Shown: positions 1 through 64,000 of the stretch, piece by piece | Position numbering within the stretch: position 1 is the first letter of the stretch | Layout of the letters: every line of letters starts with the position of its first letter | Origin: Hymenobacter sp. CRA2 | Lineage (GTDB): Bacteria > Bacteroidota > Bacteroidia > Cytophagales > Hymenobacteraceae | Assembly (NCBI RefSeq): GCF_002007105.1 | Contig: NZ_MVBC01000018.1 | Span: 1 to 64,000, forward strand | DNA length: 64,000 nucleotides | Direction: 5' to 3' | Made by a program: the position numbers and the translations under genes | Notes under the pieces: generated by a model | Told to the model about the DNA's origin: nothing | The model's database searches: none | Seen by the model: only the letters and a program-made list of their open reading frames with translations

Positions 1-111
1 TGGCTCAACTGCTTCCGCCGCCTAGTGGTCGACTACGAGCACCTGCCCGAAAGCCACGCCGCCTGGATTCTCTGGGCCAACATCACGCTCTGCCTAAATC
101 GAATCACCTAA
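1..111 (+). mobile_element. IS5-family transposase, C-terminal fragment (cut by window edge)
   Basis: The frame is open from the first base to TAA at 109-111 and encodes 36 residues beginning WLNCFRRLVVDYEHLPESHA and ending in TLCLNRIT. This matches the C-terminal tail typical of IS5/IS427-group DDE transposases (a W-L-x-x-x-R-R-L-x-x-D-Y-E segment near the catalytic Glu). The element continues to the left of the window. The segment CCCCAACACGCTC at 114-126 resembles an IS5-type terminal inverted repeat, so the right end of the element is probably near 126; that boundary is inferred. Confidence 0.8.
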
Positions 112-126
112 TTCCCCAACACGCTC

Positions 127-480
127 TTAAACAAAATAGATATTGATATTTCAAAAGTAAAAGGCGAAGACTCAAGCTGGCCTAACAAAGTAAGTCTCCT
201 GCAACTCTTTTACACTTCTAAAGAATACATAGCAACAGGAATTACCAATCAAGTTGGAGTTAGTGAATGGGGAAGATTCCTTTATAACACTATTTGTCCT
301 AGGCTTCAAGTATACGAGCTAGTTCAAGATGAAAAAGTCACAGGGGTTACATGGAGGCGTTATACTCTTACTACTAAAGGAAAGCGTTTTTTAGCAGACC
401 TAGAGAAACGCTTGGTTCTTCAAAAGCAAGAAAATGCCAAAAATAAATCAACAAAAAAAAACCAAAGTAATGAACTATAA
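127..480 (+). pseudogene. Low-GC 3' remnant of an unidentified gene next to the IS end
   Basis: The frame stays open from the IS end to TAA at 478-480, about 117 codons with no Met codon at all, so it has no start of its own. The peptide ends in a segment (TTKGKRFLADLEKRL) that looks like the end of a winged-helix or coiled domain, followed by a Lys/Asn-rich tail. I do not recognise the family. Base composition is strikingly AT-rich compared with the surroundings. The simplest reading is the 3' part of a horizontally acquired gene whose 5' part was separated by the IS insertion. It happens to be in the same frame as the transposase, but the transposase stop at 109-111 separates them. Confidence 0.6.
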
Positions 481-542
481 TTTAGCTCTTCCGTGAAAGC
501 CGCCGCTATACTGCCACTCCAGTAATCCAAAACTCACAACAA

Positions 543-572
543 AAAACGCCCCGGCACTCACCGGGGCGTTTT
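543..572. terminator. Bidirectional intrinsic terminator
   Basis: A 12-bp perfect stem (AAAACGCCCCGG / CCGGGGCGTTTT) with a 6-nt loop carries A and T tracts on opposite sides. It can therefore serve both the gene remnant on the left and the minus-strand gene ending at 640. Confidence 0.75.
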
Positions 573-585
573 GCATATACCAGCA

Positions 586-638
586 GTCGTCAGGCTCCCC
601 CTCTCCTTTTCGGAGAGGGGGCCGGGGGGTGAGGCCCC
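586..638 (+). repeat. Interspersed repeat family L, short form
   Basis: This unit begins TCGTCAGGCTCCCCCTCTCC, continues through a TTTTC loop into GGAGAGGGGG, and ends GGGGGGTGAGGC. It folds as a 10-bp hairpin. Related copies lie at 2033-2111, 3382-3461, 8493-8545 and, in reverse orientation, about 62197-62235. Confidence 0.8.
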
Positions 639-639
639 G

Positions 640-1581
640 CTACCGCACCACCCACCGACCTTCCCCGTCCACCTGCTCCAGCACCACCAGCAGATACGGC
701 GCATCCTCCGCGCCCAGCTTGCTGTAATCGGCCAATTGCTGGTCCGTCTTGTGCTTCACCACCACGCCCTGCCCCGGCGCGGGCGCGGCCGTGCTGGTCA
801 TAGCCGTGTAGTAGCGCAGGGTCAGGCCCTTGCCGCTGCGGTTGCCCAGCGTCGGCTGGGGCAGGCCCGCTTCGCGGCGGTCGTACACCAGCGTAGGCTT
901 CCGGAACTGCGCCACGCCTCGGTACTCGGCCGTGCGGCGGGCGGCCGTTTTCACAATGCGGCGCGCCGCCTCGTACTGCGCCACCAGTTCGGGCCGGGTC
1001 AGGCGCTGGGCCGCCACCAGCGGGTCCAGCTGCTCGGTGAGCACCGCCGTAGCCTCGTCAATCAGCCCTTCCAGCGCGTCGGTGGCGCTGCTGGTGCCGG
1101 TGGTTACCTGCCGGGCCGCCCCCTGCGTCTCGGCCAGCCGCTGAATGTCGGCCTGCAGCCCCGCGTGCACCTGCGCGTCGTAGCCCGCCTCCACCAGCTC
1201 CTCGGGGCCGAGCGTAGCCACCGCCGCCAGCACGCGCCGCAGGTACGCCAGCAGCTCCGCGTCCTTGCCCAGCCCTTTCTTGCTCAGGGGCTGCTTCAGC
1301 TCCCCGCGCAAAGCCGCATCGTCGGTGAGGGCCACCACCAGCAGGCGCATCACCTCGCCGCGCTGCGCGGCTGCGGCCTTCAGGGCCTTACGTTCCTCGG
1401 TGATGCCCGTGGTGCCGTGATCCTGCGCCTGCGCGGCAGCTCCGATACGGTCCACCACCTCCGCCAGCTGCAACCGCCCGACGTTGATGCGTTTGATAGC
1501 TGCCAATGGCGCCCCGGCTTCGGCAAAGAAGCGCAGCACACTCTGAAACATGGTCAGCTGGTTTTGTTGATAAGTTTTCAT
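640..1581 (-). CDS. Hypothetical helical protein, 313 aa
   Basis: The protein starts MKTYQQNQLTMFQSVLRFF and is almost entirely predicted helix, rich in Ala, Leu, Glu and Arg, with no signal peptide or membrane segment. That suggests a soluble cytoplasmic protein built of long helices. The C-terminal third (from about residue 255) is Pro/Gly-richer and ends in a short beta-like segment, LLVVLEQVDGEGRWVVR. It is a single gene followed by the terminator at 543-572, and its upstream side faces the minisatellite. I do not recognise a family. Codon choice matches the neighbouring genes, so it is likely a real native gene. Confidence 0.75.
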   Translation of the reverse strand: MKTYQQNQLTMFQSVLRFFAEAGAPLAAIKRINVGRLQLAEVVDRIGAAAQAQDHGTTGITEERKALKAAAAQRGEVMRLLVVALTDDAALRGELKQPLSKKGLGKDAELLAYLRRVLAAVATLGPEELVEAGYDAQVHAGLQADIQRLAETQGAARQVTTGTSSATDALEGLIDEATAVLTEQLDPLVAAQRLTRPELVAQYEAARRIVKTAARRTAEYRGVAQFRKPTLVYDRREAGLPQPTLGNRSGKGLTLRYYTAMTSTAAPAPGQGVVVKHKTDQQLADYSKLGAEDAPYLLVVLEQVDGEGRWVVR

Positions 1582-1707
1582 GCTAAACGAGATGATAATA
1601 GAATGATTAAGCTTTCGACTTGAAAAAGCTCAACAATATATCAATCCCGCTTACGCCCAACAACATCCCTGGTCCACTTTTTTCGTCCAGCACCCGCGTA
1701 GTGCCAC

Positions 1708-1935
1708 ACTACCATGTCGCCGCCCTCAGCTACCGCCTCGCCGCCCTCAACTACCGCCTCGCCGACACCAACTACCGCCTCGCCGACACCAACTACCGCC
1801 TCGCCGACACCAACTACCGCCTCGCCGCGTGCAACTACCATGTCGCCGCGCGCAACTACCACCTTTCCGACATCAGCTACCAGCTCACCGCCTTCAACTA
1901 CCGCTTCGCCGCCGCTATCTACCGCTATTCCCATC
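1708..1935. repeat. 21-bp minisatellite (about 11 units)
   Basis: About eleven units of 21 bp, based on AACTACCGCCTCGCCGACAC plus one base, run head to tail; the central three are identical and the outer ones are diverged. The TACC core is invariant. The array is open in several frames on both strands, giving heptapeptide repeats such as NYRLADT in one and TTASPTP in another, so open frames are no evidence of coding here. No convincing start or promoter supports a protein. I treat it as non-coding tandem repeat DNA. Confidence 0.8.
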
Positions 1936-2032
1936 TGCCACTGACAACCTAGCTAGCGCGAGTGCCGCCCCGCGGCACCCGTGCCCAGCCCCGACGGCCC
2001 CTCCCCACCAAAACGTTTTGCATCTACCAACA

Positions 2033-2111
2033 ATCGTCCGGCTCCCCCTCTCCTTTTCATGTCGCGCATCAAGCGAGGGAAGAGGGCCGGGGGGTGAGGC
2101 GAACGTGAGGC
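2033..2111 (+). repeat. Interspersed repeat family L, long form
   Basis: This has the same ends as the short form (GGCTCCCCCTCTCCTTTTC ... GGGCCGGGGGGTGAGGC) but with an inserted ATGTCGCGCATCAAGCGAGG segment and a GAACGTGAGGC tail. It sits just upstream of the gene at 2174 and would fall in that gene's 5' leader. Confidence 0.8.
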
Positions 2112-2173
2112 CCCCATTGCACCCCAAAGCCGGATTCCCGACTTTCGCCGCGCCTTCCCCCATCACCCCGCCG

Positions 2174-2962
2174 ATGCGCCCCTACCACCTGCTCCTGCCG
2201 CTGCTGCTCAACCCCGCCGCCGCCCACGCCAAAGACCTGAAAAGCATCGAGCAGGACCTGCTCCGCGACCTGAAGCGCATCCACTACTGGGCCGACTACG
2301 ACGGCGACGCGCCCAACCTCAACCCCGAAGACTCCCTCGTCCAGGCCAACGAGCGGTTTGGCCGCAAGCTGCTCTACTACACCGCCACCGAGCCCGCCAC
2401 CCTCCACGCCGAGTTCCGCCAGCTCCAGGCCGAGCGCCTCACCATCGCCACCGCCCCCAACGGCCAGCTGCGCATCTACTCCTGGGACACCGAAACCGGC
2501 GGCACCATGCACTTCTTCGACAACGTCTTCCAGTACCAAACCGGCTCGCGCGTCGCCTCCCAGCGCCTGCCCGCCCCCACCGACGGCCAAGCCGACGCGC
2601 AGGCCTCCTACTCCGAGATTTTCACCGTGCAGAAAGGCCCCCAGACCTACTACCTGGGCTATTCCAACGCCATCTATTCCTCCTCCGACTGCTACCAGCA
2701 GGTCAAGGTCTTCACCATCGACGCCGGCCAGCTCAACCCCGACGCCTGCCTCATCCGCACCCCCTCCGGCCTGAAAAACACCCTCGGCTTCTCCTTCGAC
2801 TTCTTCTCCGTCGTCGACCGCCCCGAGCGCCCCGTCCGCCTCATCACCTACGACCCCGCCACCCAAATCCTGCAGATTCCCGTCGTCTGGGACAAAGGCA
2901 AAGTCACCAGCAAGCGCATCAGCTACCGCTTCAACGGCCAGGAGTTCGGGAAAGTCAAGTAA
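2174..2962 (+). CDS. Secreted hypothetical protein, 262 aa
   Basis: I chose ATG 2174, which gives a short hydrophobic N-terminus (MRPYHLLLPLLLNPAAAHA) that reads as a signal peptide with cleavage after AHA. The same frame is open upstream to 1829, but that part is made of repeat DNA and is not credible. The mature protein has alternating aromatic-rich strands (LRIYSWDTETGGTMHFFDNVFQY, YYLGYSNAIYSSSDCYQQVKVF) consistent with a beta-sandwich or beta-propeller-like fold, with two Cys residues that could pair. It is predicted to be periplasmic. No family is recognised. The gene is followed by a cluster of palindromic repeats. Confidence 0.75.
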   Translation: MRPYHLLLPLLLNPAAAHAKDLKSIEQDLLRDLKRIHYWADYDGDAPNLNPEDSLVQANERFGRKLLYYTATEPATLHAEFRQLQAERLTIATAPNGQLRIYSWDTETGGTMHFFDNVFQYQTGSRVASQRLPAPTDGQADAQASYSEIFTVQKGPQTYYLGYSNAIYSSSDCYQQVKVFTIDAGQLNPDACLIRTPSGLKNTLGFSFDFFSVVDRPERPVRLITYDPATQILQIPVVWDKGKVTSKRISYRFNGQEFGKVK

Positions 2963-3013
2963 CACAAGCCTACGGCGAGAGTAAGGCCAGAACTATTAGG
3001 AATAAAGCTAAAG

Positions 3014-3060
3014 CTAGTCCCCCTCCTCAGCTGAGGAGGGGCTAGGGGTGGTTGACCTGA
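3014..3060 (+). repeat. REP-like palindrome, family R, left half of a pair
   Basis: The core is a 22-bp perfect palindrome with half-site CCCCTCCTCAG, followed by GGGGTGGTTGA. It pairs in inverted orientation with the copy at 3253-3297. Other R copies are at 20566-20618, 53072-53107, 53163-53205, 54832-54872 and 54918-54963. Confidence 0.85.
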
Positions 3061-3083
3061 CAGCAGAACATCCAACCCAGCCC

Positions 3084-3116
3084 GTCATGTCGAGCGCAGC
3101 CGAGACATCTCGCGTG
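3084..3116. repeat. Short hairpin repeat with GAGCGCAGCCGA loop
   Basis: ATGTC and GACAT arms flank the 12-nt loop GAGCGCAGCCGA. The identical loop is found in the much longer hairpin at 39475-39544, where the arms have a different sequence, so loop and pairing are kept while the arms change. Confidence 0.7.
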
Positions 3117-3146
3117 CCGACGTCAGGTAATACAGCAGCTTCCTAA

Positions 3147-3176
3147 AGGGTGTAGCGACGCATACCTGCGTCTCGT
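3147..3176. repeat. Small inverted repeat GACGCA-TACC-TGCGTC
   Basis: A hairpin-forming unit (TAGCGACGCATACCTGCGTC followed by TCGTCG) is nested inside the R pair. Only one copy occurs in this window; from memory it resembles a repeat common in Hymenobacter genomes. Confidence 0.45.
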
Positions 3177-3252
3177 CGTCCGCGCCGCTGGGCTATTCAT
3201 GTATGCGCCAACCGTTCGTGAATCCGCTACAACTTCCTAGTTCTAGCCCTTC

Positions 3253-3297
3253 AACCACCCCCAACCCCTCCTCATCTGAGGAGGGGAGCTAGCCTTA
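3253..3297 (-). repeat. REP-like palindrome, family R, right half of a pair
   Basis: This is an inverted copy of the unit at 3014-3060: TCAACCACCCCCAACCCCTC followed by the palindrome with one change at its centre (CTCATCTGAG) and GGAGCTAG. The two halves enclose about 190 bp containing two other hairpin repeats. Confidence 0.85.
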
Positions 3298-3381
3298 GAA
3301 TCCAGCCCCAAAGCACTCAGTGCTTCCTGACCGCAACGCCACCAGGCTCACAACCACCGCCCCACGAAGTTTCCCGCCTTC

Positions 3382-3461
3382 AGTAATCGTCAGGCTCCCC
3401 CTCTCCTTTTCATGTCGCGCATCAAGCGAGGGAAGGGGGCCGGGGGGTGAGGCGAACGTGA
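3382..3461 (+). repeat. Interspersed repeat family L, long form
   Basis: Nearly identical to the copy at 2033-2111, including the ATGTCGCGCATCAAGCGAGG insert and the GAACGTGA tail. It lies 180 bp upstream of the gene at 3642. Confidence 0.8.
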
Positions 3462-3641
3462 AGCACCCATTCGCCGAAGAAACCGCCCCGATAGCCGATA
3501 ATTCTGCGCCCTTCAGCGGCAGTTTCGCCCCCACGCAGCAGCTACGAACGAGGCTGGCACCCAGCTTGCAATTGGGCAGACAAGCGGTTGGATGCTCCAC
3601 CGCCCCACTTCTTACCTCGTCTCACCCCACCTTCGCTTGCC

Positions 3642-3971
3642 ATGAAAGCCTCCCTGTTTTCCTTCGTTGCCGCCCTGGGCCTGCTCGCTTCCTCCGCTTC
3701 GTTTGCCGCCGCCCCCGCCGCCAACCCCTACAAAGACCGCCACGAAATGAGCCGCTACGAGCGGGAACGAGCCGAACGCGCCCGCCGCGAAGCCGCCGAA
3801 CGCCAGCGCCGCTACGAGCTGGAACGCCAACGCCAGCTCGAAGCCCAGCGCCGCGCCGAGCAGCAGCGCGCCGCCGAGCGGGCCCGCTACTCAGCCCAGC
3901 ACCGCAACGACCGTCACGACGACCATGACCGGCGCGACGACCACGGCCGCCACGACGGCTACCGTCGCTAA
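3642..3971 (+). CDS. Small secreted charged coiled-coil protein, 109 aa
   Basis: ATG 3642 gives a clear signal peptide, MKASLFSFVAALGLLASSAS, with cleavage after SFA or AAA at about residue 23. The frame is open further upstream but adds only a non-signal extension. Residues 30-85 are a continuous Arg/Glu/Ala/Gln helix (RYERERAERARREAAERQRR and onward), likely a single alpha-helix or coiled coil. The tail, residues 88-109, is rich in His, Asp and Arg (HDDHDRRDDHGRHDG) and might bind metal ions. No family is assigned. A strong terminator follows directly. Confidence 0.75.
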   Translation: MKASLFSFVAALGLLASSASFAAAPAANPYKDRHEMSRYERERAERARREAAERQRRYELERQRQLEAQRRAEQQRAAERARYSAQHRNDRHDDHDRRDDHGRHDGYRR

Positions 3972-3985
3972 GCCCCTCGCGCCCC

Positions 3986-4033
3986 AAACGCAAACATGCC
4001 CCCGGCCTACCGACCGGGGGCTTGTTTGCGTTT
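3986..4033. terminator. Long intrinsic terminator
   Basis: A 20-bp stem with one mismatch (AAACGCAAACATGCCCCCGG / CCGGGGGCTTGTTTGCGTTT) lies 14 bp after the stop at 3971. It stands between convergent genes and can act in both directions. Confidence 0.8.
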
Positions 4034-4106
4034 GTACCAGCCGCTTGCTTGGATCAGCTTAGTAGAGCCGGCAAGCCACAAGGCCACCGACTCGCGGAAC
4101 AGCCCG

Positions 4107-5618
4107 CTACCGGCGCCCTACCGCTTTACTGGCTTTGGTCTTCGGTGCCACGGCCGGGGCCACCACGGCCGCCAGCTCCTGCTTCAGCAGCTGCTCCAGG
4201 TCCGTCACCCGGTCCTGGCTGATGGTCTCGTTCACCATCAGCACGATGCCCACCTGCTCGGCCGGGTAGAGCGCGCAGCGGGCGTTGAAGCCGGTGGAGT
4301 GCCCGTTGTGGAAGATGCGCCGCTGCCCTTCCGGGTCTGTGTCGAGCATCCAGCCCAGCCCGATGCGGTTTTCGAAGGCCGGTTGGTGCGCCAGGCGCAC
4401 AGCCGGCTCCTTTTCGGCCAGGTTGGCCTGCGCGTAGGTCAGCAGGTCGGCCGGCGTCGAGGTCAGGTTCGAGCCGCCCCAGTAACCGGTGTAGTTGGCG
4501 TGGTGCTCGGGCTTGCCGTTTTCATAGCCTATGGCGTAGCGCTGCTGCTCGGCCGCCGTCAGCACCCGCTTGGTGTCCTTCAGCCCGAAGCGCGTCTGCA
4601 CGTAGCGCGTGACGAGTTGCTCGTAGGGCTGCTGGTAGGCGCGCTCCAGCAGCAGTTGCAGCAGCAGGATGCCCTGGTTGTTGTAACGGTAGGTTTTGCC
4701 CGGCTCGCTGGCCAGCTTGAAGGTATGCAGGTGATGCAGCAGCGAGTCGGCCGTGAACTGGTTGTAATGGGCGATGCGCTCCGGCAGGCTGAGCGCGTCC
4801 AGTTTGGCCTGCGTTTCTTTCGGGGGGTTGTAGGCCCGGCCCGGCAGGCCCGAGGTGTGCGTGGCCAGGTCGACAAGCCGTACCGGCCGCCCCTCGTAAG
4901 CCAGGTTGGGGTACTCGCCGGGCAGGTACTTGCGGATGTCATCGTTGAGCTGCACCTTCTTATCGAGCACGGCCTGGGCCAGCAGCGTCGTCACAAAGGT
5001 TTTGGCCACCGAGCCGATGTCGTAGAAGGTGCGCGCAGTAGGCAGGCGGCCCGTGCCCTTCTCCACCTCGCCGTAATTGTAGAAGTACTGCTTGCCCTGC
5101 CAGTACACCCCGATGGACAGCCCCGCGGCTTCGGGGTGTTGCAGGTAAAGCGTGGCGGCGCGGTCCACGGCCCGGTCCAGGGCGGTCTGGCGGCGGTTGT
5201 CGGTGGGCAGCGGCGTGGCCCGGGCGTTGGGCTGCGCGATGAAGTCGGAAATGAAGTAGTCGTCGATGACGCCCGGCGCCGACGACACCAGACTCACGCG
5301 CAGGTTTTGCCGCTCGCCGCGCCAGGCGTACTCCTTCCGCGTTTTGCGGGCGGGCAAGGCGCTGCTGCTCACGATGCGGCCGGTTTTGGCCTGCTGCCGG
5401 GCCAGAAATGCGGCCATGCTGCCGGCCGCCTCCACCTTCCGGAGCGCCGGGCTGCCGTAGGCTTCGATGGCCTTGAAGTCGCCGCGGTTGAACTGCGCTA
5501 CCAGCGTGTCGTTGAATTGCGCGTAGGACGCAAAACGGGGCGCCTGCGCCCATGCGCTGGCCATCGGTAGCATAGTGGCGCCCATCAGGGCCAGGCCTGA
5601 TAATGAATACTTAATCAT
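4107..5618 (-). CDS. Exported serine beta-lactamase-family hydrolase, 503 aa
   Basis: The start at 5618 gives a signal peptide (MIKYSLSGLALMGATMLPMA, cleavage after WAQ); the longer frame upstream lacks one. Residues about 25-125 form a separate N-terminal domain like those that precede many Bacteroidota serine hydrolases. The class C beta-lactamase/D-alanyl carboxypeptidase fold follows. The SxxK nucleophile is in YDIGSVAKTFVTTL at about residue 205, the YxN-type motif is YRYNNQG, and the third motif is represented by FHNGHSTGF. Acylation of a serine in a peptidoglycan-like or ester substrate is expected; the real substrate cannot be read from sequence. The enzyme is periplasmic and encoded by a single gene. 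Confidence 0.85.
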   Translation of the reverse strand: MIKYSLSGLALMGATMLPMASAWAQAPRFASYAQFNDTLVAQFNRGDFKAIEAYGSPALRKVEAAGSMAAFLARQQAKTGRIVSSSALPARKTRKEYAWRGERQNLRVSLVSSAPGVIDDYFISDFIAQPNARATPLPTDNRRQTALDRAVDRAATLYLQHPEAAGLSIGVYWQGKQYFYNYGEVEKGTGRLPTARTFYDIGSVAKTFVTTLLAQAVLDKKVQLNDDIRKYLPGEYPNLAYEGRPVRLVDLATHTSGLPGRAYNPPKETQAKLDALSLPERIAHYNQFTADSLLHHLHTFKLASEPGKTYRYNNQGILLLQLLLERAYQQPYEQLVTRYVQTRFGLKDTKRVLTAAEQQRYAIGYENGKPEHHANYTGYWGGSNLTSTPADLLTYAQANLAEKEPAVRLAHQPAFENRIGLGWMLDTDPEGQRRIFHNGHSTGFNARCALYPAEQVGIVLMVNETISQDRVTDLEQLLKQELAAVVAPAVAPKTKASKAVGRR

Positions 5619-5890
5619 GAGAACAATGGTTAAAAATGGATAGTGGCGGCAAGAAAGGCAAAAACAGCGGCTATAGGTGCGGTCCGTAACAGAAATGACC
5701 GTTTTTAGCCCTATTGCCCACCAGCTCTGGTGCAGCACCGAACCGAAAATCAGCGCCGCCAAGCCCCTATCCCGCTTTGCGGGCCCTGCAGCGCCGAGCC
5801 GTCACGGGCAAAAGCACCCAAACGCGGCTCTTGACTCGCCCGTAAGCACTGACAGAAACCGTTGCTGCTCACCCACATACTACCACACCT

Positions 5891-6649
5891 ATGAAAGTCT
5901 GGCTTACCGCGGCTGCCTTCTCCCTGCTCCTGCTTGCGCGGCCCGCCGCGGCTCAAGACCTCGGCGGCGCCCTCGACCTACCCATGCTCGGCCGCGACTT
6001 GGCCATGAGCGCCGCCATCCGCGCCGACGCCGAGCGCCGCGCCAAGGAAATGGGCGTGACGCTCGACGCCTCGAAGACCAGCAGCAAAACCACGGCGGCC
6101 ACCAAAGCCGCCAGCAGCAACGTCCGCTTCACCTACACGCCCAACCACAACCTGCGCCAGCAGACCGTCAACAATTTTGCCGGGCGCCTGCAGGGCAACA
6201 GCCCCGCCCTGGCGCAGGCCCTGCGCGCCAGCTTCGGCCCCGGCGGCCAGGCCGACTACTCCCGGCTGTACACCGCCGGCCTGAAGGGCTCGGGTTTCCA
6301 GGACAACGACGCGGCGTCGGCCCTAGCCTCCTTTATGGAAGTGGCCTACGTGGTCGTCAACAACGTGCAGGACACCAAGAGCATCACCCCGGCCGTCGAC
6401 CGCGGCCTGCGCCAGCAGATGGCCGGCCTGCTCAGCCAGCACCCGGCCGCCAAGAGCCCCACGCAGCTGGCGCAGCTCGGCGAAGAGCTGAAGCTGCAGA
6501 CCGTCATCCTGATGTCGGGCTGGCAGGAAAGCCAGCAAACCGGCAAATCCGCCGCCTACCACAGCTCCATCAGCCAGAGCTTCAACAAGCAGTTTGGCCT
6601 CGACCTCACCCAGGTCCGCCTCACCGAAAAAGGCTTCGTACCGAAGTAA
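5891..6649 (+). CDS. Secreted hypothetical protein, 252 aa (possibly DUF6683-like)
   Basis: A signal peptide (MKVWLTAAAFSLLLLARPAA, cleavage after AAAQ) is followed by a helical protein. A central stretch, NDAASALASFMEVAYVVVNN at about residues 135-155, and a helical pair after it resemble the DUF6683 group of secreted proteins; this is from memory and uncertain. The preceding Ser/Thr/Lys/Ala-rich linker (residues 55-80) looks disordered. The protein has no catalytic motif. It lies between repeat-rich intergenic stretches and has no operon partner. Confidence 0.75.
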   Translation: MKVWLTAAAFSLLLLARPAAAQDLGGALDLPMLGRDLAMSAAIRADAERRAKEMGVTLDASKTSSKTTAATKAASSNVRFTYTPNHNLRQQTVNNFAGRLQGNSPALAQALRASFGPGGQADYSRLYTAGLKGSGFQDNDAASALASFMEVAYVVVNNVQDTKSITPAVDRGLRQQMAGLLSQHPAAKSPTQLAQLGEELKLQTVILMSGWQESQQTGKSAAYHSSISQSFNKQFGLDLTQVRLTEKGFVPK

Positions 6650-6685
6650 GCCCGGCGCAGCCCTACCGAACGTCAGCCGATAGCC

Positions 6686-6738
6686 CGCTCGTCAGGCAGG
6701 CGCATTTCCCTTTTCGGGCAAGGAGCCGGGGTTAGGCG
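6686..6738 (+). repeat. Degenerate relative of repeat family L
   Basis: CTCGTCAGGCAGGCGCATTT then CCCTTTTCGGGCAAGGAGCC then GGGGTTAGGCGC keeps the outline of family L (GTCAGGC start, TTTTC turn, GGGxGxxAGGC end) with many changes. It is offered as a decayed copy. Confidence 0.4.
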
Positions 6739-6868
6739 CAGGAGGCATAACGCCGGCACGACCGACTGCGCTCCGCCCGGCAACCTCCTCGCCCTTCCGC
6801 CGGTATCAGCAGGCAGGACCCGGCACGCCGCCCCGTCGTCCCCGGTACCCACTCCCCTGCCGAACGAC

Positions 6869-8422
6869 ATGGAACCCACTCCCGCCGCCCCGGCGCGGCC
6901 TACTTACTGGCTTACCCGCTTCGTTATTCTGCGCCTGCTGGGCCTGCTCTACGCCGTGGCCTTTCTGGTCGCCATCAATCAGGTAGTGCCCCTGATCGGC
7001 GCCCACGGCCTGCTGCCCCTCGATTTGTATCTGGGGCAAGTGGCCGAGGCGCTGGGCTCCCGCGGAGCGGGCTTTGCGCGGCTGCCGTCCCTGTTCTGGC
7101 TGGCCCATTCCGATGGGGCGCTGCTCACGGCTGCCTGGCTGGGCTTCGTGCTGGCCTGCGTGGTGGTGGCGGGCTTCGCCAACATGCCCATCATGGCCGC
7201 GCTCTGGCTGCTGTACATGTCTTTCGTGCACGTGGGCCAGGAGTGGTACGGCTACGGCTGGGAAATTCAGCTGCTCGAAACCGGCTTCCTGGCCATCTTC
7301 CTCTGCGCCCCGCTCGACGCCCGCCCTTTCCCGCGCTACGCGCCGCCCCTGCCCATTCTGGTGCTGCTGCGCTGGCTGGTAGTTCGCATCATGCTCGGGG
7401 CGGGCCTCATCAAGGTGCGCGGCGACGAAATCTGGCGCAACAGCACGGCCCTTTACTACCACTTCGAAACCCAGCCCATTCCGGGGCCGCTGAGCCGCTG
7501 GTTTCACTTCCTCCCGCGCGGCGTACTTCAGCTCGGGGTGTGGTTCAACTGGCTGGCCGAGCTGGTGGCGCCGCTGTTTGCCTTTGGCCCGCGGCTGGCC
7601 CGGCACCTGGCCGGTACCGTCATGGTGCTCTTCCAGCTCAACATCATCCTGAGCGGCAACCTGTCCTTCCTCAACTGGCTCACCATTGTGCCCGCCCTCG
7701 CCTGCTTCGACGACGGCTTCTGGGCCCGGCTGCTGCCCCGCGCCCTGGTGCAGCGCGCCTGCGCGGCCGCCGCGCAGGCCGAGGAACCGCGCCGCCCTCT
7801 GCGCGCCGTGGTGTGGGGCGTGACGGCGGTGCTGGCCCTGCTCAGCGTGCAGCCGGCCCTGAACCTGGTGTCGCCCGGCCAGATCATGAATACGTCCTTC
7901 GACCCGCTCGACCTGGTGAACACCTACGGCGCCTTCGGCACGGTGGGCCAGCAGCGCTACAACGTGGTATTCGAAGGCACCCAGGATTCCACTCCCTCCG
8001 ATAATGCCACCTGGCGCGCTTACCCCTACAAGGGTCTGCCCGTGGCCCTGGACCGCCGCCCGCCCCAGGTAGCCCCCTACCAGCTCCGCCTCGACTGGCA
8101 AATGTGGTTTGCCGCCATGGCCTCGCCCGCCGACTATCCCTGGACGCTCAACCTCACCTGGAAGCTGCTGCACAACGACCCCGCCACCCTCAGCCTCTTC
8201 GCCCAAAACCCCTTCCCCGACCGCCCGCCGCGCTACGTGCGGGCCATACGCTACCGCTACTGGTACGCCGCACCCGGCAACCCGCAGGGCCAGTACTGGC
8301 AGCGCGAGAAAGTGGACGAATGGCTGCCACCCATGTCGGCCCACAACCCGCAGCTCATCCAGATCCTGCAAAGCTCCGGATGGCTCGCCCCCACCGATAC
8401 CCTCAGACACGGTAGTCGCTAA
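6869..8422 (+). CDS. Lipase maturation factor family membrane protein, 517 aa
   Basis: The protein has at least eight hydrophobic membrane segments between residues 15 and 340 and a soluble C-terminal part. Features of the lipase maturation factor (LMF1-like, PF06762) family are seen: GAGLIKVRGDEIWRNSTALY with YHFETQPIPGPLSRWFH in the first half, and RYNVVFEGTQDS with WRAYPYKG, LDWQMWFAAM and FPDRPPRYVRA in the second. In animals LMF1 helps lipases fold in the ER; the bacterial role is not established. The length is typical. It stands alone and is followed by a terminator. Confidence 0.9.
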   Translation: MEPTPAAPARPTYWLTRFVILRLLGLLYAVAFLVAINQVVPLIGAHGLLPLDLYLGQVAEALGSRGAGFARLPSLFWLAHSDGALLTAAWLGFVLACVVVAGFANMPIMAALWLLYMSFVHVGQEWYGYGWEIQLLETGFLAIFLCAPLDARPFPRYAPPLPILVLLRWLVVRIMLGAGLIKVRGDEIWRNSTALYYHFETQPIPGPLSRWFHFLPRGVLQLGVWFNWLAELVAPLFAFGPRLARHLAGTVMVLFQLNIILSGNLSFLNWLTIVPALACFDDGFWARLLPRALVQRACAAAAQAEEPRRPLRAVVWGVTAVLALLSVQPALNLVSPGQIMNTSFDPLDLVNTYGAFGTVGQQRYNVVFEGTQDSTPSDNATWRAYPYKGLPVALDRRPPQVAPYQLRLDWQMWFAAMASPADYPWTLNLTWKLLHNDPATLSLFAQNPFPDRPPRYVRAIRYRYWYAAPGNPQGQYWQREKVDEWLPPMSAHNPQLIQILQSSGWLAPTDTLRHGSR

Positions 8423-8437
8423 GATTCCAAAATGAAA

Positions 8438-8463
8438 AACGCCCCGGCATTCACCGAGGCGTT
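8438..8463. terminator. Intrinsic terminator of the lipase-maturation-factor gene
   Basis: The stem AACGCCCCGG / CCGAGGCGTT has one mismatch and a 6-nt loop. It lies 15 bp after the stop codon, and its sequence is close to the terminator at 543-572. Confidence 0.65.
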
Positions 8464-8492
8464 CTGAATATCAATAGTCTAAAAACCAAAGT

Positions 8493-8545
8493 CATCAGGC
8501 TCCCCCTCTCCTTTTTCGGAGAGGGGGCCGGGGGGTGAGGCAAAC
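8493..8545 (+). repeat. Interspersed repeat family L, short form
   Basis: Nearly the same as the copy at 586-638 (GTCAGGCTCCCCCTCTCC, a short T-rich loop, GGAGAGGGGGCCGGGG), here followed by AAACGTGAGGC. It sits in the 3' region shared by two convergent genes. Confidence 0.8.
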
Positions 8546-8571
8546 GTGAGGCGCCACGTCAGGGCGTTCCA

Positions 8572-9579
8572 TTACGGCATGCCGTTACCGCCGGCGGCCC
8601 CGTACACCTGGCCCGTGGCGTAGCTGGCCAGCGGGTCGGCCAGCTGCACGTAGATGGAGGCCAGCTCGGCCGGCTGCCCGGGCCGCTTCATGGGGGTGTC
8701 GCCGCCGAACTTCACGAGCTTTTCCTGCGTGGCGCCGCCGCTCACCTGCAAAGGCGTCCAGATGGGCCCAGGCGCCACGCCGTTGACGCGGATGCCCTTC
8801 GGGGCGAGCTGCTTGGCCAAGGAGCGCACGTAATTGGTGGTAGCGGCTTTGGTCTGGGCGTAGTCGTAGAGGTTTTCCGAGGGGTCGGTGGCCTGCTCCG
8901 AGGTGGTGCCGATGATGGCCGAGCCCGGCTTCAGGTGGGGCAGCGCGGCCTTGATAATCCAGAACGGCGCGTAGATGTTGGTCTTCATCGTCGCGTCGAA
9001 ATCCTCGGTGGTCAGCTCCAGAATGGAGGCCCGCTGCTGCTGCCGGGCCGCGTTGCTGACCAGAATATCCAGCCCGCCGAGCTGTCGCACAGCCTCATCC
9101 ACCAGCTTTTTGCAGAAGGCTTCGTCGCGGATGTCGCCGGGAATGGCCACGCCCTTGCGGCCTTCCTTCTTGATGAGGGCAATGACCTCCTGGGCGTCGG
9201 CCTCTTCGGCCGGCAGGTAGTTGATGGCCACGTCGGCGCCTTCGCGGGCGTAGGCAATGGCGGCGGCGCGGCCCATACCCGAGTCGCCGCCCGTAATCAG
9301 GGCCTTGCGCCCCTTCAGCCGGCCCGAGCCCTTGTAGCTCTGCTCGCCGTGGTCGGGCCGCGGCTCCATCTTGCTGGCCAGCCCCGGCCACGGCTGCGAC
9401 TGGCTCTTAAACGGAGGCTTTGGGTAGGCCGTGGTGGGGTCCTTCAGCGGGTCTGCGGACGATTCGGCGGTGTAACCCGTGCCTTCGGCCCCGAACACGG
9501 GGCCGGCGGCGGCTACGGCCAGGCTGGCGCCTAAGCCGCTGATAACCTGGCGGCGGCTGAACTTGGTTTCTTCTTTCAT
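8572..9579 (-). CDS. Tat-exported SDR-family oxidoreductase, 335 aa
   Basis: The N-terminus, KFSRRQVISGLGASLAVAAA, is a twin-arginine signal, so the enzyme is probably exported folded with its cofactor. The dehydrogenase domain starts at about residue 90 with the Rossmann motif TGGDSGMGRAAA. It continues with a cofactor-binding loop, NAARQQ (in place of NNAG), an active-site Ser in GTTSEQ, and YAQTK as the YxxxK pair, followed by PG-I. The sequence resembles E. coli YghA and Bacillus general stress protein 39. NAD(P)-dependent reduction of an aldehyde or alcohol pair is expected; the substrate is unknown. It is a single gene. Confidence 0.88.
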   Translation of the reverse strand: MKEETKFSRRQVISGLGASLAVAAAGPVFGAEGTGYTAESSADPLKDPTTAYPKPPFKSQSQPWPGLASKMEPRPDHGEQSYKGSGRLKGRKALITGGDSGMGRAAAIAYAREGADVAINYLPAEEADAQEVIALIKKEGRKGVAIPGDIRDEAFCKKLVDEAVRQLGGLDILVSNAARQQQRASILELTTEDFDATMKTNIYAPFWIIKAALPHLKPGSAIIGTTSEQATDPSENLYDYAQTKAATTNYVRSLAKQLAPKGIRVNGVAPGPIWTPLQVSGGATQEKLVKFGGDTPMKRPGQPAELASIYVQLADPLASYATGQVYGAAGGNGMP

Positions 9580-9710
9580 AGTCCGAGGAGCTGATGTGGT
9601 AGGAATGAGGTGACCGACGAAATGGCCTAGCCCACAAGTAAAGCCGCCGAGCGCGGCGGCCTATTCAGCTACGAGCCGGCCAGCCAGGTCGTTGTCTGGC
9701 GTCCCCTTGC

Positions 9711-10451
9711 TCACCCCCGGTTCAGCAGCCGGAAGGCCAGCCCGGGGGCTAGCCGCGCCAGCTTCTCCAGCACCGCCGACTGCCCGACGCGAATCACCGG
9801 CCGGCCCGCCGCCAGGGCCCGCAGCAGCTTGCGCGCGTACACGTCCGGCGCCATTTTGGGAATGTCTGGCTGGTTTTCGTTGAAGCGGGTGGCTACCGTG
9901 GGCGGCAGGGCTTCCACCACCTCGATGCGGCTGCCGCGCAGCTGCTGGCGCAAGCTCATGGCGAAAAAGTGCGCCGCCGCCTTGGACGCGCAGTACCCCC
10001 CAAACGCGGCAATTGGCACGTACGCCAGCCCCGACGTGATAAACAACACCCGCGGCCGGGCGCTGGCTTCCAGCAGCGGCAGCGCCAGCTTGGTCAGCCG
10101 GATGGGCGCCAGGTAATTGGTGTCGATTTCAGCCTTCAGGGCCGCCATCAGCGCGGCCTCGGGCTGGGCGCGCACGTCTACCGGGCCGCCTACGCCGGCG
10201 TTGTGAATCAGCAGATCGATGCGGCCGTAGTCGCGGGCCACGGCCGCCAGGGCGGCGGCAAGTTGGGCGGGGTCGGTCACGTCGGCGCGCAGGCTCACCA
10301 CGGCCGGCAGCGACGCCCGCAGCGCGGCGCTGCTAGCCGGGTTGCGGTCGAGGGACACGACGGTGTTGGCCGGGCTCAGGGCCGCCGCCAGGGCCCAGCC
10401 GATGCCGGTGGCCCCGCCGGTAATCACGACGAGTTGGTCTTGCATGGTCAT
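9711..10451 (-). CDS. SDR-family NAD(P)-dependent oxidoreductase, 246 aa
   Basis: This is a classical short-chain dehydrogenase: TGGATGIGWALAAAL is the glycine-rich cofactor motif, LIHNAGVG the NNAG-type motif, the catalytic Ser is in FITSG, and YCASK supplies Tyr and Lys. It resembles the DltE/YqjQ-type group. Two starts six bases apart are possible (10451 or 10445). The gene lies 59 bp downstream of the Crp/Fnr regulator on the same strand, so the two may be cotranscribed and the regulator may control it. The substrate cannot be read from the sequence. Confidence 0.85.
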   Translation of the reverse strand: MTMQDQLVVITGGATGIGWALAAALSPANTVVSLDRNPASSAALRASLPAVVSLRADVTDPAQLAAALAAVARDYGRIDLLIHNAGVGGPVDVRAQPEAALMAALKAEIDTNYLAPIRLTKLALPLLEASARPRVLFITSGLAYVPIAAFGGYCASKAAAHFFAMSLRQQLRGSRIEVVEALPPTVATRFNENQPDIPKMAPDVYARKLLRALAAGRPVIRVGQSAVLEKLARLAPGLAFRLLNRG

Positions 10452-10510
10452 CCGTGAAACGCAGAAAAGGAATGCGCCAAAGGTGACCGGCCGGGCCCAC
10501 TAAAAACTTA

Positions 10511-11140
10511 TCATTTGGCAACTTCACGGCCGGTCCGCACCAGCCGCCGCAGCCGGCTCAGGGAGGTAGGTGTGATGCCCAGGTACGAGGCAAGGTACTT
10601 CTGCGGAATGCGGCGCAGCAGGGTTGGGTCGTTCAGCAGCGCGGCGTAGCGCTGCTCCGCCGTTTGCGCCTGAAAAGCCACCAGCCGGTCAATCATAAAC
10701 ACGATGGTTTCCTCGCATAGCCGGCGGTACAGTTCGGCCCAGCGCGGCTGCTGCCGGCACAGAGTTTCGAAGGTAGCCTTGCTCACCCACAGGTATTCCG
10801 TCGGCTCAATGGCCTCCACGCTGAAGTTGGCCGGGCGCTGGCTGATAAAGCTTTGCGTATCGGAGCCGATGCCGCCGGCCGGGCTAAACCACACGCTCAC
10901 GTCCACGCCCTGCGGCGCGTAGCAGAAGCGCAGGCAGCCACGCGTCACGAAGACGAAGCGCGCGCACACCTCGCCCTGACGCGACAGCAGCGCGTGCCGC
11001 GCCACCGCCCCCGGCCTAAACAGTGCCAGCGCCGCCCGCAGGCCCGCGTCGTCCTCGTCCCAGGCCACGTACCGCCGGACAAAGCCGGCTAAAGCCCGGC
11101 ACGCTTCTTCGGTGCTCAGGGGTGGGAGTTTTCGGGTCAT
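10511..11140 (-). CDS. Crp/Fnr-family transcriptional regulator, 209 aa
   Basis: An N-terminal cyclic-nucleotide-binding-like beta-barrel (residues about 20-130, with the GEVCARFVFVTRGCLRF and FSPAG strands) is followed by a long dimerisation helix around FMIDRLVAFQAQTAEQRYAALL and a C-terminal winged-helix segment, IPQKYLASYLGITPTSLSRLR. The layout is that of the short Bacteroidota Crp/Fnr proteins that lack Fe-S cysteines and usually lack cAMP contacts, so the effector is unknown. It probably forms an operon with the downstream SDR gene. A structured RNA with its own terminator lies 170 bp upstream on the same strand. Confidence 0.88.
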   Translation of the reverse strand: MTRKLPPLSTEEACRALAGFVRRYVAWDEDDAGLRAALALFRPGAVARHALLSRQGEVCARFVFVTRGCLRFCYAPQGVDVSVWFSPAGGIGSDTQSFISQRPANFSVEAIEPTEYLWVSKATFETLCRQQPRWAELYRRLCEETIVFMIDRLVAFQAQTAEQRYAALLNDPTLLRRIPQKYLASYLGITPTSLSRLRRLVRTGREVAK

Positions 11141-11312
11141 CAGTCGCCAAGATAGGATAACCGGCCACGCCGACGCCGCGGGCGGAGTAGCCCAGGCCCC
11201 CGCGCCCGGCCAAGGTCCGGCGCCGCTGGGTTGTTCTGGCTACGGTCGTACCAGCGGCGCCAAGCGCCGCGTGACTCCATAAGCCTGGCCCCGCGCTTAT
11301 GGCCCCGCAAGA

Positions 11313-11430
11313 CGCGAAAACGCCCCGGCAGCCGTCTGCTGTCGGGGCGCTAGAAAGAAGGCCAGTCGCTGCGGAAGGTACCACACCTGAAACCTCCCTA
11401 TGTTGCCGCATCTTGGCGACCAGCCTCGGT
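11313..11430 (-). ncRNA. Structured small RNA, copy 1 (unrecognised family)
   Basis: On the minus strand the RNA has a closing stem CUGGUCGC / GCGACUGG (plus 11416-11423 and 11362-11369), then the internal strand CAAGAUGCGGCAAC. An apical stem GGGAGGU / ACCUUCC caps it with the loop UUCAGGUGUGGU. A terminator at 11321-11349 (CGCCCCG / CGGGGCG, then UUUU) ends it. Copy 2 at 22578-22690 has the same architecture with different, still-paired stems (CUGCUGCC / GGCAGCAG; UACAGU / ACUGUA). The internal loop and apical loop are the same, apart from the first loop base. This pattern of compensatory change supports RNA function. No coding frame fits. Confidence 0.8.
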
Positions 11431-11431
11431 T

Positions 11432-11510
11432 TCTTAAACGCCGCGCCCCGCCCCAAAGTGGCGCCATAACTACGGGTTTGGGGCCGCGGAAAGCGCGGGT
11501 TCTGCATTCC
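11432..11510 (-). promoter_or_regulatory. Promoter region of structured RNA copy 1
   Basis: On the minus strand, CCGTAGTT is followed after exactly the same spacing as in copy 2 by CGTTTAAGA (plus 11432-11440), just ahead of the RNA. CCGCGC and a C-AAA run further upstream are also shared at the same distance. Conservation with fixed 23- and 17-nt spacers outside the folded RNA points to promoter and activator sites. Confidence 0.65.
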
Positions 11511-11738
11511 GTAGCTTTCCCGCGGCCGGTCCATGTGCCCGGCGCAGTCAGGGTTTGTGCGGAGTAGTCAGTCGGCAAGGCCAAGCCGCAGTGCGGCAAT
11601 TGCCCAGCCGAAAATCCGGATTTCCTACTACCTTATTGCACTATAGCATTAGTAGATTTGACTTGTAACTTCGAAGTGCCCGTCCGGCCCACCGTGGATG
11701 ATACACCAGGTCTTTGCTCGCCCTTCACTTCTCAGCTC

Positions 11739-12044
11739 ATGAAAACGACCCACGCCCTTGCTAATCCGACCGCGCAACCCAAGTCCCCGTTGCTGCCCGT
11801 CGATCTGGACACCGTCGAGGCCAATCAGCTGGCTCGTATGCTGCTGCCCCAGGCGACTCACCCACGTCTGCTCATCGACTGCGCCCGGCTGAAAAGCCTG
11901 CGCACCCTCGGCGTGAGCCACGTGGTGTCGCAGCTGCTGGTGCTGCACCAGGGCGGCGCCGAAATCTGGCTTGCCAACGTCACGCCCCTGCTGGGCCGCT
12001 GCCTCGGGCTGCTGCGCCTGGGGCAGCTATTTCACCTGGCCTGA
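11739..12044 (+). CDS. STAS-domain protein (anti-sigma-antagonist-like), 101 aa
   Basis: ATG 11739 removes an unconvincing upstream extension. The segment from about residue 18 has the STAS pattern: LLPVDLDTVEANQLARML, then LLIDCARLKSLRTLGVSHVV (the position where SpoIIAA-type proteins carry a phosphorylatable Ser/Thr after an Asp), then GGAEIWLANVTPLLGRCLGL and LFHLA. Here the usual D-x-S-x-x-D is altered to D-C-A-R-L-K-S, so phosphorylation is uncertain. It is probably a cytosolic partner-switch or scaffold protein. A second SpoIIAA-like protein lies at 12807, with RsbQ and PAS-kinase genes nearby, which suggests a stress-signalling neighbourhood. Confidence 0.65.
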   Translation: MKTTHALANPTAQPKSPLLPVDLDTVEANQLARMLLPQATHPRLLIDCARLKSLRTLGVSHVVSQLLVLHQGGAEIWLANVTPLLGRCLGLLRLGQLFHLA

Positions 12045-12097
12045 GCAAGCTGCCTGCCGGTCCACCCCATCCGGCACGGGCGGTGCTTACGTATAGC

Positions 12098-12139
12098 GCA
12101 AGGCTGGTCGCGGTGGTGGCCGGCCTTGCTTTTTTGTTT
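12098..12139 (+). terminator. Strong intrinsic terminator immediately before a start codon
   Basis: A 12-bp stem (GCAAGGCTGGTC / GGCCGGCCTTGC, including G-U pairs) with an 8-nt loop is followed by TTTTTTGTTTT. It ends about 10 bases before the ATG of the DinB gene, so it either closes the STAS transcript or sits within the DinB leader. Confidence 0.75.
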
Positions 12140-12148
12140 TCGCACCGC

Positions 12149-12631
12149 ATGGAAAAGTCCGCCCGTGAAGGCATCATTGCCGAAGTAACCGCCCTGCTCG
12201 AGCAGGGCAACGCCCACGTCACCTTTGAGGACGCCACGACCAACGTGCCGGCCGAGTTGCTGAACAAATCCGTCGGCGACCTGCCCTACACGCTCTGGCA
12301 GCTGGTCGAGCACGTGCGTATCGCGCAGTGGGACATCGTGGAGTTCAGCCTCGACGCGCAGCACCAGTCGCCCGAGTGGCCCGCCGGCTACTGGCCCGCC
12401 GCCGACGACCAAGGCGACGCCGCGCGCTGGCAGGCAGCCCGGCAGCAAATCAAGGCCGACCGAGCCCGCTTCCTGGCTCACCTGCGCGACCCGGCTCAGG
12501 ACCTGCTTCGGCCCCTGCCGCACGGCTCCGGCCAGACGCTGCTGCGCGAAGCCCTGCTCATCGGCGACCATACGGCCTACCACACCGGCCAGATCATTCT
12601 GGTGCGGCGCCTGCTCGGCAACTGGGACTAA
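12149..12631 (+). CDS. DinB-family protein, 160 aa
   Basis: The protein is a four-helix DinB/YfiT-like fold. LPYTLWQLVEHVRIAQWDIV carries the first metal-ligand His, and the C-terminal helix HTAYHTGQIILVRRLLG carries the paired His residues, matching the three-His metal site of the family. Members include thiol transferases and many enzymes of unknown activity. The start at 12149 was chosen because the frame upstream would read through the terminator hairpin. Two more DinB proteins are encoded at 36203 and 38906. Confidence 0.85.
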   Translation: MEKSAREGIIAEVTALLEQGNAHVTFEDATTNVPAELLNKSVGDLPYTLWQLVEHVRIAQWDIVEFSLDAQHQSPEWPAGYWPAADDQGDAARWQAARQQIKADRARFLAHLRDPAQDLLRPLPHGSGQTLLREALLIGDHTAYHTGQIILVRRLLGNWD

Positions 12632-12750
12632 GCCCAACGTTGTCAACGGGACTCAGCCCGCGCAAACGCCTTAGTCCCTGACGCGGCTTTTTGCGTGGAG
12701 TCCGTTGCGGGCCGTTGCCTGCGCCCCGACGGCAAACGCACCCGACCCTG

Positions 12751-12760
12751 TATCTTTCGT
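12751..12760 (+). promoter_or_regulatory. Candidate -7 promoter element (TATCTTTCG)
   Basis: TATCTTTCGT is close to the Bacteroidota TAnnTTTG consensus and lies 47 bp before ATG 12807. No clear -33 TTTG is seen. Confidence 0.4.
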
Positions 12761-12806
12761 CTTCGATACGGATTTTTGCCCCATTCGCGCCGTCGGGCTA
12801 TTGGTT

Positions 12807-13199
12807 ATGCACCTGCTTTACGAAACTGTGCCCCTGTCCATCTCCTTCGACCACGACCAGCAGTGGTTGTATGTGGAATGGAAGGGCAACCACACCGCCG
12901 AATCGGCGCGGCGCGGGGGTGAGCTGGTGCTGCGCTACCTGCGCGACTATGCCTGCGCCAAGATGCTCAACGACAACAGCCAGGTGACCAGCGAATGGGA
13001 AGCCGGGGCCCGCTGGGTAGGCCGCGACTACTACCAGCAGCTGGCCGGCCAGGGCATCCGCTACGTGGCCTGGATCTGCCCGCCCAACTGGGGGGCGCGC
13101 AAGTCCATGGAAACGGCCATGATGTTTGTCACCGCGCCGGTGGTGGTCCTCTTCGATGACCTCGCCTCGGCCTACGCCTGGCTGGCCCGCCAGCAGTAA
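12807..13199 (+). CDS. SpoIIAA/STAS-like hypothetical protein, 130 aa
   Basis: Starting at ATG 12807, the protein has an alternating strand-helix pattern: LSISFDHDQQWLYVEWKGNH, then a helix TAESARRGGELVLRYLRDY. A strand with AKMLNDNSQV and a C-terminal VTAPVVVLFDDLASAYAWLA complete it. This resembles the SpoIIAA-like/DUF7793-type proteins common in Hymenobacter signalling loci; the assignment is by pattern only. It is soluble, with no catalytic residues evident. It is convergent with the PAS histidine kinase gene 30 bp away. Confidence 0.6.
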   Translation: MHLLYETVPLSISFDHDQQWLYVEWKGNHTAESARRGGELVLRYLRDYACAKMLNDNSQVTSEWEAGARWVGRDYYQQLAGQGIRYVAWICPPNWGARKSMETAMMFVTAPVVVLFDDLASAYAWLARQQ

Positions 13200-13228
13200 T
13201 CCGCCTACCCGGCGCCGGCCCAGCGGCC

Positions 13229-14416
13229 CTAACCCGCTAAATAGATGCGGAACGTAGTGCCCTGGCCCACTTCGCTGTCTACTTCTACCCGGCCGCCGGC
13301 CTGGTGCACCAGCCGGTTGACGAGGTACAGGCCCATGCCCGAGCCCACTACATCGGGGTGAAAGCGGCGGAACAGCTGAAACAGCTCCCCGCCGTGGCGC
13401 TCCAGGTCGATGCCGCGGCCGTTATCCTGCACGCTGAGCAGCACTTCGCCGGCCACGCGGCTGGTGCGCACGTGCACGCGCGGGCTGCGGCCGGGCATAG
13501 CGTACTTGATGGCGTTGCTGAGCAGGTTGTAGAGCAGGCTGTGCAGTCCGGGCCGGGCAATGCACAAGGTGGGTACCTCGGTGAAATCCAGCGAAAAAGC
13601 CGCGTCGTACTCGCCCAGGCGCTGCTGCAGGCTACGAATGATTTCCTCCGTAAAGGGCTGCAACTCTACCACCTCCAGGGGCACCTGCTCCAGCTTGCGC
13701 TGCAGCTGCACCACTTCCGTCAGGCCGGCAATGGTGTCCAGAATCTGCCCCAACGCTTCCTCAAACATGCCCACCATGGCCGGGGCTTCGGGGTCGGGGA
13801 AGCTGGCGCCGTGCTTCAGTTCGGCAAAGAGCCCGGCCATGTTGTTGATGGGCTGCTTCAAGTCGTGCGAGGCCGTGTACACGAAGCTGTCCAGGTCGGC
13901 ATTGATGCGGGTGAGCTGCTCGTTTTTGGCCTGCAGCTGCTCGTTGGCCCGCGCCAGCTGCGCGCCTTGCTCTTCGGCCTGCACCTTGGCCCGCAGCAGT
14001 TCCTGCTCGTACTTGCGCCGCTCGGTGATGTCGAACAGCGTGCAGCGCACCACCAGCGGCTGCCCGTCGGTGTCGCGCACCAGCCGGGCGCTCAGCAGCA
14101 CGGGCAGGGTATCGCCGTTTTTGCGCCGCAGCGAATAGCTCAGCTCGCGCACCTGGTCGCGCAGCAGCAGCAGCGGGGCGCAGTGCGTTTCGTAGTGCAG
14201 GCGCCCGCCCATGGTAAAGAGCTGCTGCAGGCAGCGGTGGGCCACCAGCTCCTCGCGGGAGTAGCCTAGCCAATCGAGTAGGGTTTGGTTGAGTTTGACC
14301 AGGGTGCCATCGGGCAGGCAAGAGCAGTAGCCGCAGGGCGCGTACTCGTAAAGGTCTTCCAGGTTTTCCTGGGTCAGACGCAGGTCCAGCTCCGGCAGCG
14401 ACTCCTCGTTCATCAT
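13229..14416 (-). CDS. PAS-domain sensor histidine kinase, 395 aa
   Basis: The start is at 14416, where ATGATGA overlaps the stop of the upstream RsbQ-like gene, so the two are translationally coupled. A PAS domain covers residues about 20-135 (YEYAPCGYCSCLPDGTLVKL through FDITERRKYE), followed by a coiled coil. The H-box is TASHDLKQPINN at about residue 185, with N-box NLLSNAIKYA, G1 DNGRGI, F-box LFQLFRRFH and G2 GSGMGLYLV. No membrane segment is seen, so it is a cytoplasmic kinase. No response regulator is adjacent. The coupling suggests that RsbQ supplies or processes the ligand sensed by this PAS domain. Confidence 0.9.
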   Translation of the reverse strand: MMNEESLPELDLRLTQENLEDLYEYAPCGYCSCLPDGTLVKLNQTLLDWLGYSREELVAHRCLQQLFTMGGRLHYETHCAPLLLLRDQVRELSYSLRRKNGDTLPVLLSARLVRDTDGQPLVVRCTLFDITERRKYEQELLRAKVQAEEQGAQLARANEQLQAKNEQLTRINADLDSFVYTASHDLKQPINNMAGLFAELKHGASFPDPEAPAMVGMFEEALGQILDTIAGLTEVVQLQRKLEQVPLEVVELQPFTEEIIRSLQQRLGEYDAAFSLDFTEVPTLCIARPGLHSLLYNLLSNAIKYAMPGRSPRVHVRTSRVAGEVLLSVQDNGRGIDLERHGGELFQLFRRFHPDVVGSGMGLYLVNRLVHQAGGRVEVDSEVGQGTTFRIYLAG

Positions 14417-15246
14417 AGTACCGGGACGGGCGCGGGCACGCGCAAAAAGTGGTCGATGGCCGCGATGGTGGCCTGCGGCGCACTCAGGTGCGGGCAGTGG
14501 CCGGAAGTATCCAGGATGACCAGCTCGCTGTGGGGCAGGTGCCGATGCATGTACTGGCCCACCGTCACGGGCGCGATGACGTCGTGGGAACACTGCAGGA
14601 TGAGCGTGGGCGTGGGCACGCCCGGCAGGTCGGCACGGTTGTCGGACAGGAAGGTGACGCGGGCAAAGTGCCGGGCAATGGCCGGATCGGTGCGGCAGAA
14701 GCTGTCGTTGAGCTCGGCCGCCAGCTCGGGCCGCTCGCGGTGGCCCATGATGACGGGCGTGATGTGCCCCGACCAGCCGAGGTAGTTGCTGTCGAGGGCT
14801 TCAAGCAGCTCGTCGATGTCGGCCCGCTCGAAGCCACCGACGTAGTCTCGGTCGTTGATGTAGCGCGGCGAAGGCCCTACCAGCACCAGCCGGGCAAACC
14901 GCGCCGGTTCGCGAATAGCAGCCAACACCCCGATCATGGCACTGACGGAATGCCCCACCAGCACCACGTCGTGCAGGGCGAGGGCGTGGAGCACCTCCAG
15001 CAAATCATCGGCGTGGGCGCTGAGCGAGCTGTAGCGCTCCGGGTCGTAGGCCGCCAGCTCGGAGCCGCCGGCCCCCACCAAATCCAGCAGCACCACGCGG
15101 TAGCGCGCCTCGAAGGCCGGGGCCACCAGGCGCCACATGCGCTGGTCGCAGCCGAAGCCGTGCACGAACACCATAGCCTGGCGGCCAGCTCCGGACACGG
15201 TCACGTTGTTGCGCTTCAGGACGGAGAGGCAAGCGGGGCTGCTCAT
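14413..15246 (-). CDS. rsbQ: RsbQ-like alpha/beta hydrolase, 277 aa
   Basis: The protein aligns along its length with Bacillus RsbQ as I remember it: FVHGFGCDQRMWRLVAPAFE, LDLVGAGGSELAAYDPERY, the nucleophile elbow VGHSVSAMIG, LVGPSPRYIND, LQCSHDVIAPVTVGQYMH and SGHCPH with the catalytic His. RsbQ and its plant relatives KAI2/D14 are hydrolases that act as small-molecule sensors; in Bacillus, RsbQ works with the PAS protein RsbP. Here the downstream coupled gene is a PAS histidine kinase rather than a PP2C phosphatase. The start at 15246 fits the family N-terminus. Confidence 0.88.
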   Translation of the reverse strand: MSSPACLSVLKRNNVTVSGAGRQAMVFVHGFGCDQRMWRLVAPAFEARYRVVLLDLVGAGGSELAAYDPERYSSLSAHADDLLEVLHALALHDVVLVGHSVSAMIGVLAAIREPARFARLVLVGPSPRYINDRDYVGGFERADIDELLEALDSNYLGWSGHITPVIMGHRERPELAAELNDSFCRTDPAIARHFARVTFLSDNRADLPGVPTPTLILQCSHDVIAPVTVGQYMHRHLPHSELVILDTSGHCPHLSAPQATIAAIDHFLRVPAPVPVL

Positions 15247-15611
15247 GGCTCGGGAGCTGGATTGTAGGCAGTGAAAGTGGCTGGTTCTGACGGGCCGCAA
15301 TGACTAAAGGTAGTGGTTATGGCCCGTTGATGATACTTTACTGCCGCCGGGTTTTCCCGAGGCCCCACGGTGGTCTGCTGGTTTCTCCGGCCCGCCCTAC
15401 TGCCCCACTCCTTGCAGCAGAGCCGGGGCCGGTTGCCGGTTTGCACAGGAAAAAACCGGGCATTCCCGTTCACCGGCCATGACATGTGCCTGAGCTACCA
15501 GGCTTTAGTTCGGCAGCCCTTTCGCCACCAGCTAAATGGGAGTTTAGCGCAGGCGCTCTGGCTCATTTATTGCGCCACTTCGTGTATCGTCAGCAAGTTC
15601 AATATCCTCGT
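15247..15611. other. Intergenic region without a visible gene
   Basis: This divergent region lies between the RsbQ-like gene and the large type IX cargo gene. Several short frames are open but none has protein-like composition or a plausible start. No repeat-family member is present. The promoters of both genes must lie here, but I cannot pin them down. Confidence 0.5.
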
Positions 15612-17873
15612 ATGCCGCATCAGCTTTACGCCTTTTTCCGATTCCTTTCTGTCATCATTGCGCTCTGTGCCAGCTTATCGGCGGTAGCACAGCGCCAGCC
15701 ACCCACCCGGCAATGGGACGTGGTCCTGAACCCCAGCAACATTAATCCCTTCAACGTCGGCGTCGTATTTGCAGGCTGCGTGGCGCTAAGTGACGGGAGC
15801 TACGTATTGGGGGCTTCCATCGACAACCCTAACCTGTTCGCCAACCGCAATTCCGATTTCTGGCTTGTCAAAGTCGACCGCACCGGCGCGGTGGTTTGGG
15901 ACCACTCCTACGGCGGCAACGGGGCCGATTGGATGGGAAGTTTGGTGGCGACGGCCGATGGGGGCTTTTTGCTCGGCGGAACTTCCCAGTCCGGTGTTTC
16001 CGGCGACCGAACGCAGCCCAACTCCGACCCGGCCCTGGCCACCTCCGATTACTGGATTATCAAGGTGGATAGCCACGGCCGTAAGCAGTGGGACCGGGCC
16101 TACGGCGGCCCGCGCGACGAAAGCCTCGCCTGCATCCTGCCCACGGCCGAGGGGGGATATTTGCTGGGCGGCAGTTCCCAAACCGGCGTTGCAGGCGACC
16201 GAACCCAGCCCAGCCGCGGCGACTACGATGCCTGGCTCGTCAAGATAGACGCTCAGGGCCGCTTTCAGTGGGACCGGGCCTACGGTGGCGCGGGCAAGGA
16301 CTACTTAAAGAAACTACTGGCTACGCCCGACGGCGGCTTGTTGCTTACCGGCAACTCGACTTCTGACGTATCCGGGGAAAAAAGTGAGCCAGGCCAAGGC
16401 CGCAACGATTACTGGGTAGTAAAGCTGGATCGGAACTACAACAAACAGTGGGACCGGACTTTGGGCGGCCGATTGGATGATGTGTCGGTGTCCGCGGTCA
16501 TCAGTACCGACAGCTGTTACGTGGTTGGGGGCCGTTCCTGGTCTGGCACTTCGTCTGACAAAACCCAAGACGGATTGGGCGATGCTGACCTTTGGCTGGT
16601 GAAGCTAAGCCCGACGGGCGTAAAGCTGTGGGACCGGACGTACGGCGGCCCCAACGCGGATAATTTTGGCAGTTTGCACACAACGCTCGACGGCGGTTTT
16701 ATGGTCAGCGGCGACATCAACCCGCGTTTGCCCGGCACGCCCCAGCCTCCGGACGTTGGTTTTCTTGATTACTGGCTGCTGAAGCTGGATGCGAACGGGC
16801 AGCAGCAGTGGGACCGTCGCTATGGCGGCAATGGGGCTGACACTGATGGGTTCAGTTGCGTAGGGCCCGATGGCAGCTATTTGCTCTACGGCACTTCCGC
16901 GCTGGGCACTGCTTCCGGCGACCATCAGGCGCCCCCCGGCGGCCGCTTTTCCATTGACGGCTGGTTGCTCAAGCTCATGCCTCCGGATCCGGCCGTCTAC
17001 ATCCAGGCCGATTCGTTGGTGTGCCTGAACGGACAGCTGCGGCTACAGGCGTTGTCCCAGCCTGCGGCAGCTACGTACCGGTGGAGCACGGGCGCCACCA
17101 CCTCTTCCATCCTCGTCGCGCAGCCAGGCACGTACAGCGTCACGGCCACTTTCGCCGATGGCCGCACCAGCACCGCACGGTGGCAGGTGCAGGCGCTGGC
17201 CGCCCAGCCGAGCATTGGAGGCGATACGCTGCTGTGCCCCGGCGCGCGCGGCCGGCTTACGGCCGTTGCGCCCGGCGCCCGCGCCTACCGCTGGAATACC
17301 GGTGCCACCACCGCCAGCATCGACGTCAGCCAGCCGGGCCTGTATTCCGTCACCGCGGTGTACAGCAGCGGCTGCCAGGTGACGCGGCAGCAGCGCGTGC
17401 GGGTGCGAGCCGTCAGTACGCTCTCGCCCTTCACCCTCGGCCCCGATACCATGCTCTGCCAAGGCACAACCCTGGTATTGCAGGCGCCGGCCGGCCCGGG
17501 TTACAGCTACCTGTGGTCGGATGGCTCGACGGGTGCCACCCTGCGGGTGACGCAGCCGGGCACCTACTCGGTCGGCGTGGCCACGGCGTGCGCGGCGGTA
17601 CAAGCCAGCCGCCAGGTCTTTTTCAGCCCTTGCCTGAACGTGCCCAACGTCATTACCCCCAACCACGACCGACAGAACGACTACTTTGTAGTTCAGGGCC
17701 TGAGCGGGGTTTGGCAGCTTGAAGTGTACAGCCGCTGGGGGCAGCTGGTATACCGCAGCAATGCCTACGCCAATGATTGGGGCGATGCGGCGGCTGCGGG
17801 CACCTACTACTACGTGCTGCGGCAGCCCGCCACCGGCACTCTGCACAAGGGCTGGGTGGAAGTGATTCGCTAG
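15612..17873 (+). CDS. Secreted repeat protein with type-B T9SS sorting tail, 753 aa
   Basis: ATG 15612 gives a signal peptide, LYAFFRFLSVIIALCASLSA, with cleavage after VAQ. Residues about 30-455 hold seven or so copies of a motif of about 60 residues (DGGYLLGGSSQTGVAGD, DYWVVKLD, QWDRTYGG), which probably form a beta-propeller. Three Ig-like/PKD-type modules follow, each with YRWSTGATT and QPGTYSVTA signatures. The last 80 residues (NVPNVITPNHDRQNDYFVVQ through GTYYYVLRQ) are the gliding-motility-associated type-B sorting domain (CHU_C). The product is therefore predicted to be secreted by the type IX system. Adhesin or surface roles are plausible, and no catalytic residues are seen. Confidence 0.9.
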   Translation: MPHQLYAFFRFLSVIIALCASLSAVAQRQPPTRQWDVVLNPSNINPFNVGVVFAGCVALSDGSYVLGASIDNPNLFANRNSDFWLVKVDRTGAVVWDHSYGGNGADWMGSLVATADGGFLLGGTSQSGVSGDRTQPNSDPALATSDYWIIKVDSHGRKQWDRAYGGPRDESLACILPTAEGGYLLGGSSQTGVAGDRTQPSRGDYDAWLVKIDAQGRFQWDRAYGGAGKDYLKKLLATPDGGLLLTGNSTSDVSGEKSEPGQGRNDYWVVKLDRNYNKQWDRTLGGRLDDVSVSAVISTDSCYVVGGRSWSGTSSDKTQDGLGDADLWLVKLSPTGVKLWDRTYGGPNADNFGSLHTTLDGGFMVSGDINPRLPGTPQPPDVGFLDYWLLKLDANGQQQWDRRYGGNGADTDGFSCVGPDGSYLLYGTSALGTASGDHQAPPGGRFSIDGWLLKLMPPDPAVYIQADSLVCLNGQLRLQALSQPAAATYRWSTGATTSSILVAQPGTYSVTATFADGRTSTARWQVQALAAQPSIGGDTLLCPGARGRLTAVAPGARAYRWNTGATTASIDVSQPGLYSVTAVYSSGCQVTRQQRVRVRAVSTLSPFTLGPDTMLCQGTTLVLQAPAGPGYSYLWSDGSTGATLRVTQPGTYSVGVATACAAVQASRQVFFSPCLNVPNVITPNHDRQNDYFVVQGLSGVWQLEVYSRWGQLVYRSNAYANDWGDAAAAGTYYYVLRQPATGTLHKGWVEVIR

Positions 17874-17978
17874 GGCCTGTGTGCCCGGGCGGCGTTGCTA
17901 TTGATCGGTTCCTGCTCCAGCCCGGCACTTGCTTGGTGCGTGGGTAGCTGACCTGAACACGGATACCAATTTGGGCTT

Positions 17979-18578
17979 TTAAGCCGACTCCTGCACTGCG
18001 GGGGCCGGCTTTGTTTTGGCCAGCTCGGCCAGCGGGGCGTACGTCAGCACATAGGCCGGGGGCACGTTCAGGAGCACGTGCTCCTGCTGCAGCGGCCGGA
18101 AAAACCGCTCGAACAGCTTTTGGTTGCGCAGCAAGTACTGAAACAGCACCAGCTGGCCGGCGGGCAGCAGCACCTCGCGGGTGTGCGCCAAGATGCGCCA
18201 GCCCTGCCGCCGCGGCAGCGACGAAAACGGCAGCCCGCAGACGACATAATCCACCTGCTCGATGCCCAGCGGCCGCAGGTACTCGGCGGTTTTGTCGGCC
18301 GAGCCGTGGACGATGTGCACGTTGGGCTGCCCGCTGTAACGCTCCTGCAGCAGCTTGCAGAAACGCCGGTTCACCTCGATCAGCACGATGTGGGTATCGG
18401 CGCGGCGGTGCTGCAGCAGGGCGTCGGTGAAGACGCCGGTGCCGGGCCCGTACTCCACGATGCAGCGGGCCCGGGCAAAATCAATGGGTGCTATAACCTG
18501 CTCCGTCAGCTCGCGCGAGCTGGGAATCATGGACCCCACCACGGCGGGGTTGCGGAAAAACTCACCGAGAAACGACAT
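17979..18578 (-). CDS. Class I SAM-dependent methyltransferase, phospholipid N-methyltransferase-like, 199 aa
   Basis: The protein starts MSFLGEFFRNPAVVGSMIPSS, typical of the small PmtA/KsgA-like methyltransferases of Bacteroidota. The SAM-binding motif I is IVEYGPGTGVFTDALL, the acidic residue after strand 2 is in VLIEVNRRF, and the post-II segment VDYVVCGLPFSSLP matches the NLPY-like catalytic loop of the rRNA adenine dimethylase-related group. Methylation of phosphatidylethanolamine is the usual annotation for this set; the substrate is not proven. It is a single gene convergent with the cargo protein. Confidence 0.8.
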   Translation of the reverse strand: MSFLGEFFRNPAVVGSMIPSSRELTEQVIAPIDFARARCIVEYGPGTGVFTDALLQHRRADTHIVLIEVNRRFCKLLQERYSGQPNVHIVHGSADKTAEYLRPLGIEQVDYVVCGLPFSSLPRRQGWRILAHTREVLLPAGQLVLFQYLLRNQKLFERFFRPLQQEHVLLNVPPAYVLTYAPLAELAKTKPAPAVQESA

Positions 18579-18905
18579 CGGAAATCAGGGTAAAACGGGT
18601 GGAACCAGCCTGCGGCAGCTGCGGGTAATACGGCACTTGGCCCCAACTGGTGCAGCCTTGCCAGCGCGCCGCTACAATGCCCAGGCCCTCAACGCATGGC
18701 GTAATCCCTCCTGCCGGTGCTGATCCTTCGCGGTGGTGCGCGGTCTTCTGCCGCGGCATGCCTGCGTACCTTTGCCGGGCTTATGCTTTGCTTTACTGCC
18801 CCCTTTTTCAAGCTTGCTCCCCCCTGAGTACTGGCCCGCTTGCCGTGCCTCGCACCTTTCTGCCGGAAGGGTGCGGCTTTTCTTTTGCCTTTACTCAGCT
18901 TCCGC
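18579..18905. other. Divergent intergenic region
   Basis: This separates the methyltransferase from the SulP gene. It contains a consensus promoter element at 18767-18774 but no credible gene or repeat-family member. Confidence 0.5.
18767..18774 (+). promoter_or_regulatory. Bacteroidota -7 element TACCTTTG
   Basis: TACCTTTG is an exact match to TAnnTTTG. It lies about 130 bp upstream of the SulP start, which would give a leader of about 125 nt. Confidence 0.5.
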
Positions 18906-20456
18906 ATGTTTGCCCTTCAACCCTACCTCGCGCAGTACAAACTCAACGTCAAGAACGAAGTATTGGCCGGCCTGACCACTGCTTTGGCGCTGGTGCCGGA
19001 GGTGGTGGCCTTTGCCCTGCTGGCTCACATCAGCCCGCTGGTGGGCATTGGCTCGGCCTTCGTCATCTGCCTTATCACCAGCATCTTCGGCGGGCGCCCG
19101 GGCATGATTTCCGGCGCGGCCGGTTCGGTAGCCGTCGTTATCGTGAGTCTGGTGGTGCAGCATGGGCCGGAATACCTGTTTGCCGCCGTGCTGCTGATGG
19201 GCCTGATTCAGATAGTCATCGGGCTGCTGCGCTTCGGCAAGTTTATCCGGCTGGTGCCGCAGCCGGTGGTTTACGGCTTCGTCAACGGCCTGGCCCTCAT
19301 CATCTTCATGGCCCAGCTGGAGCAGTTTAAGGTGCACGACGCGGCCGGCGCGGAGCATTGGCTCACGGGCGCCCCGCTCGGGCTGATGCTGTGCTTGGTG
19401 GCCCTGACCATGGCCATCGTGTACCTGCTGCCCAAGCTCACCAAGGCCGTGCCGGCGTCGCTGGTGGCCATCATCGTTACCTCCGCGCTGGTCATTCTGG
19501 GCGGGCTCGAAACGAAGGCCGTGGGCGACATTGCCTCCATCAAAGGCGGCCTGCCGCAGTGGCACCTGCCACAGGTGTCCTTGACGTGGGGCACGCTGGC
19601 GCTGGTGTTTCCCTACGCCCTCATCATGGCCCTGGTGGGCCTCACCGAAAGCCTGCTCACCCTTACGGTGGTGGATGAAATGACCGGTACCCGCGGCCGC
19701 GGCAACCAGGATTGCGTGGCGCAAGGCCTGGCCAACGTGGCCTCGGGCCTGACGGGCGGCATGGGCGGCTGCGCCATGATTGGGCAGACGATGGTCAACC
19801 TGGAGTCGCGGGGGCGCGGGCGCTTGTCGGGCGTGGTGGCCGCGGCGGCCCTGGCCCTGTTCGTGGTGGCGGGTTCCTCCCTCATCGAGCGGCTGCCGCT
19901 GGCGGCGCTGGTGGGCGTGATGTTTATGGTCGTCATCGGCACCTTTGAGTGGGCCAGCCTGCGCATCCTGCGCCGCATGCCGCTCACCGACGTGCTGGTG
20001 ATGGTGCTGGTGACTTTGGTCACGGCCGTGTCGCAGAACCTGGCGCTGGCCGTGCTGCTGGGCGTGGTGGTGTCGGCCCTGGCCTTTGCCTGGGAAAACG
20101 CCAAGCGCATCCGGGCCCGCAAGTACGTGGACGTGGCCGGCGTCAAGCACTACGAAATCTACGGGCCGCTCTTCTTCGGCTCGGCGCAGGCCTTCGGTGA
20201 GAAGTTCGACGTAGCCGCCGACCCGGCCGAGGTCATCGTTGACTTCCGCGAAAGCCGCGTGGCCGATATGTCGGGCCTCGACGCGCTGCACAAGCTCACG
20301 GAGCGTTACCAGCGCCTGGGCAAAACCCTGCGCCTGCGCCACCTCAGCCCCGATTGCCGCCAATTGCTGCGCAACGCCGGCGCGCTGGTCGAAGTGAACA
20401 TCGTGGACGACCCCGAGTACCGCGTAGCCACCGACGACGCGGGTCAGCTTAATTGA
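18906..20456 (+). CDS. SulP-family anion transporter with STAS domain, 516 aa
   Basis: Starting MFALQPYLAQYKLNVKNEVL, the protein has about 12 hydrophobic segments to residue 400 with the SLC26/SulP features TTALALVPEVVAFALLAHIS, GGRPGMISGAAGSVAVVI and the GGMGGCAMIGQTMVNLESRG loop. A C-terminal STAS domain (residues about 415-510) contains VIVDFRESRVADMSGLDAL. It is likely an inner-membrane proton- or sodium-coupled anion (sulfate, bicarbonate or other) transporter; the substrate is undetermined. The closest relatives of this GMISGA type are often annotated as sulfate permeases. An R-family repeat separates it from the convergent NCS1 gene. Confidence 0.9.
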   Translation: MFALQPYLAQYKLNVKNEVLAGLTTALALVPEVVAFALLAHISPLVGIGSAFVICLITSIFGGRPGMISGAAGSVAVVIVSLVVQHGPEYLFAAVLLMGLIQIVIGLLRFGKFIRLVPQPVVYGFVNGLALIIFMAQLEQFKVHDAAGAEHWLTGAPLGLMLCLVALTMAIVYLLPKLTKAVPASLVAIIVTSALVILGGLETKAVGDIASIKGGLPQWHLPQVSLTWGTLALVFPYALIMALVGLTESLLTLTVVDEMTGTRGRGNQDCVAQGLANVASGLTGGMGGCAMIGQTMVNLESRGRGRLSGVVAAAALALFVVAGSSLIERLPLAALVGVMFMVVIGTFEWASLRILRRMPLTDVLVMVLVTLVTAVSQNLALAVLLGVVVSALAFAWENAKRIRARKYVDVAGVKHYEIYGPLFFGSAQAFGEKFDVAADPAEVIVDFRESRVADMSGLDALHKLTERYQRLGKTLRLRHLSPDCRQLLRNAGALVEVNIVDDPEYRVATDDAGQLN

Positions 20457-20475
20457 AGCACAAGGAAAGCCGCTG

Positions 20476-20510
20476 AAACCAGCTCCTCTCCTCCGCTGAG
20501 GATGTCTGAC
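20476..20510. repeat. Degenerate left half of an R-family pair
   Basis: CCAGCTCCTCTCCTCCGCTG then AGGA keeps the outline of the R palindrome (AGCTCCCCTCCTCAGCTGAGG) with several changes. With the intact copy at 20566-20618 it would make a decayed doublet. Confidence 0.45.
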
Positions 20511-20565
20511 AGTTCCAGAACGTCCTGCTGAGCCCAAAACGACTTTTCAGACACAGCCTAATTCC

Positions 20566-20618
20566 AGCTTTTCAACCACCCCTAGCCCCTCCTCAGCTGA
20601 GGAGGGGAACTAGCTTCT
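20566..20618 (-). repeat. REP-like palindrome, family R
   Basis: TTTTCAACCACCCCTAGCCC leads into the intact 22-bp palindrome (half-site CCCCTCCTCAG) and GAACTAGCTTCTAG. It lies between the convergent SulP and NCS1 genes. Confidence 0.85.
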
Positions 20619-20659
20619 AGCTCTAGCCTTCCGCTTAATCAACTCTCCGGCCTCCCCCT

Positions 20660-22159
20660 TTACGCTGCACTTAGCGCGGCTGGGCGGCGCAGCAGCTGAC
20701 GCATGAGCACCAGATATAGGCCGCCTGACAGCAGAAAGCCCACAAACCAGGCGTAGCTGTATACGCCGGCCAGCCAGGGCCACACCGAGCCGGCCGGGAC
20801 GGCCCCCACGGCTTGCAGAAAGCCGGGCACGTTGGGCAGAATGCCGATAATCAGCGCCCACATGGCCCGCGGGTTGATGCCGTTGCGGTAAGCGTAGCGA
20901 CCTTCGTAGCGGTAGAGGTCGGGTAGGTCGAGCTGCTGGCGACGCAGCAGGTAATAGTCGGCTATCATGATGCCGCCGATGGGCCCGAGCAAGGCCGAAT
21001 AACCTACCAGCCACGTAAAAATGTAGCCCGAAGGATCGGCAATGAGCTTCCAGGGGAAGATCAGCAGGCCAATGACGCCGGTGATGTAGCCGCCGGTAGT
21101 GAAGCTGATTTTGCGAGGCGCGAGGTTGGCAAAGTCGTTGGCCGGGCTCACGATGTTGGCCGCAATGTTGGTGGCCAGCGTGCTCAGGGCCACGGCCAGC
21201 ATGGCCACGCTCACCAGCACCTTGCTTTCGAAGCGCCCGGCCAGCACCACCGGGTCCCAGATGGTTTGGCCGTAGATGACGAAGGTGGCCGAAGTGACGA
21301 CCACGCCCACAAAGGAGAACATCGTCATGGACGCGGGCAGGCCCAGGGCCTGGCCCAGCACTTGCGCCCGTTGGCTCACGGCGTAGCGGGTAAAGTCGGG
21401 GATGTTTAGCGAGAGCGTGGCCCAGAAGCCCACCATGCCCGTCAGGGCCGGGAAGAAGTACGCCCAGAACTCGGCCGACGAAGCAAATTTGGCCGGCTGC
21501 GCCAGAATCGGCCCCAGCCCGTGCCCGGCCGAAATGGCCCAGGCCAGCAAGGCCAGCGCCGCCACGGGCAGAAAAAACGCCTTGAACACCAGTAGCTTCT
21601 TGATGCTGTCGACGCCGAGGTACACCACGTACATATTCAGCGCCCAGAACAGCAGGAATACCAGCGCCGGCCCCGTAGCCAGCCCCCACGCGGCCGGAAA
21701 CACCGGCGGCAACGTGCCCAGGGCCGGCACCCAGAGCACCGCCATCTGGTAGAGGGCGTAGCCGCCGATCCACGTCTGAATGCCAAACCAGCCGCAGGCA
21801 ATGACGGCGCGCAGCAGCGCGGGCACATTGGCCCCGCGCACCCCAAAACTGGCGCGCGCAAACACCGGAAACGGAATGCCATACTTGGCGCCGGCGTGCC
21901 CGTTGAGCAGCATCGGCACCAGCACCACCGTGTTGCCGAGGAAGATGGTGAGCAGAGCCTGCCACCAGTTCATACCGCCTTCGATAAGTGAGGAGGCCAG
22001 CATGTAAGTGGGAATGCACAGGCTCATGCTCACCCACAGCGCGGCGTAATTCGCCGTGCTCCAGGTGCGGCCCGCGGCCGGAATGGGCGCCAGATCGTCG
22101 CTGATCAGCCCGCTGCTCACCGGCTCGGCCGTGGTGGGTTGGGTAATAGTCGGATTCAT
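20660..22159 (-). CDS. NCS1-family nucleobase/allantoin-type transporter, 499 aa
   Basis: About 12 membrane segments and the NCS1 signatures are visible: WVSMSLCIPTYMLASSLI, NWWQALLTIFLGNTVVLVPM, the GIPFPVFARASFGVRGANVP loop, and CGWFGIQTWIGG. The order and spacing match the allantoin/hydantoin permeases (PucI, Mhp1) that couple substrate uptake to Na+ or H+. The cytoplasmic C-terminal part includes a DYYLLRRQQLDLPDLYRY segment seen in these proteins. No purine or hydantoin catabolic genes are nearby, so the substrate cannot be refined. It is an inner-membrane protein encoded by a single gene. Confidence 0.9.
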   Translation of the reverse strand: MNPTITQPTTAEPVSSGLISDDLAPIPAAGRTWSTANYAALWVSMSLCIPTYMLASSLIEGGMNWWQALLTIFLGNTVVLVPMLLNGHAGAKYGIPFPVFARASFGVRGANVPALLRAVIACGWFGIQTWIGGYALYQMAVLWVPALGTLPPVFPAAWGLATGPALVFLLFWALNMYVVYLGVDSIKKLLVFKAFFLPVAALALLAWAISAGHGLGPILAQPAKFASSAEFWAYFFPALTGMVGFWATLSLNIPDFTRYAVSQRAQVLGQALGLPASMTMFSFVGVVVTSATFVIYGQTIWDPVVLAGRFESKVLVSVAMLAVALSTLATNIAANIVSPANDFANLAPRKISFTTGGYITGVIGLLIFPWKLIADPSGYIFTWLVGYSALLGPIGGIMIADYYLLRRQQLDLPDLYRYEGRYAYRNGINPRAMWALIIGILPNVPGFLQAVGAVPAGSVWPWLAGVYSYAWFVGFLLSGGLYLVLMRQLLRRPAALSAA

Positions 22160-22405
22160 GCGGGTGCGCTGCCAAGGGGTTTCACCTTAAATAAAGCACT
22201 TTCCGCATGTATTTAACAGCCAGCGGGTTCTTTGTTTCAGGGCCGCCTAATCCACTTTGTCTTGTGTTACGTAATTATTCCGTGGCCTGTGTGCTTTGCG
22301 CAGCTCCTTGGCTTGATAAGCAGGCACCGGCCACAACGACCTTTTTGCGCCGCGATTTTTTCACCCGCTGCCGTCGAATTACCGACGAGCTATATATTAG
22401 GGGTC

Positions 22406-22555
22406 ATGTCTACGTCTTCCACCCGCCGCCAACGCCCGCGGCGCATGTACACCGCCAAGTACCGCGCCCGCCCCAACACCAACCGCCTCTTGTGGGCGGT
22501 GGTAGCCCTGCTGGCGGTGGGGTTTGCCGTGCTGATTGGGCGCTGGGGCTGGTAG
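22406..22555 (+). CDS. Small single-span membrane protein, 49 aa
   Basis: ATG 22406 opens a 50-codon frame with a strongly basic N-terminus (STRRQRPRRMYTAKYRARP), a central hydrophobic helix (LLWAVVALLAVGFAVLIG) and a short RWGW end. An N-in, C-out single-pass inner-membrane protein is predicted from the positive-inside rule. An AT-rich box, TATATATTAGGGG, lies just upstream and may be its promoter. It shares no obvious motif with known toxins or assembly factors. It is short, so the coding call rests on composition and topology. Confidence 0.6.
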   Translation: MSTSSTRRQRPRRMYTAKYRARPNTNRLLWAVVALLAVGFAVLIGRWGW

Positions 22556-22577
22556 CGCAGCCGCCCAGGATGTGCAT

Positions 22578-22690
22578 AAACAAACGGCCCGCCTGGTCGT
22601 CTACCAAGCGGGCCGTTAAAAGGAGAGCTGCTGCCACATACAGTACCACACCTGACACTGTACGAGTTGCCGCATCTTGGCAGCAGCTTC
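22578..22690 (-). ncRNA. Structured small RNA, copy 2 (unrecognised family)
   Basis: On the minus strand a closing stem CUGCUGCCA / UGGCAGCAG (plus 22678-22686 and 22628-22636) encloses the invariant AGAUGCGGCAAC strand. An apical hairpin UACAGU / ACUGUA follows, with loop GUCAGGUGUGGU. The terminator AACGGCCCGC / GCGGGCCGTT at 22583-22617, followed by UUGUUU, ends the RNA. Compared with copy 1, both stems differ in sequence but still pair, while the internal strand and apical loop are unchanged apart from one base. It lies 420 bp upstream of the NCS1 gene on the same strand, with the oppositely oriented 49-aa gene between them. Confidence 0.8.
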
Positions 22691-22695
22691 AGTAG

Positions 22696-22762
22696 TCTTT
22701 AACGGGGCCGGAGCTGGGCAGGTGACGCGAAAACTACGGCTTTTGCCCTGCGCGATGCGCGG
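22696..22762 (-). promoter_or_regulatory. Promoter region of structured RNA copy 2
   Basis: The minus strand carries CCGCGCAT, then after 23 nt from its start CCGTAGTT (plus 22732-22739), GCG-CAC, and CGTTAAAGA (plus 22696-22704). The order and spacings are identical to copy 1 although the intervening bases differ. Confidence 0.65.
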
Positions 22763-23022
22763 ATTTTGCCCTCGGTATTTATACTCAACAGCTACGCGGT
22801 TCGCGTTTACGCTGCCGAAGCAGACCTGCCGATTAGCGCCGGGCAGCAGTTTACCCTAAATCAGGATATTCACCCGCTTGTCCCTGCACCTGCCTGGGCC
22901 CAACACCGCGTGTACCCGGGCAGCTAGAGTGGGCGATACGCCGTACTCCGGCTACGAGCTGTCGTTCCACGTGAATTACCTGCCTGAGCAGTGGGGCCCA
23001 CTGAATTAGCAGCCGGCTGATC
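22763..23022. other. Intergenic stretch with no supported gene
   Basis: A plus-strand frame is open from 22727 to 22927 and reads somewhat protein-like near its end (YAVRVYAAEADLPISAGQQF), but it lacks a good start codon and overlaps the conserved RNA promoter. It may be a gene remnant. Nothing else is recognised. Confidence 0.4.
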
Positions 23023-23595
23023 TTAATAAATTTCCTGCTCCAGTTCGGCCTCGGTAAAGGGCTGCGCGGGGAGTTGCCCGTCGAACAGGTCTCTGGCAAA
23101 CTCATTGGCCCGGCGCAGCGCCTGGTCGTAGTCGGCCTGCCCTGCGCCAACAGTCCGCGCCAGCACATTGGTCCATACGGCGAAGGTGCGCACGGCGTCG
23201 CTGCCATTCCCAGCCAGCTCCAGTAAGTAGTGCGGGTCTTGAATAGGCTCAAGGAAAGTATTGTGAATGAAGCACCGGGCCAGGTGTAGGAAATGGCTGT
23301 ACACATCCGCCGGGGGCGCAGGTGGCAGCAGTGCCAGCAGTTCCGCCTCGCGTTGCGGGTCGTAACGCCGGTACCGCGCCAGCAAGTACTCCGTAGCGAG
23401 TGTGTCGGGCTGAGGAAGGTGGCGCCGCAGGCCTTCGGCAAACAAGGCAAAGACGTGGTCCAGGTGCTCCCGTTCACGCAGCAACTGCTCCACGTAGGGC
23501 GGCTCGGCGTCGATGAGGTTCCGGTGCACCGTGCCCTTGCAGAGGTAGTACACGAAGAACTGAATCTGCTCAGCCAGCTCAGGTGAGAAGCTCAT
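23023..23595 (-). CDS. Hypothetical protein coupled to a UvrA-like gene, 190 aa
   Basis: The start codon at 23595 overlaps the stop of the upstream UvrA-like gene as ATGA, which implies translational coupling and a shared transcript. The protein is soluble, acidic and mostly helical (FFVYYLCKGTVHRNLIDAEP, FALFAEGLRRHLPQP, YSHFLHLARCFIHNTFLE). It has no recognised motif and a single central hydrophobic core. It could be a partner of the ATPase or only a passenger; a family name cannot be given. Confidence 0.75.
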   Translation of the reverse strand: MSFSPELAEQIQFFVYYLCKGTVHRNLIDAEPPYVEQLLREREHLDHVFALFAEGLRRHLPQPDTLATEYLLARYRRYDPQREAELLALLPPAPPADVYSHFLHLARCFIHNTFLEPIQDPHYLLELAGNGSDAVRTFAVWTNVLARTVGAGQADYDQALRRANEFARDLFDGQLPAQPFTEAELEQEIY

Positions 23596-26177
23596 CCGGC
23601 CACGTTCGTAACCTGCCCGGCCTGGGAGCCTTGCCGAAAGCGCGCCAGGTAGGGCGCCGTGCGGCTCCCCTTGGCCTTGGCCACTTCGGCTGGCGGTCCT
23701 TGGGCCACTACCTGCCCGCCTTCGTCGCCGGCACCGGGGCCCATGTCGATAACCCAGTCCGAACTGGCTACCACGCGCATGTCGTGCTCCACCAGCACTA
23801 CCGTGTTGCCGGCCTCCACCAGCGCTGCCAGCTGCGCGAGCAGCTTTTCCACGTCGGCGGGGTGCAGGCCGGTGGTGGGCTCATCGAGCACGTAGAGCGT
23901 GTTGCCGCGGCCCAGGCGCTGTAGCTCGGTGGCCAGCTTGATGCGTTGCGCCTCCCCGCCCGACAACTCCGTAGCTGGCTGACCCAGGCGCAGGTAGCCC
24001 AGGCCCACTTCGCGCAGCACGGTGAGGGCGCGGTGCACCGTGGGGTCGTCGGCAAAGAATTCCCAGGCGGCATCCACGGTGAGGCCCAGGACCTCGGCAA
24101 TGTTCTTGTCGCGGTAGCGGATTTCGAGCGTCTTGGCATTGTAGCGGGCGCCGTGGCACACCGGGCAGGGCGCGTACACGCTCGGCAGGAACAGCAGCTC
24201 CACCATCACAAAACCCTCACCCTGGCAGTTTTCGCAGCGGCCCTTGGCCACGTTGAAGGAGAAGCGGCCAGCATCGTAGCGGCGCTGCCGGGCCTGGGGC
24301 GTGGCCGCGAACAGCTTGCGCACGTGGTCGAACAAACCGGTGTAGGTGGCCATGTTGGAGCGCGGCGTGCGGCCGATGGGCTTCTGATCCACGCGCACCA
24401 GGCGCTTGATGCTTTCCAGCCCCGCCACGATGCGGCCGCCCGTGGGCAGCGGAACGCGGCGCGCCAACGGGTCGGCGTCGGTTTCTTCTTCGGGCTCCAC
24501 TTCCTGGCCCAGGCACTCAGCCACCAGTTCCACCAGCACCTGGCTGACCAGGCTGGATTTGCCCGAGCCCGACACGCCCGTCACGGTGGTCATCACGCCC
24601 AGCGGGAAGGCCACGTCGAGGTTGCTGAGGTTGTTACGGGTCACGCCGGCCAGCCGTAGCCAGCCAGCCGGCGTGCGCGGTGCCGCCACAGCAGCCGCCT
24701 CCTGCCGAAACAGGTAACGGCGCGTTTGGGAATCCTCAACCTGCTCCAGGCCCGCGGGCGGACCGCTGTAGAGGATTTCGCCGCCCTTTTCGCCGGCGGC
24801 CGGACCCACGTCCACCAGCCAGTCGGCCTGGCGCACCACGTCGAGGTTGTGCTCCACCACGAAGAGCGAGTTGCCGGCTTGCCGTAGGCTTTTCAGGGCT
24901 TTCAGCAGGGCTTCGGTATCGGAAGGATGCAGGCCGGCCGAGGGCTCATCGAGCACGTACACTACGCCGAACAAATTGGAATACAACTGGGTAGCCAGGC
25001 GCAGGCGCTGTAGCTCGCCGGGCGAGAGCGTGGGCGTACTGCGCTCCAGGGCGAGGTAGCCCAGGCCCAGATCGAGGAGCACGGAGAGGCGGGCGCACAG
25101 GTCCTCGGCAATGCGCTGCGCTACAATGGCCTGCTCGGGGTGCTCGGCGTCGTGCTTGCGGCGCCCCTTGGCGGTGCCCTCAGCGAAGGGCCGCAGCAGG
25201 GCGGCCACGCGCTTGAGCGGCAGGGCGGCCATGTCGGCAATGTCGCGCCCGGCGAAGGTCACCGACAGCGACTCGGGCCGCAGGCGCTTGCCGTGGCAGG
25301 TGGGGCACTCGGTGCTGAGCATGTACTGCAGGGCGCGCTTTTTCATCAGCGGGCTCTGGGTGTTGGCGAAGGTGTGGAGCACGTGGCGCCGTACGCTGGT
25401 AAAGGTGCCCATGTAGTTGGGCGGCTCCTTGCGCTTGAGGGCACGCTGCGTTTCGGCGGGCGTGTAGCCGGGGTACACGGGCACCACCGGCTGCTCTTCG
25501 GTAAACAGAATCCAGTCGCGCTGCGCCTGCGGCAAGTCCTGCCACGGGATGTCCACGTCGTAGCCCAGCGTGACGAGGATGTCGCGCTGATTCTGCCCGC
25601 CCCAGGCCTGCGGCCACGCGGCAATGGCCCGCTCGCGGATGGTGAGCGTGGGGTCGGGCACCATGCTCTGCTCCGTCACTTCGTAGATGCGCCCCAGGCC
25701 GTGGCACTGCGGGCAGGCGCCCTCAGCGGTGTTGGAGGAAAAAGCTTCGGCGTAGATGATGCCCTGCCCCGCGGGGTAGTCGCCGGCGCGGGAGTAGAGC
25801 ATGCGCAGCAGGTTCGACAAGGTAGTGACCGAGCCCACCGAGGAGCGCGTGGTGGGCGTGCCGCGCTGCTGCTGGAGGGCTACCGCGGGCGGTAGCCCGT
25901 CGATGCTGTCGACTTCGGGCACGGCCATCTGGTGAAACAAGCGCCGCGCGTACGGCGACACCGACTCCAGGTAGCGGCGCTGGGCCTCGGCGTAGAGCGT
26001 GCCGAAGGCCAGCGAGGATTTGCCCGAGCCCGACACGCCAGTAAACACCACCAAGGCGTCGCGCGGAATGTCCACGCTGACGTCTTTGAGGTTGTGCTCC
26101 CGGGCGCCGCGCACGCGCACGAAGCCATCATTGGAATTGGCAGCGGAAGAAGCAGGAAGAGCGGAGGAGTCGGACAT
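23592..26177 (-). CDS. UvrA2-type excinuclease-like ABC ATPase, 861 aa
   Basis: The start at 26177 (MSDSSALPASSA) precedes the first Walker A, FTGVSGSGKSSLAFGTLYAE; a longer frame upstream adds nothing conserved. Two ABC modules are present. The first has signature LSPGELQRLRLATQ. The second has Walker A VTGVSGSGKSSLVSQVL and signature LSGGEAQRIKLATE. Zinc-finger cysteines are CPQCHG, CPTCHG and the CENCQG...CPVCHG pair. At about 860 aa the protein is about 90 residues shorter than canonical UvrA, consistent with the UvrA2 class that lacks the UvrB-binding domain and is linked to DNA-damage or drug tolerance. It is coupled to the 190-aa unknown. Confidence 0.88.
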   Translation of the reverse strand: MSDSSALPASSAANSNDGFVRVRGAREHNLKDVSVDIPRDALVVFTGVSGSGKSSLAFGTLYAEAQRRYLESVSPYARRLFHQMAVPEVDSIDGLPPAVALQQQRGTPTTRSSVGSVTTLSNLLRMLYSRAGDYPAGQGIIYAEAFSSNTAEGACPQCHGLGRIYEVTEQSMVPDPTLTIRERAIAAWPQAWGGQNQRDILVTLGYDVDIPWQDLPQAQRDWILFTEEQPVVPVYPGYTPAETQRALKRKEPPNYMGTFTSVRRHVLHTFANTQSPLMKKRALQYMLSTECPTCHGKRLRPESLSVTFAGRDIADMAALPLKRVAALLRPFAEGTAKGRRKHDAEHPEQAIVAQRIAEDLCARLSVLLDLGLGYLALERSTPTLSPGELQRLRLATQLYSNLFGVVYVLDEPSAGLHPSDTEALLKALKSLRQAGNSLFVVEHNLDVVRQADWLVDVGPAAGEKGGEILYSGPPAGLEQVEDSQTRRYLFRQEAAAVAAPRTPAGWLRLAGVTRNNLSNLDVAFPLGVMTTVTGVSGSGKSSLVSQVLVELVAECLGQEVEPEEETDADPLARRVPLPTGGRIVAGLESIKRLVRVDQKPIGRTPRSNMATYTGLFDHVRKLFAATPQARQRRYDAGRFSFNVAKGRCENCQGEGFVMVELLFLPSVYAPCPVCHGARYNAKTLEIRYRDKNIAEVLGLTVDAAWEFFADDPTVHRALTVLREVGLGYLRLGQPATELSGGEAQRIKLATELQRLGRGNTLYVLDEPTTGLHPADVEKLLAQLAALVEAGNTVVLVEHDMRVVASSDWVIDMGPGAGDEGGQVVAQGPPAEVAKAKGSRTAPYLARFRQGSQAGQVTNVAG

Positions 26178-26293
26178 AGCAGCGAGCAAGGAATTGCCCA
26201 GTATACGGCACCAAGCGCCCATGCATCCGAAATTCGGCTACCGCCAGCCTGGTTGGAGCACGCAGCACGCTTATTATCCGTCGTTTAGCTGGG

Positions 26294-26758
26294 TCACTCT
26301 AGCTCTGCGGCGGTAGAAGCTACCCGCAGCAGGCATTCCGAGTTGATGCAGTAGCGCAAACCTGCCGGCTCGGGCCCATCGGGAAACACGTGGCCGAGGT
26401 GACTGTCGCACACGTTGCAGCGCACCTCGATGCGCTGCATGTGGTGTGAGTCGTCGAAGGCGTATTTGACGATGTTCCTGGCGGCGGGCTGGGTGAAGCT
26501 GGGCCAGCCCGATATGGCGTGGTACTTGGTGCCAGCGTCGAACAACACGCTGCCGCAGCCCCGGCACCGGTACTGGCCCGGCTCATACACGCGGCAGTAG
26601 GCGTTGCGGTAAGGCGGCTCGGTGCCTTGCTCCCGCATCACGTGGTACTGGGCGGGCGTGAGCAGGGCCCGCCATTCGGCATCGGTTTTCTCCACCCGAT
26701 GCGGCGGCTCGGGGTTGCTGTACTTGGCGAATTTCAGCACGTCGATCCAGCGAAGCAT
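26294..26758 (-). CDS. msrB: Peptide-methionine (R)-S-oxide reductase MsrB, 154 aa
   Basis: The start at 26758 (MLRWIDVLKFAKYSNPEPPH) was preferred over a longer frame. Motifs of MsrB are complete: two zinc CxxC pairs (CRGCG and CNVCD), YHAISGWPSF for substrate binding, GHVFPDGPEPAGLRYC, and the catalytic Cys in RYCINSECL. The enzyme reduces methionine-R-sulfoxide in proteins, using thioredoxin-type reductants. There is no signal peptide, so it acts in the cytoplasm. It is a single gene. Confidence 0.93.
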   Translation of the reverse strand: MLRWIDVLKFAKYSNPEPPHRVEKTDAEWRALLTPAQYHVMREQGTEPPYRNAYCRVYEPGQYRCRGCGSVLFDAGTKYHAISGWPSFTQPAARNIVKYAFDDSHHMQRIEVRCNVCDSHLGHVFPDGPEPAGLRYCINSECLLRVASTAAELE

Positions 26759-27003
26759 ACGGCTGGTACGCGTAATCAGGCAAGTGGGCTGCGTTTCGCG
26801 GTTCGGCGTCACACGTCGTATCCGAAGAGCCGTTAAAGGCACTCTGAACGGTTGTGCTTTATCCGCCTCCTTCGGTTCGACTGCACGGACGACAGATAAA
26901 GCAGGATCGATCCAGCGTTTTCAGATACGGCCTGGCGGACCTGATGCCTCCTAAGTGAAGCCGGGGGCCGCTCCATGCGTCAGCAGCGCTAAATTACTAG
27001 CGC

Positions 27004-28341
27004 TTAAGAAGTGGCGGAAGCTACCTGCGCCAGCGCCTGCTCGATGTCGGCAAACAACGGGCGCGCCGCCACCTCGGGCTGCACGCAGCGCCGCTGCAAG
27101 GCCCACAGCCCCTCCCCTATGGCCTCGGCGCTGGCGGGAAGCTGGCAATGAGTAAGCAGTTCTTCCAGCAGGCAGCCGAAAGCCCGCACTTCCAACCGCT
27201 GCAGCGCGGTGGCCGCGGCCACGTCCGTGGGTTCGTAGAAGCTAGCCGCGCCAAAGTCGCCGAGCAGGCACTCCCCGGCTTCCGTGGTGAGAATATTGTG
27301 GGCGTACAGGTCGCCGTGCAGGATGCCCTGCGCGTGCAGGTGCGCTGCCACACCGGCTATGCCCCGAGCAATGCGCAACGCAGCTTCGACGCTGAAGCGC
27401 GTATCAGAAGCGTAAACGTCGCGGGTGCAGGTGGCGAAACTGGGCGGCCCGGCCAGGTTACGGAACGCCGGATCGATCAGCGCCAGCACCAGGCCTTCGG
27501 CGCCGTTGGGGTGCCCTTCGATTTTGCCCTCCACCCCGATCAGGTTGGGGTGCTGCCCGGCGCTGATGCAGGCGTCCATTTCGCTGCGAGGCAGCCCGTC
27601 GCTGGTCACCTGACCCTTGAACAGCTTCACGGCTATGGCGCGGGGCGGGGCATCGGCCGCCTGCCACTGGGCGCGGAAGATGACGCCCGAGGCGCCTTCC
27701 CCGAGTTGCTCCTCCAGGGTCAGCTCCGGCCAGTTAATAGCCTGGATGGGATGCCGGGCCACCACGGCCGCTTCGCTGCGGTCGGCGAAGGGGTTGCCGG
27801 CGTAGGCCAGCCACGCGAGGCGCGGCAGCTGCAGCAGCCAGGCGGGCAAGGCGGTGAAACGGTTGGCGGCCAGGCGCAGCAGCTCCAGCTGGGTGCAGGC
27901 CGCCATCGTTTCGGGTAGCTCCTGGAGCTGGTTGCCGGCCAGCATGAGCTTCTGCAGGTGCTGGCAGCGGCCGATTTCGGGCGGCAGGGCCTGCAGCGCG
28001 TTGTCGGTGAGGATGAGCCAGCGCAGCTGCGGCGGCAGCGCGGCCCCGGGCAAGGTATGGATGCGGTTGGCCTTGAAGCCCACCATGCTCAGCGCCGGGC
28101 ACTGGCCCACGGACTCGGGCACGGCAGTAAACTGATTGTCGGAGCAGAACAGGATGCGCAGCTTGTGCAGGCGGCCCAGATCGGCGGGCAGCGTGCTCAG
28201 GGCGTTGCCGGACAGGTTGAGGACTTCGAGCGTATCGGCCAGCTCAAAGATTTCGCGGGGAAATTCGGTCAGACCTTCTGATAAGTTGAGGCGGGTAGCT
28301 CCGGCCAGCCGACCGGCGCGCAGTTGTTCGAGCGTGTGCAT
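27004..28341 (-). CDS. Leucine-rich-repeat protein kinase, 445 aa
   Basis: Residues about 15-195 hold eight or so leucine-rich repeats (LEVLNLSGNALSTLPADLGR, LQKLMLAGNQLQELPETM). A eukaryotic-like kinase domain occupies about 210-440: glycine loop LGEGASGVIFRA, Lys in IAVKLFK, catalytic loop HGDLYAHNIL (HGD in place of HRD), and DFG in LLGDFGAASFYE. All catalytic residues are present, so it is probably active. It has no membrane segment or signal peptide. Bacterial LRR-kinases of this form are known in several phyla but their targets are mostly unknown. It is a single gene, divergent from the M3 peptidase gene. Confidence 0.88.
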   Translation of the reverse strand: MHTLEQLRAGRLAGATRLNLSEGLTEFPREIFELADTLEVLNLSGNALSTLPADLGRLHKLRILFCSDNQFTAVPESVGQCPALSMVGFKANRIHTLPGAALPPQLRWLILTDNALQALPPEIGRCQHLQKLMLAGNQLQELPETMAACTQLELLRLAANRFTALPAWLLQLPRLAWLAYAGNPFADRSEAAVVARHPIQAINWPELTLEEQLGEGASGVIFRAQWQAADAPPRAIAVKLFKGQVTSDGLPRSEMDACISAGQHPNLIGVEGKIEGHPNGAEGLVLALIDPAFRNLAGPPSFATCTRDVYASDTRFSVEAALRIARGIAGVAAHLHAQGILHGDLYAHNILTTEAGECLLGDFGAASFYEPTDVAAATALQRLEVRAFGCLLEELLTHCQLPASAEAIGEGLWALQRRCVQPEVAARPLFADIEQALAQVASATS

Positions 28342-28521
28342 GGGGGCAAAGGTCGGTACTGCCGCGGCTACGGCCGCGGGCCCGGCGCGGCCGTGCAGTT
28401 ACCCGGGTTGGGCTTCTGGTCAGTGGTCGAAGAAAATACCTCTGGCCGGGCGGTTTTGGCTATGAGCGGCGGCCTTCGCCAACGGGCCTGCTTGCTTTTT
28501 CGGCGGTGCCTCGGCAAAGCC

Positions 28522-28531
28522 TGTTATCTTG
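28522..28531 (+). promoter_or_regulatory. Candidate -7 element TGTTATCTTG
   Basis: The decamer TGTTATCTTG occurs 33 bp before the M3 peptidase start. The identical decamer is found before the WYL regulator (37849-37858) and the sensor kinase (63223-63232), in each case just upstream of a start codon. Confidence 0.5.
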
Positions 28532-28564
28532 AGCACGCGCGCTCCTTGGCGCCGCTTTCTGCCA

Positions 28565-30793
28565 ATGGCTTTCCGTTCTTCTTTTACTCGTCCGCAGGTG
28601 CTGGTCGGCACCCTGCTTTCCCTGGGTCTTTCCTTCGCCGTGCCGTACTCATCCAGCCTTGCCCAAACGGCGCCCGCGGCTTCGGCTGCGGCCGCCACCA
28701 ATCCGCTGCTGGCGCCCTGGTCGGGCCCCTACGGCGGCATTCCGCCCTTCGACCGCGTGGCCGTCAGCCAGTTCAAGCCGGCGCTGGAAGCAGCCATGGC
28801 GCAAAACCTGGCCGAAATTCAGGCCATTGCCACCAACAAAGACGCGCCCACCTTCGACAACACCATTGCGGCCATGGAGCGCGCCGGCCGGCAGCTCGAC
28901 GAGGTGCAGACGGTGTACGGCATCTGGAGCGGCAACATGAGCACCCCGGAGGTGCAGACGGTGCAGCGCGAAATGGCGCCGCGCCTGGCCGCCTTTGCCG
29001 ATCAGATTACCCAGAACGAGGCGCTGTTCCGGCGCATCGAGGCGGTGTACAACTCACCCGACAAAAAGAAGCTCACGCCCGAGCAGCAACGCCTGACCTG
29101 GCTGTACTACAACAACTTCGTGCGCGCCGGCGCCCGCCTCGACGCCGCGGCCAAGAAGCGCCTGTCGGAAATCAACCAGCAGCTGGCGGGCCTGTTCACG
29201 CGCTTCAGCCAGAACGTGCTGGCCGACGAAACCGACTCGGTGCTGGTGCTGAAAGCGCCCGCCGACCTGGGCGGCCTGCCCGCCTCGCTGCGCGCCGATG
29301 CCGCCAACGCGGCCACCACGCGCAAGCTGGCGGGGGCCGGGGCCATTCTGAATACCCGCTCTTCCATCGAGCCCTTCCTCACCTACTCCGACCAGCGCAA
29401 GCTGCGCGAGAAGGCCTGGCGCATGTTCTACAACCGCGGCGACAACGGCGGCGCCCGCGACAACAACGCCATTATCACCGACATTCTGCAGCTGCGCGCC
29501 GAGCGGGCCAAGCTGCTGGGCTACCAGACCCACGCCCACTGGCGCCTCGACAACACCATGGCCAAAACGCCCGAAGCCGCCATGGCCCTGATGGAGGAAG
29601 TGTGGAAGCCCGCCGTGGCCCGCGCCAAGGAAGAAGTGGCCGACATGCAGGCCCTGGCCAACAAGGAAGGCGCTAACCTCACCATCGAGCCCTGGGACTA
29701 CCGCTACTACGCCGAGAAGGTGCGCAAGGCCCGCTACGACCTCGACCAGAACGAGGTGAAGCAGTACCTGCAACTGGAAAAACTGCGCGAAGGCATGTTC
29801 TGGGTGGCGGGCGAGTTGTTCAACTTCGCGTTTACGCCCGTCACCAACGTGCCCGTGTACCACCCCGACGTGCGCGTGTGGGAGGTGAAGGACAAGACCT
29901 CGGGCAAGCACATCGGCCTGTGGTATTTCGATCCGTACGCGCGTCCCGGCAAGCGCTCCGGCGCCTGGATGAACGCCTACCGCAAGCAGGCCCGCCTCGA
30001 CGGCGAGGTAACGACCATCGTGTCAAACAACTCCAACTTCGTAAAGGGCAAGGACGGCGAGCCGGTGCTCATTTCCTGGACCGACGCTACTACCCTCTTC
30101 CACGAGTTCGGCCACGCCCTGCACGGCTTGTCGTCGAACGTGACTTACCCCTCGCTCTCGGGCACTTCAGTGGTGCGCGACTACGTGGAATTCCCCTCCC
30201 AGCTGCTCGAAAACTGGCTGCCCACGCCGCAGGTGCTCCAGCGCTTTGCCCTGCACTACCAGACGGGTAAGCCCATTCCGCAGGCCCTGGTCGACCGCAT
30301 CGAGAAGGCCTCCACGTTCAACCAGGGCTTCGAAACCACCGAGTTTCTGGGCAGCGCCCTCATCGACATGAAGCTGCACCTGGCCGGCAGCCAGAAGATT
30401 GACGCCGATAAATTTGAGCGCGAAACCCTGGCTCAGCTCGGCATGCCGCGCGAAATCGTGATGCGCCACCGCACGCCGCAGTTCTCGCACGTGTTTGCCA
30501 GCGACGGGTACTCGGCCGGTTACTACAGCTACCTGTGGTCGGTGGTGCTGGCCTCTGATGCCTACAGCGCCTTCACCGAAGCCGGCGGCGCCTACGACAA
30601 AGCCGTGGCCCGGCGCCTGACCCAGAACGTCTTCTCGGTGGGCAACACCATCGACCCGGCCGAGGGCTACCGCCGCTTCCGCGGCCGTGACCCGAAAATC
30701 GACGCGCTGATGCGTGAGCGAGGCTTTCCGGTGAAAAGCGCTAGTGCCCCAAAGTCGGCCGACAAGAAAGCGGCGCCCAAAAAAAAGAGCTAA
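28565..30793 (+). CDS. dcp: M3-family peptidyl-dipeptidase, Dcp-like, exported, 742 aa
   Basis: ATG 28565 gives a signal peptide (VLVGTLLSLGLSFAVPYSSS, cleavage after LAQ). The protein follows the oligopeptidase layout of M3 enzymes, with the zinc motif FHEFGHALHGL at about residue 515, the downstream Glu ligand in DYVEFPSQLLENW, and the catalytic His/Tyr region SDGYSAGYYSYLWS near the C-terminus. Dcp-type enzymes remove C-terminal dipeptides. Export to the periplasm is expected, unlike the E. coli cytosolic form. The last 15 residues are a Lys-rich tail (KSADKKAAPKKKS). A terminator follows. Confidence 0.92.
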   Translation: MAFRSSFTRPQVLVGTLLSLGLSFAVPYSSSLAQTAPAASAAAATNPLLAPWSGPYGGIPPFDRVAVSQFKPALEAAMAQNLAEIQAIATNKDAPTFDNTIAAMERAGRQLDEVQTVYGIWSGNMSTPEVQTVQREMAPRLAAFADQITQNEALFRRIEAVYNSPDKKKLTPEQQRLTWLYYNNFVRAGARLDAAAKKRLSEINQQLAGLFTRFSQNVLADETDSVLVLKAPADLGGLPASLRADAANAATTRKLAGAGAILNTRSSIEPFLTYSDQRKLREKAWRMFYNRGDNGGARDNNAIITDILQLRAERAKLLGYQTHAHWRLDNTMAKTPEAAMALMEEVWKPAVARAKEEVADMQALANKEGANLTIEPWDYRYYAEKVRKARYDLDQNEVKQYLQLEKLREGMFWVAGELFNFAFTPVTNVPVYHPDVRVWEVKDKTSGKHIGLWYFDPYARPGKRSGAWMNAYRKQARLDGEVTTIVSNNSNFVKGKDGEPVLISWTDATTLFHEFGHALHGLSSNVTYPSLSGTSVVRDYVEFPSQLLENWLPTPQVLQRFALHYQTGKPIPQALVDRIEKASTFNQGFETTEFLGSALIDMKLHLAGSQKIDADKFERETLAQLGMPREIVMRHRTPQFSHVFASDGYSAGYYSYLWSVVLASDAYSAFTEAGGAYDKAVARRLTQNVFSVGNTIDPAEGYRRFRGRDPKIDALMRERGFPVKSASAPKSADKKAAPKKKS

Positions 30794-30817
30794 GCCGGCA
30801 ACGACTCCGGTTACACA

Positions 30818-30856
30818 AGCACCGCCTCCTCAACACCAGTTGGGGAGGCGGTGCTG
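30818..30856. terminator. Intrinsic terminator after the M3 peptidase gene
   Basis: A perfect 12-bp stem, AGCACCGCCTCC / GGAGGCGGTGCT, with a 14-nt loop lies 25 bp after the stop. Only a weak T-run follows. Confidence 0.65.
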
Positions 30857-30961
30857 CTTATACGGGTGTATTTGGCGAATACAGGGAATAAGTTGTACCT
30901 TATTCGTATTCAGCGCCCGTCCACCCCTCGGGGCTCTGCTCACCTTTTGCTGCCAAAAGCT

Positions 30962-31819
30962 ATGCAGAACATCCTCGTTCCCACCGATTTCTCGCCCGAA
31001 GCCCACAACGCGTTTGAAGTAGCGCTGCAGGTGGCGCACCGCACGGGCGGGCACATTACGCTGCTGCACGTGGTGAGTGTGCCCGGTTCGTCCGGCGTGG
31101 TATCGACGGGCAGCGGCACCGCCGGAGGCGGCGGGCTGGCCGACGTATTCATGCTGAAGCTGCTGCAGGTCACCAAGCAACGCATGCTGGAGTGGATGGT
31201 GGAGGCCTACCGCGACATGCCCGACGTGCCGGTGGAGGATCTAGTGCAAACCGGCCCCGTCGACGAGGCCATTCTGGAGGTCATCCGCTCCCGCCACATC
31301 GATCTGCTGGTGGTGGGCTCGCACGAGCAGACGCCCGGCACGCACTTCTTCGCCGATTCCGGCGCCGAGCGGCTGGTGCGCCTCTCACCCTGCCCGGTGC
31401 TCACCGTGAAGCATCCCGCCCACGACTTCGAAGTGCGCCACCTGGTGTTTGCCTCCGACTTTACGGCCGAAGCCGACCGCGCCGTGCCCAGCCTGCAGCG
31501 CCTGCGCGCCGCCTTCCCCGATGCCCTGCTGCACCTGCTCGACGTGGAGCCGAGCGTGGACCGTCACCAAGCCGCCCTGGACCGCATCCACGACTTTGCC
31601 CGCCGGCACCAACTCGGCCCCTACGAGCCCGACGTGTTCGACGCGCCCAAGGTCAGTGCGGGCATTCCGCGCTTTGCCGAGCAGGCCCACGCCGATTTGG
31701 TGGTAATGCTCACCCACGGCCGCACCGGCTTGCGGCACTTCCTGCAGGGCAGCATCGCCGAAAACGTGGCCGTGCACGCCGCTGCCCCTGTGCTGACGCT
31801 GCACCCGCAGGACTACTGA
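30962..31819 (+). CDS. Tandem universal stress protein, 285 aa
   Basis: ATG 30962 starts the typical MQNILVPTDFSPEAHNAFEV; the upstream frame is not Usp-like. Two Usp domains run in tandem. The first (residues 1-145) ends with VVGSHEQTPGTHFFADSGAE and CPVLTVK. The second (about 148-285) begins HLVFASDFTAEADRAVPSLQ and ends MLTHGRTGLRHFLQGSIAEN, where G-x2-G-x9-GS/T-type ATP-binding residues are partly preserved. Cytoplasmic stress-related binding of ATP or other ligands is expected. It is convergent with SelO across an unusually long hairpin. Confidence 0.9.
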   Translation: MQNILVPTDFSPEAHNAFEVALQVAHRTGGHITLLHVVSVPGSSGVVSTGSGTAGGGGLADVFMLKLLQVTKQRMLEWMVEAYRDMPDVPVEDLVQTGPVDEAILEVIRSRHIDLLVVGSHEQTPGTHFFADSGAERLVRLSPCPVLTVKHPAHDFEVRHLVFASDFTAEADRAVPSLQRLRAAFPDALLHLLDVEPSVDRHQAALDRIHDFARRHQLGPYEPDVFDAPKVSAGIPRFAEQAHADLVVMLTHGRTGLRHFLQGSIAENVAVHAAAPVLTLHPQDY

Positions 31820-31825
31820 TACTTC

Positions 31826-31890
31826 CTAGAAACCGACGCGGCCCCGCTCACACCTTTGCAAGGTGTGAGCGGGGCCGCGTCGGTTTCTAG
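31826..31890. terminator. 31-bp perfect hairpin between usp and selO
   Basis: Arms 31826-31856 and 31860-31890 are perfect inverted repeats of 31 bp with a 3-nt loop (TGC). The hairpin begins 7 bp after one stop and ends 7 bp before the other. It is the most stable stem in the window and presumably ends both converging transcripts. Confidence 0.8.
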
Positions 31891-31897
31891 CCGCTAA

Positions 31898-33505
31898 TCA
31901 GGAGCTGCACGAGAGCGTAGCGCAACCGGGCTTTTCGCGGGCCCACTCGGGGGGCTTGGCCGCCAGCTCATCGTGTTCGGGCTGTTCGGCAAAGGGCGTT
32001 TTCAGCACCTGCATCAGCCGGTTCAGGAAGGTCAGGTCACCGGCTTCGGCACCCTCAATGGCCTGCGCGGCGAGGTAGTTGCGCAGCACGTACTTGGGGT
32101 TGACGGCGAGCATAGTCTGCCGAATGATGCCGGCCGGCGTCGGCTCCTGGCGCAGGCGCTGGGCGTAGCGCCGCAGCCAGGTCAGCAGCGGCTCGTGCGC
32201 GTCCGCCTCGGTGGTGTACGAGACGTCGGCCAGCAGCTCCTGCAGGGTAGCTTCTTCGCGGTCGGCGGCGTCCTTCAGGGACGGCACGGCGTGCGCGAGC
32301 TGCCGGAAGAAGCGGGTCATATCGGCCTGGGCAGCGGTCAGGGCCGCGTCGAGGTCGGTGAGCAGGGCTTGGTCGTCTTCCCGCGGGGCGGGGCCGGCGG
32401 TCAGGCCCAGTTTCTGCCGCAGGCGCATGTGGTAGGTTTTGGAATACGTGGCGGCGTATAGGTCCAGGCCCGGGCGCAGCTCCTGCACGTCGGCCACCAG
32501 CGGAATCAGGGCCTGGGCCAGCATCATGAGGTTCCACATGCCCACGCGCGGCTGCTGCCCAAAGGCGTAGCGGTGGGTGGCAAAGTCGGTGGTGTTGGGC
32601 GTCCAGTCCGGCTCGTAGGGCTCCAGCCAGCCGTAGGGGCCGTAGTCGATGGTCAGCCCGAGGATGGACATGTTGTCCGTGTTCAGCACGCCGTGCACGA
32701 AGCCCACCGTCATCCAGTGCGCCACCAGCACGGCCGTACGGCGGCACACTTCCTCAAACCAGCGCACATACACCGCCGGCGACGGTTCGCCCAGCTCGGG
32801 GTAGTGCCGCCGGATGACGTAGTCGGCCAGGGCGCGCAGGTTGTCGATTTCGCCGTTGGCGGTGAAGATCTGGAAGCTGCCGAAGCGCACGAAGGTGGGC
32901 GCCACGCGGGCCACCACGGCGCCGGGCTCGGGCTGCGGATTGCCGTTGTAGAACATGTCGCGCACCACCTGCTCGCCCGTGGCCACCAGGCTCAGGGCGC
33001 GGGTAGTGGGCACGCCGAGGTAGTGCATGGCCTCGGAGCACAAAAACTCGCGCAAGGAGGAGCGCAGCACCGCCCGGCCATCGGCGCGGCGCGAGTACGG
33101 GGTGAGGCCGGCGCCCTTCAGTTGAATCTCCCAGCGGGTGCCGTCGGTAGCGGCCAGCTCGCCGAGGGAAATAGCGCGGCCGTCGCCGAGCTGCCCGGCC
33201 CAGCTGCCGAACTGGTGCCCGCCGTAGCGCGCGGCAAAAGGCTGCATGGTGGGTGCCAGGCGGTTGCCGGCTAGCACGTCCACGGCAGGGCCGCGCTCGG
33301 CGGGCCGAGCCAGGCCCAGCAGGGCGGCCAGCTCATCGGACCAGGCCAGCAGATGCGGGTCGTGCACGGGCGTGGGCGTTACGCGGGAATAGGCATAGCC
33401 GGGCACCTGGCGCGGACGGTTGTCGCCGGCCGGTTCGCCGCGCAGCTCCTCCACGAAGGAGTTGTGGAAGGTAGCTTGGTCGATGGATGAGGAAGCAAGG
33501 GTCAT
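31898..33505 (-). CDS. selO: SelO/YdiU-family protein adenylyltransferase, 535 aa
   Basis: The pseudokinase-fold family that transfers AMP to Ser, Thr or Tyr of proteins is recognised by FAARYGGHQFGSWAGQLGDG, the segment WEIQLKGAGLTPYSRRADGR, RSSLREFLCSEAMHYLGVPT, HGVLNTDNMSILGLTIDYGP and FATHRYAFGQQPRVGMWNL. The C-terminus ends in LSCSS, where animal orthologues carry selenocysteine, so the redox-active Cys pair arrangement seems conserved. The length is somewhat more than the 480 of the E. coli protein. SelO acts in the oxidative stress response. It is a single gene. Confidence 0.93.
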   Translation of the reverse strand: MTLASSSIDQATFHNSFVEELRGEPAGDNRPRQVPGYAYSRVTPTPVHDPHLLAWSDELAALLGLARPAERGPAVDVLAGNRLAPTMQPFAARYGGHQFGSWAGQLGDGRAISLGELAATDGTRWEIQLKGAGLTPYSRRADGRAVLRSSLREFLCSEAMHYLGVPTTRALSLVATGEQVVRDMFYNGNPQPEPGAVVARVAPTFVRFGSFQIFTANGEIDNLRALADYVIRRHYPELGEPSPAVYVRWFEEVCRRTAVLVAHWMTVGFVHGVLNTDNMSILGLTIDYGPYGWLEPYEPDWTPNTTDFATHRYAFGQQPRVGMWNLMMLAQALIPLVADVQELRPGLDLYAATYSKTYHMRLRQKLGLTAGPAPREDDQALLTDLDAALTAAQADMTRFFRQLAHAVPSLKDAADREEATLQELLADVSYTTEADAHEPLLTWLRRYAQRLRQEPTPAGIIRQTMLAVNPKYVLRNYLAAQAIEGAEAGDLTFLNRLMQVLKTPFAEQPEHDELAAKPPEWAREKPGCATLSCSS

Positions 33506-33832
33506 GAAAAAACAGGGCTAGGACGCGGGTGGGCGGCTATACACAACCTTCCAGCTTCGGAGCAAGTTTCCGATTCGCCAAGTACGCAGGGTACGCACCA
33601 GTTTGCTGAGTGGCGCGCAGCACGAAAACCCTCAACGGCTTAGGCCAAAAAATGTGCCCACTGCGGCCAACCTATGGTCCAGCTAAATCCGTATTTATTC
33701 CTAAAAAATATTGGTTATAATACCGAGCAAAAGCAATCCACCCTTGGGCAACTTGCTTGAACCGGACACCGATGACGCGTACTAGCAACCTTGCCGCGCT
33801 GGTCTCCTAGTTTCCACTTTTCGTTTGTCGCT
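33506..33832. other. Divergent intergenic region with AT-rich segment
   Basis: The segment 33690-33725 is distinctly AT-rich (AAAAAATATTGGTTATAATA), containing a TATAAT-like box that could drive the gene at 33833. No gene or repeat is seen. Confidence 0.45.
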
Positions 33833-34234
33833 ATGGCCAACCCCTCTCCTTCGGCCTCGAACCGGGGCAAACGCGGGCGCCGCCCTACCAAGACCGCCGC
33901 TGCCCCTGCGCCCCTTGCGCGGCCTTCGGCCGGCCCCGTGCCCACCGCCCCGGGCAGCCAGTGGTGCACCCTGCGCGTGTACGCCGAGGCCGATGGCCCG
34001 GTAGCGGCCCTGGTGCTGGTCACGCATCAGCGCCGCGGCACGGAGGTCTGGGAAATGGATTTGCCCTACGTGCTGTGGCAGTCGATGGGCACGCGGGCGG
34101 CGGCCGCGCTGGTGGCCCGGTTTTACCGCATGCGCTACCCGGCCACGGTGCGCCAGCTGGGCCTGCGCCTGGTGCGCAGCACCATTGCGGCCTATCTGCA
34201 GCTGCACACGCGGGAGTGCCCTCATTGTTTCTAG
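33833..34234 (+). CDS. Hypothetical protein, first of a tandem paralogue pair, 133 aa
   Basis: Starting at ATG 33833, residues 1-45 are a basic, Pro/Ala-rich disordered tail (NRGKRGRRPTKTAAAPAP). Residues 48-133 form a compact alpha/beta unit with EVWEMDLPYVLWQSMGTRAA and FYRMRYPATVRQLGLRLV. The same core pattern, W-x-M/L-x-LP-x-VLW-x-SMGT-x-x-AA, occurs in the next gene, so the two are paralogues. It has no signal peptide. The basic tail suggests nucleic-acid binding but this is only inference. No family is known to me. Confidence 0.65.
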   Translation: MANPSPSASNRGKRGRRPTKTAAAPAPLARPSAGPVPTAPGSQWCTLRVYAEADGPVAALVLVTHQRRGTEVWEMDLPYVLWQSMGTRAAAALVARFYRMRYPATVRQLGLRLVRSTIAAYLQLHTRECPHCF

Positions 34235-34285
34235 CCCTTCTCTTTTCCCGTTGCGGCCCCAGGCCCGAAGCGGTTCATCTCGCCC

Positions 34286-34567
34286 ATGAGCGATACTGTT
34301 TCCTACTCCATTCAGGCCAGCGCAGCCCCGGTCACGGCTATGGTGCGCGTGCGCATCATGTGCCGACAGCCCAGCACCACGCACCGCTGGAACCTGGAGC
34401 TGCCCCGCGTTCTGTGGACCTCTATGGGCACGCACGAGGCCGCCGTGTTCGTCACGGAACGTTACTTCGACGCGTACCCGGCCGAGCGCGCCTTCAACGT
34501 GCAGGACCACATTGCTGAAGCGGTGGCCACTTCGCTGCGCGACGCCAGCGCGTATTTCACCGATTAG
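34286..34567 (+). CDS. Hypothetical protein, second of a tandem paralogue pair, 93 aa
   Basis: The protein lacks the disordered tail of its neighbour but keeps the core: RWNLELPRVLWTSMGTHEAA followed by FVTERYFDAYPAERAFNVQD. It lies 51 bp downstream of the first copy on the same strand, so the pair is likely an operon formed by duplication. Conserved residues include the LP-VLW-SMGT block and the Y-x3-YPA block. The function is unknown. Confidence 0.65.
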   Translation: MSDTVSYSIQASAAPVTAMVRVRIMCRQPSTTHRWNLELPRVLWTSMGTHEAAVFVTERYFDAYPAERAFNVQDHIAEAVATSLRDASAYFTD

Positions 34568-34741
34568 CGCGGCGGTTTACCGCACGCGGGCTCCGTATCG
34601 GCGCGGGCCAAAATCCCGCGTTTTTCGGCCTGTAAACCCGTAAAAATGCGGGAGCCGGCTGCTTGGTTTCGGCGTTTAGAAGTCATCGGAAATGGCTTTC
34701 GATTTCATCCGCACCCGTCTACTTTCCTCGTCCGAAATACC

Positions 34742-35041
34742 ATGGTAACCGCTTCTCCGAGCGCGGCCGTGCAACTGCACCTCGTGCCCGCCGGCCGCCG
34801 CCTCGATTTTCCCGTTGCGCCGGGCCAATACGCCTACGTGTTCCGCCGCGCGCCCCACGAGCCATGGCAGTGCGTGGCCCACAACGCCTGCAGCCCTTAC
34901 CTCGACCGTAGCCCGGCCAACGGCGTAATCGAGTATATGGTGCACTACCGCGACGCGGCGGGCACGCTCGTCACCACTACCGCAGTGGTCCGGGCCAATC
35001 CGGCCTTACTACCGGTCCGCATTGACACTACCTCCCTGTAA
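34742..35041 (+). CDS. Hypothetical small beta-rich protein, 99 aa
   Basis: ATG 34742 is chosen over an in-frame upstream start because the composition before it is not protein-like. The sequence alternates short strands (VQLHLVPAGRRLDFPVAPGQ, YAYVFRRA, NGVIEYMVHYRDAAGTLVTT) consistent with a small beta-sandwich or barrel. It contains two Cys and no signal peptide. It shares no clear similarity with the two paralogues upstream. No function is assigned. Confidence 0.55.
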   Translation: MVTASPSAAVQLHLVPAGRRLDFPVAPGQYAYVFRRAPHEPWQCVAHNACSPYLDRSPANGVIEYMVHYRDAAGTLVTTTAVVRANPALLPVRIDTTSL

Positions 35042-35171
35042 ACCAACGTTTCCATCAGCTTTTGTGACTACTCGAGCAGCTGTCCGACGGCGCTAAACCA
35101 CGTAACCTCGACAATAACTTTTGCCTTCGGCGGGGGGTAGACTTAGCTCAACCCAAACCCTAATTCCCGCC

Positions 35172-36053
35172 ATGGCTACTTACAATCAGCACCACGACGA
35201 TGACCGCGAATACCGCGGCAACGGCAACGAGAACTATGGTTTCGAGAACCGCGACCAGAACCGCCGCGGCTACGACCAAAACCGCAACTCCCAGCAGCAA
35301 TACGGCGGCCGCAACAGCCAGCAGGACGAAAACACCCGCGGCGTGAGTGGCCGCTACGGCTACAGCAGCGACTCGTCGTCATCGGACCGCGACGAGAACC
35401 GCAACAGCTACGGCGGCAACTCGGGCCGCTACGGCATGGACTCCGACCGCAACCGCTCCGGCAATATGAACCGGGGCAACAACGACTACGGCCAAGGCAG
35501 CAGCTACAGCCAGAACAACTACGGGCAAAACAGCTACGGCCGCAATCGGCAGGACGATTCGTCGTACGGCAGCGACTGGTCGCGCACGTCGTCGGCGTAC
35601 GGTGGCGAGCGGTCTGGCTACGGGCAGCAACCTTACTCCAGCGGCTCGGACCCGCGCAGCTACGGCCGCGAAAATCAGTCCGCCTCGCAACGCTCTGAGC
35701 GCGGCTCCTACGACCGGTACGATTCGGACGCGCGCGGCATGCGCAACAACTACGGCTCGGGCAACTCGGAAATGAACCGGGGCAGCATGAGCAACCGCGA
35801 CATGGGCTACGGCGGCAATATGAACCGCGGCGGCATGAACCAGCAGGACATGGGCCGCGGCAGCATGGGTCGCTCGGATGACAACGGCCAGAACTATTAC
35901 GACCAGGACGAAAACAGCCGCTACCGCACCAACCGCGGCCGCTACGACCAGCAAGACCAGGACCACGGCCAGCACCACCGCGGTTTTATTGACCGCATCA
36001 GCGACTGGTTCAGCGGCGACGATGACCGCAACGACCGTAATGGCTACCGCTAA
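35172..36053 (+). CDS. Large intrinsically disordered Asn/Gly/Tyr/Arg-rich protein, 293 aa
   Basis: From MATYNQHHDDDREYRGNGNE to residue about 270 the sequence is low-complexity, made of Asn, Gly, Ser, Tyr, Arg, Asp, Gln and Met. It has many R-G, Y-G and NRG motifs (SYGGNSGRYGMDSDRNRSG, GYGGNMNRGGMNQQDMGR). Tyr and Arg are spaced regularly, as in proteins that phase-separate. The only ordered-looking part is the C-terminal amphipathic segment HRGFIDRISDWFSGDDDRND. It has no signal peptide, so it is cytoplasmic. A strong terminator follows. AACTTTTGCC at about 35116 may be part of its promoter. Confidence 0.8.
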   Translation: MATYNQHHDDDREYRGNGNENYGFENRDQNRRGYDQNRNSQQQYGGRNSQQDENTRGVSGRYGYSSDSSSSDRDENRNSYGGNSGRYGMDSDRNRSGNMNRGNNDYGQGSSYSQNNYGQNSYGRNRQDDSSYGSDWSRTSSAYGGERSGYGQQPYSSGSDPRSYGRENQSASQRSERGSYDRYDSDARGMRNNYGSGNSEMNRGSMSNRDMGYGGNMNRGGMNQQDMGRGSMGRSDDNGQNYYDQDENSRYRTNRGRYDQQDQDHGQHHRGFIDRISDWFSGDDDRNDRNGYR

Positions 36054-36086
36054 GCCCTAACGGCCTTGCGCTTGCACTTACTGCCT

Positions 36087-36116
36087 AAAAAAGCCCCGGC
36101 GTGCCGGGGCTTTTTT
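36087..36116. terminator. Perfect 14-bp intrinsic terminator
   Basis: AAAAAAGCCCCGGC / GCCGGGGCTTTTTT with a 2-nt centre lies 33 bp after the stop of the disordered protein. It has A and T tracts for both directions. Confidence 0.85.
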
Positions 36117-36202
36117 GTCTTCCGCTACTTCAGGCCGCTGCTGCTTTACTGTAGTGATGCGCTGCCGAGGCTAGCATTTCTCAAATCTGAAAAGCCAACC
36201 AG

Positions 36203-36751
36203 TCAGGTGCCGGCCGGGGCGAGCAGGGGCAGTACCCGTTCGCGCCAGAGCTGCAGGTGGTGCGCTTCGTGGCCGGACAGCATGTAACTGAGGGCGCGCA
36301 CGCTCACGGGCATGCCGCTGGCTACGCCGAGGCGCTCAAAAGCTTCCGGCGTAAACGACTCCAGCAACGCCAGCGTGGCGGCTCGTTGGGCATCGTACTC
36401 ACGCAACAGATCCGCCAGCGGGCGGGCGTCAGCGTCGCTGTTGGCGGTGAAGGCGTCCTGCTCGAAGCCCGGCAGCGGGTGCTTTTCGCCGCGGGCAATA
36501 CACAGGGCACGGTAGGCAAACACCCGCTCCGTATCAACGATGTGCACCAGGGTTTCCTTGATGCTCCACTTGCCGGGGGCGTAGCGCAGCAGCGCTTGTT
36601 CCTCGCTGAGGTGGCCGAGCAGGGCGTGCAGTTCGGCTTGCTGCGCGCGTAGCTGCTGCACCGGGTCGTGGCCGGCGGGAATCTGCTGGATGTACCGGTC
36701 GTAGTAGGCGCCGTACTCAGTGGCGGCGGGGCGAGTGGTGCGGAAGTTCAT
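36203..36751 (-). CDS. DinB-family protein, 182 aa
   Basis: A DinB_2-type four-helix bundle: GKWSIKETLVHIVDTERVFA carries the first conserved His, and the last helix, LSYMLSGHEAHHLQLWRERV, carries the HxxxH pair that completes a metal site. The N-terminal part, YYDRYIQQIPAGHDPVQQL, is typical of the Bacteroidota branch. The catalytic activity is not known; relatives include thiol S-transferases. It is cytoplasmic and a single gene. Confidence 0.88.
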   Translation of the reverse strand: MNFRTTRPAATEYGAYYDRYIQQIPAGHDPVQQLRAQQAELHALLGHLSEEQALLRYAPGKWSIKETLVHIVDTERVFAYRALCIARGEKHPLPGFEQDAFTANSDADARPLADLLREYDAQRAATLALLESFTPEAFERLGVASGMPVSVRALSYMLSGHEAHHLQLWRERVLPLLAPAGT

Positions 36752-36937
36752 GCAACGAATGTAAAAAAGCGCGCGTGAGAACGAACTAAGCCTGCCACTA
36801 CCGGGGCGCCATTTTTCCTCAGGACCACCGACTGCCCACCGTTTGTTATCCGTTGCTTATCCTTGCTTTAGCTAGCCGCGGCAGCTTCGCCAACCGCGCC
36901 ACGGCCTGCGCGTAAACTCCTATCCATCACTGCCGCT

Positions 36938-37678
36938 ATGCGAATCACGCCCTTACTTCTACTTGCTGCTGCCTGGCTGGGAGCCAGCTGCGAAAAAAGC
37001 TCGCCGCCTCCGCCCAAAGAACAAGAGCCAGCAGCTGTGCTGGTTTTTTACAAGACGGCGGGCTTTCAGCACACGTCCATTCCTGCGGGCATCCAGGCCA
37101 TCAAGGAACTGGGCCTGGAGCACGGCGTGCAGGTAGAGGCCACGGCCGATGCGGGCCGGTTTACGCCCGATAAGCTAAGCGGTTACCGGGCTGTCGTGTT
37201 CCTCAGCACCACGCTCGACGTGCTCGATGCCAACCAGCAAACAGCCTTCGAGCAGTACATCCGCAGCGGCCGGGGTTTTGTGGGCGTGCACGCGGCCACC
37301 GATACCGAATACGACTGGCCCTGGTACAACGGCCTCGTGGGGGCGTACTTCAACGGGCACCCCGCCATTCAGCCGGCTACCGTGCGCGTGGCCGACCGCT
37401 CCCACCCCGCCAGCACCACCGTGCCCAGCCCCTGGCAGCGCACCGATGAGTGGTACAATTTCCGCAGCCTCGCCCCCGACCTGCACGTGCTCCTGACCCT
37501 GGACGAAACCACCTACACCGGCGGAACGCACGGCGCCAACCACCCTATTGCCTGGTACCACAGCTACGACGGCGGCCGGGCCTTTTACACTGCCCTCGGC
37601 CACACCGAGGAAAGCTACGCCGAGCCTGCCTTCCGCCAGCATTTGTGGGGCGGCATTCAGTACGCCATCGGGCAATAA
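36938..37678 (+). CDS. ThuA-domain lipoprotein, 246 aa
   Basis: A lipoprotein signal (LLLLAAAWLGASC, Cys at about residue 19) anchors a ThuA-like domain (PF06283) of the class I glutamine-amidotransferase-like fold. Motifs are VLVFYKTAGFQHTSIPAGIQ, FLSTTLDVL, FVGVHAATDTEYDWPWYNGL, and HPIAWYHSYDGGRAFYTALG near the C-terminus. ThuA proteins are linked to trehalose or other sugar use, and in Bacteroidota often to glycoside degradation. It probably sits in the periplasm on a membrane. No sugar genes are adjacent. Confidence 0.9.
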   Translation: MRITPLLLLAAAWLGASCEKSSPPPPKEQEPAAVLVFYKTAGFQHTSIPAGIQAIKELGLEHGVQVEATADAGRFTPDKLSGYRAVVFLSTTLDVLDANQQTAFEQYIRSGRGFVGVHAATDTEYDWPWYNGLVGAYFNGHPAIQPATVRVADRSHPASTTVPSPWQRTDEWYNFRSLAPDLHVLLTLDETTYTGGTHGANHPIAWYHSYDGGRAFYTALGHTEESYAEPAFRQHLWGGIQYAIGQ

Positions 37679-37807
37679 AGGCCGCGGCGCTGATACGCGT
37701 GCCAGAACGTGGTTTCCCGGTGGAACAAGTTGCCCACGGAGTAATGGTTGTATGGCGTTAACGTCGTACAGCCACTTTGTTTGGGCGCAACTGGCAGAGA
37801 GAAATGA

Positions 37808-37858
37808 GCCTCGGAGTACGCCAACGTCTCCTTTCGACGCTCCGAGGCTGTTATCTTG
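37808..37858 (+). promoter_or_regulatory. Inverted repeat overlapping a promoter before the WYL regulator
   Basis: A 9-bp perfect inverted repeat, GCCTCGGAG (37808-37816) and CTCCGAGGC (37840-37848), ends directly against the -7-like TGTTATCTTG at 37849-37858. That element is only 8 bp from the ATG, so the message may be leaderless or nearly so. The repeat could be an autoregulatory operator or the thuA terminator. Confidence 0.5.
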
Positions 37859-37866
37859 CTAAGGCT

Positions 37867-38841
37867 ATGAACCGCTTCGACCGCATTACCGCCCTGCTCA
37901 TCCAGCTCCAGGCCAAGCGCGTGGTAAAAGGCAGCGAACTGGCCGAACGCTTCGGCGTAAGCCTGCGCACCATTTACCGCGACCTGCGCACCCTGGAAGA
38001 AGCCGGCGTCCCGCTCTGCGGCGAGGCCGGCTTCGGCTACTCGCTAGCCGAGGGCTACCGCCTGCCCCCGGTGATGTTTACCCGCGAAGAAGCCACGGCC
38101 TTGCTCACCGCCGAAAAGCTGGCCACCCAGCTCACCGACGCGCATACGGCCCAGCTCAGCAAGGCGGCTATGGACAAGCTGCGCGCCGTACTCCGCCGCC
38201 CCGACCGCGACTACGTGGAGGCTCTTAGCTCCCGCATCCGCATCCTGAGTCCGCGCCGCCATCAGCCGGCCGCGCCCGAGCCGCCGGCTGCCAATACCCA
38301 CCAAGTGCTGCTCGACGCCATTGCCCAGCAGCGGGTGGTGCGCCTCGATTACCGCGCCGGCTACCAGGGCACGCCCACGCAGCGCGACGTGGAGCCCATC
38401 GGCGTATACTTCGGGCAGTACTGGCACGTGGTGGCTTACTGCCGCCTGCGCCAGGAGTTCCGCGACTTCCGCCTCGACCGCATCGTGGGGCTGCGGCTGC
38501 TCGACGAGGCATTTGAGACCCGGCCCGACACGCTGCAATCCTACTGGCAGGCGCAGGCCCAGCGCCGCCAGACGGTGGCCGTGGTGGTGCACTTTGCCCC
38601 CGCGGCCCTGCCGCACGTGCACGAAAACAAGCACTATTTCGGCTGGGCCCACGAGGAGCCGCAGCCCGATGGCTGGGTAGAAATGACGCTGCTACCCGGT
38701 TGCCTGGAGCGCATGAGCCGCTGGTTGCTGATCTTCGCCGGGCAGGTGCGAATCGTGGCGCCTGCGGAGCTGCGGCAGCGCGTGAGCGAGCTGGCGCGGG
38801 AGGCCCAGCACTTTTTTTGCGCCGAAGCGGAAGTCTGCTGA
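37867..38841 (+). CDS. YafY-type HTH-WYL transcriptional regulator, 324 aa
   Basis: ATG 37867 gives the family N-terminus, MNRFDRITALLIQLQAKRVV, and an HTH_11 DNA-binding segment, SELAERFGVSLRTIYRDLRT. A WYL domain covers residues about 140-230 (VLLDAIAQQRVVRLDYRAGY, VEPIGVYFGQYWHVVAYCRL, FRDFRLDRIVGLRLLDEAF), followed by the WCX C-terminal extension. WYL regulators sense ligands, often nucleic-acid related. The DinB gene 64 bp downstream is a common partner of this regulator group and is probably its target. Confidence 0.9.
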   Translation: MNRFDRITALLIQLQAKRVVKGSELAERFGVSLRTIYRDLRTLEEAGVPLCGEAGFGYSLAEGYRLPPVMFTREEATALLTAEKLATQLTDAHTAQLSKAAMDKLRAVLRRPDRDYVEALSSRIRILSPRRHQPAAPEPPAANTHQVLLDAIAQQRVVRLDYRAGYQGTPTQRDVEPIGVYFGQYWHVVAYCRLRQEFRDFRLDRIVGLRLLDEAFETRPDTLQSYWQAQAQRRQTVAVVVHFAPAALPHVHENKHYFGWAHEEPQPDGWVEMTLLPGCLERMSRWLLIFAGQVRIVAPAELRQRVSELAREAQHFFCAEAEVC

Positions 38842-38868
38842 CATAGGGCTGTCACTGGGTGGGCCGAA

Positions 38869-38892
38869 GTTTGGGTATCGTTTCACCCAAAC
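38869..38892 (+). promoter_or_regulatory. Inverted repeat GTTTGGGT-N8-ACCCAAAC before a DinB gene
   Basis: An 8-bp perfect inverted repeat with an 8-nt spacer ends 13 bp before ATG 38906. The position suits an operator for the adjacent WYL regulator or an mRNA hairpin over the initiation region. Confidence 0.45.
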
Positions 38893-38905
38893 CCTAACTA
38901 AGCCC

Positions 38906-39424
38906 ATGGAAGCCACGCTGGTAGCCGCCCCCGCCCAAGTATTTCTGCCCGAGCTCGACTACGAAGTCAGCCTCACCCGCCGCGTGCTGGAGCGCGCCCC
39001 GGCCGCCAAGTTTGACTGGCAGCCCCACGCCAAGTCCATGACCCTGGGGCAGCTAGCCCAGCACACGGCCGACCTGGTAGGCTGGATCAAGGACACCTTC
39101 GATACCACCGTCATCGACTTCGCCACCTACACCGGCCCCGCACCCACGCCAGTGCGCACCAGCGCCGAGCTGCTGGACTACCTGGCCGTGCGCGGCGAGG
39201 CGGCCCGCGCCACGCTGCAGGAAGCCTCCGCCGACGACTTTGAGGAGCTCTGGACCATGCGCAACGGCGACGAAATCATCATTCGCCAGAGCCGCGCCGC
39301 CGTCACGCGCCACCTCATCAGCCACATGATTCACCACCGCGGCCAGCTGATGGTGTACCTGCGCCTGCTCGACGTGCCGGTGCCCGCCATTTACGGCCCA
39401 TCGGCTGATGAACAAGGCAAGTAG
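38906..39424 (+). CDS. DinB-family protein, 172 aa
   Basis: Helices and the three-His site are visible: KSMTLGQLAQHTADLVGWIK gives the first His, and VTRHLISHMIHHRGQLMVYL gives the pair in the C-terminal helix. This is the classical Bacteroidota DinB/DUF664-like form. It follows the WYL regulator on the same strand and is likely regulated by it. Enzymatic activity is unknown. Confidence 0.88.
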   Translation: MEATLVAAPAQVFLPELDYEVSLTRRVLERAPAAKFDWQPHAKSMTLGQLAQHTADLVGWIKDTFDTTVIDFATYTGPAPTPVRTSAELLDYLAVRGEAARATLQEASADDFEELWTMRNGDEIIIRQSRAAVTRHLISHMIHHRGQLMVYLRLLDVPVPAIYGPSADEQGK

Positions 39425-39474
39425 CCTCTTGAACGGGAAATAAGAGCCGTGCTTGAAGGCAGATTCCCCGGATT

Positions 39475-39544
39475 CGTCGAGTAAAACAGCAGAACGTCAT
39501 TCCGAGCGCAGCCGAGGAATGACGTTCTGCTGTTTTACTCGACG
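39475..39544. terminator. 29-bp perfect hairpin with GAGCGCAGCCGA loop
   Basis: Arms 39475-39503 and 39516-39544 are perfect inverted repeats of 29 bp around the 12-nt loop GAGCGCAGCCGA. It lies between convergent genes and may terminate both. The loop is identical to that of the short hairpin repeat at 3084-3116, so it also belongs to a dispersed repeat family. Confidence 0.75.
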
Positions 39545-39625
39545 TTCACTCGCTGGCTTGCCCGGCGTCTCTCCGCGGCGCTTGGGCGGTACTCAGAATG
39601 GCGTTGCGCGTGTATGCAGCTGTTC

Positions 39626-40549
39626 TTACTGATGCCAGTCTTCGGGCTCGATATGCACGAGCACGTCGTACACGGCGGGCAGCTGGGCAATGACGGCGTC
39701 CTTCACGGCGTGGGCCACGGCGTGGCCTTCTCGCACGCTCAGGTCGCCGTCGACGAGTACGTGCAGGTCGACGAAGTACTCGAAGCCCATTTTGCGCACC
39801 ATGCACTTTTCGGTGCCCAGCACGCCGGGCACCGCGCGGGCTACCCGGGCCACGTCTTCAGGCCAGGTACCGGCGGGGGCTTCGTCCATGATTTCGCCCA
39901 GGGCCGGGCGGAAAATGTGGTAGGCGTTGTAGCAGATGATGAGCGAAGCGCCGATGGCCGCCCAGTCGTCGGCGCTTTCGTAGCCGGGCCCGCCGATAAT
40001 GGCAATGCTGATGCCCACAAAGGCCGTGAGTGAGGTAATGGCGTCGCTGCGGTGGTGCCACGCATCGGCCTTCACGGCGCCGCTGCCCACTTCCTCGCCT
40101 ACCTGGTCGATGTGGCGAAACAGCCACTCCTTCACGATGACCACGCCGGCCAGCACCAGCAGGGTGAAGGGGGAAGGTATTTTATGGGGCTTCAGAATGT
40201 GGCCCACGCTCTGCCAGACGATGACGCCGGCCGCCACCACCAAGGCCCCGGCCACCAGCAGGGAAGCCAGCGGCTCGGCCTTGCCGTGCCCGTAGGGGTG
40301 GTTTTCGTCGGGCTCCCGGGCGGCGGTGCGCAGGCCCAGCCACACAAACAACGAGGTGAAGATGTCGGAGGCCGACTCGATGGCGTCGGCAATGAGGGCG
40401 TACGAATGCCCGAGCACGCCCGCCGCCCCTTTCACCATGGCCAGCAGCAGATTGGCGCCCACGCCGACCATGGTGCTGCGCTGCCCGCGCTGGACCCGCT
40501 CGGCGGTGGCTCGTACCGAAGCGCCGGAGGAAGTGGTGTTCTGCTGCAT
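39626..40549 (-). CDS. Cation diffusion facilitator family metal exporter, 307 aa
   Basis: The protein has four to six membrane helices with the CDF metal-site motifs: ALIADAIESASDIFTSL in helix 2 and ADAWHHRSDAITSL in helix 5, the latter with the HxxxD pair. The loop PDENHPYGHGKAEPLASL is diagnostic. The C-terminal cytoplasmic domain (about 210-307) includes VDLHVLVDGDLSVREGHAVA and ends in HIEPEDWHQ. Proton-coupled export of Zn2+, Fe2+ or another divalent cation is expected; the metal cannot be deduced. It is a single gene in the inner membrane. Confidence 0.92.
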   Translation of the reverse strand: MQQNTTSSGASVRATAERVQRGQRSTMVGVGANLLLAMVKGAAGVLGHSYALIADAIESASDIFTSLFVWLGLRTAAREPDENHPYGHGKAEPLASLLVAGALVVAAGVIVWQSVGHILKPHKIPSPFTLLVLAGVVIVKEWLFRHIDQVGEEVGSGAVKADAWHHRSDAITSLTAFVGISIAIIGGPGYESADDWAAIGASLIICYNAYHIFRPALGEIMDEAPAGTWPEDVARVARAVPGVLGTEKCMVRKMGFEYFVDLHVLVDGDLSVREGHAVAHAVKDAVIAQLPAVYDVLVHIEPEDWHQ

Positions 40550-40763
40550 AACGGGCGGGTAAGCTGCGGCGGCCGCACCGAACGCGGCACCGAGCCCACA
40601 AAATTAGGCGTTGGTTGGGTAAGCGGCTATACGACCTTGGCGCGGAAGCGGCTCAACCGGCTACGGGCCTTGCGCCGATGAGTTCCGGCCCGCCGCTCCG
40701 CCCTAAGCTAGTCGCGCACGCGCAGCCGGCCCAACACCCGGGCGGGACCAAAAAATTCCGGTG

Positions 40764-41593
40764 CTAGCGGGCCAGCGCCCACTTGATGCGGGTGTAGGCC
40801 ACGCGGAAGCCATTTTTCTCGGCGTTGCGCTGCGACTGGCTGCCCGGCGCAGCCCCCATCATGGCCAGGCGGCAGCCCTGCGCGGCGGCATAGAGCAGGC
40901 GCGCCGCCAGCAGCGCCGATTGGGCGCCGCGTCGCCGGCCCTCGGGCACCGTGCTGGCGCTGGCCAGCAGGGCCACGTCGTCGTGGATAAACAGCCCGCC
41001 TGCGGCAATGGGCTGCCCATCCAGCTCGGCCAGAAAGGAGTGCGAACCAACGCTATGCGCCATGGCACTGCCGAAACCGACAATAAAATCAAACAACCCA
41101 GGCATTTCGGTGCTCCAGCCCGCGGCTCCAATGCGCGCCCACTGCTCGACCTCCCCGGGCCAATGAGGCGGGTGCGCAGCGGCGTCGGCTCGGCGGCTTC
41201 CGGCGCTTCCGACGCGGGCACCAAGGCTTGGTAGAGCACCGTTGTAAATTCGATGGGCTTGTAGCCGCGCTCCGTGAGCAGCGGCCACAGCGCCGCGTCG
41301 GCCAGTGGGCTGACCTCGTGCATCGTAGGGGCCTGCCGGCTCGTAAAAAACGCTTCGATATGGTCCAAATCGGCGGGCGTAACAGCGGAGAGGCCGAGGC
41401 CAAAGGTTTGGGTCAGCGGCGACTCCGGCCCGTCGAACAGAACGTACGCACCCGCTATTTCCTGCCAAACGGCACCGTGGGCCGGTTGCAGGCGGGCCCG
41501 CGCCTCCACGCTGGCGGCGTTGCTGCGGCCCTCGGCTCGCTCCAGCTTACAGGCCAAATCATAATCGGCAAAAGGCGTAACTAGCGGCGGCAT
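40764..41593 (-). pseudogene. GNAT-type acetyltransferase gene with a frameshift
   Basis: The N-terminal part starts at 41593 (MPPLVTPFADYDLACKLERA) and runs in one frame to about 41155 (TPLRTRLIGPG). The C-terminal part continues in another frame with EVEQWARIGAAGWSTEMPGL, VSHSFLAELDGQPIAAGGLF-like strands, and the acetyl-CoA-binding end ASTVPEGRRRGAQSALLAAR through GFRVAYTRIKWAL. The break is at the C4G3 run near 41153-41159; one extra base would restore a protein of about 276 aa. It is either a true mutation or a sequencing error. Family placement comes from the RRRGAQSALL acetyl-CoA loop. Confidence 0.75.
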
Positions 41594-41696
41594 GAGTGGT
41601 TTAGCGAAGAGAAGGCCCGGCACGCGGGCAGCGGCAAAATACGGCCCGAGGCTGCCGCGCAAGCAAGACGCTGCTTTTTTCGGCTTGCGGAAGGTG

Positions 41697-41704
41697 ATAC
41701 TTGC
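41697..41704 (+). promoter_or_regulatory. Candidate -7 element GATACTTG
   Basis: GATACTTG resembles TAnnTTTG and lies 36 bp before the sigma factor start, with a T-rich tract about 20 bp further upstream. Confidence 0.4.
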
Positions 41705-41740
41705 CCCGCGCGGCGATTAATCCATAGACCGTAAGCTCGT

Positions 41741-42340
41741 ATGAACCTCGTCGCACCCACCCCACCGGCCGCACGGCCCGCCGACGCCGCGGCCCTCCGG
41801 CAGGCCCTGCTCACCGACCGCACCGGCACGCTCACCCGCCTCTACCAGCGCACCTTCCCCATGGTGCGGCGCTACGTGCTGGCCCACGGCGGCACTCCTG
41901 CCGACGCTCAGGATGTATTTCACGACGCGCTCATCGTGCTCTACGAAAAGGCCGTGGCCGATACGCTCACGCTGACGGCTGCGCCCAGCACTTTCCTGGT
42001 GGCCATCAGCCGCAACCTGTGGCGGCGCGAGCTACAACGCCGCGGTCAGGCCCCGCTCACGGAGCTTACCGATGAGCAGGCCGAGCACCTGCCCGCCGAA
42101 CCCGAGGCGCCGGCCGAAGCAGCGGAATCGGTGTTGGCGTACGTGGCCCGGCTGGGCGAGCGGTGCCAGAGCATTCTGCTGTCGTTTTACTACTTCCGCC
42201 AGCCGCTGGAGCAGATTGCGGCCGCGCACCAGTACCGCAGCGTGCGCTCGGCCACGGTGCAGAAGTTTAAGTGCCTGGAGCGCCTGCGCCAAGCCGTGCG
42301 CACGGCCTGGGCCGAAACCGCCGACGTCCTAACCCGCTGA
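41741..42340 (+). CDS. ECF-type sigma-70 family RNA polymerase sigma factor, 199 aa
   Basis: Region 2 is seen in LTRLYQRTFPMVRRYVLAHG with GTPADAQDVFHDALIVLYEK, and FLVAISRNLWRRELQRR is the region 2.4 helix. The linker is acidic and Pro-rich (EQAEHLPAEPEAPAEAAE). Region 4 is CQSILLSFYYFRQPLEQIAA through SVRSATVQKFKCLERLR. It is expected to redirect RNA polymerase to a small regulon. The next gene starts 4 bp after its stop, so the downstream protein is its likely regulator. Confidence 0.9.
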   Translation: MNLVAPTPPAARPADAAALRQALLTDRTGTLTRLYQRTFPMVRRYVLAHGGTPADAQDVFHDALIVLYEKAVADTLTLTAAPSTFLVAISRNLWRRELQRRGQAPLTELTDEQAEHLPAEPEAPAEAAESVLAYVARLGERCQSILLSFYYFRQPLEQIAAAHQYRSVRSATVQKFKCLERLRQAVRTAWAETADVLTR

Positions 42341-42344
42341 TGCC

Positions 42345-42650
42345 ATGCGCCCCGAACTGACGCGCCTGGCGCGCATCGAGCAGCACCTGCTCCAGCCAAA
42401 TCCACCCTCCCCTGCGGAATCGGCCGCTTGGCAAACCGAGTGCCTGCTCGACCCTGAACTGCAAGCTGACGCCGAAGCGCAACAGCAGCTGTACCAAGGG
42501 CTGCAACTGGCCGGTCGCCGCCAGCTCCGCCGCGAGCTGCAGGGCATTCACCACCGGCTCTACGGCCCCGGCGCGGCCGGCTGGCTACATGCGGCCACCC
42601 ATGGCCTGCGCAGTCTGTTGCGGCGCTCGTTCGGCCGCGTCAGAGAATAG
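42345..42650 (+). CDS. Small soluble partner of the sigma factor, possible anti-sigma, 101 aa
   Basis: The gene starts 4 bp after the sigma factor stop, indicating cotranslation. The protein is helical, with RLARIEQHLLQPNPPSPAES and DPELQADAEAQQQLYQGLQL followed by a very basic C-terminal part (RRQLRRELQGIHHRLYG, RSLLRRSFGRVRE). No membrane helix and no zinc-type HxxxCxxC motif are present, so it is not a standard ZAS anti-sigma factor. The role is inferred from position only. Confidence 0.65.
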   Translation: MRPELTRLARIEQHLLQPNPPSPAESAAWQTECLLDPELQADAEAQQQLYQGLQLAGRRQLRRELQGIHHRLYGPGAAGWLHAATHGLRSLLRRSFGRVRE

Positions 42651-42748
42651 GCCTCTAGCCTCTTCTACTTTCCGGATTTCTGCCCTGGCAGCGCGGTTTT
42701 TGCCCGCCGCCGGCTACTGCATTGTCTTTCTCCAACCTCTTCTTTCCC

Positions 42749-43441
42749 ATGTCATCCACCACCGAATTCCGCCGCTTCGCCGTCGGACACCAGGGCCTGA
42801 GCGGCCTGCGCGTCGAGCAGTACCTGCACCACGTCGAAGGCCTGGCCCGGCCGTACGTGCAGAATATGACGCGCTCCGTTATCGAGGAACGGCCCACGCG
42901 CTTCGCCGAAATCGATGTGTTTTCGCGCCTGATCATGGACCGCATCGTGTTCCTGGGGCAGGCCGTCGACGACAACATTGCCAACATCATCGTGGCTCAG
43001 CTGCTGTTCCTGGAGTCGGTAGACGCGCAGAAGGACATTCTGCTTTACATCAACTCCCCCGGCGGGTCGGTGTACGCCGGCCTCGGCATCTACGACACGA
43101 TGCAGTACATCCGGCCCGATGTATCCACCATCTGTACCGGCTTGGCTGCCTCCATGGGGGCTTTTCTGCTGACCGGCGGGGCCATCGGCAAACGCTCGGC
43201 CCTGCCCCACGCCCGCGTGATGATTCACCAGCCCTCGGGCGGCGTGCAGGGGCCGTCGGCGGATATTGAGATTACCGCCCGGGAAGTGGTGAAGCTGCGC
43301 CAGGAGCTCTACAGCATCTACGCCGAGCGCACGGGCAAAACCTATCAGCAGATCCACGACGACTCGGACCGCGACTACTGGATGCGCGCCGACGAAGCCA
43401 AGGAATACGGCATCATTGACGAAGTGCTGCAGCGCACTTAG
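42749..43441 (+). CDS. clpP: ATP-dependent Clp protease proteolytic subunit, 230 aa
   Basis: The catalytic triad is complete: Ser in [11 protein letters not shown], His in [11 protein letters not shown], and Asp in [10 protein letters not shown]. The oxyanion-hole loop is [20 protein letters not shown], and the handle region is [20 protein letters not shown]. The N-terminus is about 25 residues longer than in E. coli, as is usual in Bacteroidota. The subunit forms the tetradecameric protease with ClpX or ClpA/C. No clpX is adjacent here, so this may be a stand-alone or second copy. Confidence 0.93.
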
Positions 43442-43564
43442 CGCTGGCCGACAAGTGGCACAGACTGAAACAGGCCGTCATGTCGAATAGGCACTTAGCA
43501 TTGGCCGAACTACGAGCTGTCTTTTTACCAAATGACGGGCGTCTCCTGGCTGGGGCAACTCCGC

Positions 43565-43897
43565 TCAGCTCGTGGTCAGGTGCTGACGGTGAGTTTCGCC
43601 GAAACGGCGCAGCTCGTGCAGCAGCGGCAGCACGGTGTGGCCGTAGGGCGTGAGGGCGTAGCGCGTGGCTACGGGGCGGGTATCCAGGATTTCGCGCGCC
43701 ACCAGGCCGTTGAGCTCCAGGGCCCGCAGGTGCTCGGCCAAGGCTTTGGGCGTGATGCAGTCGAGGTGGGCTTCTAGCTCGGAAAAGCGCAGCGGCTGCC
43801 CGCACAGGCAGTGAATGATGGGCATGCGCCACCGGCCGCACACGACGGCCAGCGCATCCCAGATGGGGCGCAACTCCTGAGAATTGAGGGTCGACAT
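43565..43897 (-). CDS. HxlR-family winged-helix regulator, 110 aa
   Basis: The protein has the HxlR pattern: LAVVCGRWRMPIIHCLCGQP, FSELEAHLDCITPKALAEHL, LELNGLVAREILDTRPVATR and YALTPYGHTVLPLLHELRRF. The start at 43897 (MSTLNSQELR) was chosen, although 43933 is possible. HxlR proteins sense aldehydes, quinones or redox stress, often through an N-terminal Cys; here Cys lies in VVCGRW. It is divergent from a flavoprotein gene, which it probably controls through the direct repeats at 43899 and 44003. Confidence 0.9.
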   Translation of the reverse strand: MSTLNSQELRPIWDALAVVCGRWRMPIIHCLCGQPLRFSELEAHLDCITPKALAEHLRALELNGLVAREILDTRPVATRYALTPYGHTVLPLLHELRRFGETHRQHLTTS

Positions 43898-43898
43898 T

Positions 43899-44014
43899 GG
43901 GCTATACAAAGGGAAAGTAGCTCTCCAAAACACCAGCGCGCGGCGGGGCCGCGGGCGCTAGGTTTGCAAAGCCGGCTGCGGAGGAAAAAGTTTGCCCGCG
44001 GCGGGCTATACAAA
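43899..44014. promoter_or_regulatory. Two direct repeats GGGCTATACAAA in a divergent promoter region
   Basis: The 12-mer occurs at 43899-43910 and again at 44003-44014, same orientation, 104 bp apart. One copy abuts the hxlR-like start codon and the other lies 18 bp before the flavoprotein start. They are good candidates for HxlR-type operators. Confidence 0.55.
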
Positions 44015-44032
44015 CCTACTTTTTTCCTACCC

Positions 44033-44941
44033 ATGCCTTCCGACTTTCCTTACGACGTGCTCATCATCGGCGGCAGCGCCGCCGGCCTGAGCGCCGCCAC
44101 CACCCTCGGCCGCGCCCGGCGCCGAGTGCTGGTGCTCGACGCTGGCCAGCCCTGCAACCGCCCCGCGCCCCACTCCCACGGCTTCCTTACCCGCGACGGC
44201 ATGCCGCCCGCGCAGCTCACGGCCGTGGCGCGCGAGCAGCTCGGCACGTATCCCACCGTCGTGCTGCAGGCCGGCATAGCCGTGCGGGCCGAAGCCCACG
44301 CGAGCGGCTACCGGGTTACAACGGCCGAAGGCGCGACTTACGCAGCCCGCAAGCTGCTGCTGGCCACGGGCCTGCACGACGAGTTGCCGCTCATTCCGGG
44401 CTTTGCCGAGTGCTGGGGCCGCTCGGTGCTGCACTGCCCGTACTGCCACGGCTACGAGGTGCACAGCCAGCCGCTGGGCGTGCTCGGCAACGGCGACGCG
44501 GGCTTTGAATTTGCCCGTCTGATTCACCAGTGGAGCCCCGATGTGCGGCTGTTTACCAACGGGCCCACCACGCTCACTGCGGAGCAAACCGCCCTGCTCA
44601 CGGTCCACGGCATCGAGGTAATTGAAGCGCGGATAACCGCCATTGCGCACGAAGCGGGGCAGCTGCACCACGTGGAGCTTGCTGCTGGTAGCCGGGTGCC
44701 ATTGCGGGCCCTGTTTGCGCGGGTGCCGTTTCGCCAGTCCTCCGACCTGGGTGCCCGGCTGGGCTGCGAACTGACTGAAACCGGCCTGCTGCGCTGCGAC
44801 GAGTTCGGGCGCACCACCGTGCCGGGCGTGTACGCGGCCGGCGACAACAGCTCCCCGTTACGCCAGCTGATGGCGGCCGCGGCCAGCGGCATGAAGGCCG
44901 GCGCCTTTATCAACCACGACCTTATTGCAGCGGACTTTTAG
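44033..44941 (+). CDS. Thioredoxin-reductase-like FAD oxidoreductase, 302 aa
   Basis: Starting MPSDFPYDVLIIGGSAAGLS, the FAD-binding GxGxxG region is followed by the redox-active CPYC in LHCPYCHGYEVHSQPLGVLG. An NAD(P)-binding GNGDAGFEFA region and the C-terminal FAD motif TVPGVYAAGDNSSPLRQL complete the TrxB-like layout. It lacks an adjacent thioredoxin, so it may reduce another disulfide or small molecule. It is cytoplasmic. Its divergent HxlR neighbour suggests induction by electrophiles or redox stress. Confidence 0.9.
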   Translation: MPSDFPYDVLIIGGSAAGLSAATTLGRARRRVLVLDAGQPCNRPAPHSHGFLTRDGMPPAQLTAVAREQLGTYPTVVLQAGIAVRAEAHASGYRVTTAEGATYAARKLLLATGLHDELPLIPGFAECWGRSVLHCPYCHGYEVHSQPLGVLGNGDAGFEFARLIHQWSPDVRLFTNGPTTLTAEQTALLTVHGIEVIEARITAIAHEAGQLHHVELAAGSRVPLRALFARVPFRQSSDLGARLGCELTETGLLRCDEFGRTTVPGVYAAGDNSSPLRQLMAAAASGMKAGAFINHDLIAADF

Positions 44942-45166
44942 CCCCGAAGCAAGCAGGCCCGCGGACGCATTTCCTGGTTATCGGCAGCGGCCTGTGCGGT
45001 ATTTGGACAAATCGACAGAATGCCTTACCCCTCAAGCAAAAGCGGGCATAAGGGACTTGGGCAACCCCGTAAAATACCAGACAGTGGTTCGGCCAACCAC
45101 ATCCTGCCCCGGCCCGGGCCGTAAGTAGCGGCGCGGGCGCAGTTGTCGGCGCCGCGTCCTCTTAGT

Positions 45167-46465
45167 ATGCCCGAAGCATCTTCCCTTATCATTATCGGCG
45201 CCGGCGTGGCGGGCTTGCTCGCTGCCCGCGACCTGGCCCGCGCCGGCCGCCGCGTCGTCGTCCTCGAAGCCCGCGACCGGGTGGGCGGCCGCATCCATAC
45301 GCTGCAGCCGGCGGGGTTTTCGGCCCCCATAGAAGCCGGCGCCGAGTTTATTCACGGCGAGGCGCCCATCAGTCAGGCTTTGCTCCGGGAGGCCGGTGTG
45401 CCTTGGCACGATACCGGCGGGCAGGCCTACGAAGTGCAGCGCGGCCACGTGCAAGAGTCGGAAGAATCTATCGACGACATGCCGCGGCTGATGGAGCAAC
45501 TGCAGGCCTTGCAGCAGGACCTGTCGCTGGCCGATTTCCTGGCCCTCCACTTCCCTGCCGACACCGACGCGGAGCTGCGCGAACAGGTGACGCGCATGGC
45601 CGAAGGCTACGACGCGGCTGATCCGCAGCGCGCCAGCACCCTGGCCCTGCGCGACGAATGGGCCGCCGGCGGCGCCGAAGATTCGCCGCGTCCGCAGGGC
45701 GGCTACCGCCACCTGGTGGAGCACCTGCGGCAGCAGGCCGAAGCTGCGGGCGCCACCATCGAGCTGGCGGCCGCCGTGCGGTGCCTGCGGTGGCAGCCCG
45801 GGCAGGTAACGGCCGAGTGCGCCGGCGGCCGGCAGTACCAGGCCGCGCAGGCGCTGATTACGGTGCCGTTGGGCGTGCTGCAGGCGGCCGAAACCGAGCC
45901 GGGCCACCTGCGCTTCGAGCCGGAGCTGCCCGCGCAACGGGCCGCGGCGGCGCAGCTCGGGTTCGGCGCGGTGGTGAAAGTGCTGCTGGAGTTCGATGCC
46001 CCGTTCTGGACCGAGCAGTCGGCGCCAGGCCATTCGCTGCCGGAGCTGGGCTTCCTGTTCTCCGACGCCCCCATCCCGACCTGGTGGAGTCAGCTGCCCG
46101 ACGAGCGGCCTATACTAACTGGCTGGTTGGGCGGCCCGCCCGCGGCCGCGCACCGTACGGCTTCCGCCGAGGCCTTGGAGCAGTTGGCGCTGGAGTCGCT
46201 GGGGTATGTGCTGGGCACCACGCCCGAGTACCTGCGCACCCGCCTGCGCGGCGCGCACGTGGCCAACTGGGCCGCCGACGAGCGGGCCCGTGGCGCCTAT
46301 GCCTACGTCACCGTCGACACGCACCGGGCCCTGCCGGTGCTCAGCGCCCCCGTGGCCGACACGCTGTACTTCGCCGGCGAAGGCATCTATCAGGGCCCGG
46401 CCATGGGCACGGTGGAAGCGGCCCTGCACAGCGCCACCCGCGCCGTGCACTTGCTGCTGCCTTAG
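45167..46465 (+). CDS. Flavin-dependent amine oxidase, 432 aa
   Basis: The start at 45167 precedes the FAD motif LIIIGAGVAGLLAARDLARA and the VVLEARDRVGGRIHT block typical of monoamine and polyamine oxidases. The middle part holds the substrate domain (FIHGEAPISQALLREAGVPW, RPQGGYRHLVEHLRQQAEAA). The C-terminal FAD-closing motif is LYFAGEGIYQGPAMGTVEAA. There is no signal peptide, so oxidation of a primary or secondary amine probably occurs in the cytoplasm. The start context is moderately supported. It is a single gene. Confidence 0.9.
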   Translation: MPEASSLIIIGAGVAGLLAARDLARAGRRVVVLEARDRVGGRIHTLQPAGFSAPIEAGAEFIHGEAPISQALLREAGVPWHDTGGQAYEVQRGHVQESEESIDDMPRLMEQLQALQQDLSLADFLALHFPADTDAELREQVTRMAEGYDAADPQRASTLALRDEWAAGGAEDSPRPQGGYRHLVEHLRQQAEAAGATIELAAAVRCLRWQPGQVTAECAGGRQYQAAQALITVPLGVLQAAETEPGHLRFEPELPAQRAAAAQLGFGAVVKVLLEFDAPFWTEQSAPGHSLPELGFLFSDAPIPTWWSQLPDERPILTGWLGGPPAAAHRTASAEALEQLALESLGYVLGTTPEYLRTRLRGAHVANWAADERARGAYAYVTVDTHRALPVLSAPVADTLYFAGEGIYQGPAMGTVEAALHSATRAVHLLLP

Positions 46466-46638
46466 AGCTGATTTTTCCCGGTTGGTGCTGCTCAGGGCCG
46501 CTCCGACCGTTCCGACACCAGCGCCCTAAGCTCCCGCACGCCCTCCGAAGCCCCCTGGCAGTAGCCGCTTGCAGCGGACCGGGGCTCGTGGGGCGTTGCT
46601 TTTGGGAGCCGGCCGCCGCGCGGCGCCCGTGCTTTAGG

Positions 46639-46670
46639 TTTGGACAAGCCCGGCAAACCTCGCACCTTTG
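46639..46670 (+). promoter_or_regulatory. Candidate Bacteroidota promoter
   Basis: TTTG at 46639-46642 and CACCTTTG at 46663-46670, spaced 20 bp apart, fit the -33 TTTG / -7 TAnnTTTG pattern (C in place of T at the first -7 base). They lie 30 bp before the S1/P1-type gene start. Confidence 0.5.
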
Positions 46671-46699
46671 CCGTCTTGGTTTTTCCTTTTTCCGCCTTT

Positions 46700-47722
46700 A
46701 TGTTCTCGATTCGCCGTCGTTCCCGCCGTGGGCTTTTGGCTGCTGCTCTGCTCGTTACCGCTCCTTCGCTGCTGATGGCCTGGGGTACCTGGGGCCACCA
46801 GCGCGTCAACCGCGCCGCCGTGCTGGCCCTGCCGCCCGCCATGCGTACGTTCTTTTACAACCACATCGATTTCGTGGTGACGGAGGCTGTCATTCCCGAC
46901 TCGCGCAAGTACGTGCTCAACGACCGGGCCGAAGGGCCGCGCCACTACGTGGATCTGGAAAACTACAGCGAGGACCTGAATTCCATCCCGCGCACCTCGG
47001 CCGATGCGTACACCAAGTACGACGCAGCCCAGCTGGACAAGGAAGGCCGCCTGCCCTGGTACGTGCAGGACCTGATGACCAAGCTAACCGCGGCCATGAA
47101 AAAGCAGCACAAGGACGAAATCCTCTTCGTAGCGGCCGACCTCGGCCACTACCTCGGCGACGCTACCCAGCCGCTGCACACCTCCGCCAACCACGACGGC
47201 CAGAAAACCGGCCAGAAGGGCGTGCACGCCTTCTACGAGTCGCAGCTGGTGGAGCAATTCGGCCACACCTACAACTTCAAGCTCACCGAGCCGAAGCTGA
47301 TTGAGGACCCGACGGCCGAAATCTGGCGCCTGGTGCTGCAGAGCCACGCCGCCGCCGATACGCTGCTGGCCGCGGAAAAGCAGCTGGCCGCCGCCACCCC
47401 CGCCGACCAGGTGCTGGAAGCCAGCAATGGGCAGCCGCGCAAGAACATCTTCAACAGCACCTACCGCACCCAGACCTACACGGCCGCTTACCACCAGAAG
47501 CTGAACCGCATGGTGGAGCGCCAGCTGCGCACCGCCGCTCAGGCCACGGCCAACTTCTGGTACACGGCCTGGGTCAACGCCGGCAAGCCCGACCTCTCGA
47601 AGCTCGACACGCAGTACACCACCAAGAGCAACGAAAAGAACCTGAAGGCCGAGCTGAAGCTGCTGGAAAAAGGCAAGCTGGTGGACTTCTCCTCGTTCAC
47701 GGAGTTTCCGCAGGGCAAGTAG
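46700..47722 (+). CDS. Secreted S1/P1-type nuclease or zinc phospholipase C-like enzyme, 340 aa
   Basis: The signal peptide RRGLLAAALLVTAPSLLMA is followed by mature WGTWGHQRVNRAAV, in which the new N-terminal Trp and the next His are the zinc ligands diagnostic of the S1/P1 nuclease and phospholipase C fold. Further ligands are in HYVDLENY, ADLGHYLGDATQPLHTSANH and HAFYESQLVE. The enzyme probably carries three zinc ions and cleaves nucleic acids or phospholipids in the periplasm or outside. It is a single gene with a promoter at 46639 and a terminator at 47745. Confidence 0.88.
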   Translation: MFSIRRRSRRGLLAAALLVTAPSLLMAWGTWGHQRVNRAAVLALPPAMRTFFYNHIDFVVTEAVIPDSRKYVLNDRAEGPRHYVDLENYSEDLNSIPRTSADAYTKYDAAQLDKEGRLPWYVQDLMTKLTAAMKKQHKDEILFVAADLGHYLGDATQPLHTSANHDGQKTGQKGVHAFYESQLVEQFGHTYNFKLTEPKLIEDPTAEIWRLVLQSHAAADTLLAAEKQLAAATPADQVLEASNGQPRKNIFNSTYRTQTYTAAYHQKLNRMVERQLRTAAQATANFWYTAWVNAGKPDLSKLDTQYTTKSNEKNLKAELKLLEKGKLVDFSSFTEFPQGK

Positions 47723-47744
47723 TCCGCCGTCCTGCTAAAAACTG

Positions 47745-47781
47745 AAAAGCCCGGCCGCAGTTGATTGCGACCGGGCTTTTT
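47745..47781. terminator. Intrinsic terminator between convergent genes
   Basis: AAAAGCCCGG / CCGGGCTTTT forms a 10-bp perfect stem with further pairing inside, followed by TT. It lies 22 bp after the nuclease stop. Confidence 0.8.
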
Positions 47782-47801
47782 GCTGGCTGCTCAGCAGCGG
47801 G

Positions 47802-48446
47802 CTACCTGTTAATCAGCAACTGTCTATAACGATTACCCCATTCCTGATAGTGCGCATCGAGGTGCTGGCTGAAGTGCTCGGCCAGCGGCAGCAGCCGTTG
47901 ATAAATAGGCTCAAAATCCACGCCTTCTATGCGCCGGAAAGGCCGTAGCGGCGTCAGGTCCATTATGATACCCAGGGCCGCAGATTGAACCTGCTCGTTT
48001 TCATCATCGAGCAACCGTAGCAAAGCCGCCAGGGCTGGTTCGGTGGCTACGCTCATCTGGTGGTTACGGCCCAGAGCAAATGCGGCCATCAGCCTTTCCC
48101 GCCACTCCGGTGCCTCCGTAGCGGCCAGCAGGTGCGGCAGCGCGGTTTCGCCTACGATGTTCAGCCCCCAAATGGCGCGGTCGGCGACAGGGCTGTTTGC
48201 ATCCAGCAACCGCTCCATCAGCAAGGGCGCCAGCTGCGCCGCATGGGCCTGCATCAGCGTGGAGTAGTGCTTCACCAGCGCGGTCAGGGCAAAAAAGCGG
48301 ATATGGTCGTTGACATCCGGAATGCGAGCAACCAGCTCTGGAAAAAAAGCGGGCCGCGCGTCGTGTTCGGCCAGGTAGCGCACTGCCCGCAACTGTTCTT
48401 CTTTGCTCTCACTAGCCAAGTGGGCCTGGATTTCTTCGTCTTGCAT
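47802..48446 (-). CDS. HEAT-repeat-type hypothetical protein, 214 aa
   Basis: The protein is a chain of antiparallel helices with HEAT-like units: AVRYLAEHDARPAFFPELVA, IRFFALTALVKHYSTLMQAH, RAIWGLNIVGETALPHLLAA, RLMAAFALGRNHQ and PALAALLRLLDDENEQVQSA. It has no signal peptide. Such proteins usually bind other proteins. The C-terminal part (YQRLLPLAEHFSQHLDAHYQ) is unlike the repeats. It is probably its own transcription unit, upstream of the nuclease terminator. Confidence 0.85.
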   Translation of the reverse strand: MQDEEIQAHLASESKEEQLRAVRYLAEHDARPAFFPELVARIPDVNDHIRFFALTALVKHYSTLMQAHAAQLAPLLMERLLDANSPVADRAIWGLNIVGETALPHLLAATEAPEWRERLMAAFALGRNHQMSVATEPALAALLRLLDDENEQVQSAALGIIMDLTPLRPFRRIEGVDFEPIYQRLLPLAEHFSQHLDAHYQEWGNRYRQLLINR

Positions 48447-48491
48447 AAGTCACCGTATTGGCTGCAAGTAAGCGCTTTACCCATGAAAACG

Positions 48492-48524
48492 AACGGGTCG
48501 GCTCCGCTCAGGAGCCGGCCCGTT
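48492..48524. terminator. Intrinsic terminator of asnA
   Basis: AACGGGTCGGCTCC / GGAGCCGGCCCGTT is a 14-bp stem with one G-U pair and a 5-nt loop. It ends 34 bp beyond the asnA stop, on the side where the asnA transcript would end, and is followed there by TTTTC in the minus direction. Confidence 0.7.
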
Positions 48525-48557
48525 CCGGGGTCAAACCAAACTTGCTTCGCGGGCCGC

Positions 48558-49595
48558 TTACAGTAGCTCCACGCCCGTGCCCATCAGTTCCGCGCGCACG
48601 GCTTCGGGCCAGATGCTCACTTGCACTTCGCCGATGTGCGTCTTGCGCAGCATGAACATGGTCACGCGCGACTGACCAATGCCGCCGCCGATGCTCTCCG
48701 TGAGCTGTCCTTCGAGCAGCATTTTGTGGAAGGCCAGCTCGGCGCGCTCAGGGCAGCCGCGCAGGGCCAGCTGCTTGTCCAGGGCCGTCTTGTCGACCCG
48801 AATGCCCATCGAGGACACCTCAAAGGCCGATTGCAGGCCCGGGTGCCAAAGCACGATGTCGCCGTTGAGGCCGCGGCGGCCAGCTTCGGTTTCGGTGCTC
48901 CAGTCATCATAGTCGGGGGCGCGGCCGTCGTGGATTTCGCCGTGACTCAGCTCGCCACCGATGCCGATGATGAATACGGCGCCGTATTCCTTGGCTGCTT
49001 CGGTTTCGCGCTGCTTCACCGTGAGCGTGGGGTAGCGCTGCAGCAGCTCCTCGGCGTGGATGAAGGTGATTTGCTCGGGCAGCACCGGCGTGATTTCCGG
49101 GTACTCCTCGGCCACGCGCAGCTCGGTGGTGCGCAGCGCGTCGTAGATTTTGCCGACGGTTTCTGTCAGGAACGGAATGGTGCGCTGCTCGGGCAGGATG
49201 TGCTTTTCCCAGTCCCACTGATCCACGTAGATCGAGTGAATGGGCGAATAATCCTCATCGGGGCGCAGGGCGCGCATGTCGGTGAGGATGCCGCGGCCCG
49301 CGGGAATACCCAGCTCACGGAGGCGCAGGCGTTTCCACTTGGCCAGCGAGTGCACCACCACGGCGCGCTGCTCCTGCAGGGCCTTGATGGGAAACGACAC
49401 GGGGCGCTCCACGCCGTTCAGGTCGTCGTTGATGCCGGTGCCATCGAGCACGGCGATGGGCGACGACACTTTGGTGAGCTGCAGCTGACGCGCAAGCTCC
49501 TTGGCGAAGGTGTCCTTCACGAAGCTGATGGCTTCCTCGGTTTTGAGCAGCTCCGTGGAGCTCAGGGTGTGGGCGGAGGCGGTGGCCGTTTCCAT
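48558..49595 (-). CDS. asnA: Aspartate-ammonia ligase (asparagine synthetase A), 345 aa
   Basis: The enzyme makes Asn from Asp, NH4+ and ATP. It resembles class II aminoacyl-tRNA synthetases and is recognised by AISFVKDTFAKELARQLQLT, VSSPIAVLDGTGINDDLNGV, ERPVSFPIKA, YVDQWDWEKHI and GLNGDIVLWHPGLQSAFEVS. GGIGQSRVTMFMLRKTHIGE, near the C-terminus, carries the class II motif 3-like Arg. The start at 49595 (METATASAHTL) is preferred to an open frame extending upstream. Transcription probably starts near 49918 and runs through a leader with an Asn-codon attenuator. Confidence 0.95.
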   Translation of the reverse strand: METATASAHTLSSTELLKTEEAISFVKDTFAKELARQLQLTKVSSPIAVLDGTGINDDLNGVERPVSFPIKALQEQRAVVVHSLAKWKRLRLRELGIPAGRGILTDMRALRPDEDYSPIHSIYVDQWDWEKHILPEQRTIPFLTETVGKIYDALRTTELRVAEEYPEITPVLPEQITFIHAEELLQRYPTLTVKQRETEAAKEYGAVFIIGIGGELSHGEIHDGRAPDYDDWSTETEAGRRGLNGDIVLWHPGLQSAFEVSSMGIRVDKTALDKQLALRGCPERAELAFHKMLLEGQLTESIGGGIGQSRVTMFMLRKTHIGEVQVSIWPEAVRAELMGTGVELL

Positions 49596-49672
49596 AGTTA
49601 TTTGGGTTTTTATGTGTGTGAAAGTGTGTTTTCGGTTTGGATTTCCTGAAGTATTGGCAAGGCTCCGCCCGG

Positions 49673-49697
49673 CCGAAAAAACGGGCTGTTTTTTCGG
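49673..49697 (-). other. Second hairpin in the asnA leader
   Basis: CCGAAAAAAC / GTTTTTTCGG is a perfect 10-bp stem with a 5-nt loop between the attenuator and the asnA start. It has no following T-run on the minus strand, so it is not a terminator; its role is unknown. Confidence 0.5.
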
Positions 49698-49731
49698 AAT
49701 CAGGAAACCTTGAAATGCTCGTGGAAGGGCG

Positions 49732-49761
49732 AAAAAAAAGCCTTCCGTTTTCGGAAGGCTT
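49732..49761 (-). terminator. Attenuator terminator upstream of asnA
   Basis: On the minus strand AAGCCTTCCG (49761-49752), loop AAAA and CGGAAGGCTT (49747-49738) form a perfect 10-bp stem, followed by a U8 run at 49739-49732. It lies about 137 nt before the asnA start codon and 33 nt after the leader-peptide stop, so it would end transcription before asnA. Confidence 0.85.
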
Positions 49762-49793
49762 ACAAAATCAATTACTGATTCAGTGTCTGTCAA

Positions 49794-49871
49794 TCAGACC
49801 AATAGCCTTCCATGTCGGAATAGATTATTATTCCGATTCTGGTTATTGAGGCTGTTGGCGAACTGACGCAT
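49794..49871 (-). CDS. Asn-rich leader peptide of asnA, 25 aa
   Basis: ATG at 49871 begins MRQFANSLNNQNRNNNLFR, then HGRLLV and TGA at 49796-49794. Seven of 25 residues are Asn, with three consecutive AAT codons. Five of the seven Asn codons are AAT although the surrounding genes use AAC heavily. The three AAT codons lie inside a 7-bp hairpin, CGGAATA / TATTCCG (49816-49835). Codons 21-23 contain GGAAGGCT (49811-49804), complementary to the 5' arm of the terminator. These parts are those of a classical ribosome-controlled attenuator sensing charged tRNA-Asn. Confidence 0.8.
   Translation of the reverse strand: MRQFANSLNNQNRNNNLFRHGRLLV
49804..49835 (-). promoter_or_regulatory. Pause hairpin and antiterminator segment of the asnA leader
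   Basis: The pause-type hairpin CGGAATA-N6-TATTCCG (49835-49816) contains the tandem Asn codons. The antiterminator segment GGAAGGCT (49811-49804) is the same sequence as the 3' arm of the terminator and can pair with its 5' arm AGCCTTCC instead. A ribosome stalled on the Asn codons would open the first hairpin and favour the antiterminator; one that reaches the UGA would cover the segment and allow termination. Confidence 0.75.
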
Positions 49872-49925
49872 GAGGCTGCTTTAGGGGCGTTTCGAGGGCT
49901 AAAATAAGAGCCTGAGTTTAAGCTG

Positions 49926-49955
49926 CAAAAATATTTATCAAATAATTTTTCCAAG
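49926..49955 (-). promoter_or_regulatory. asnA promoter
   Basis: On the minus strand TTGG (49954-49951) is followed after 17 nt by TATTTTTG (49933-49926), an exact TAnnTTTG -7 element. The predicted start near 49918 leaves about 47 nt before the leader-peptide ATG. Confidence 0.7.
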
Positions 49956-50129
49956 TTCGGCAGTTCTCGCACGCGTGGGATATATCGTCACGTTGCAGGC
50001 CTGCCCTGCCCGAGCCAACATACCCGGGTTTGGTGCTTGGCGGCCTGGGGCCTTCCTTTGCAGCGCGAAAAAGCCGTAGCTCGACCGGAACAGCCCGCCT
50101 GCTCCCTCGTACACCTACCGCTCCCTTCT

Positions 50130-50531
50130 GTGCCCCCGTTGCCCGTGCGCCAAGCCATTGCCATTCTGCTTCTCTGTTCGCTGTCGGTGCACTGCGCCGG
50201 GCGCTTGGGCATTGTGGCCAGCTGGTGGCTCAACCGCGACTACGTGGCCCGCGTGCTCTGCATCAACCGCGACAAGCCGCAGATGCACTGCAACGGCAAG
50301 TGCCACCTGCGCAAACAGCTGCGCGCGGCCGACGCCCGCGAAGCCAAGCAGCAGCCCGGCCCCAGCAAGCAGGCGTTTCAGGAAATCGTGCTGGCCTGCC
50401 CGGTCCTGGAGCCCGTAGCGCTGCCAGCGCCAGCGTGGTACGCGGGGGCGGCGCCGCGCTACGCAGCTCTGTGCGTGCCCCAGTACGCCTGGGACCGGCC
50501 CGGGCCGGAGTACCCGCCCGCGGAGGGCTGA
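50130..50531 (+). CDS. Small membrane-anchored protein with CNGKC motif, 133 aa
   Basis: I chose GTG 50130, which places a hydrophobic N-terminal segment (AIAILLLCSLSVHCAGRLGI) near the start; GTG 50145 is also possible. The next part, NRDYVARVLCINRDKPQMHC then NGKCHLRKQLR, carries Cys residues in the C-x8-C-NGKC arrangement found in small proteins beside TonB receptor/PepSY loci in Bacteroidota. It is probably in the inner membrane facing the periplasm and may bind metal, which is inference. It lies 104 bp upstream of the TonB receptor and is likely in the same operon. Confidence 0.7.
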   Translation: MPPLPVRQAIAILLLCSLSVHCAGRLGIVASWWLNRDYVARVLCINRDKPQMHCNGKCHLRKQLRAADAREAKQQPGPSKQAFQEIVLACPVLEPVALPAPAWYAGAAPRYAALCVPQYAWDRPGPEYPPAEG

Positions 50532-50634
50532 TTGATTCCCGTTTTTCGGAATTCGGCGAACTGCCTGGTTCGGCGCGCGGCTTTCGTTAGGGCCCTGCGC
50601 GGCGGCAGCTTGCCTTCAATCAGCCTGTAAATCA

Positions 50635-53052
50635 GTGAAGAAAGCTTTACCGCTGTTGCTGGCCCTTGTGGGGGCGGGGCAGGCAGCCTGGGCGCAGCGT
50701 AGCCTCTCGGGGCGCGTGTTCGACGCCACGACCAAAGAACCCCTCATTGGCGCTACCGTGCGCACGGCCGACGGCCAGCTGGGCACCGCCACCAACGGCA
50801 CCGGGCAGTTTACCCTTGCCACCACTGCTTCGCAGCTGGTAGTGACGGCCGTGGGCTACCAGCCGCAAACCTTAGCGGTACCCACCGACGGCACCGCCCT
50901 GCGCGTGGCGCTGGCCCCGGCCGTGCAGGATTTGCAGACGGTGGTGGTGACGGCCTCGCGCGAGGCGCAGCTGCGCACCGAGGCCCCGGTGGCCATCAGC
51001 AAACTCTCCCCAACCGTCATTCAGGACACCAAGCCGACCTTGCTGGTGGAGCTCATCAACAAGGTGCCGGGCGTGGTGATGCTCAACTACGGCAACGAGC
51101 AGCACGCCATGGGCATTCGGCAGCCCTTCGGCACCAATGCCTACTTTCTGTACCTGGAAGACGGCGTACCGCTGCGGCCCATGGGCGTGTTCAACCACAA
51201 CGCCCTGCTGGAGACAAACCCGCTGGCCATCAACTCCATCGAAGTAGTGAAAGGCCCGGCTTCGTCGCTGTACGGGCCGGAGGCCGTGGGCGGGGCCGTG
51301 AACGTGCTGACCAAGCGCCCGACCAGCGTGCCCACGGCCAGCCTGGGCGTGCAGGGCGACCAGTACGGCTACCGCCGGGTGCAGTTCGGCGGCGGGGGCA
51401 TGGTTACGCCGAAGCTCGGGGCTTACGTGAGCGGCTACGTGGCGCGGCAGCGCGACTCCTGGCTAGCCTCGTCGGATTACAATAAGCAGTCGGTGAACGG
51501 GCGGGTGGGATATGCCCTGACCGAGCGCACCCGGCTGACGGCCGCCGCCTCGTACAACAACTACGACTCGCAGACCAGCAGCAGCATCGACAGCGTGGCC
51601 TACTACCGGCGTGAGTACTCGTCGACCTCGGACTTCACTTACCGCAAAACCTACGCGCTGCGGGCCCGCCTCACGGCCGAGCAGCAGTGGAACGCGCAGA
51701 ATGTCAGCACGCTTACAGCTTACTTCCGCGACAACAGCGTGGGCCAGAACCCGAGCTACGGCATCCGCTGGAACCCGACGCCCTCGGCCACGAACGACCC
51801 CAGCAAGGCCAAGGGCGAGGTCAACGTCAATGCCTTCCGCAGCTACGGCCTGCTGGCCCAGCACAGCGTGCGGTTCGCTTGGCTGAACTCGCACTTACTC
51901 GGCGGGGCCAGCTTCGACTACTCCCCTACCCGCTACGACGCCCACCAGATAGACCTGGCGGCCCAGCTGCGGCCGGGCGGAAAATCGGTGGCGCAGTATA
52001 CCGTGCTGGCCGACCGGCCCGACTTGCCCATTGCCGATTACGACACGGATCTGCGCAACGCGGCCGTGTACGCGCAGTTCGACCTGCATCCCATCGGCGC
52101 CCTGCCGCAGCTGCAGCTCACGCTGGGCGGCCGCTTCGACCGGCTGGCCTTCGATTACCACAACTACCTGGACGAGTCGGTGGGCGCGAAGGTGTACCAG
52201 CAGGCCACCCCGAAAGCGGGCCTGACCTATGACCTGGGCAAGGGCCGCGGCGTGTATGCCAACTACTCGCAGGGCTTTTCGCCGCCCGGCCTCACGTCCA
52301 TCTTCCGCAAGCGGCCCGGCACCGGTGTCACTACGGGCGGCGTGAGCGTGCCGGCCGATTTCTACTACAACCTGCGGCCGGCGCGCTTCTACAACAAGGA
52401 AGTGGGCGGCTGGGTGTCGTTGCTCGCGGGCAAGGTGTACCTCGACGTGGCCCTGTACCAGCTGGACGGCCGCAACGAGCTGCTGAGCATCCGCCAGCCC
52501 GACAACTCTACCGACTACCAGAGCGCCGGCAAAACCCTGCACCGCGGCGTGGAATACGGCCTCACGTACCGCCCGACGCCGGAGCTGCTGTTTCGCTTCG
52601 GGGGCACCAACGCTGTGCACCGTTTCGAGGAGTTCGTGCTGAGTACCAAGGCCTCCGACGCCGTGCAAAACGCCAACGGCAAGCAGATGCCGCAGGCTCC
52701 GTACTGGGTGGCCAATACCGAACTGACCTACAAGCCGCAGTGGCTCCCCGGCCTGCGCGTGGCGGCTGAGTACCAACGCATCAGTGCCTGGTATCAGGAC
52801 CAGATCAACCAGGTGCGCTACGACGACCGGGGCCTGTTCGGGGCCCGCGGAGTCAGCGTGCTGAATATGCGCACCGGCTACAGCTGGCGCGAAACCGTGG
52901 AGGTCTTCGTGAACGTGCTCAACGTGACCAACGAGCTGTACGCCACCGCCGCCACCCGCGGCAACAACGCCACCGACCGCAGCACTTACACGCCCGGCGC
53001 GCCCCGCACCGTGAGCGTGGGCCTGCAGTACAACTTCATTGGTAAAAAGTAG
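50635..53052 (+). CDS. TonB-dependent outer-membrane receptor, 805 aa
   Basis: GTG 50635 gives a signal peptide (MKKALPLLLALVGAGQAAWA, first codon GTG). A carboxypeptidase-regulatory-like domain (SLSGRVFDATTKEPLIGATV) covers about residues 22-100, with the TonB-box-like segment QTVVVTASREAQLRTEAPVA after it. The plug has YLEDGVPLRPMG and SIEVVKGPASSLYGPEAVGG, and the rest is a 22-strand barrel ending in GLQYNFIGKK. The SREAQLRTEAPV type is usual for ferric-siderophore or copper receptors. The neighbours (CNGKC protein and PepSY protein) support metal uptake. Confidence 0.9.
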   Translation: MKKALPLLLALVGAGQAAWAQRSLSGRVFDATTKEPLIGATVRTADGQLGTATNGTGQFTLATTASQLVVTAVGYQPQTLAVPTDGTALRVALAPAVQDLQTVVVTASREAQLRTEAPVAISKLSPTVIQDTKPTLLVELINKVPGVVMLNYGNEQHAMGIRQPFGTNAYFLYLEDGVPLRPMGVFNHNALLETNPLAINSIEVVKGPASSLYGPEAVGGAVNVLTKRPTSVPTASLGVQGDQYGYRRVQFGGGGMVTPKLGAYVSGYVARQRDSWLASSDYNKQSVNGRVGYALTERTRLTAAASYNNYDSQTSSSIDSVAYYRREYSSTSDFTYRKTYALRARLTAEQQWNAQNVSTLTAYFRDNSVGQNPSYGIRWNPTPSATNDPSKAKGEVNVNAFRSYGLLAQHSVRFAWLNSHLLGGASFDYSPTRYDAHQIDLAAQLRPGGKSVAQYTVLADRPDLPIADYDTDLRNAAVYAQFDLHPIGALPQLQLTLGGRFDRLAFDYHNYLDESVGAKVYQQATPKAGLTYDLGKGRGVYANYSQGFSPPGLTSIFRKRPGTGVTTGGVSVPADFYYNLRPARFYNKEVGGWVSLLAGKVYLDVALYQLDGRNELLSIRQPDNSTDYQSAGKTLHRGVEYGLTYRPTPELLFRFGGTNAVHRFEEFVLSTKASDAVQNANGKQMPQAPYWVANTELTYKPQWLPGLRVAAEYQRISAWYQDQINQVRYDDRGLFGARGVSVLNMRTGYSWRETVEVFVNVLNVTNELYATAATRGNNATDRSTYTPGAPRTVSVGLQYNFIGKK

Positions 53053-53071
53053 CTCCAAATGCTAGAACTAG

Positions 53072-53107
53072 CTCCCCTCCTCAGCTGAGGAAGGGTTGGG
53101 GGTGGTT
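53072..53107 (+). repeat. REP-like palindrome, family R, left half
   Basis: CTAGCTCCCCTCCTCAGCTG with a single change in the second half (AGGAAGGG) is followed by TTGGGGGTGGTTGAA. It is paired with 53163-53205, inverted. Confidence 0.85.
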
Positions 53108-53162
53108 GAAAAACAGAGCTAAAAGGCTAGAAAATTTAGTTCTGGAAGTTGTACAACGATTC

Positions 53163-53205
53163 ATCAACCACCCCTGGCCCCTCCTCAGCTGAGGAGGGGG
53201 ACTAC
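53163..53205 (-). repeat. REP-like palindrome, family R, right half
   Basis: ATCAACCACCCCTGGCCCC continues into the palindrome. The pair sits between the TonB receptor and PepSY genes in what is probably one operon. Confidence 0.85.
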
Positions 53206-53253
53206 CTCTAGCCTTAGCTCTACTTCCTCTGCTCCCGCCCTCTTTTCGCTTCC

Positions 53254-54807
53254 ATGCCAACCATCGAACAAACCATACCCCACCGCCCCATTCGCCAGGC
53301 CGTGCAGCGCCGCATGTACCGCTGGCACCGGCTGCTGGGCCTTGTCACCGTCATCCCCGTCATCATCTGGACGCTCAGCGGCCTTTCGCACCCGCTGATG
53401 AGCAACTGGCTGCGGCCCAAAATTGCCAAGGAGACCTTGCCGCCTACGCCGGCCTTCCGTCCTGCCGTTCCTTTGCAACAGGTGCTGCAAAACCACCAAA
53501 TCAGTCACCTGCGCAACGTGCGGCTGGTGCGCTTCGAGGGCCAGCCGGCTTACCAGCTGCTCCTGGAAGCGCCCACAGCCGTGCCGCGCTACTTCAGCGC
53601 CCGCACCGGCACTGAGCTGGGCCCGGACGCCGACCGCCGATTTGCCGAACGGCTGGCGCGTTACTTCACCCAGGACTCCACGAGCCGCGTAACGTCGGCG
53701 GAGCGGCTAACGGGCTTCACCCAAGACTACCCGTTCGTCAACCGCCTGCTGCCGGTCTGGAAAATCACCTTCGCGGCCCCCAACGGCCTGACGGTGTACG
53801 TGGAGACGATGCCGGCCCGGCTGGCCACCTTCAACAACCCGACGCGTGCCGCCTTCCTGCGCATGTTCAGCCTGCTGCACACCTGGTCGTGGCTGGAGCT
53901 GATCGGCAACAACACGGTGCGCGTGCTGGTGATGGTAACGCTGCTAACCGTCATCATGGTGTCCACGCTCAGCGGGCTGATCATCTACGGCTTTATGTGG
54001 CGCCGCTTCCGCCAGCCGCGCAAGGCCAGCGACCAAATAGGGTGGCTGCGCAAAAACCACCGAGTGGTCGGTCTAGCCGTGTCGCTGGTGACGCTGACTT
54101 TCGCCTTCAGCGGCGCCTGGCACGCCCTGCGCAAGCTGGAGCCCGACGAGCGGCTGCGCTACCAGCACGCACCGGCCGTGGCCGCCCGGCAGCTCGGCGT
54201 CGATGTGACGCAGCTGCCGCTGAACTGGGAACAGGTGCAAAACGTGGCGCTAGCCGAACTCAACGGGCAGGCCTACTACCAGGTATTTCAGCTGCCCGCC
54301 GACGAAAAAAGCCCCGCCAGCGGGCCAAAGGGCAAGGCCGGCAACAGCACCGGGCAGCCCGTGGAAGCCGTACGGGCGGCGACCGTCACGTATTACAGCG
54401 CGGCCACCGGCGAGCCACTCGCGGAAGGCAGCACGCAGTACGCGCAGTTCCTGGCCAACAGCTTCCTCGGCGAAACTGCCGACCAACTACCCGCCATCGA
54501 GCAGACCGCGCTAATTGACCATTTCGAGGGTGAGTACGGCTTCATCAACAAGCGCCTGCCAGTGATGAAAGTGGCCTACGCCACGCCCAGCCAGACCACG
54601 CTGTACGTGGAACCTGCCACCGGCCGCTTGGCCGCCCGCGTCGACAACGCGGACCGCTACGAAGGGCTGAGTTTTGCTTTTCTGCACAAGTACCACGGCG
54701 TGGGCACGCTGGGCAAGAACATCCGCGACGCGGTGACCATGCTCTCGGCGGCCGGTGTGCTGGCTGTGTCGCTGCTGGGCCTGTGGCTGTTTGCGAAAGT
54801 AAAATAG
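53254..54807 (+). CDS. PepSY-domain membrane protein (iron-uptake reductase-like), 517 aa
   Basis: Four membrane helices are visible: LLGLVTVIPVIIWTLSGLSH near residue 35, a region around NTVRVLVMVTLLTVIMVSTL, VGLAVSLVTLTFAFSGAWHA, and a C-terminal LSAAGVLAVSLLGLWLF. They separate two periplasmic PepSY-like domains. His residues at helix ends (YRWHRLLG, KNHRVVG) could bind haem, as in the PepSY_TM reductases found with siderophore receptors. It follows the TonB receptor on the same strand. Reduction of siderophore-bound iron or copper is the most likely role, by family and position. Confidence 0.88.
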   Translation: MPTIEQTIPHRPIRQAVQRRMYRWHRLLGLVTVIPVIIWTLSGLSHPLMSNWLRPKIAKETLPPTPAFRPAVPLQQVLQNHQISHLRNVRLVRFEGQPAYQLLLEAPTAVPRYFSARTGTELGPDADRRFAERLARYFTQDSTSRVTSAERLTGFTQDYPFVNRLLPVWKITFAAPNGLTVYVETMPARLATFNNPTRAAFLRMFSLLHTWSWLELIGNNTVRVLVMVTLLTVIMVSTLSGLIIYGFMWRRFRQPRKASDQIGWLRKNHRVVGLAVSLVTLTFAFSGAWHALRKLEPDERLRYQHAPAVAARQLGVDVTQLPLNWEQVQNVALAELNGQAYYQVFQLPADEKSPASGPKGKAGNSTGQPVEAVRAATVTYYSAATGEPLAEGSTQYAQFLANSFLGETADQLPAIEQTALIDHFEGEYGFINKRLPVMKVAYATPSQTTLYVEPATGRLAARVDNADRYEGLSFAFLHKYHGVGTLGKNIRDAVTMLSAAGVLAVSLLGLWLFAKVK

Positions 54808-54831
54808 CTTGGTTGCTGTCCTCAGCTAAGG

Positions 54832-54872
54832 CTAGCTCCCCTCCTCAGCTGAGGAGGGGTTGGGGGTGGTTG
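54832..54872 (+). repeat. REP-like palindrome, family R, left half
   Basis: GGCTAGCTCCCCTCCTCAGC continues through the intact palindrome to TTGGGGGTGGTTGAA. It is the left half of a pair with 54918-54963; the spacer contains GGGCTAAAAGGCTAATGC and TTCAACGATT, as in the 53072 pair. Confidence 0.85.
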
Positions 54873-54917
54873 AAAGACTAGGGCTAAAAGGCTAATGCTA
54901 AACGATGTTCAACGATT

Positions 54918-54963
54918 GGTCAACCACCCCTAGCCCCTCCTCAGCTGAGGAGGGGAACTAGCT
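54918..54963 (-). repeat. REP-like palindrome, family R, right half
   Basis: GGTCAACCACCCCTAGCCCC leads into the intact palindrome and GAACTAGCTCTAG. With the left half it makes the best preserved R doublet of the window. Confidence 0.85.
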
Positions 54964-55025
54964 CTAGTCTTAGATTTTAGTCCAGAGGACTTAGCAGCGG
55001 GATTTTGTCCGGGAGTATATATGCA

Positions 55026-55061
55026 AAAAAGCCGCTTCCCGAGGCCAGAAAGCGGCTTTTG
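55026..55061. terminator. Intrinsic terminator between pepSY and sod genes
   Basis: AAAGCCGCTT / AAGCGGCTTT, 10 bp with a 12-nt loop, is flanked by A and T runs. It sits about 20 bp beyond the superoxide dismutase stop. Confidence 0.75.
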
Positions 55062-55082
55062 CTATTTAGCAACGGGGTGACG

Positions 55083-55832
55083 CTAGCCTTTCTTGGCAGC
55101 TTCGTAGCGCTTACCGGCTTCCGACCAGTTCACCACGTTCCAGAAGGCGGCCACGTAATCGGGGCGCTTGTTCTGGTACTTGAGGTAGTAGGCGTGCTCC
55201 CATACATCGAGGCCGATGATGGGCGTGCCGCGCTGTACACCGGGCAAATCCATCAGCGGGTTGTCCTGGTTGGGGGTGCTGGTAATGGCCAGCTTGCCGG
55301 CTTTCGGGTCGTGAATCAGCCAGGCCCAGCCGGAACCGAAGCGGCCGGTGGCGGCTTTGGTGAATTCCTCCTTGAATTTGTCGAAGGAGCCGAAGTCTTT
55401 GGTGATGGCCGCGGCCAGCTCGCCGGTGGGCGGCCCGCCGCCCCTCTGGGCCAGCAGCTGCCAGAAAAACGAGTGATTCCAGTGGCCGCCAGCGTTATTG
55501 CGGATGGCATCGGGCTGCTTGCTGGCGGAGGCCAGGAGCTGCGCCAGGCTCAGCTTTTCCTCCGGCTTGCCGCTCACCGCCTCGTTCAGTTTCGAGACGT
55601 AGGTTTTGTGGTGCGCATCGTGGTGAATCTCCATCGTCTTGGCGTCGATGTGGGGCTCCAGCGCATTGAAGGCGTAAGGCAGCGGCGGCAGGGTGAAGGG
55701 GCCGTCCGCGATGGGCGTGGCGCGGGCTTCGCGCAGCAGGCGTTCTTCGTGGGCGGCCGCCAGCACGGCGGGGCTTACCAGGGCGCCGACCACGGCCAGC
55801 ACGCCGTTTTTCAGAAAATCTCGCTTCAGCAT
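55083..55832 (-). CDS. sodA: Exported Fe/Mn superoxide dismutase, 249 aa
   Basis: The start at 55832 gives an export signal, [20 protein letters not shown], with cleavage after LAA; a longer frame upstream overlaps the neighbouring gene and is not credible. Metal ligands are all present: His in [20 protein letters not shown], His in [13 protein letters not shown], and Asp and His in [19 protein letters not shown]. Other conserved segments are GSGWAWLI and the TPNQDNPL loop. The enzyme converts superoxide to H2O2 and O2; Fe versus Mn cannot be decided safely. The signal sequence puts it in the periplasm. Confidence 0.92.
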
Positions 55833-55903
55833 GGGTGAAATGTGAACTAGGGAGATGGAAAGAGCCGAGCGGGCAAATACGGGATAAAACCCGATATCCG
55901 CGC

Positions 55904-56659
55904 CTACTGCGCCGCGGGCGGCGTGGCCTCGTCTTCCTGCTCGGGCGGGGTATGGCCCAGCTCCGTCACCACGTCGCGCACGGCGGGGCTGAGGTAGTCG
56001 GGCACTTTCTCGGGGTCGAGCAGGCGCAACAGGCGCAGGTACTTGGCCCGGCCTTCCTCCAGCATGTAGGGCGGCACTTCGTACACGAACAGCTGGTGCG
56101 GGGGCAGTTTCTGCACGCCCACGAGGATAAAGCGGTCGGCATGCAGCGCATCGGTGTAGAAAGCGGCCTGCCGGTCGTAGTCGTAGCCGGAGCATTGGGC
56201 CACAAAGTGCTGGAAGTCGCGGGCCAGCGTGGTCTTGAAGTCGACGACGGTGTAGGGCTGGCCGGGCACGTCGACGACAAGGTCGGCGCGCAGCTTGCAC
56301 ATGGTGTTGGTCAGAGGCTCGGTGAAGATACAGCTGGGCTCGGCCACGCCCTGATCGAGCATCTGGCGCAGGTCGTCGCGCATGCGCACGCCTTCCACCA
56401 GCCACCACACCAGCGTGTCGTTGACGGCGGGGTAACTGGGCACGTACTGCTCGGGCTCGAGCAGGGCGGTGTGGAAGGCGGTGCCGAAGCTCAGCGCCCC
56501 CGACGAGCTACCCGATTCACGGCGCGGCCGGCCGTTGAGCGCGTCGCGCAGCTTCGAGAGGTCGGAGTTGGCAATGGCCGGCAGGGCGCGGTAATCGTCG
56601 TAGGTGAGGCGCAGCAGATCGGGCCGGCGCCACGGGGCAGGCGGTGTTGTTTCGGACAT
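55904..56659 (-). CDS. PD-(D/E)XK nuclease-like protein, RecE/Exo VIII type, 251 aa
   Basis: The start at 56659 ([20 protein letters not shown]) is preferred to 56671. The N-terminal [16 protein letters not shown] resembles the first helix of phage and RecE-type PDDEXK exonucleases (DUF3799-like), followed by [15 protein letters not shown]. The catalytic pattern is [22 protein letters not shown], giving D-x(n)-D-x-K, and [14 protein letters not shown] is the downstream QxxxY-like motif. It probably hydrolyses DNA or is a derived form used in recombination. No phage genes surround it. Confidence 0.8.
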
Positions 56660-56849
56660 AGCGTTGTGCAATGTACTACGGCGGCGCCAGCCGGGTTGTG
56701 CGGGCGGGGTATTTGCGTGAGCGGCGACCGAGAAAATCTGTTGCCTAGCAGCTCCTTACCAGCCTGCTAGTACTCGGTGAATGCGGCGGTAAAATCTCCC
56801 TGCTCATCGGCGCAACGGATGAGAGTGAGTTTCCAGGGCTTCCGGATTG

Positions 56850-57692
56850 CTAGCCACAAACATCCGGCTGGCCTTCTCGAACTCCGGGCGGCGGCAGCTC
56901 TTCGATTGACCGCAGGAAGCTTTTGATGAGCGCCGCAAAGCGTGCGGGCTGGTCTAGGTGCAGCGTGTGGCCGGCGTCCTGAATCTGCTCGGTCCGCAAC
57001 ATTGCATTGAGGTGCTGTAGCTCTTCGGCCACCGCCGCCGAAACCACGCCTTTATCCCCAAATACGAGCAGGCCTGGAATGGCAATTTCACGCACGAGCT
57101 GCTTGTACTCGGGATTCGGGGGCGTGAGCACGTCGAAGGCACTCATGCTGGTTTGCAGGCGGGCCCGCGCGAATAGCACCAGCGTTTCCTCTGACCGGTT
57201 GGGATGTCGGCGCCGCGCTTCCGCCACCACTTCTTCCAACGATTTGGCAAGCATCTTCCGGTGCTGATCCGCCACGTCACTATCGCGCACCTCGCGCTGA
57301 ACTTTGGGGCTTAGAAAGGTAGGATCAGCCAAGATCAGGCCCCGAAGCAGGCAGGATTTGCGACTTGCCACCACGGCCGCCGTCATGCCGCCCATGGAGT
57401 GCCCAAGCAAAAAGGGCGGCGGAAGCTCCAGGGCATGAATCAAGCCGGCAATGTCGCTTGCATGGTCTTCGTACCGGTAGCCATAGTCGGGCACACTCGA
57501 TTGGCCGTGCCCCCGCGCATCCGGCATGACGACGTCGTACTCCGGCTCCAGCGCCTGGGCCAGCCCGCTCCAGCATAGCCCATTGGTCATCAGCCCGTGC
57601 AGCAAAATCACGGGCGGTTTGTCTGCGCCGGTTCTGGTATAGTGAATCCTGATTCCGTTGGCCTCACAGACGGCGCTGGTCCAGTTCGTCAT
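56850..57692 (-). CDS. Alpha/beta-fold hydrolase, 280 aa
   Basis: The start at 57692 (MTNWTSAVCEANGIRIHYTR) begins the fold. The oxyanion-hole motif is VILLHGLMTNGLCW. DARGHGQS follows, and the nucleophile elbow is LLGHSMGGMTAAV with Ser at about residue 101. The acid Asp is probably in LLVFGDKGVV and the His in DAGHTLHLDQP. A cap domain of helices lies between residues 130 and 205. It is a cytoplasmic esterase or similar; the substrate is unknown. It is a single gene, divergent from the dNMP kinase-like gene. Confidence 0.88.
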   Translation of the reverse strand: MTNWTSAVCEANGIRIHYTRTGADKPPVILLHGLMTNGLCWSGLAQALEPEYDVVMPDARGHGQSSVPDYGYRYEDHASDIAGLIHALELPPPFLLGHSMGGMTAAVVASRKSCLLRGLILADPTFLSPKVQREVRDSDVADQHRKMLAKSLEEVVAEARRRHPNRSEETLVLFARARLQTSMSAFDVLTPPNPEYKQLVREIAIPGLLVFGDKGVVSAAVAEELQHLNAMLRTEQIQDAGHTLHLDQPARFAALIKSFLRSIEELPPPGVREGQPDVCG

Positions 57693-57895
57693 TTCCGCTG
57701 AGCGTGCAGTTTCTGGGTCTGCCTTCAAGTTGCTGCTTTTTATCTGCACTCACGGCCCTCGAATACGGCCGTCCGCGGCGCGCCGGAGTTCGGCCGAATC
57801 GCGCAACTTTGTGGCTTTGTTTCCCGAAAACTCCCTTTCCCACGGGTCGGGCTCGGTTCTTTGGTACGGCCCGACGTTCCCCACTTCTTCTTGAT

Positions 57896-58444
57896 ATGAT
57901 TCAGCTTATTGGTTTGGCGGGAAAACGAGGCAGCGGCAAAGACACTGTTGCCCGCCTCGTGCAGCAGTTGCAGCCCGGCCGCAGCTGGGAAGTCCGCTCC
58001 TTTGGCGACGCCATCAAGGGCGTGTGCGCCGTGCTCAGCGGCGAATCCCCTGCGCCTTACTACACGCAGCCCGGCAAAGCCAAACTGATTCCCACCTATG
58101 GCCTTACGCGTGGCGAGCTGCTGCAGCAAGTCGGCGCCGCCCTGCGCGCTTGGCGCGGCCCCATCTGGATTGAGGCGCTGATGGCAGGCTTGCCCACCGA
58201 CCATCCCGTCATCGTGGCCGACCTGCGCTTTCCCGACGAAGCCGATGCCATCCGGGCGCGCGGCGGCGTGGTGTGGCGCGTGGAGGGCGACCCGCTCCGC
58301 CAGCGCGGCGACGGCACCCGCGACGACGCGCACCCCAGCGAAACCGCGCTGGACGATTACGCCAATTACGATGCGGTACTGCACAACACCGGCTCTTTGG
58401 CCGAGCTAAAGGCGCAGGTGCAGCAACTGCTGTCTGATAAATAA
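57896..58444 (+). CDS. P-loop nucleotide kinase, dNMP-kinase-like, 182 aa
   Basis: The P-loop LIGLAGKRGSGKDTVARLVQ opens the protein. The pattern of a lid helix and VIVADLRFPDEADAIRARGG, with GVVWRVEGDP, resembles deoxynucleoside monophosphate kinases of the phage T4 gp1 type. The DDAHPSETALDDY segment is characteristic of this group, which in many bacteria is chromosomal and uncharacterised. Phosphorylation of a dNMP is the expected activity, not proven. It is soluble, and a long hairpin terminator follows it. Confidence 0.85.
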   Translation: MIQLIGLAGKRGSGKDTVARLVQQLQPGRSWEVRSFGDAIKGVCAVLSGESPAPYYTQPGKAKLIPTYGLTRGELLQQVGAALRAWRGPIWIEALMAGLPTDHPVIVADLRFPDEADAIRARGGVVWRVEGDPLRQRGDGTRDDAHPSETALDDYANYDAVLHNTGSLAELKAQVQQLLSDK

Positions 58445-58456
58445 CCTCAGCGCAAA

Positions 58457-58504
58457 AAGCAACAGCGGCCCGGCGAGTAAATTCGCCGGGCCGCTGTTGC
58501 TTTC
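58457..58504. terminator. 20-bp perfect hairpin terminator
   Basis: Arms 58457-58476 and 58483-58502 pair perfectly with a 6-nt loop (GTAAAT) and a short T-run follows. It lies between the kinase-like gene and the DUF2892 gene on the opposite strand. Confidence 0.8.
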
Positions 58505-58536
58505 AGATTCCCAGGGCCAACCATTTGCAAGCGCAG

Positions 58537-58764
58537 CTACTCGAAGTACTGCGCCGATTCGTCCTCTGGGTTAGTTGAGATGTCGAGGATGGCGTAGATG
58601 GGGCAGTACCCCAAGGCACCGGTCAGCAGGAGCGCGCCGCCCAGCAGGTACAGCAGCACGTCAACGGCAAAGCTCACCTCAAAGGGCAACGCAGCTAGGA
58701 CTATCATTACCAGCCCCAGTACTCCCCGCACGATGCGGTCCGACTTTCCTAGATTCTTGTGCAT
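58537..58764 (-). CDS. DUF2892 small membrane protein, 75 aa
   Basis: The start at 58764 (MHKNLGKSDRIVRGVLGLVM) fits the family; a longer frame upstream is rejected. Two hydrophobic helices (IVRGVLGLVMIVLAALPF and VDVLLYLLGGALLLTGALGY) are followed by CPIYAILDIST, the DUF2892 hallmark also found at the end of rhodanese proteins such as YgaP. It is an inner-membrane protein of unknown role. The promoter region upstream is AT-rich. Confidence 0.88.
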   Translation of the reverse strand: MHKNLGKSDRIVRGVLGLVMIVLAALPFEVSFAVDVLLYLLGGALLLTGALGYCPIYAILDISTNPEDESAQYFE

Positions 58765-58879
58765 GACGGTATCAGGCTTTGAGGTGAAACACTTACAGTA
58801 ATTTACTGATTTATTTCGCATTATATATCAATCATTTACAATAAACCCACGAAGCTTACCTCAGACCCGCGAAACGCAG

Positions 58880-58938
58880 AAACGGCAGCTGCGCTCCGTA
58901 CCGCGTGGTGACTTCGGTACCGGGCGCGGCTGCCGTTT
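58880..58938. terminator. Hairpin terminator between two small genes
   Basis: AAACGGCAGCTGCGC / GCGCGGCTGCCGTTT is a 15-bp stem with one mismatch and a 29-nt loop. It lies downstream of the lipoprotein gene, on whose strand a T-run follows. Confidence 0.6.
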
Positions 58939-58965
58939 ATTAGTAGTGCCGCTGGAGTGGTGCTC

Positions 58966-59163
58966 CTACCCTTCCGGGTCAATCTTCCTGTCCTCGCTGT
59001 TGGCCGCGGGGCCATCGTTGGCGCTGGTGGAGTCGCGGCTGACGGCGGTGCCGCCAGCCGAACCTTCCGAGCCACTTTGGCTTTGCTGGTTGTTCTGGCC
59101 GTTGCCGCAGGCGCTCAGCAGCGCCAAGACCACTACGGCGGGCAATAAGATCAAGCGTTTCAT
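58966..59163 (-). CDS. Small lipoprotein, 65 aa
   Basis: MKRLILLPAVVVLALLSAC forms a lipoprotein signal with LSAC as lipobox and Cys at residue 19. The mature part is a short, disordered Ser/Gly/Asn/Gln-rich chain (QNNQQSQSGSEGSAGGTAVS) ending in a charged segment. No fold is predicted. It is probably anchored in a membrane and facing the periplasm. Confidence 0.7.
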   Translation of the reverse strand: MKRLILLPAVVVLALLSACGNGQNNQQSQSGSEGSAGGTAVSRDSTSANDGPAANSEDRKIDPEG

Positions 59164-59316
59164 AACGTGAGGGGTAAAGGTAAAACCTGGAGAAATGCGC
59201 CAGGCGCAGCTTTATTTACGCCGGCAGCGGGGGCTTGTTTATCGTTCAGCTGCTGCCAAGCTCAAGCCCCATTAACATATAAAAAACACAAAATCAATTA
59301 TTTATCCCGCATATAA

Positions 59317-62187
59317 TTATTTTCCAAACTGCCGCACGTTGTAAGTAAAGCTCAGCAGAAAGTAGCGCGCGAGTACCTTGCTGCGCACGTCTTCCAGGTA
59401 GGTATCGGTGACGTTGCGCACCACGCTGCGGTTTTGCTTGAGCAGGTCATAGGCCTGCAGCTTTAGCTCGCCCTGCTTGTTCTTGAATAGCTGCCGGGCC
59501 AGGGCTACGTTCCACAGGGCCACGCCCTGGTTGTAGCCCGCCGCGCGGCCGGCGTAGCGCGTCAGCCACAGGTCGCTGCTGACCACCCAACGGCCCGGTA
59601 GCTGGTAGTACAGGTCGGCTTCCAGCGTGTGCGTCCAGTACGCGGTGTTTTGCTGGGGCAGCAGGGCGTAGTGCGCGTCCTGGTAGGTGGTATTGGCGGA
59701 GAGGCCGAATTCCAGCTGGTCGTTGAAAGCGGTGTTCACGCCCAGGCCCTGGCCCAGGCTCCAGTTGCGGGCCTCGTTCCACTGCTCGTTCACCAGGCTG
59801 CGGCTGCGGGTGAGGTTGGCGTTGGTGGTCAGGTTCAGGTTCAGCTTGTGCCAGCCCAAGCGCTGGCCCAGCGAGAGGAAGCCGTTGAGCGTGCGGTAAC
59901 CGTCGGCGTTGACGGGGCGGGTGGTTTGCACGCCGCGGGCGTCAAAGGTGGTCGAGGACACGATGCGGTTCTGCACCTCGTTGGCGCTGAGCATGCCGAA
60001 CACGCTGCGGTTATTCACGGCGCTGAACTGCTGGTAGGTGGCCGAGAGCGTGTGATAGTACTCGGGGCGCAGCGCGGGGTTGCCCAGGCGCACGCTCAGC
60101 GGGTTGGTGTTGTCGGCTACGGGTTGCAGCTGGGTGGCGGTGGGCGCCTGCAGGCGGGTGCGGTAGTTCAGGCGCAGGGTGCGGCTGCGCGAGCCGTTCC
60201 AGGTAAACATGCCGTTGGGCAGCAGTGTGCGGTAGCGGCGCGCGAGGCTGGTGTCAGCGCTTTGGTTGTCCACGCCGAGGGTGGACTGCTGGGCGTCGAG
60301 GCCGAGGGCGTAGCCGTAGCGTAGGCGGCGCGTTTGCCAGGTCAGGCCGGCGCGCTGGGTCTGGAAGCGGCTGCTGAAGCGGTTGCTCAAGGCGGCGTTG
60401 GCCAAGTCGTAGCCAGCAGTGCCCTCGTCGAAATCGGCTACCTCGCGGGCGGCGCGGCTGCGGCTGTCGGCGGCGTTGTAGTGGAATTCCAGCTTCTGCT
60501 GCAGGCTCAACGGCTCCACGTAGGCCAGGTTCAGTGCCTGGGTGCGGGCCGGGTAGTCCTGGCCGATACGCTGGTTGAGGCCGGTGGTACGCACGGTGCC
60601 GTCGGCGGCGAAGAAGGTGTTATCGGCCTGGTTGAAGGCGGTGCCGTCCTGGTTGTTGAGCACCGCGCTCAGGTTGGCCGAGAGCGTGCGGCCGGGCTTG
60701 GCAAACTTGCGCATCAGCAGCAGGCTACCGTTGCCCCAGAGGTTATCGGCCGAGGCCTCGTAGCGGCTCAGGCTCTGGTTGAGCAGGCGCCCATTCACGG
60801 CCGACTGCTGGGCGCTGGTGCGCAGCTGGTCGGTGCTCTGCCACCACAGCGCGGGCGTAAAGCGCAGTGAGGTGAGCGAGTCGAGCTTGTAGTCGAGGCG
60901 GAAGTTGAGGCGCTGGCTGAGCGTGCGGGTGCGGGCCGCGGCTTGCTGGTCGGTGACGAGCGGTGGGGTGGCCTCGCCGGTGCCGGAGGCAGCGCCCACC
61001 ACGTTTTCGCGGCGGCTGAGCTGCTCGGTCCGCTGGGTGCTGCGCGAGGCCAGGTAGCTGGTGGCCACCTCGGCGCGCTTGCCCCAGGCGTCGCGGTAGT
61101 TCAGCCCGCCGGCCAAGGATTCGGTGATGCCGTTGGGCTGGTTGTTGCCGCCGCTGCCCAGGCTGCTCCCGCCGCCCCGGCCGCCCTGCATCACCATCAC
61201 GGGGCCACCGCCGCCCGGCCCGCCCACGCCGCCGAAACCGCCGGGCAGGCTGCCGGTATTGGCGCTGGGGCCGTTGCTCAGGTCACTGGCCGCAGGGCCA
61301 CCATTGTCGCTGAAGCCTTGCTGGTTCAGGTTATTAGCTTGGCCCAGGGCTGAAATCTGCCGGCCGTTGTTGAAGCGGTTCAGGCCCAGCTGCGCGCGGT
61401 AGCGCCCGTCGGTACCGGCGCCGAGGGATTCAGTGCCGAAGTAGCCCTTGCGCTTGTCGCGCTTGGTGACGAGGTTGATGGTTTTCTGCTGCTGGCCGTC
61501 GTCGATGCCCGAAAAGGCGGCCTGGTCGCTCTGTTGGTTGTAGAGCTGCACCTGGTCGATGATGTTGGCCGGCAGGTTGCGGGTGGCCATCTTGGGGTCG
61601 TCGCCAAAGAAGGGCTTGCCGTCGACGAGCACGCGCTGCACCGTCTGGCCCTGGGCGCGGATGGTGCCGTCGCGGTCGACCTGCACGCCGGGCAGCTTCT
61701 TGAGCAGGGATTCTACGGCGGCGTTGGGCTGGGTTTTGAAGGCGCGGGCGTTGAAGGCCAGCGTATCGCCCTGCACCGACACCGGGGCGCGCTCCTGCTG
61801 CACCACCACTTCGCCCAGCGTCTGGGCCACGGGCCGCAGGCGCAGCGTGCCGAGCTCGGCCGTGGGCGCCGCGGCCGTCAGGCTGACGGGCAGCAGCTTG
61901 CTTTTGTAGCCCAGAAAGGTCAGCAGCAGAAAGTAGCGGCCCGGCGCCACGTTGCGCAGCGTGAAGCGGCCGTCGCCGTCGGTGATAGTGAAGGTCAGGT
62001 ACGAGGAGTCGCGGGCCGCCAGCAGCGACACCGAGGCCTCGCGCAGCTCTTTGCCGCTCAGCGAATCGGCCACGGCGCCCAGGATCTGGCCGTTGCCGCC
62101 GCTGCGCGTGGGGGCCGCGGGTTGCTGGGCCTGGGCGGTCAGCACCCCGACGCCGAGCAAAACGAGAATGAGTAACAGGTAGCGCAT
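59317..62187 (-). CDS. Outer-membrane beta-barrel protein, TonB-receptor-like, 956 aa
   Basis: The start at 62187 gives a signal peptide, MRYLLLILVLLGVGVLTAQA. A CarboxypepD_reg-like domain occupies residues 30-115 (QILGAVADSLSGKELREASV, RFTLRNVAPGRYFLLLTFLG), then a plug-like region (VESLLKKLPGVQVDRDGTIR, RVLVDGKPFFGDDPKMATRN). A Gly-rich insertion (GGFGGVGGPGGGGPVMVMQG, about residues 305-345) precedes a large barrel of the OMP_b-brl_3 kind. The last strand ends YFLLSFTYNVRQFGK. Such proteins are encoded beside GLPGLI proteins, as here (gene at 62327). Transport or surface assembly is likely, with the substrate unknown. Confidence 0.88.
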   Translation of the reverse strand: MRYLLLILVLLGVGVLTAQAQQPAAPTRSGGNGQILGAVADSLSGKELREASVSLLAARDSSYLTFTITDGDGRFTLRNVAPGRYFLLLTFLGYKSKLLPVSLTAAAPTAELGTLRLRPVAQTLGEVVVQQERAPVSVQGDTLAFNARAFKTQPNAAVESLLKKLPGVQVDRDGTIRAQGQTVQRVLVDGKPFFGDDPKMATRNLPANIIDQVQLYNQQSDQAAFSGIDDGQQQKTINLVTKRDKRKGYFGTESLGAGTDGRYRAQLGLNRFNNGRQISALGQANNLNQQGFSDNGGPAASDLSNGPSANTGSLPGGFGGVGGPGGGGPVMVMQGGRGGGSSLGSGGNNQPNGITESLAGGLNYRDAWGKRAEVATSYLASRSTQRTEQLSRRENVVGAASGTGEATPPLVTDQQAAARTRTLSQRLNFRLDYKLDSLTSLRFTPALWWQSTDQLRTSAQQSAVNGRLLNQSLSRYEASADNLWGNGSLLLMRKFAKPGRTLSANLSAVLNNQDGTAFNQADNTFFAADGTVRTTGLNQRIGQDYPARTQALNLAYVEPLSLQQKLEFHYNAADSRSRAAREVADFDEGTAGYDLANAALSNRFSSRFQTQRAGLTWQTRRLRYGYALGLDAQQSTLGVDNQSADTSLARRYRTLLPNGMFTWNGSRSRTLRLNYRTRLQAPTATQLQPVADNTNPLSVRLGNPALRPEYYHTLSATYQQFSAVNNRSVFGMLSANEVQNRIVSSTTFDARGVQTTRPVNADGYRTLNGFLSLGQRLGWHKLNLNLTTNANLTRSRSLVNEQWNEARNWSLGQGLGVNTAFNDQLEFGLSANTTYQDAHYALLPQQNTAYWTHTLEADLYYQLPGRWVVSSDLWLTRYAGRAAGYNQGVALWNVALARQLFKNKQGELKLQAYDLLKQNRSVVRNVTDTYLEDVRSKVLARYFLLSFTYNVRQFGK

Positions 62188-62196
62188 AAGTTGGGC

Positions 62197-62235
62197 AAAC
62201 CTCACCCCTGGCCCCTCCCCGCGGGAGCGGCCCAA
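62197..62235 (-). repeat. Interspersed repeat family L, short form, reverse orientation
   Basis: In the reverse direction this reads GGGCCGCTCCCGCGGGGAGG, GGCCAGGGGTGAGG and TTTGCCC, a variant of the family L hairpin with a CCCGCGGG centre. It falls in the 5' leader of the outer-membrane barrel gene. Confidence 0.6.
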
Positions 62236-62326
62236 AACCAGCCTTTCACTTCACTCCGGGCGTCGCGGCCCGCGCTGATTTTTGGGGCCCTTCCATGCCA
62301 GGAAAGGGCCAGGTGGTAAGGCCGTT

Positions 62327-63157
62327 TTAGTTGGTGGCGCCGCGGCCTTCGAAGTTTTCCATCATGCGCTGGCGGAAGTCGGCCCGGGCTTTTTCGCGCA
62401 GGTCCTGCAGCTGGGCGGCCGTCACTACCTGAGCCTGGGCCGTGGGGCGCACGTCGGCCTCCTGCACGGGAGCTTTCAGGTCGACTTTCGAGGCCCGAAA
62501 CTGCTCCTGCGAGCCTTCCACGGCCAGCACCACGCCCTTATCGGGCATCAACTCCTTGATGGGCGAGTAGGTGAAGGGCAACTCAGTGGTCACCCACACG
62601 GTGTAGGTTTCCTTGCGGTAGGGCACGGTGGCTTTGCGGCAGGTGTAGCCGGCAATTTTCTTGGTCTGATCCGTCCACTGCCAGCCTTCGGCCTTGGCGA
62701 AGGGCACGTCGCTGCGGTACTCGGTGGTTTGGTTGTCCTTTTTCAGGGCTACCACGGTGGCGTAGGTGCGCTCCTTCTGGTTGAGGTAGACGGCTTCCTC
62801 GAAAGGCCGGCCGAGGTTGGTGGTCTGCGGAGCGCGCATACCGGCCCCGCCTTCACCGCCAGCTACGGTCACGCGCATCATCGCGCCGCTGTTGCTTTCC
62901 TGGGCTTCCTTGCCGTAGTCGCCGGCGAAGGTGAGCGTCTGCCCGAAGGTGCGTACGTCGGGCACGTCGGCCGGCCATTCGGGGGAGCCGGGGCGCACCT
63001 GCTGACCGTTGACGATGATGCGCAGCTGGTTGGGGTCGATGCGGCGCGAGCCTTCGTAGCTGATGCGGCCGGCAGTCTGCGCGTGCAGGTGCTGCACCAC
63101 GCTCAGGCCGGTGATGAGCAACAGAACCAGGAATAAGGTGGTCAGGAGGGCTTTCAT
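62327..63157 (-). CDS. GLPGLI-family secreted protein, 276 aa
   Basis: A signal peptide (LLTTLFLVLLLITGLSVVQH, cleavage near AQT) is followed by a beta-rich protein of the GLPGLI/Porph_ging family (TIGR01200). This is shown by WTDQTKKIAGYTCRKATVPY and YTVWVTTELPFTYSPIKELM followed by PDKGVVLAVE. The PGLPG-type motif of the family is altered here. The protein is periplasmic or surface-exposed. It is upstream of the barrel gene on the same strand, a pairing common in Bacteroidota, and probably in one operon. Confidence 0.88.
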   Translation of the reverse strand: MKALLTTLFLVLLLITGLSVVQHLHAQTAGRISYEGSRRIDPNQLRIIVNGQQVRPGSPEWPADVPDVRTFGQTLTFAGDYGKEAQESNSGAMMRVTVAGGEGGAGMRAPQTTNLGRPFEEAVYLNQKERTYATVVALKKDNQTTEYRSDVPFAKAEGWQWTDQTKKIAGYTCRKATVPYRKETYTVWVTTELPFTYSPIKELMPDKGVVLAVEGSQEQFRASKVDLKAPVQEADVRPTAQAQVVTAAQLQDLREKARADFRQRMMENFEGRGATN

Positions 63158-63219
63158 GGCGGGCTTGGAAAGTTGGGCGTTAATTGATGGTCACAAAGCA
63201 CCGCCAATGGCATGTAAAG

Positions 63220-63244
63220 CACTGTTATCTTGTGTTAAACAGTG
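63220..63244 (+). promoter_or_regulatory. Inverted repeat CACTGTT-N11-AACAGTG with promoter-like element
   Basis: A 7-bp inverted repeat (63220-63226 and 63238-63244) overlaps the promoter-like decamer TGTTATCTTG (63223-63232) in the divergent region between the GLPGLI gene and the sensor kinase. It may be a response-regulator site. Confidence 0.5.
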
Positions 63245-63313
63245 TTAACGGCCGCATCAGGCCGCAATCGGGGTCGTATTTTCGTCGGCACAACGTCTCC
63301 CTTTCCGCCGCCT

Positions 63314-64000
63314 ATGAAACGCCGCATCCGCATCATCTTCTGGCTTATGGCGGCCTGTATTCTGGGCATCAACGGCTTTCAGGCGTACTGGCTCTACAAC
63401 ACCTATGAGCTGACCAACGCCCAATTCAGCCGCACCACCAACGAGGCCCTGCAGGCCGTGGTGCTGCGGCAGCAGGCAGTGGCCCTGCGCCGGCAGTTTG
63501 CCCAGGCCGGCTACCCTAAGTTTCGGATTCAAATCAACGGCGACACGCTGGTCCGCACCGGGCCAGCCACCGAAGAAGATTCGGCGGACCGCGTGGTGAT
63601 TGTGCCCAAAACCAACTCGCCTGATGCTCTGGACGCGTCCAAATCCGGCATTGAGCGCATCATCATCCGCAACCACCGGCCCGACACCGCTCGGAGGAGC
63701 CGCCTGAGTCTGGGGCTGCGCCGGCACAACGGCGGCAAGCCACCCGAAGTAGACCTGCGGCAGCTGGCGGCCGATTACCGCGCCGAGTTGCGCCGCCGCG
63801 ACACCGAAGGCGACTTTGTGCTGGATACCGTGAATATGCTGCGCCCCACCGCCGGCCACGGCCCCGAGCTGGATGCGCCGGCCTCGTATAGCCTTCGAAC
63901 CCAACCCGTACGCCTGCTCGCCCTGGATTTCGACGGCGAGTGGCAGGTGCAGGCGGCGTTTCGGCCGCCCACGTTCTACATTTTGCGGCGCATGGGCGGG
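63314..64000 (+). CDS. Sensor histidine kinase, N-terminal part (cut by window edge)
   Basis: ATG 63314 opens a frame with no stop to base 64000, 229 codons. A first membrane helix, IIFWLMAACILGINGFQAYW, is followed by a helix NTYELTNAQFSRTTNEALQA, which looks like the start of a periplasmic sensor domain. The region to residue 229 is basic and Pro/Arg-rich (RRSRLSLGLRRHNGGKPPEV) with strands near the end. The second membrane helix and kinase domains must lie beyond the window. The assignment rests on the N-terminal architecture and on the divergent GLPGLI/barrel neighbours, with which such kinases often occur. The kinase core itself is not seen. Confidence 0.7.
   Translation, partial: MKRRIRIIFWLMAACILGINGFQAYWLYNTYELTNAQFSRTTNEALQAVVLRQQAVALRRQFAQAGYPKFRIQINGDTLVRTGPATEEDSADRVVIVPKTNSPDALDASKSGIERIIIRNHRPDTARRSRLSLGLRRHNGGKPPEVDLRQLAADYRAELRRRDTEGDFVLDTVNMLRPTAGHGPELDAPASYSLRTQPVRLLALDFDGEWQVQAAFRPPTFYILRRMGG

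Follow-up and report, generated by a model that had tools for sequence, protein, structure and literature searches.

A putative asparagine-specific leader-peptide attenuator upstream of asnA in Hymenobacter and other Bacteroidota

Leader-peptide attenuators are known from the trp, his, leu, ilv, thr and phe operons of Proteobacteria, and asnA is under T-box control in some Firmicutes. We know of no ribosome-controlled Asn attenuator on asnA in Bacteroidota.

Within this phylum, strong clues for leader-peptide attenuation have been reported upstream of amino-acid operons of Flavobacterium psychrophilum (PMC9723704). Phylum and proposed mechanism are shared with the element described here; asparagine, asnA and asnB are absent from the main text of that report. 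Leader-like ORFs have also been reported in B. thetaiotaomicron (PMC7366714). In Rhodobacterales, uORFC-8-2 was proposed as a Cys attenuator before cysS (PMC8632094). Like the asnA leader, it is a proposed ribosome-mediated element for a residue outside the classic six, yet it differs in amino acid, gene and lineage (Cys, cysS, Alphaproteobacteria). The main texts of PMC2965389 and PMC8632094 do not name asnA. Our literature search returned no earlier Asn attenuator, the survey of Lopatovskaya et al. 2010 (Mol Biol 44:128, cited in PMC4833913) being a place that could contain one; as far as this search reached, the mechanism is known and the amino acid, Asn, is new.

How does the asnA locus of Hymenobacter sp. 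CRA2 compare? Like the trp, his, thr, leu, ilv and phe attenuators of Proteobacteria, the asnA leader contains an ORF rich in codons for the end product of the pathway. As in the trp/his type, an antiterminator is the alternative to an intrinsic terminator, the stop codon is placed such that a finished ribosome would cover segment 2, and a 1:2 stem is predicted here as well. Unlike those systems, it involves Asn and asnA in Bacteroidota with their own promoter type, carries an extra hairpin inside the Asn codons, and occurs in tandem copies in deep lineages.

Anatomy of the asnA leader

We analyzed a 64,000-nt stretch of contig NZ_MVBC01000018.1 (referred to as the window), in which asnA, encoding aspartate--ammonia ligase, occupies 48558–49595 on the minus strand. 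Its product matches TIGR00669 in a profile search (E 7.1e-122; 406.8 bits, cut-off 292.8) and is the single match in the genome. Upstream of the gene, leader, hairpin, antiterminator and terminator all sit on the minus strand where the original prediction had placed them. The leader ORF (49794–49871), which agrees base for base with the 25-codon leader described there, encodes MRQFANSLNNQNRNNNLFRHGRLLV, followed by the stop codon. Seven of its 25 codons specify Asn (five are AAT), so that end-product codons are repeated ahead of asnA; given that Asn makes up 3.15% of codons in long ORFs of the window, seven or more Asn residues in 25 codons have a probability of 9e-6. Our reference for both Asn frequency and codon use were window ORFs of 350+ codons with GC3 > 0.65. 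The preference for AAT seen in this one leader extends to 39 leaders (AAT 226, AAC 77), compared with 8 AAT and 148 AAC in the asnA genes of those loci and 58 AAT and 323 AAC in the long ORFs of the window. AAT may be preferred in leaders because their hairpins need A-U pairs; this may be reason enough, and we make no claim about an effect on codon speed.

The NNN codons themselves form a hairpin (49816–49835, CGGAATA-ATAATC-TATTCCG), as predicted, which counts 8 bp when the flanking U-A is included. Downstream lies segment 2, the antiterminator GGAAGGCT (49804–49811), whose predicted complementarity to the 5′ arm of the terminator we recovered. This arm, segment 3 (AAGCCTTCCG, 49752–49761), can pair with either segment 2 or segment 4, the latter comprising the 3′ arm and the U-run (T8; 49732–49747). 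Together they make up the perfect 10-bp terminator of the original prediction, AAGCCTTCCG-AAAA-CGGAAGGCTT (49761–49738) with the T-run extending to 49732, an intrinsic terminator between the leader and asnA whose U-run ends 136 nt ahead of the asnA ATG. The 169-nt leader folds with z = -4.8. In the free leader an additional stem, 1:2, is predicted, in which the region of the first Asn codon (segment 1, GCCAACAGCCT, 49849–49859) pairs with ..GGCTATTGG.. following the antiterminator; the part of segment 2 involved is AGGCTATTGGT (49798–49808), and its ATTG is nearly invariant. This stem is part of the window's minimum-energy fold.

A second stable hairpin is found between the attenuator terminator and asnA (49610–49731, minus strand; z -3.9). 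Its counterpart reaches z -2.9 in L016; those of L009 (z -1.5) and L028 (z -0.6) lack significance.

One element had to be replaced. The promoter originally proposed, TTGG-N17-TATTTTTG, is not conserved among the nearest relatives (L002–L007). Bacteroidota promoters follow the consensus TTTG / TAnnTTTG, and judged by sequence a better position for the promoter is TTTG-N19-TATTTTAG, closer to the leader, with a -33 element TTTG at 49926–49929 and the -7 element TATTTTAG at 49899–49906 (both minus strand), 27 nt before the leader ATG. This pair has nine of ten matches to that consensus and is kept in L002–L005 at a spacing of 19 or 20. Among 49 upstream regions (all but those of L034 and L039), 35 reach at least 8/10 at such a place, compared to 3.8% of shuffles, and the other 14 score lower.

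Conservation and the modelled switch

For comparison, we took the best 80 of 333 AsnA relatives in named genomes and inspected the regions upstream of their genes, all by script and most also by eye. The leaders of L034 and L039, the latter starting with GTG, fall outside the length and start rules of the script and were recognised by eye. In the resulting alignment (A1, 51 rows), the antiterminator is paired in 96.8% of cells (slid controls, 35–67%) and the terminator in 94.7% (slid controls, 32–75%), with changes on both sides in four of eight and six of ten pairs, respectively. Within rows, and leaving out L029, the row's own antiterminator segment outperforms 95% of shuffles in 47 of 50 cases. 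Linked changes are found in L035 (GAGAGGCT with AGCCTCTC), L054 (GGAAAGGTT with AGCCTTTCC) and L072 (GCGGGC with GCCCGC). An antiterminator that excludes the terminator is thus accompanied by covariation, and the conservation test on relatives that had been proposed along with the prediction finds both the Asn codons and the complementarity of GGAAGGCT kept, with compensatory changes.

The Asn-codon hairpin surpasses codon shuffles (p<=0.05) in 32 of 51 rows and does not in the other 19; in L002, a change from AAT to AAC is matched by one from CTA to CTG, so that residues and pairing are both kept. The 1:2 stem is paired in 79.2% of A1 cells, compared to 30–54% for slid versions, and its covariation score is 0.233 (slid, 0.038–0.130); two measures based on counts of pairs or types are no higher than in shuffles (310 and 197 of 500). 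In free energy, the 1:2 duplex beats codon shuffles at p<=0.05 in 21 of 51 rows and does not in 30, with p 0.06 for the window's own duplex. Modelling suggests that the 1:2 stem would hide the antiterminator in the free leader, by energy strongly only in some lineages.

The spacing between codons and pairing segments is more uniform than the peptide. Leader lengths range from 18 to 56 codons, and the C-terminal tail shifts reading frame between clades (GRLLV versus WKAIAP) with the nucleotides GGAAGGCTATTG kept. Across these two frames, 15 or 16 nt separate the start of the last Asn codon from the antiterminator in 38 of 51 rows, meaning that the nucleotides are conserved and the peptide tail is not. 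It is at this distance that the edge of a stalled ribosome would fall. In 12 of 51 rows, the stop codon falls beyond the range of -14..+18 nt relative to the end of the antiterminator.

We modelled the consequences for a ribosome whose edge was assumed to lie +13 nt from the A-site codon, counted from its first base. In the window, the modelled P(2:3) of 0.11 for ribosome-free RNA becomes 0.92 when any of codons 3–16 occupies the A site, and 0.00 for codon 19 and all later codons up to the stop; codon 16 is both the last Asn codon and the last codon before the modelled switch starts to fall. Averaged over rows, P(2:3) amounts to 0.68 without a ribosome (50 rows, L029 left out), 0.91 with the ribosome stalled on Asn (48 rows, L034 and L039 also left out) and 0.00 at the stop (44 rows), and in 14 rows it rises by more than 0.3 on stalling. 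In the model, the Asn switch is therefore general, whereas the lock without a ribosome is not. Both geometry and model place the control codons such that a stall frees segment 2 and a finished ribosome masks it.

From the anatomy, conservation, covariation and spacing, we infer the following course of events. Transcription would start ~20 nt before the leader. When Asn is short, a ribosome would stall on the Asn codons, break the 1:2 stem and leave GGAAGGCT free; segments 2 and 3 would then pair before segment 4 emerges, and RNA polymerase would continue into asnA. When Asn is ample, the ribosome would reach the stop codon and cover GGAAGGCT, allowing the 3:4 terminator to form. With no ribosome on the leader, the 1:2 stem may hold segment 2 in the window and in some lineages, leading to termination.

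Distribution of Asn leaders in the Bacteroidota

Leaders like that of the window (type 1) precede asnA at 50 of the 80 loci, including all 39 of Hymenobacter and Solirubrum, and are not limited to the Hymenobacteraceae. A second kind (type 2) is present at 12 loci, ten times in series behind type 1; 28 loci have neither, among them Sphingobacterium and some Chitinophagaceae and Bacteroidales. Leader classes are strongly clustered in an AsnA tree (80 rows, L044 dropped as a short reading), with 6 changes as compared to 32.4 in shuffles. Such clustering fits inheritance together with the gene, in a tree whose deep branches are weakly supported.

Searches with a model of the type-1 leader (R1) gave a consistent picture at closer range. 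All eight genomes of the genus sample contain asnA and a strong R1 match. In the family sample, asnA is found in 31 of 120 genomes, 24 of which have a strong R1 match 180–206 nt upstream on the same strand; in the other seven (genera g3 and g4), neither a strong R1 match nor, by eye, a leader was seen. Given these seven genomes and the 28 leaderless loci, asnA does not require the leader. Conversely, two genomes without an asnA match, G043 and G067, have strong R1 matches (106.3 and 97.8 bits; L093:416-557 and L094:420-565). These orphan leaders stand alone before an opposite-strand ORF and have six Asn codons in the runs SNNSTNN and MNNSANN, with no triple; antiterminator and terminator are kept.

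Across the phylum, asnA was found in 17 of 345 sampled genomes. When the upstream regions of 14 further asnA genomes from the phylum were read, an Asn-rich leader was seen in one (L136, G426) and no leader in the other 13. In L136, the leader NANLNSNLNLNANNNAMTAGG (followed by a stop) and a terminator precede a distant asnA in a GC-rich stretch, the pairing being judged by eye; perhaps this leader is of independent origin. AsnA is also encoded at three loci in viral contigs, two of which (L172, L173) were examined upstream and showed no leader.

Type-2 leaders read like MLKGFFINNNNNNCPP or MMFNIINNNNNNNNAPP, each ending in a stop. Among 24 different ones, Pro-Pro follows the Asn run in 20, Pro directly precedes the stop in 17, and Pro-Pro-stop is found in 13. 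The Pro codons vary at their third base (CCA, CCT, CCC, CCG), which points to the peptide. Type-2 antiterminators lie near the stop and are individually weak, with nine of 23 beating 95% of shuffles (L047 left out); their distance from the last Asn codon is looser (7–21 nt, median 19). Two Asn leaders in series before asnA were observed in L035, L039, L044, L046, L047, L052, L054, L060, L066, L072, L146, L148, L157 and L161. Among 47 genomes in the family of G472, asnA was matched in 15 (14 of them above cut-off), and all 15, which include L069 and L058 again as well as L149 with three Asn only, carry Asn leaders of one or both kinds. In that of G466, asnA is present in three of six genomes (L052 and L046 being counted again), each with both leaders. 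A type-2 model (R2) run on 12 whole genomes matched at asnA in 11, as expected for a model built from those leaders, and gave one extra match in G463. Elsewhere in the phylum, R2 returned two matches in 340 genomes, both chance on inspection.

This extra match, in the Seonamhaeicola MAG from which L044 comes (G463), precedes a gatC-gatA-gatB operon. Seonamhaeicola belongs to the Flavobacteriaceae, and in G463 and its relatives an Asn leader precedes gatCAB in six of 39 genomes, as for instance MRNNNNNNNSNNPII, followed by a stop (L163 and L166–L171, where L163 and L171 are one place; the leader is near 1500–1672 in L166–L171). In a seventh genome with a match, G535, the type-2 leader is at asnA. 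All six gatCAB leaders have antiterminators of 8–9 bp at p<=0.05. Profile checks of the operon's gene names cover G463, where GatB passes the NCBIfam cut-off and GatA (435.0 versus 481.1 bits) and GatC (25.8 versus 47.1) stay below theirs, yet are the best-scoring families; the other five operons were named by sequence likeness. GlnRS is above cut-off in all six genomes, meaning that GatCAB is not needed for Gln-tRNA in them. Asn-tRNA is the other known product of GatCAB, and leaders at this operon hint at Asn-tRNA itself as what is being sensed. As a separate observation, the window's genome (G000) contains no GlnRS above cut-off (best, 41.8 bits), so that its Gln-tRNA is probably made by GatCAB.

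Is the design restricted to Asn? Among 20 weak R1 matches examined out of 65 in the phylum, 12 proved to be leaders that belong to other operons, with residues suited to the respective pathway, as did one of six in the family sample. The latter, L096, is a Thr/Ile leader before thrA. The former comprise Ile/Val/Leu leaders before ilvD, ilvA, ilvN and ilvE (L109, L111–L114, L116–L118 and L121), a Lys/Ile/Thr leader before asd (L115), and Cys-rich leaders before a cysH-like gene (L122, about 181–273 of the read strand) and a siroheme/cysG-like gene (L124, about 207–281 of the read strand). Gene names were profile-checked for L096, L124 and L114 and otherwise read from sequence. The skeleton of the thrA, ilv and asd leaders is close to that of the asnA leader, and the pathway-fitting residues place the asnA element within a broader attenuator design of this phylum. 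The remaining weak matches look like chance in the family sample (L095, L097–L100) and like chance or unrelated terminators in the phylum sample (L108, L110, L119, L120, L123, L125–L127).

Alternative explanations and biological meaning

Could the terminator be a fixed roadblock, or belong to an upstream gene, with asnA transcribed from its own downstream promoter and the Asn-rich ORF incidental? The 136 nt between U-run and asnA leave room for a promoter in addition to the stable hairpin located there, and a short minus-strand ORF upstream of the leader (49988–50233) may be a gene. However, the first recognisable upstream gene, encoding a TonB receptor (50635–53052), is on the plus strand, which makes the end of an upstream gene an unlikely role for the terminator; the ORF ahead of it (50037–50531), also on the plus strand, is without a Pfam match. 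No sigma-70-like promoter was found in 49500–50300, by a consensus that is not of the Bacteroidota type, and an incidental ORF hardly accounts for Asn codons, spacing and an antiterminator conserved with compensatory changes. We regard this explanation as highly improbable, and only slightly more credible than one in which the stall reflects translational coupling or a different block (polyamine, antibiotic, general elongation block) rather than Asn-tRNA supply. In our model, any stall at codons 3–16 would indeed give antitermination; still, Asn is the residue enriched in the leader rows, and it recurs at gatCAB.

Two further readings strike us as less credible again. As some Firmicutes control asnA through a T-box, a riboswitch or T-box might sense Asn or uncharged tRNA without translation. 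Yet a search of the whole 64-kb window gave no Rfam family at its gathering score, on which grounds we discarded a T-box, riboswitch or other Rfam element (the window is also devoid of tRNAs), and what is conserved are in-frame Asn codons, whether AAT or AAC. Likewise very improbable is a leader that encodes a functional small protein, with the terminator as a side feature. Its start codon and Asn-rich core are widely conserved in A1, as such a protein would require, but the shift of frame in the tail over unchanged nucleotides and the variable length speak against it.

What remains is the Asn-specific attenuator of the original prediction, a reading supported at the sequence level by conserved Asn codons, covariation and spacing. 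With a probability of about 0.9, the asnA leader would gate asnA in response to Asn-tRNA supply, acting as a ribosome-mediated transcription attenuator like those of trp, his and thr. With less confidence, though still on the favorable side, we propose a Bacteroidota Asn-tRNA regulon controlled by leader-peptide attenuation, wherein one skeleton serves asnA as well as gatCAB of Flavobacteriaceae, attenuators act in series in deep lineages, and the Pro-Pro of type-2 leaders near the stop delays ribosome release and so lowers basal readthrough. It is an open point of attenuation modelling whether basal readthrough is set by the release of ribosomes at the stop codon (Elf and Ehrenberg, PMC1183508), one that the tandem and Pro-Pro designs make directly testable. 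If the attenuator reading is true, Asn would be added to the list of amino acids with a known ribosome-controlled attenuator as their sensor, and the asnA leader would provide a clear comparative case for the Bacteroidota, where we found such control described only in general terms. For the bacterium itself, the leader appears to be a means to make asparagine only when ribosomes run short of Asn.
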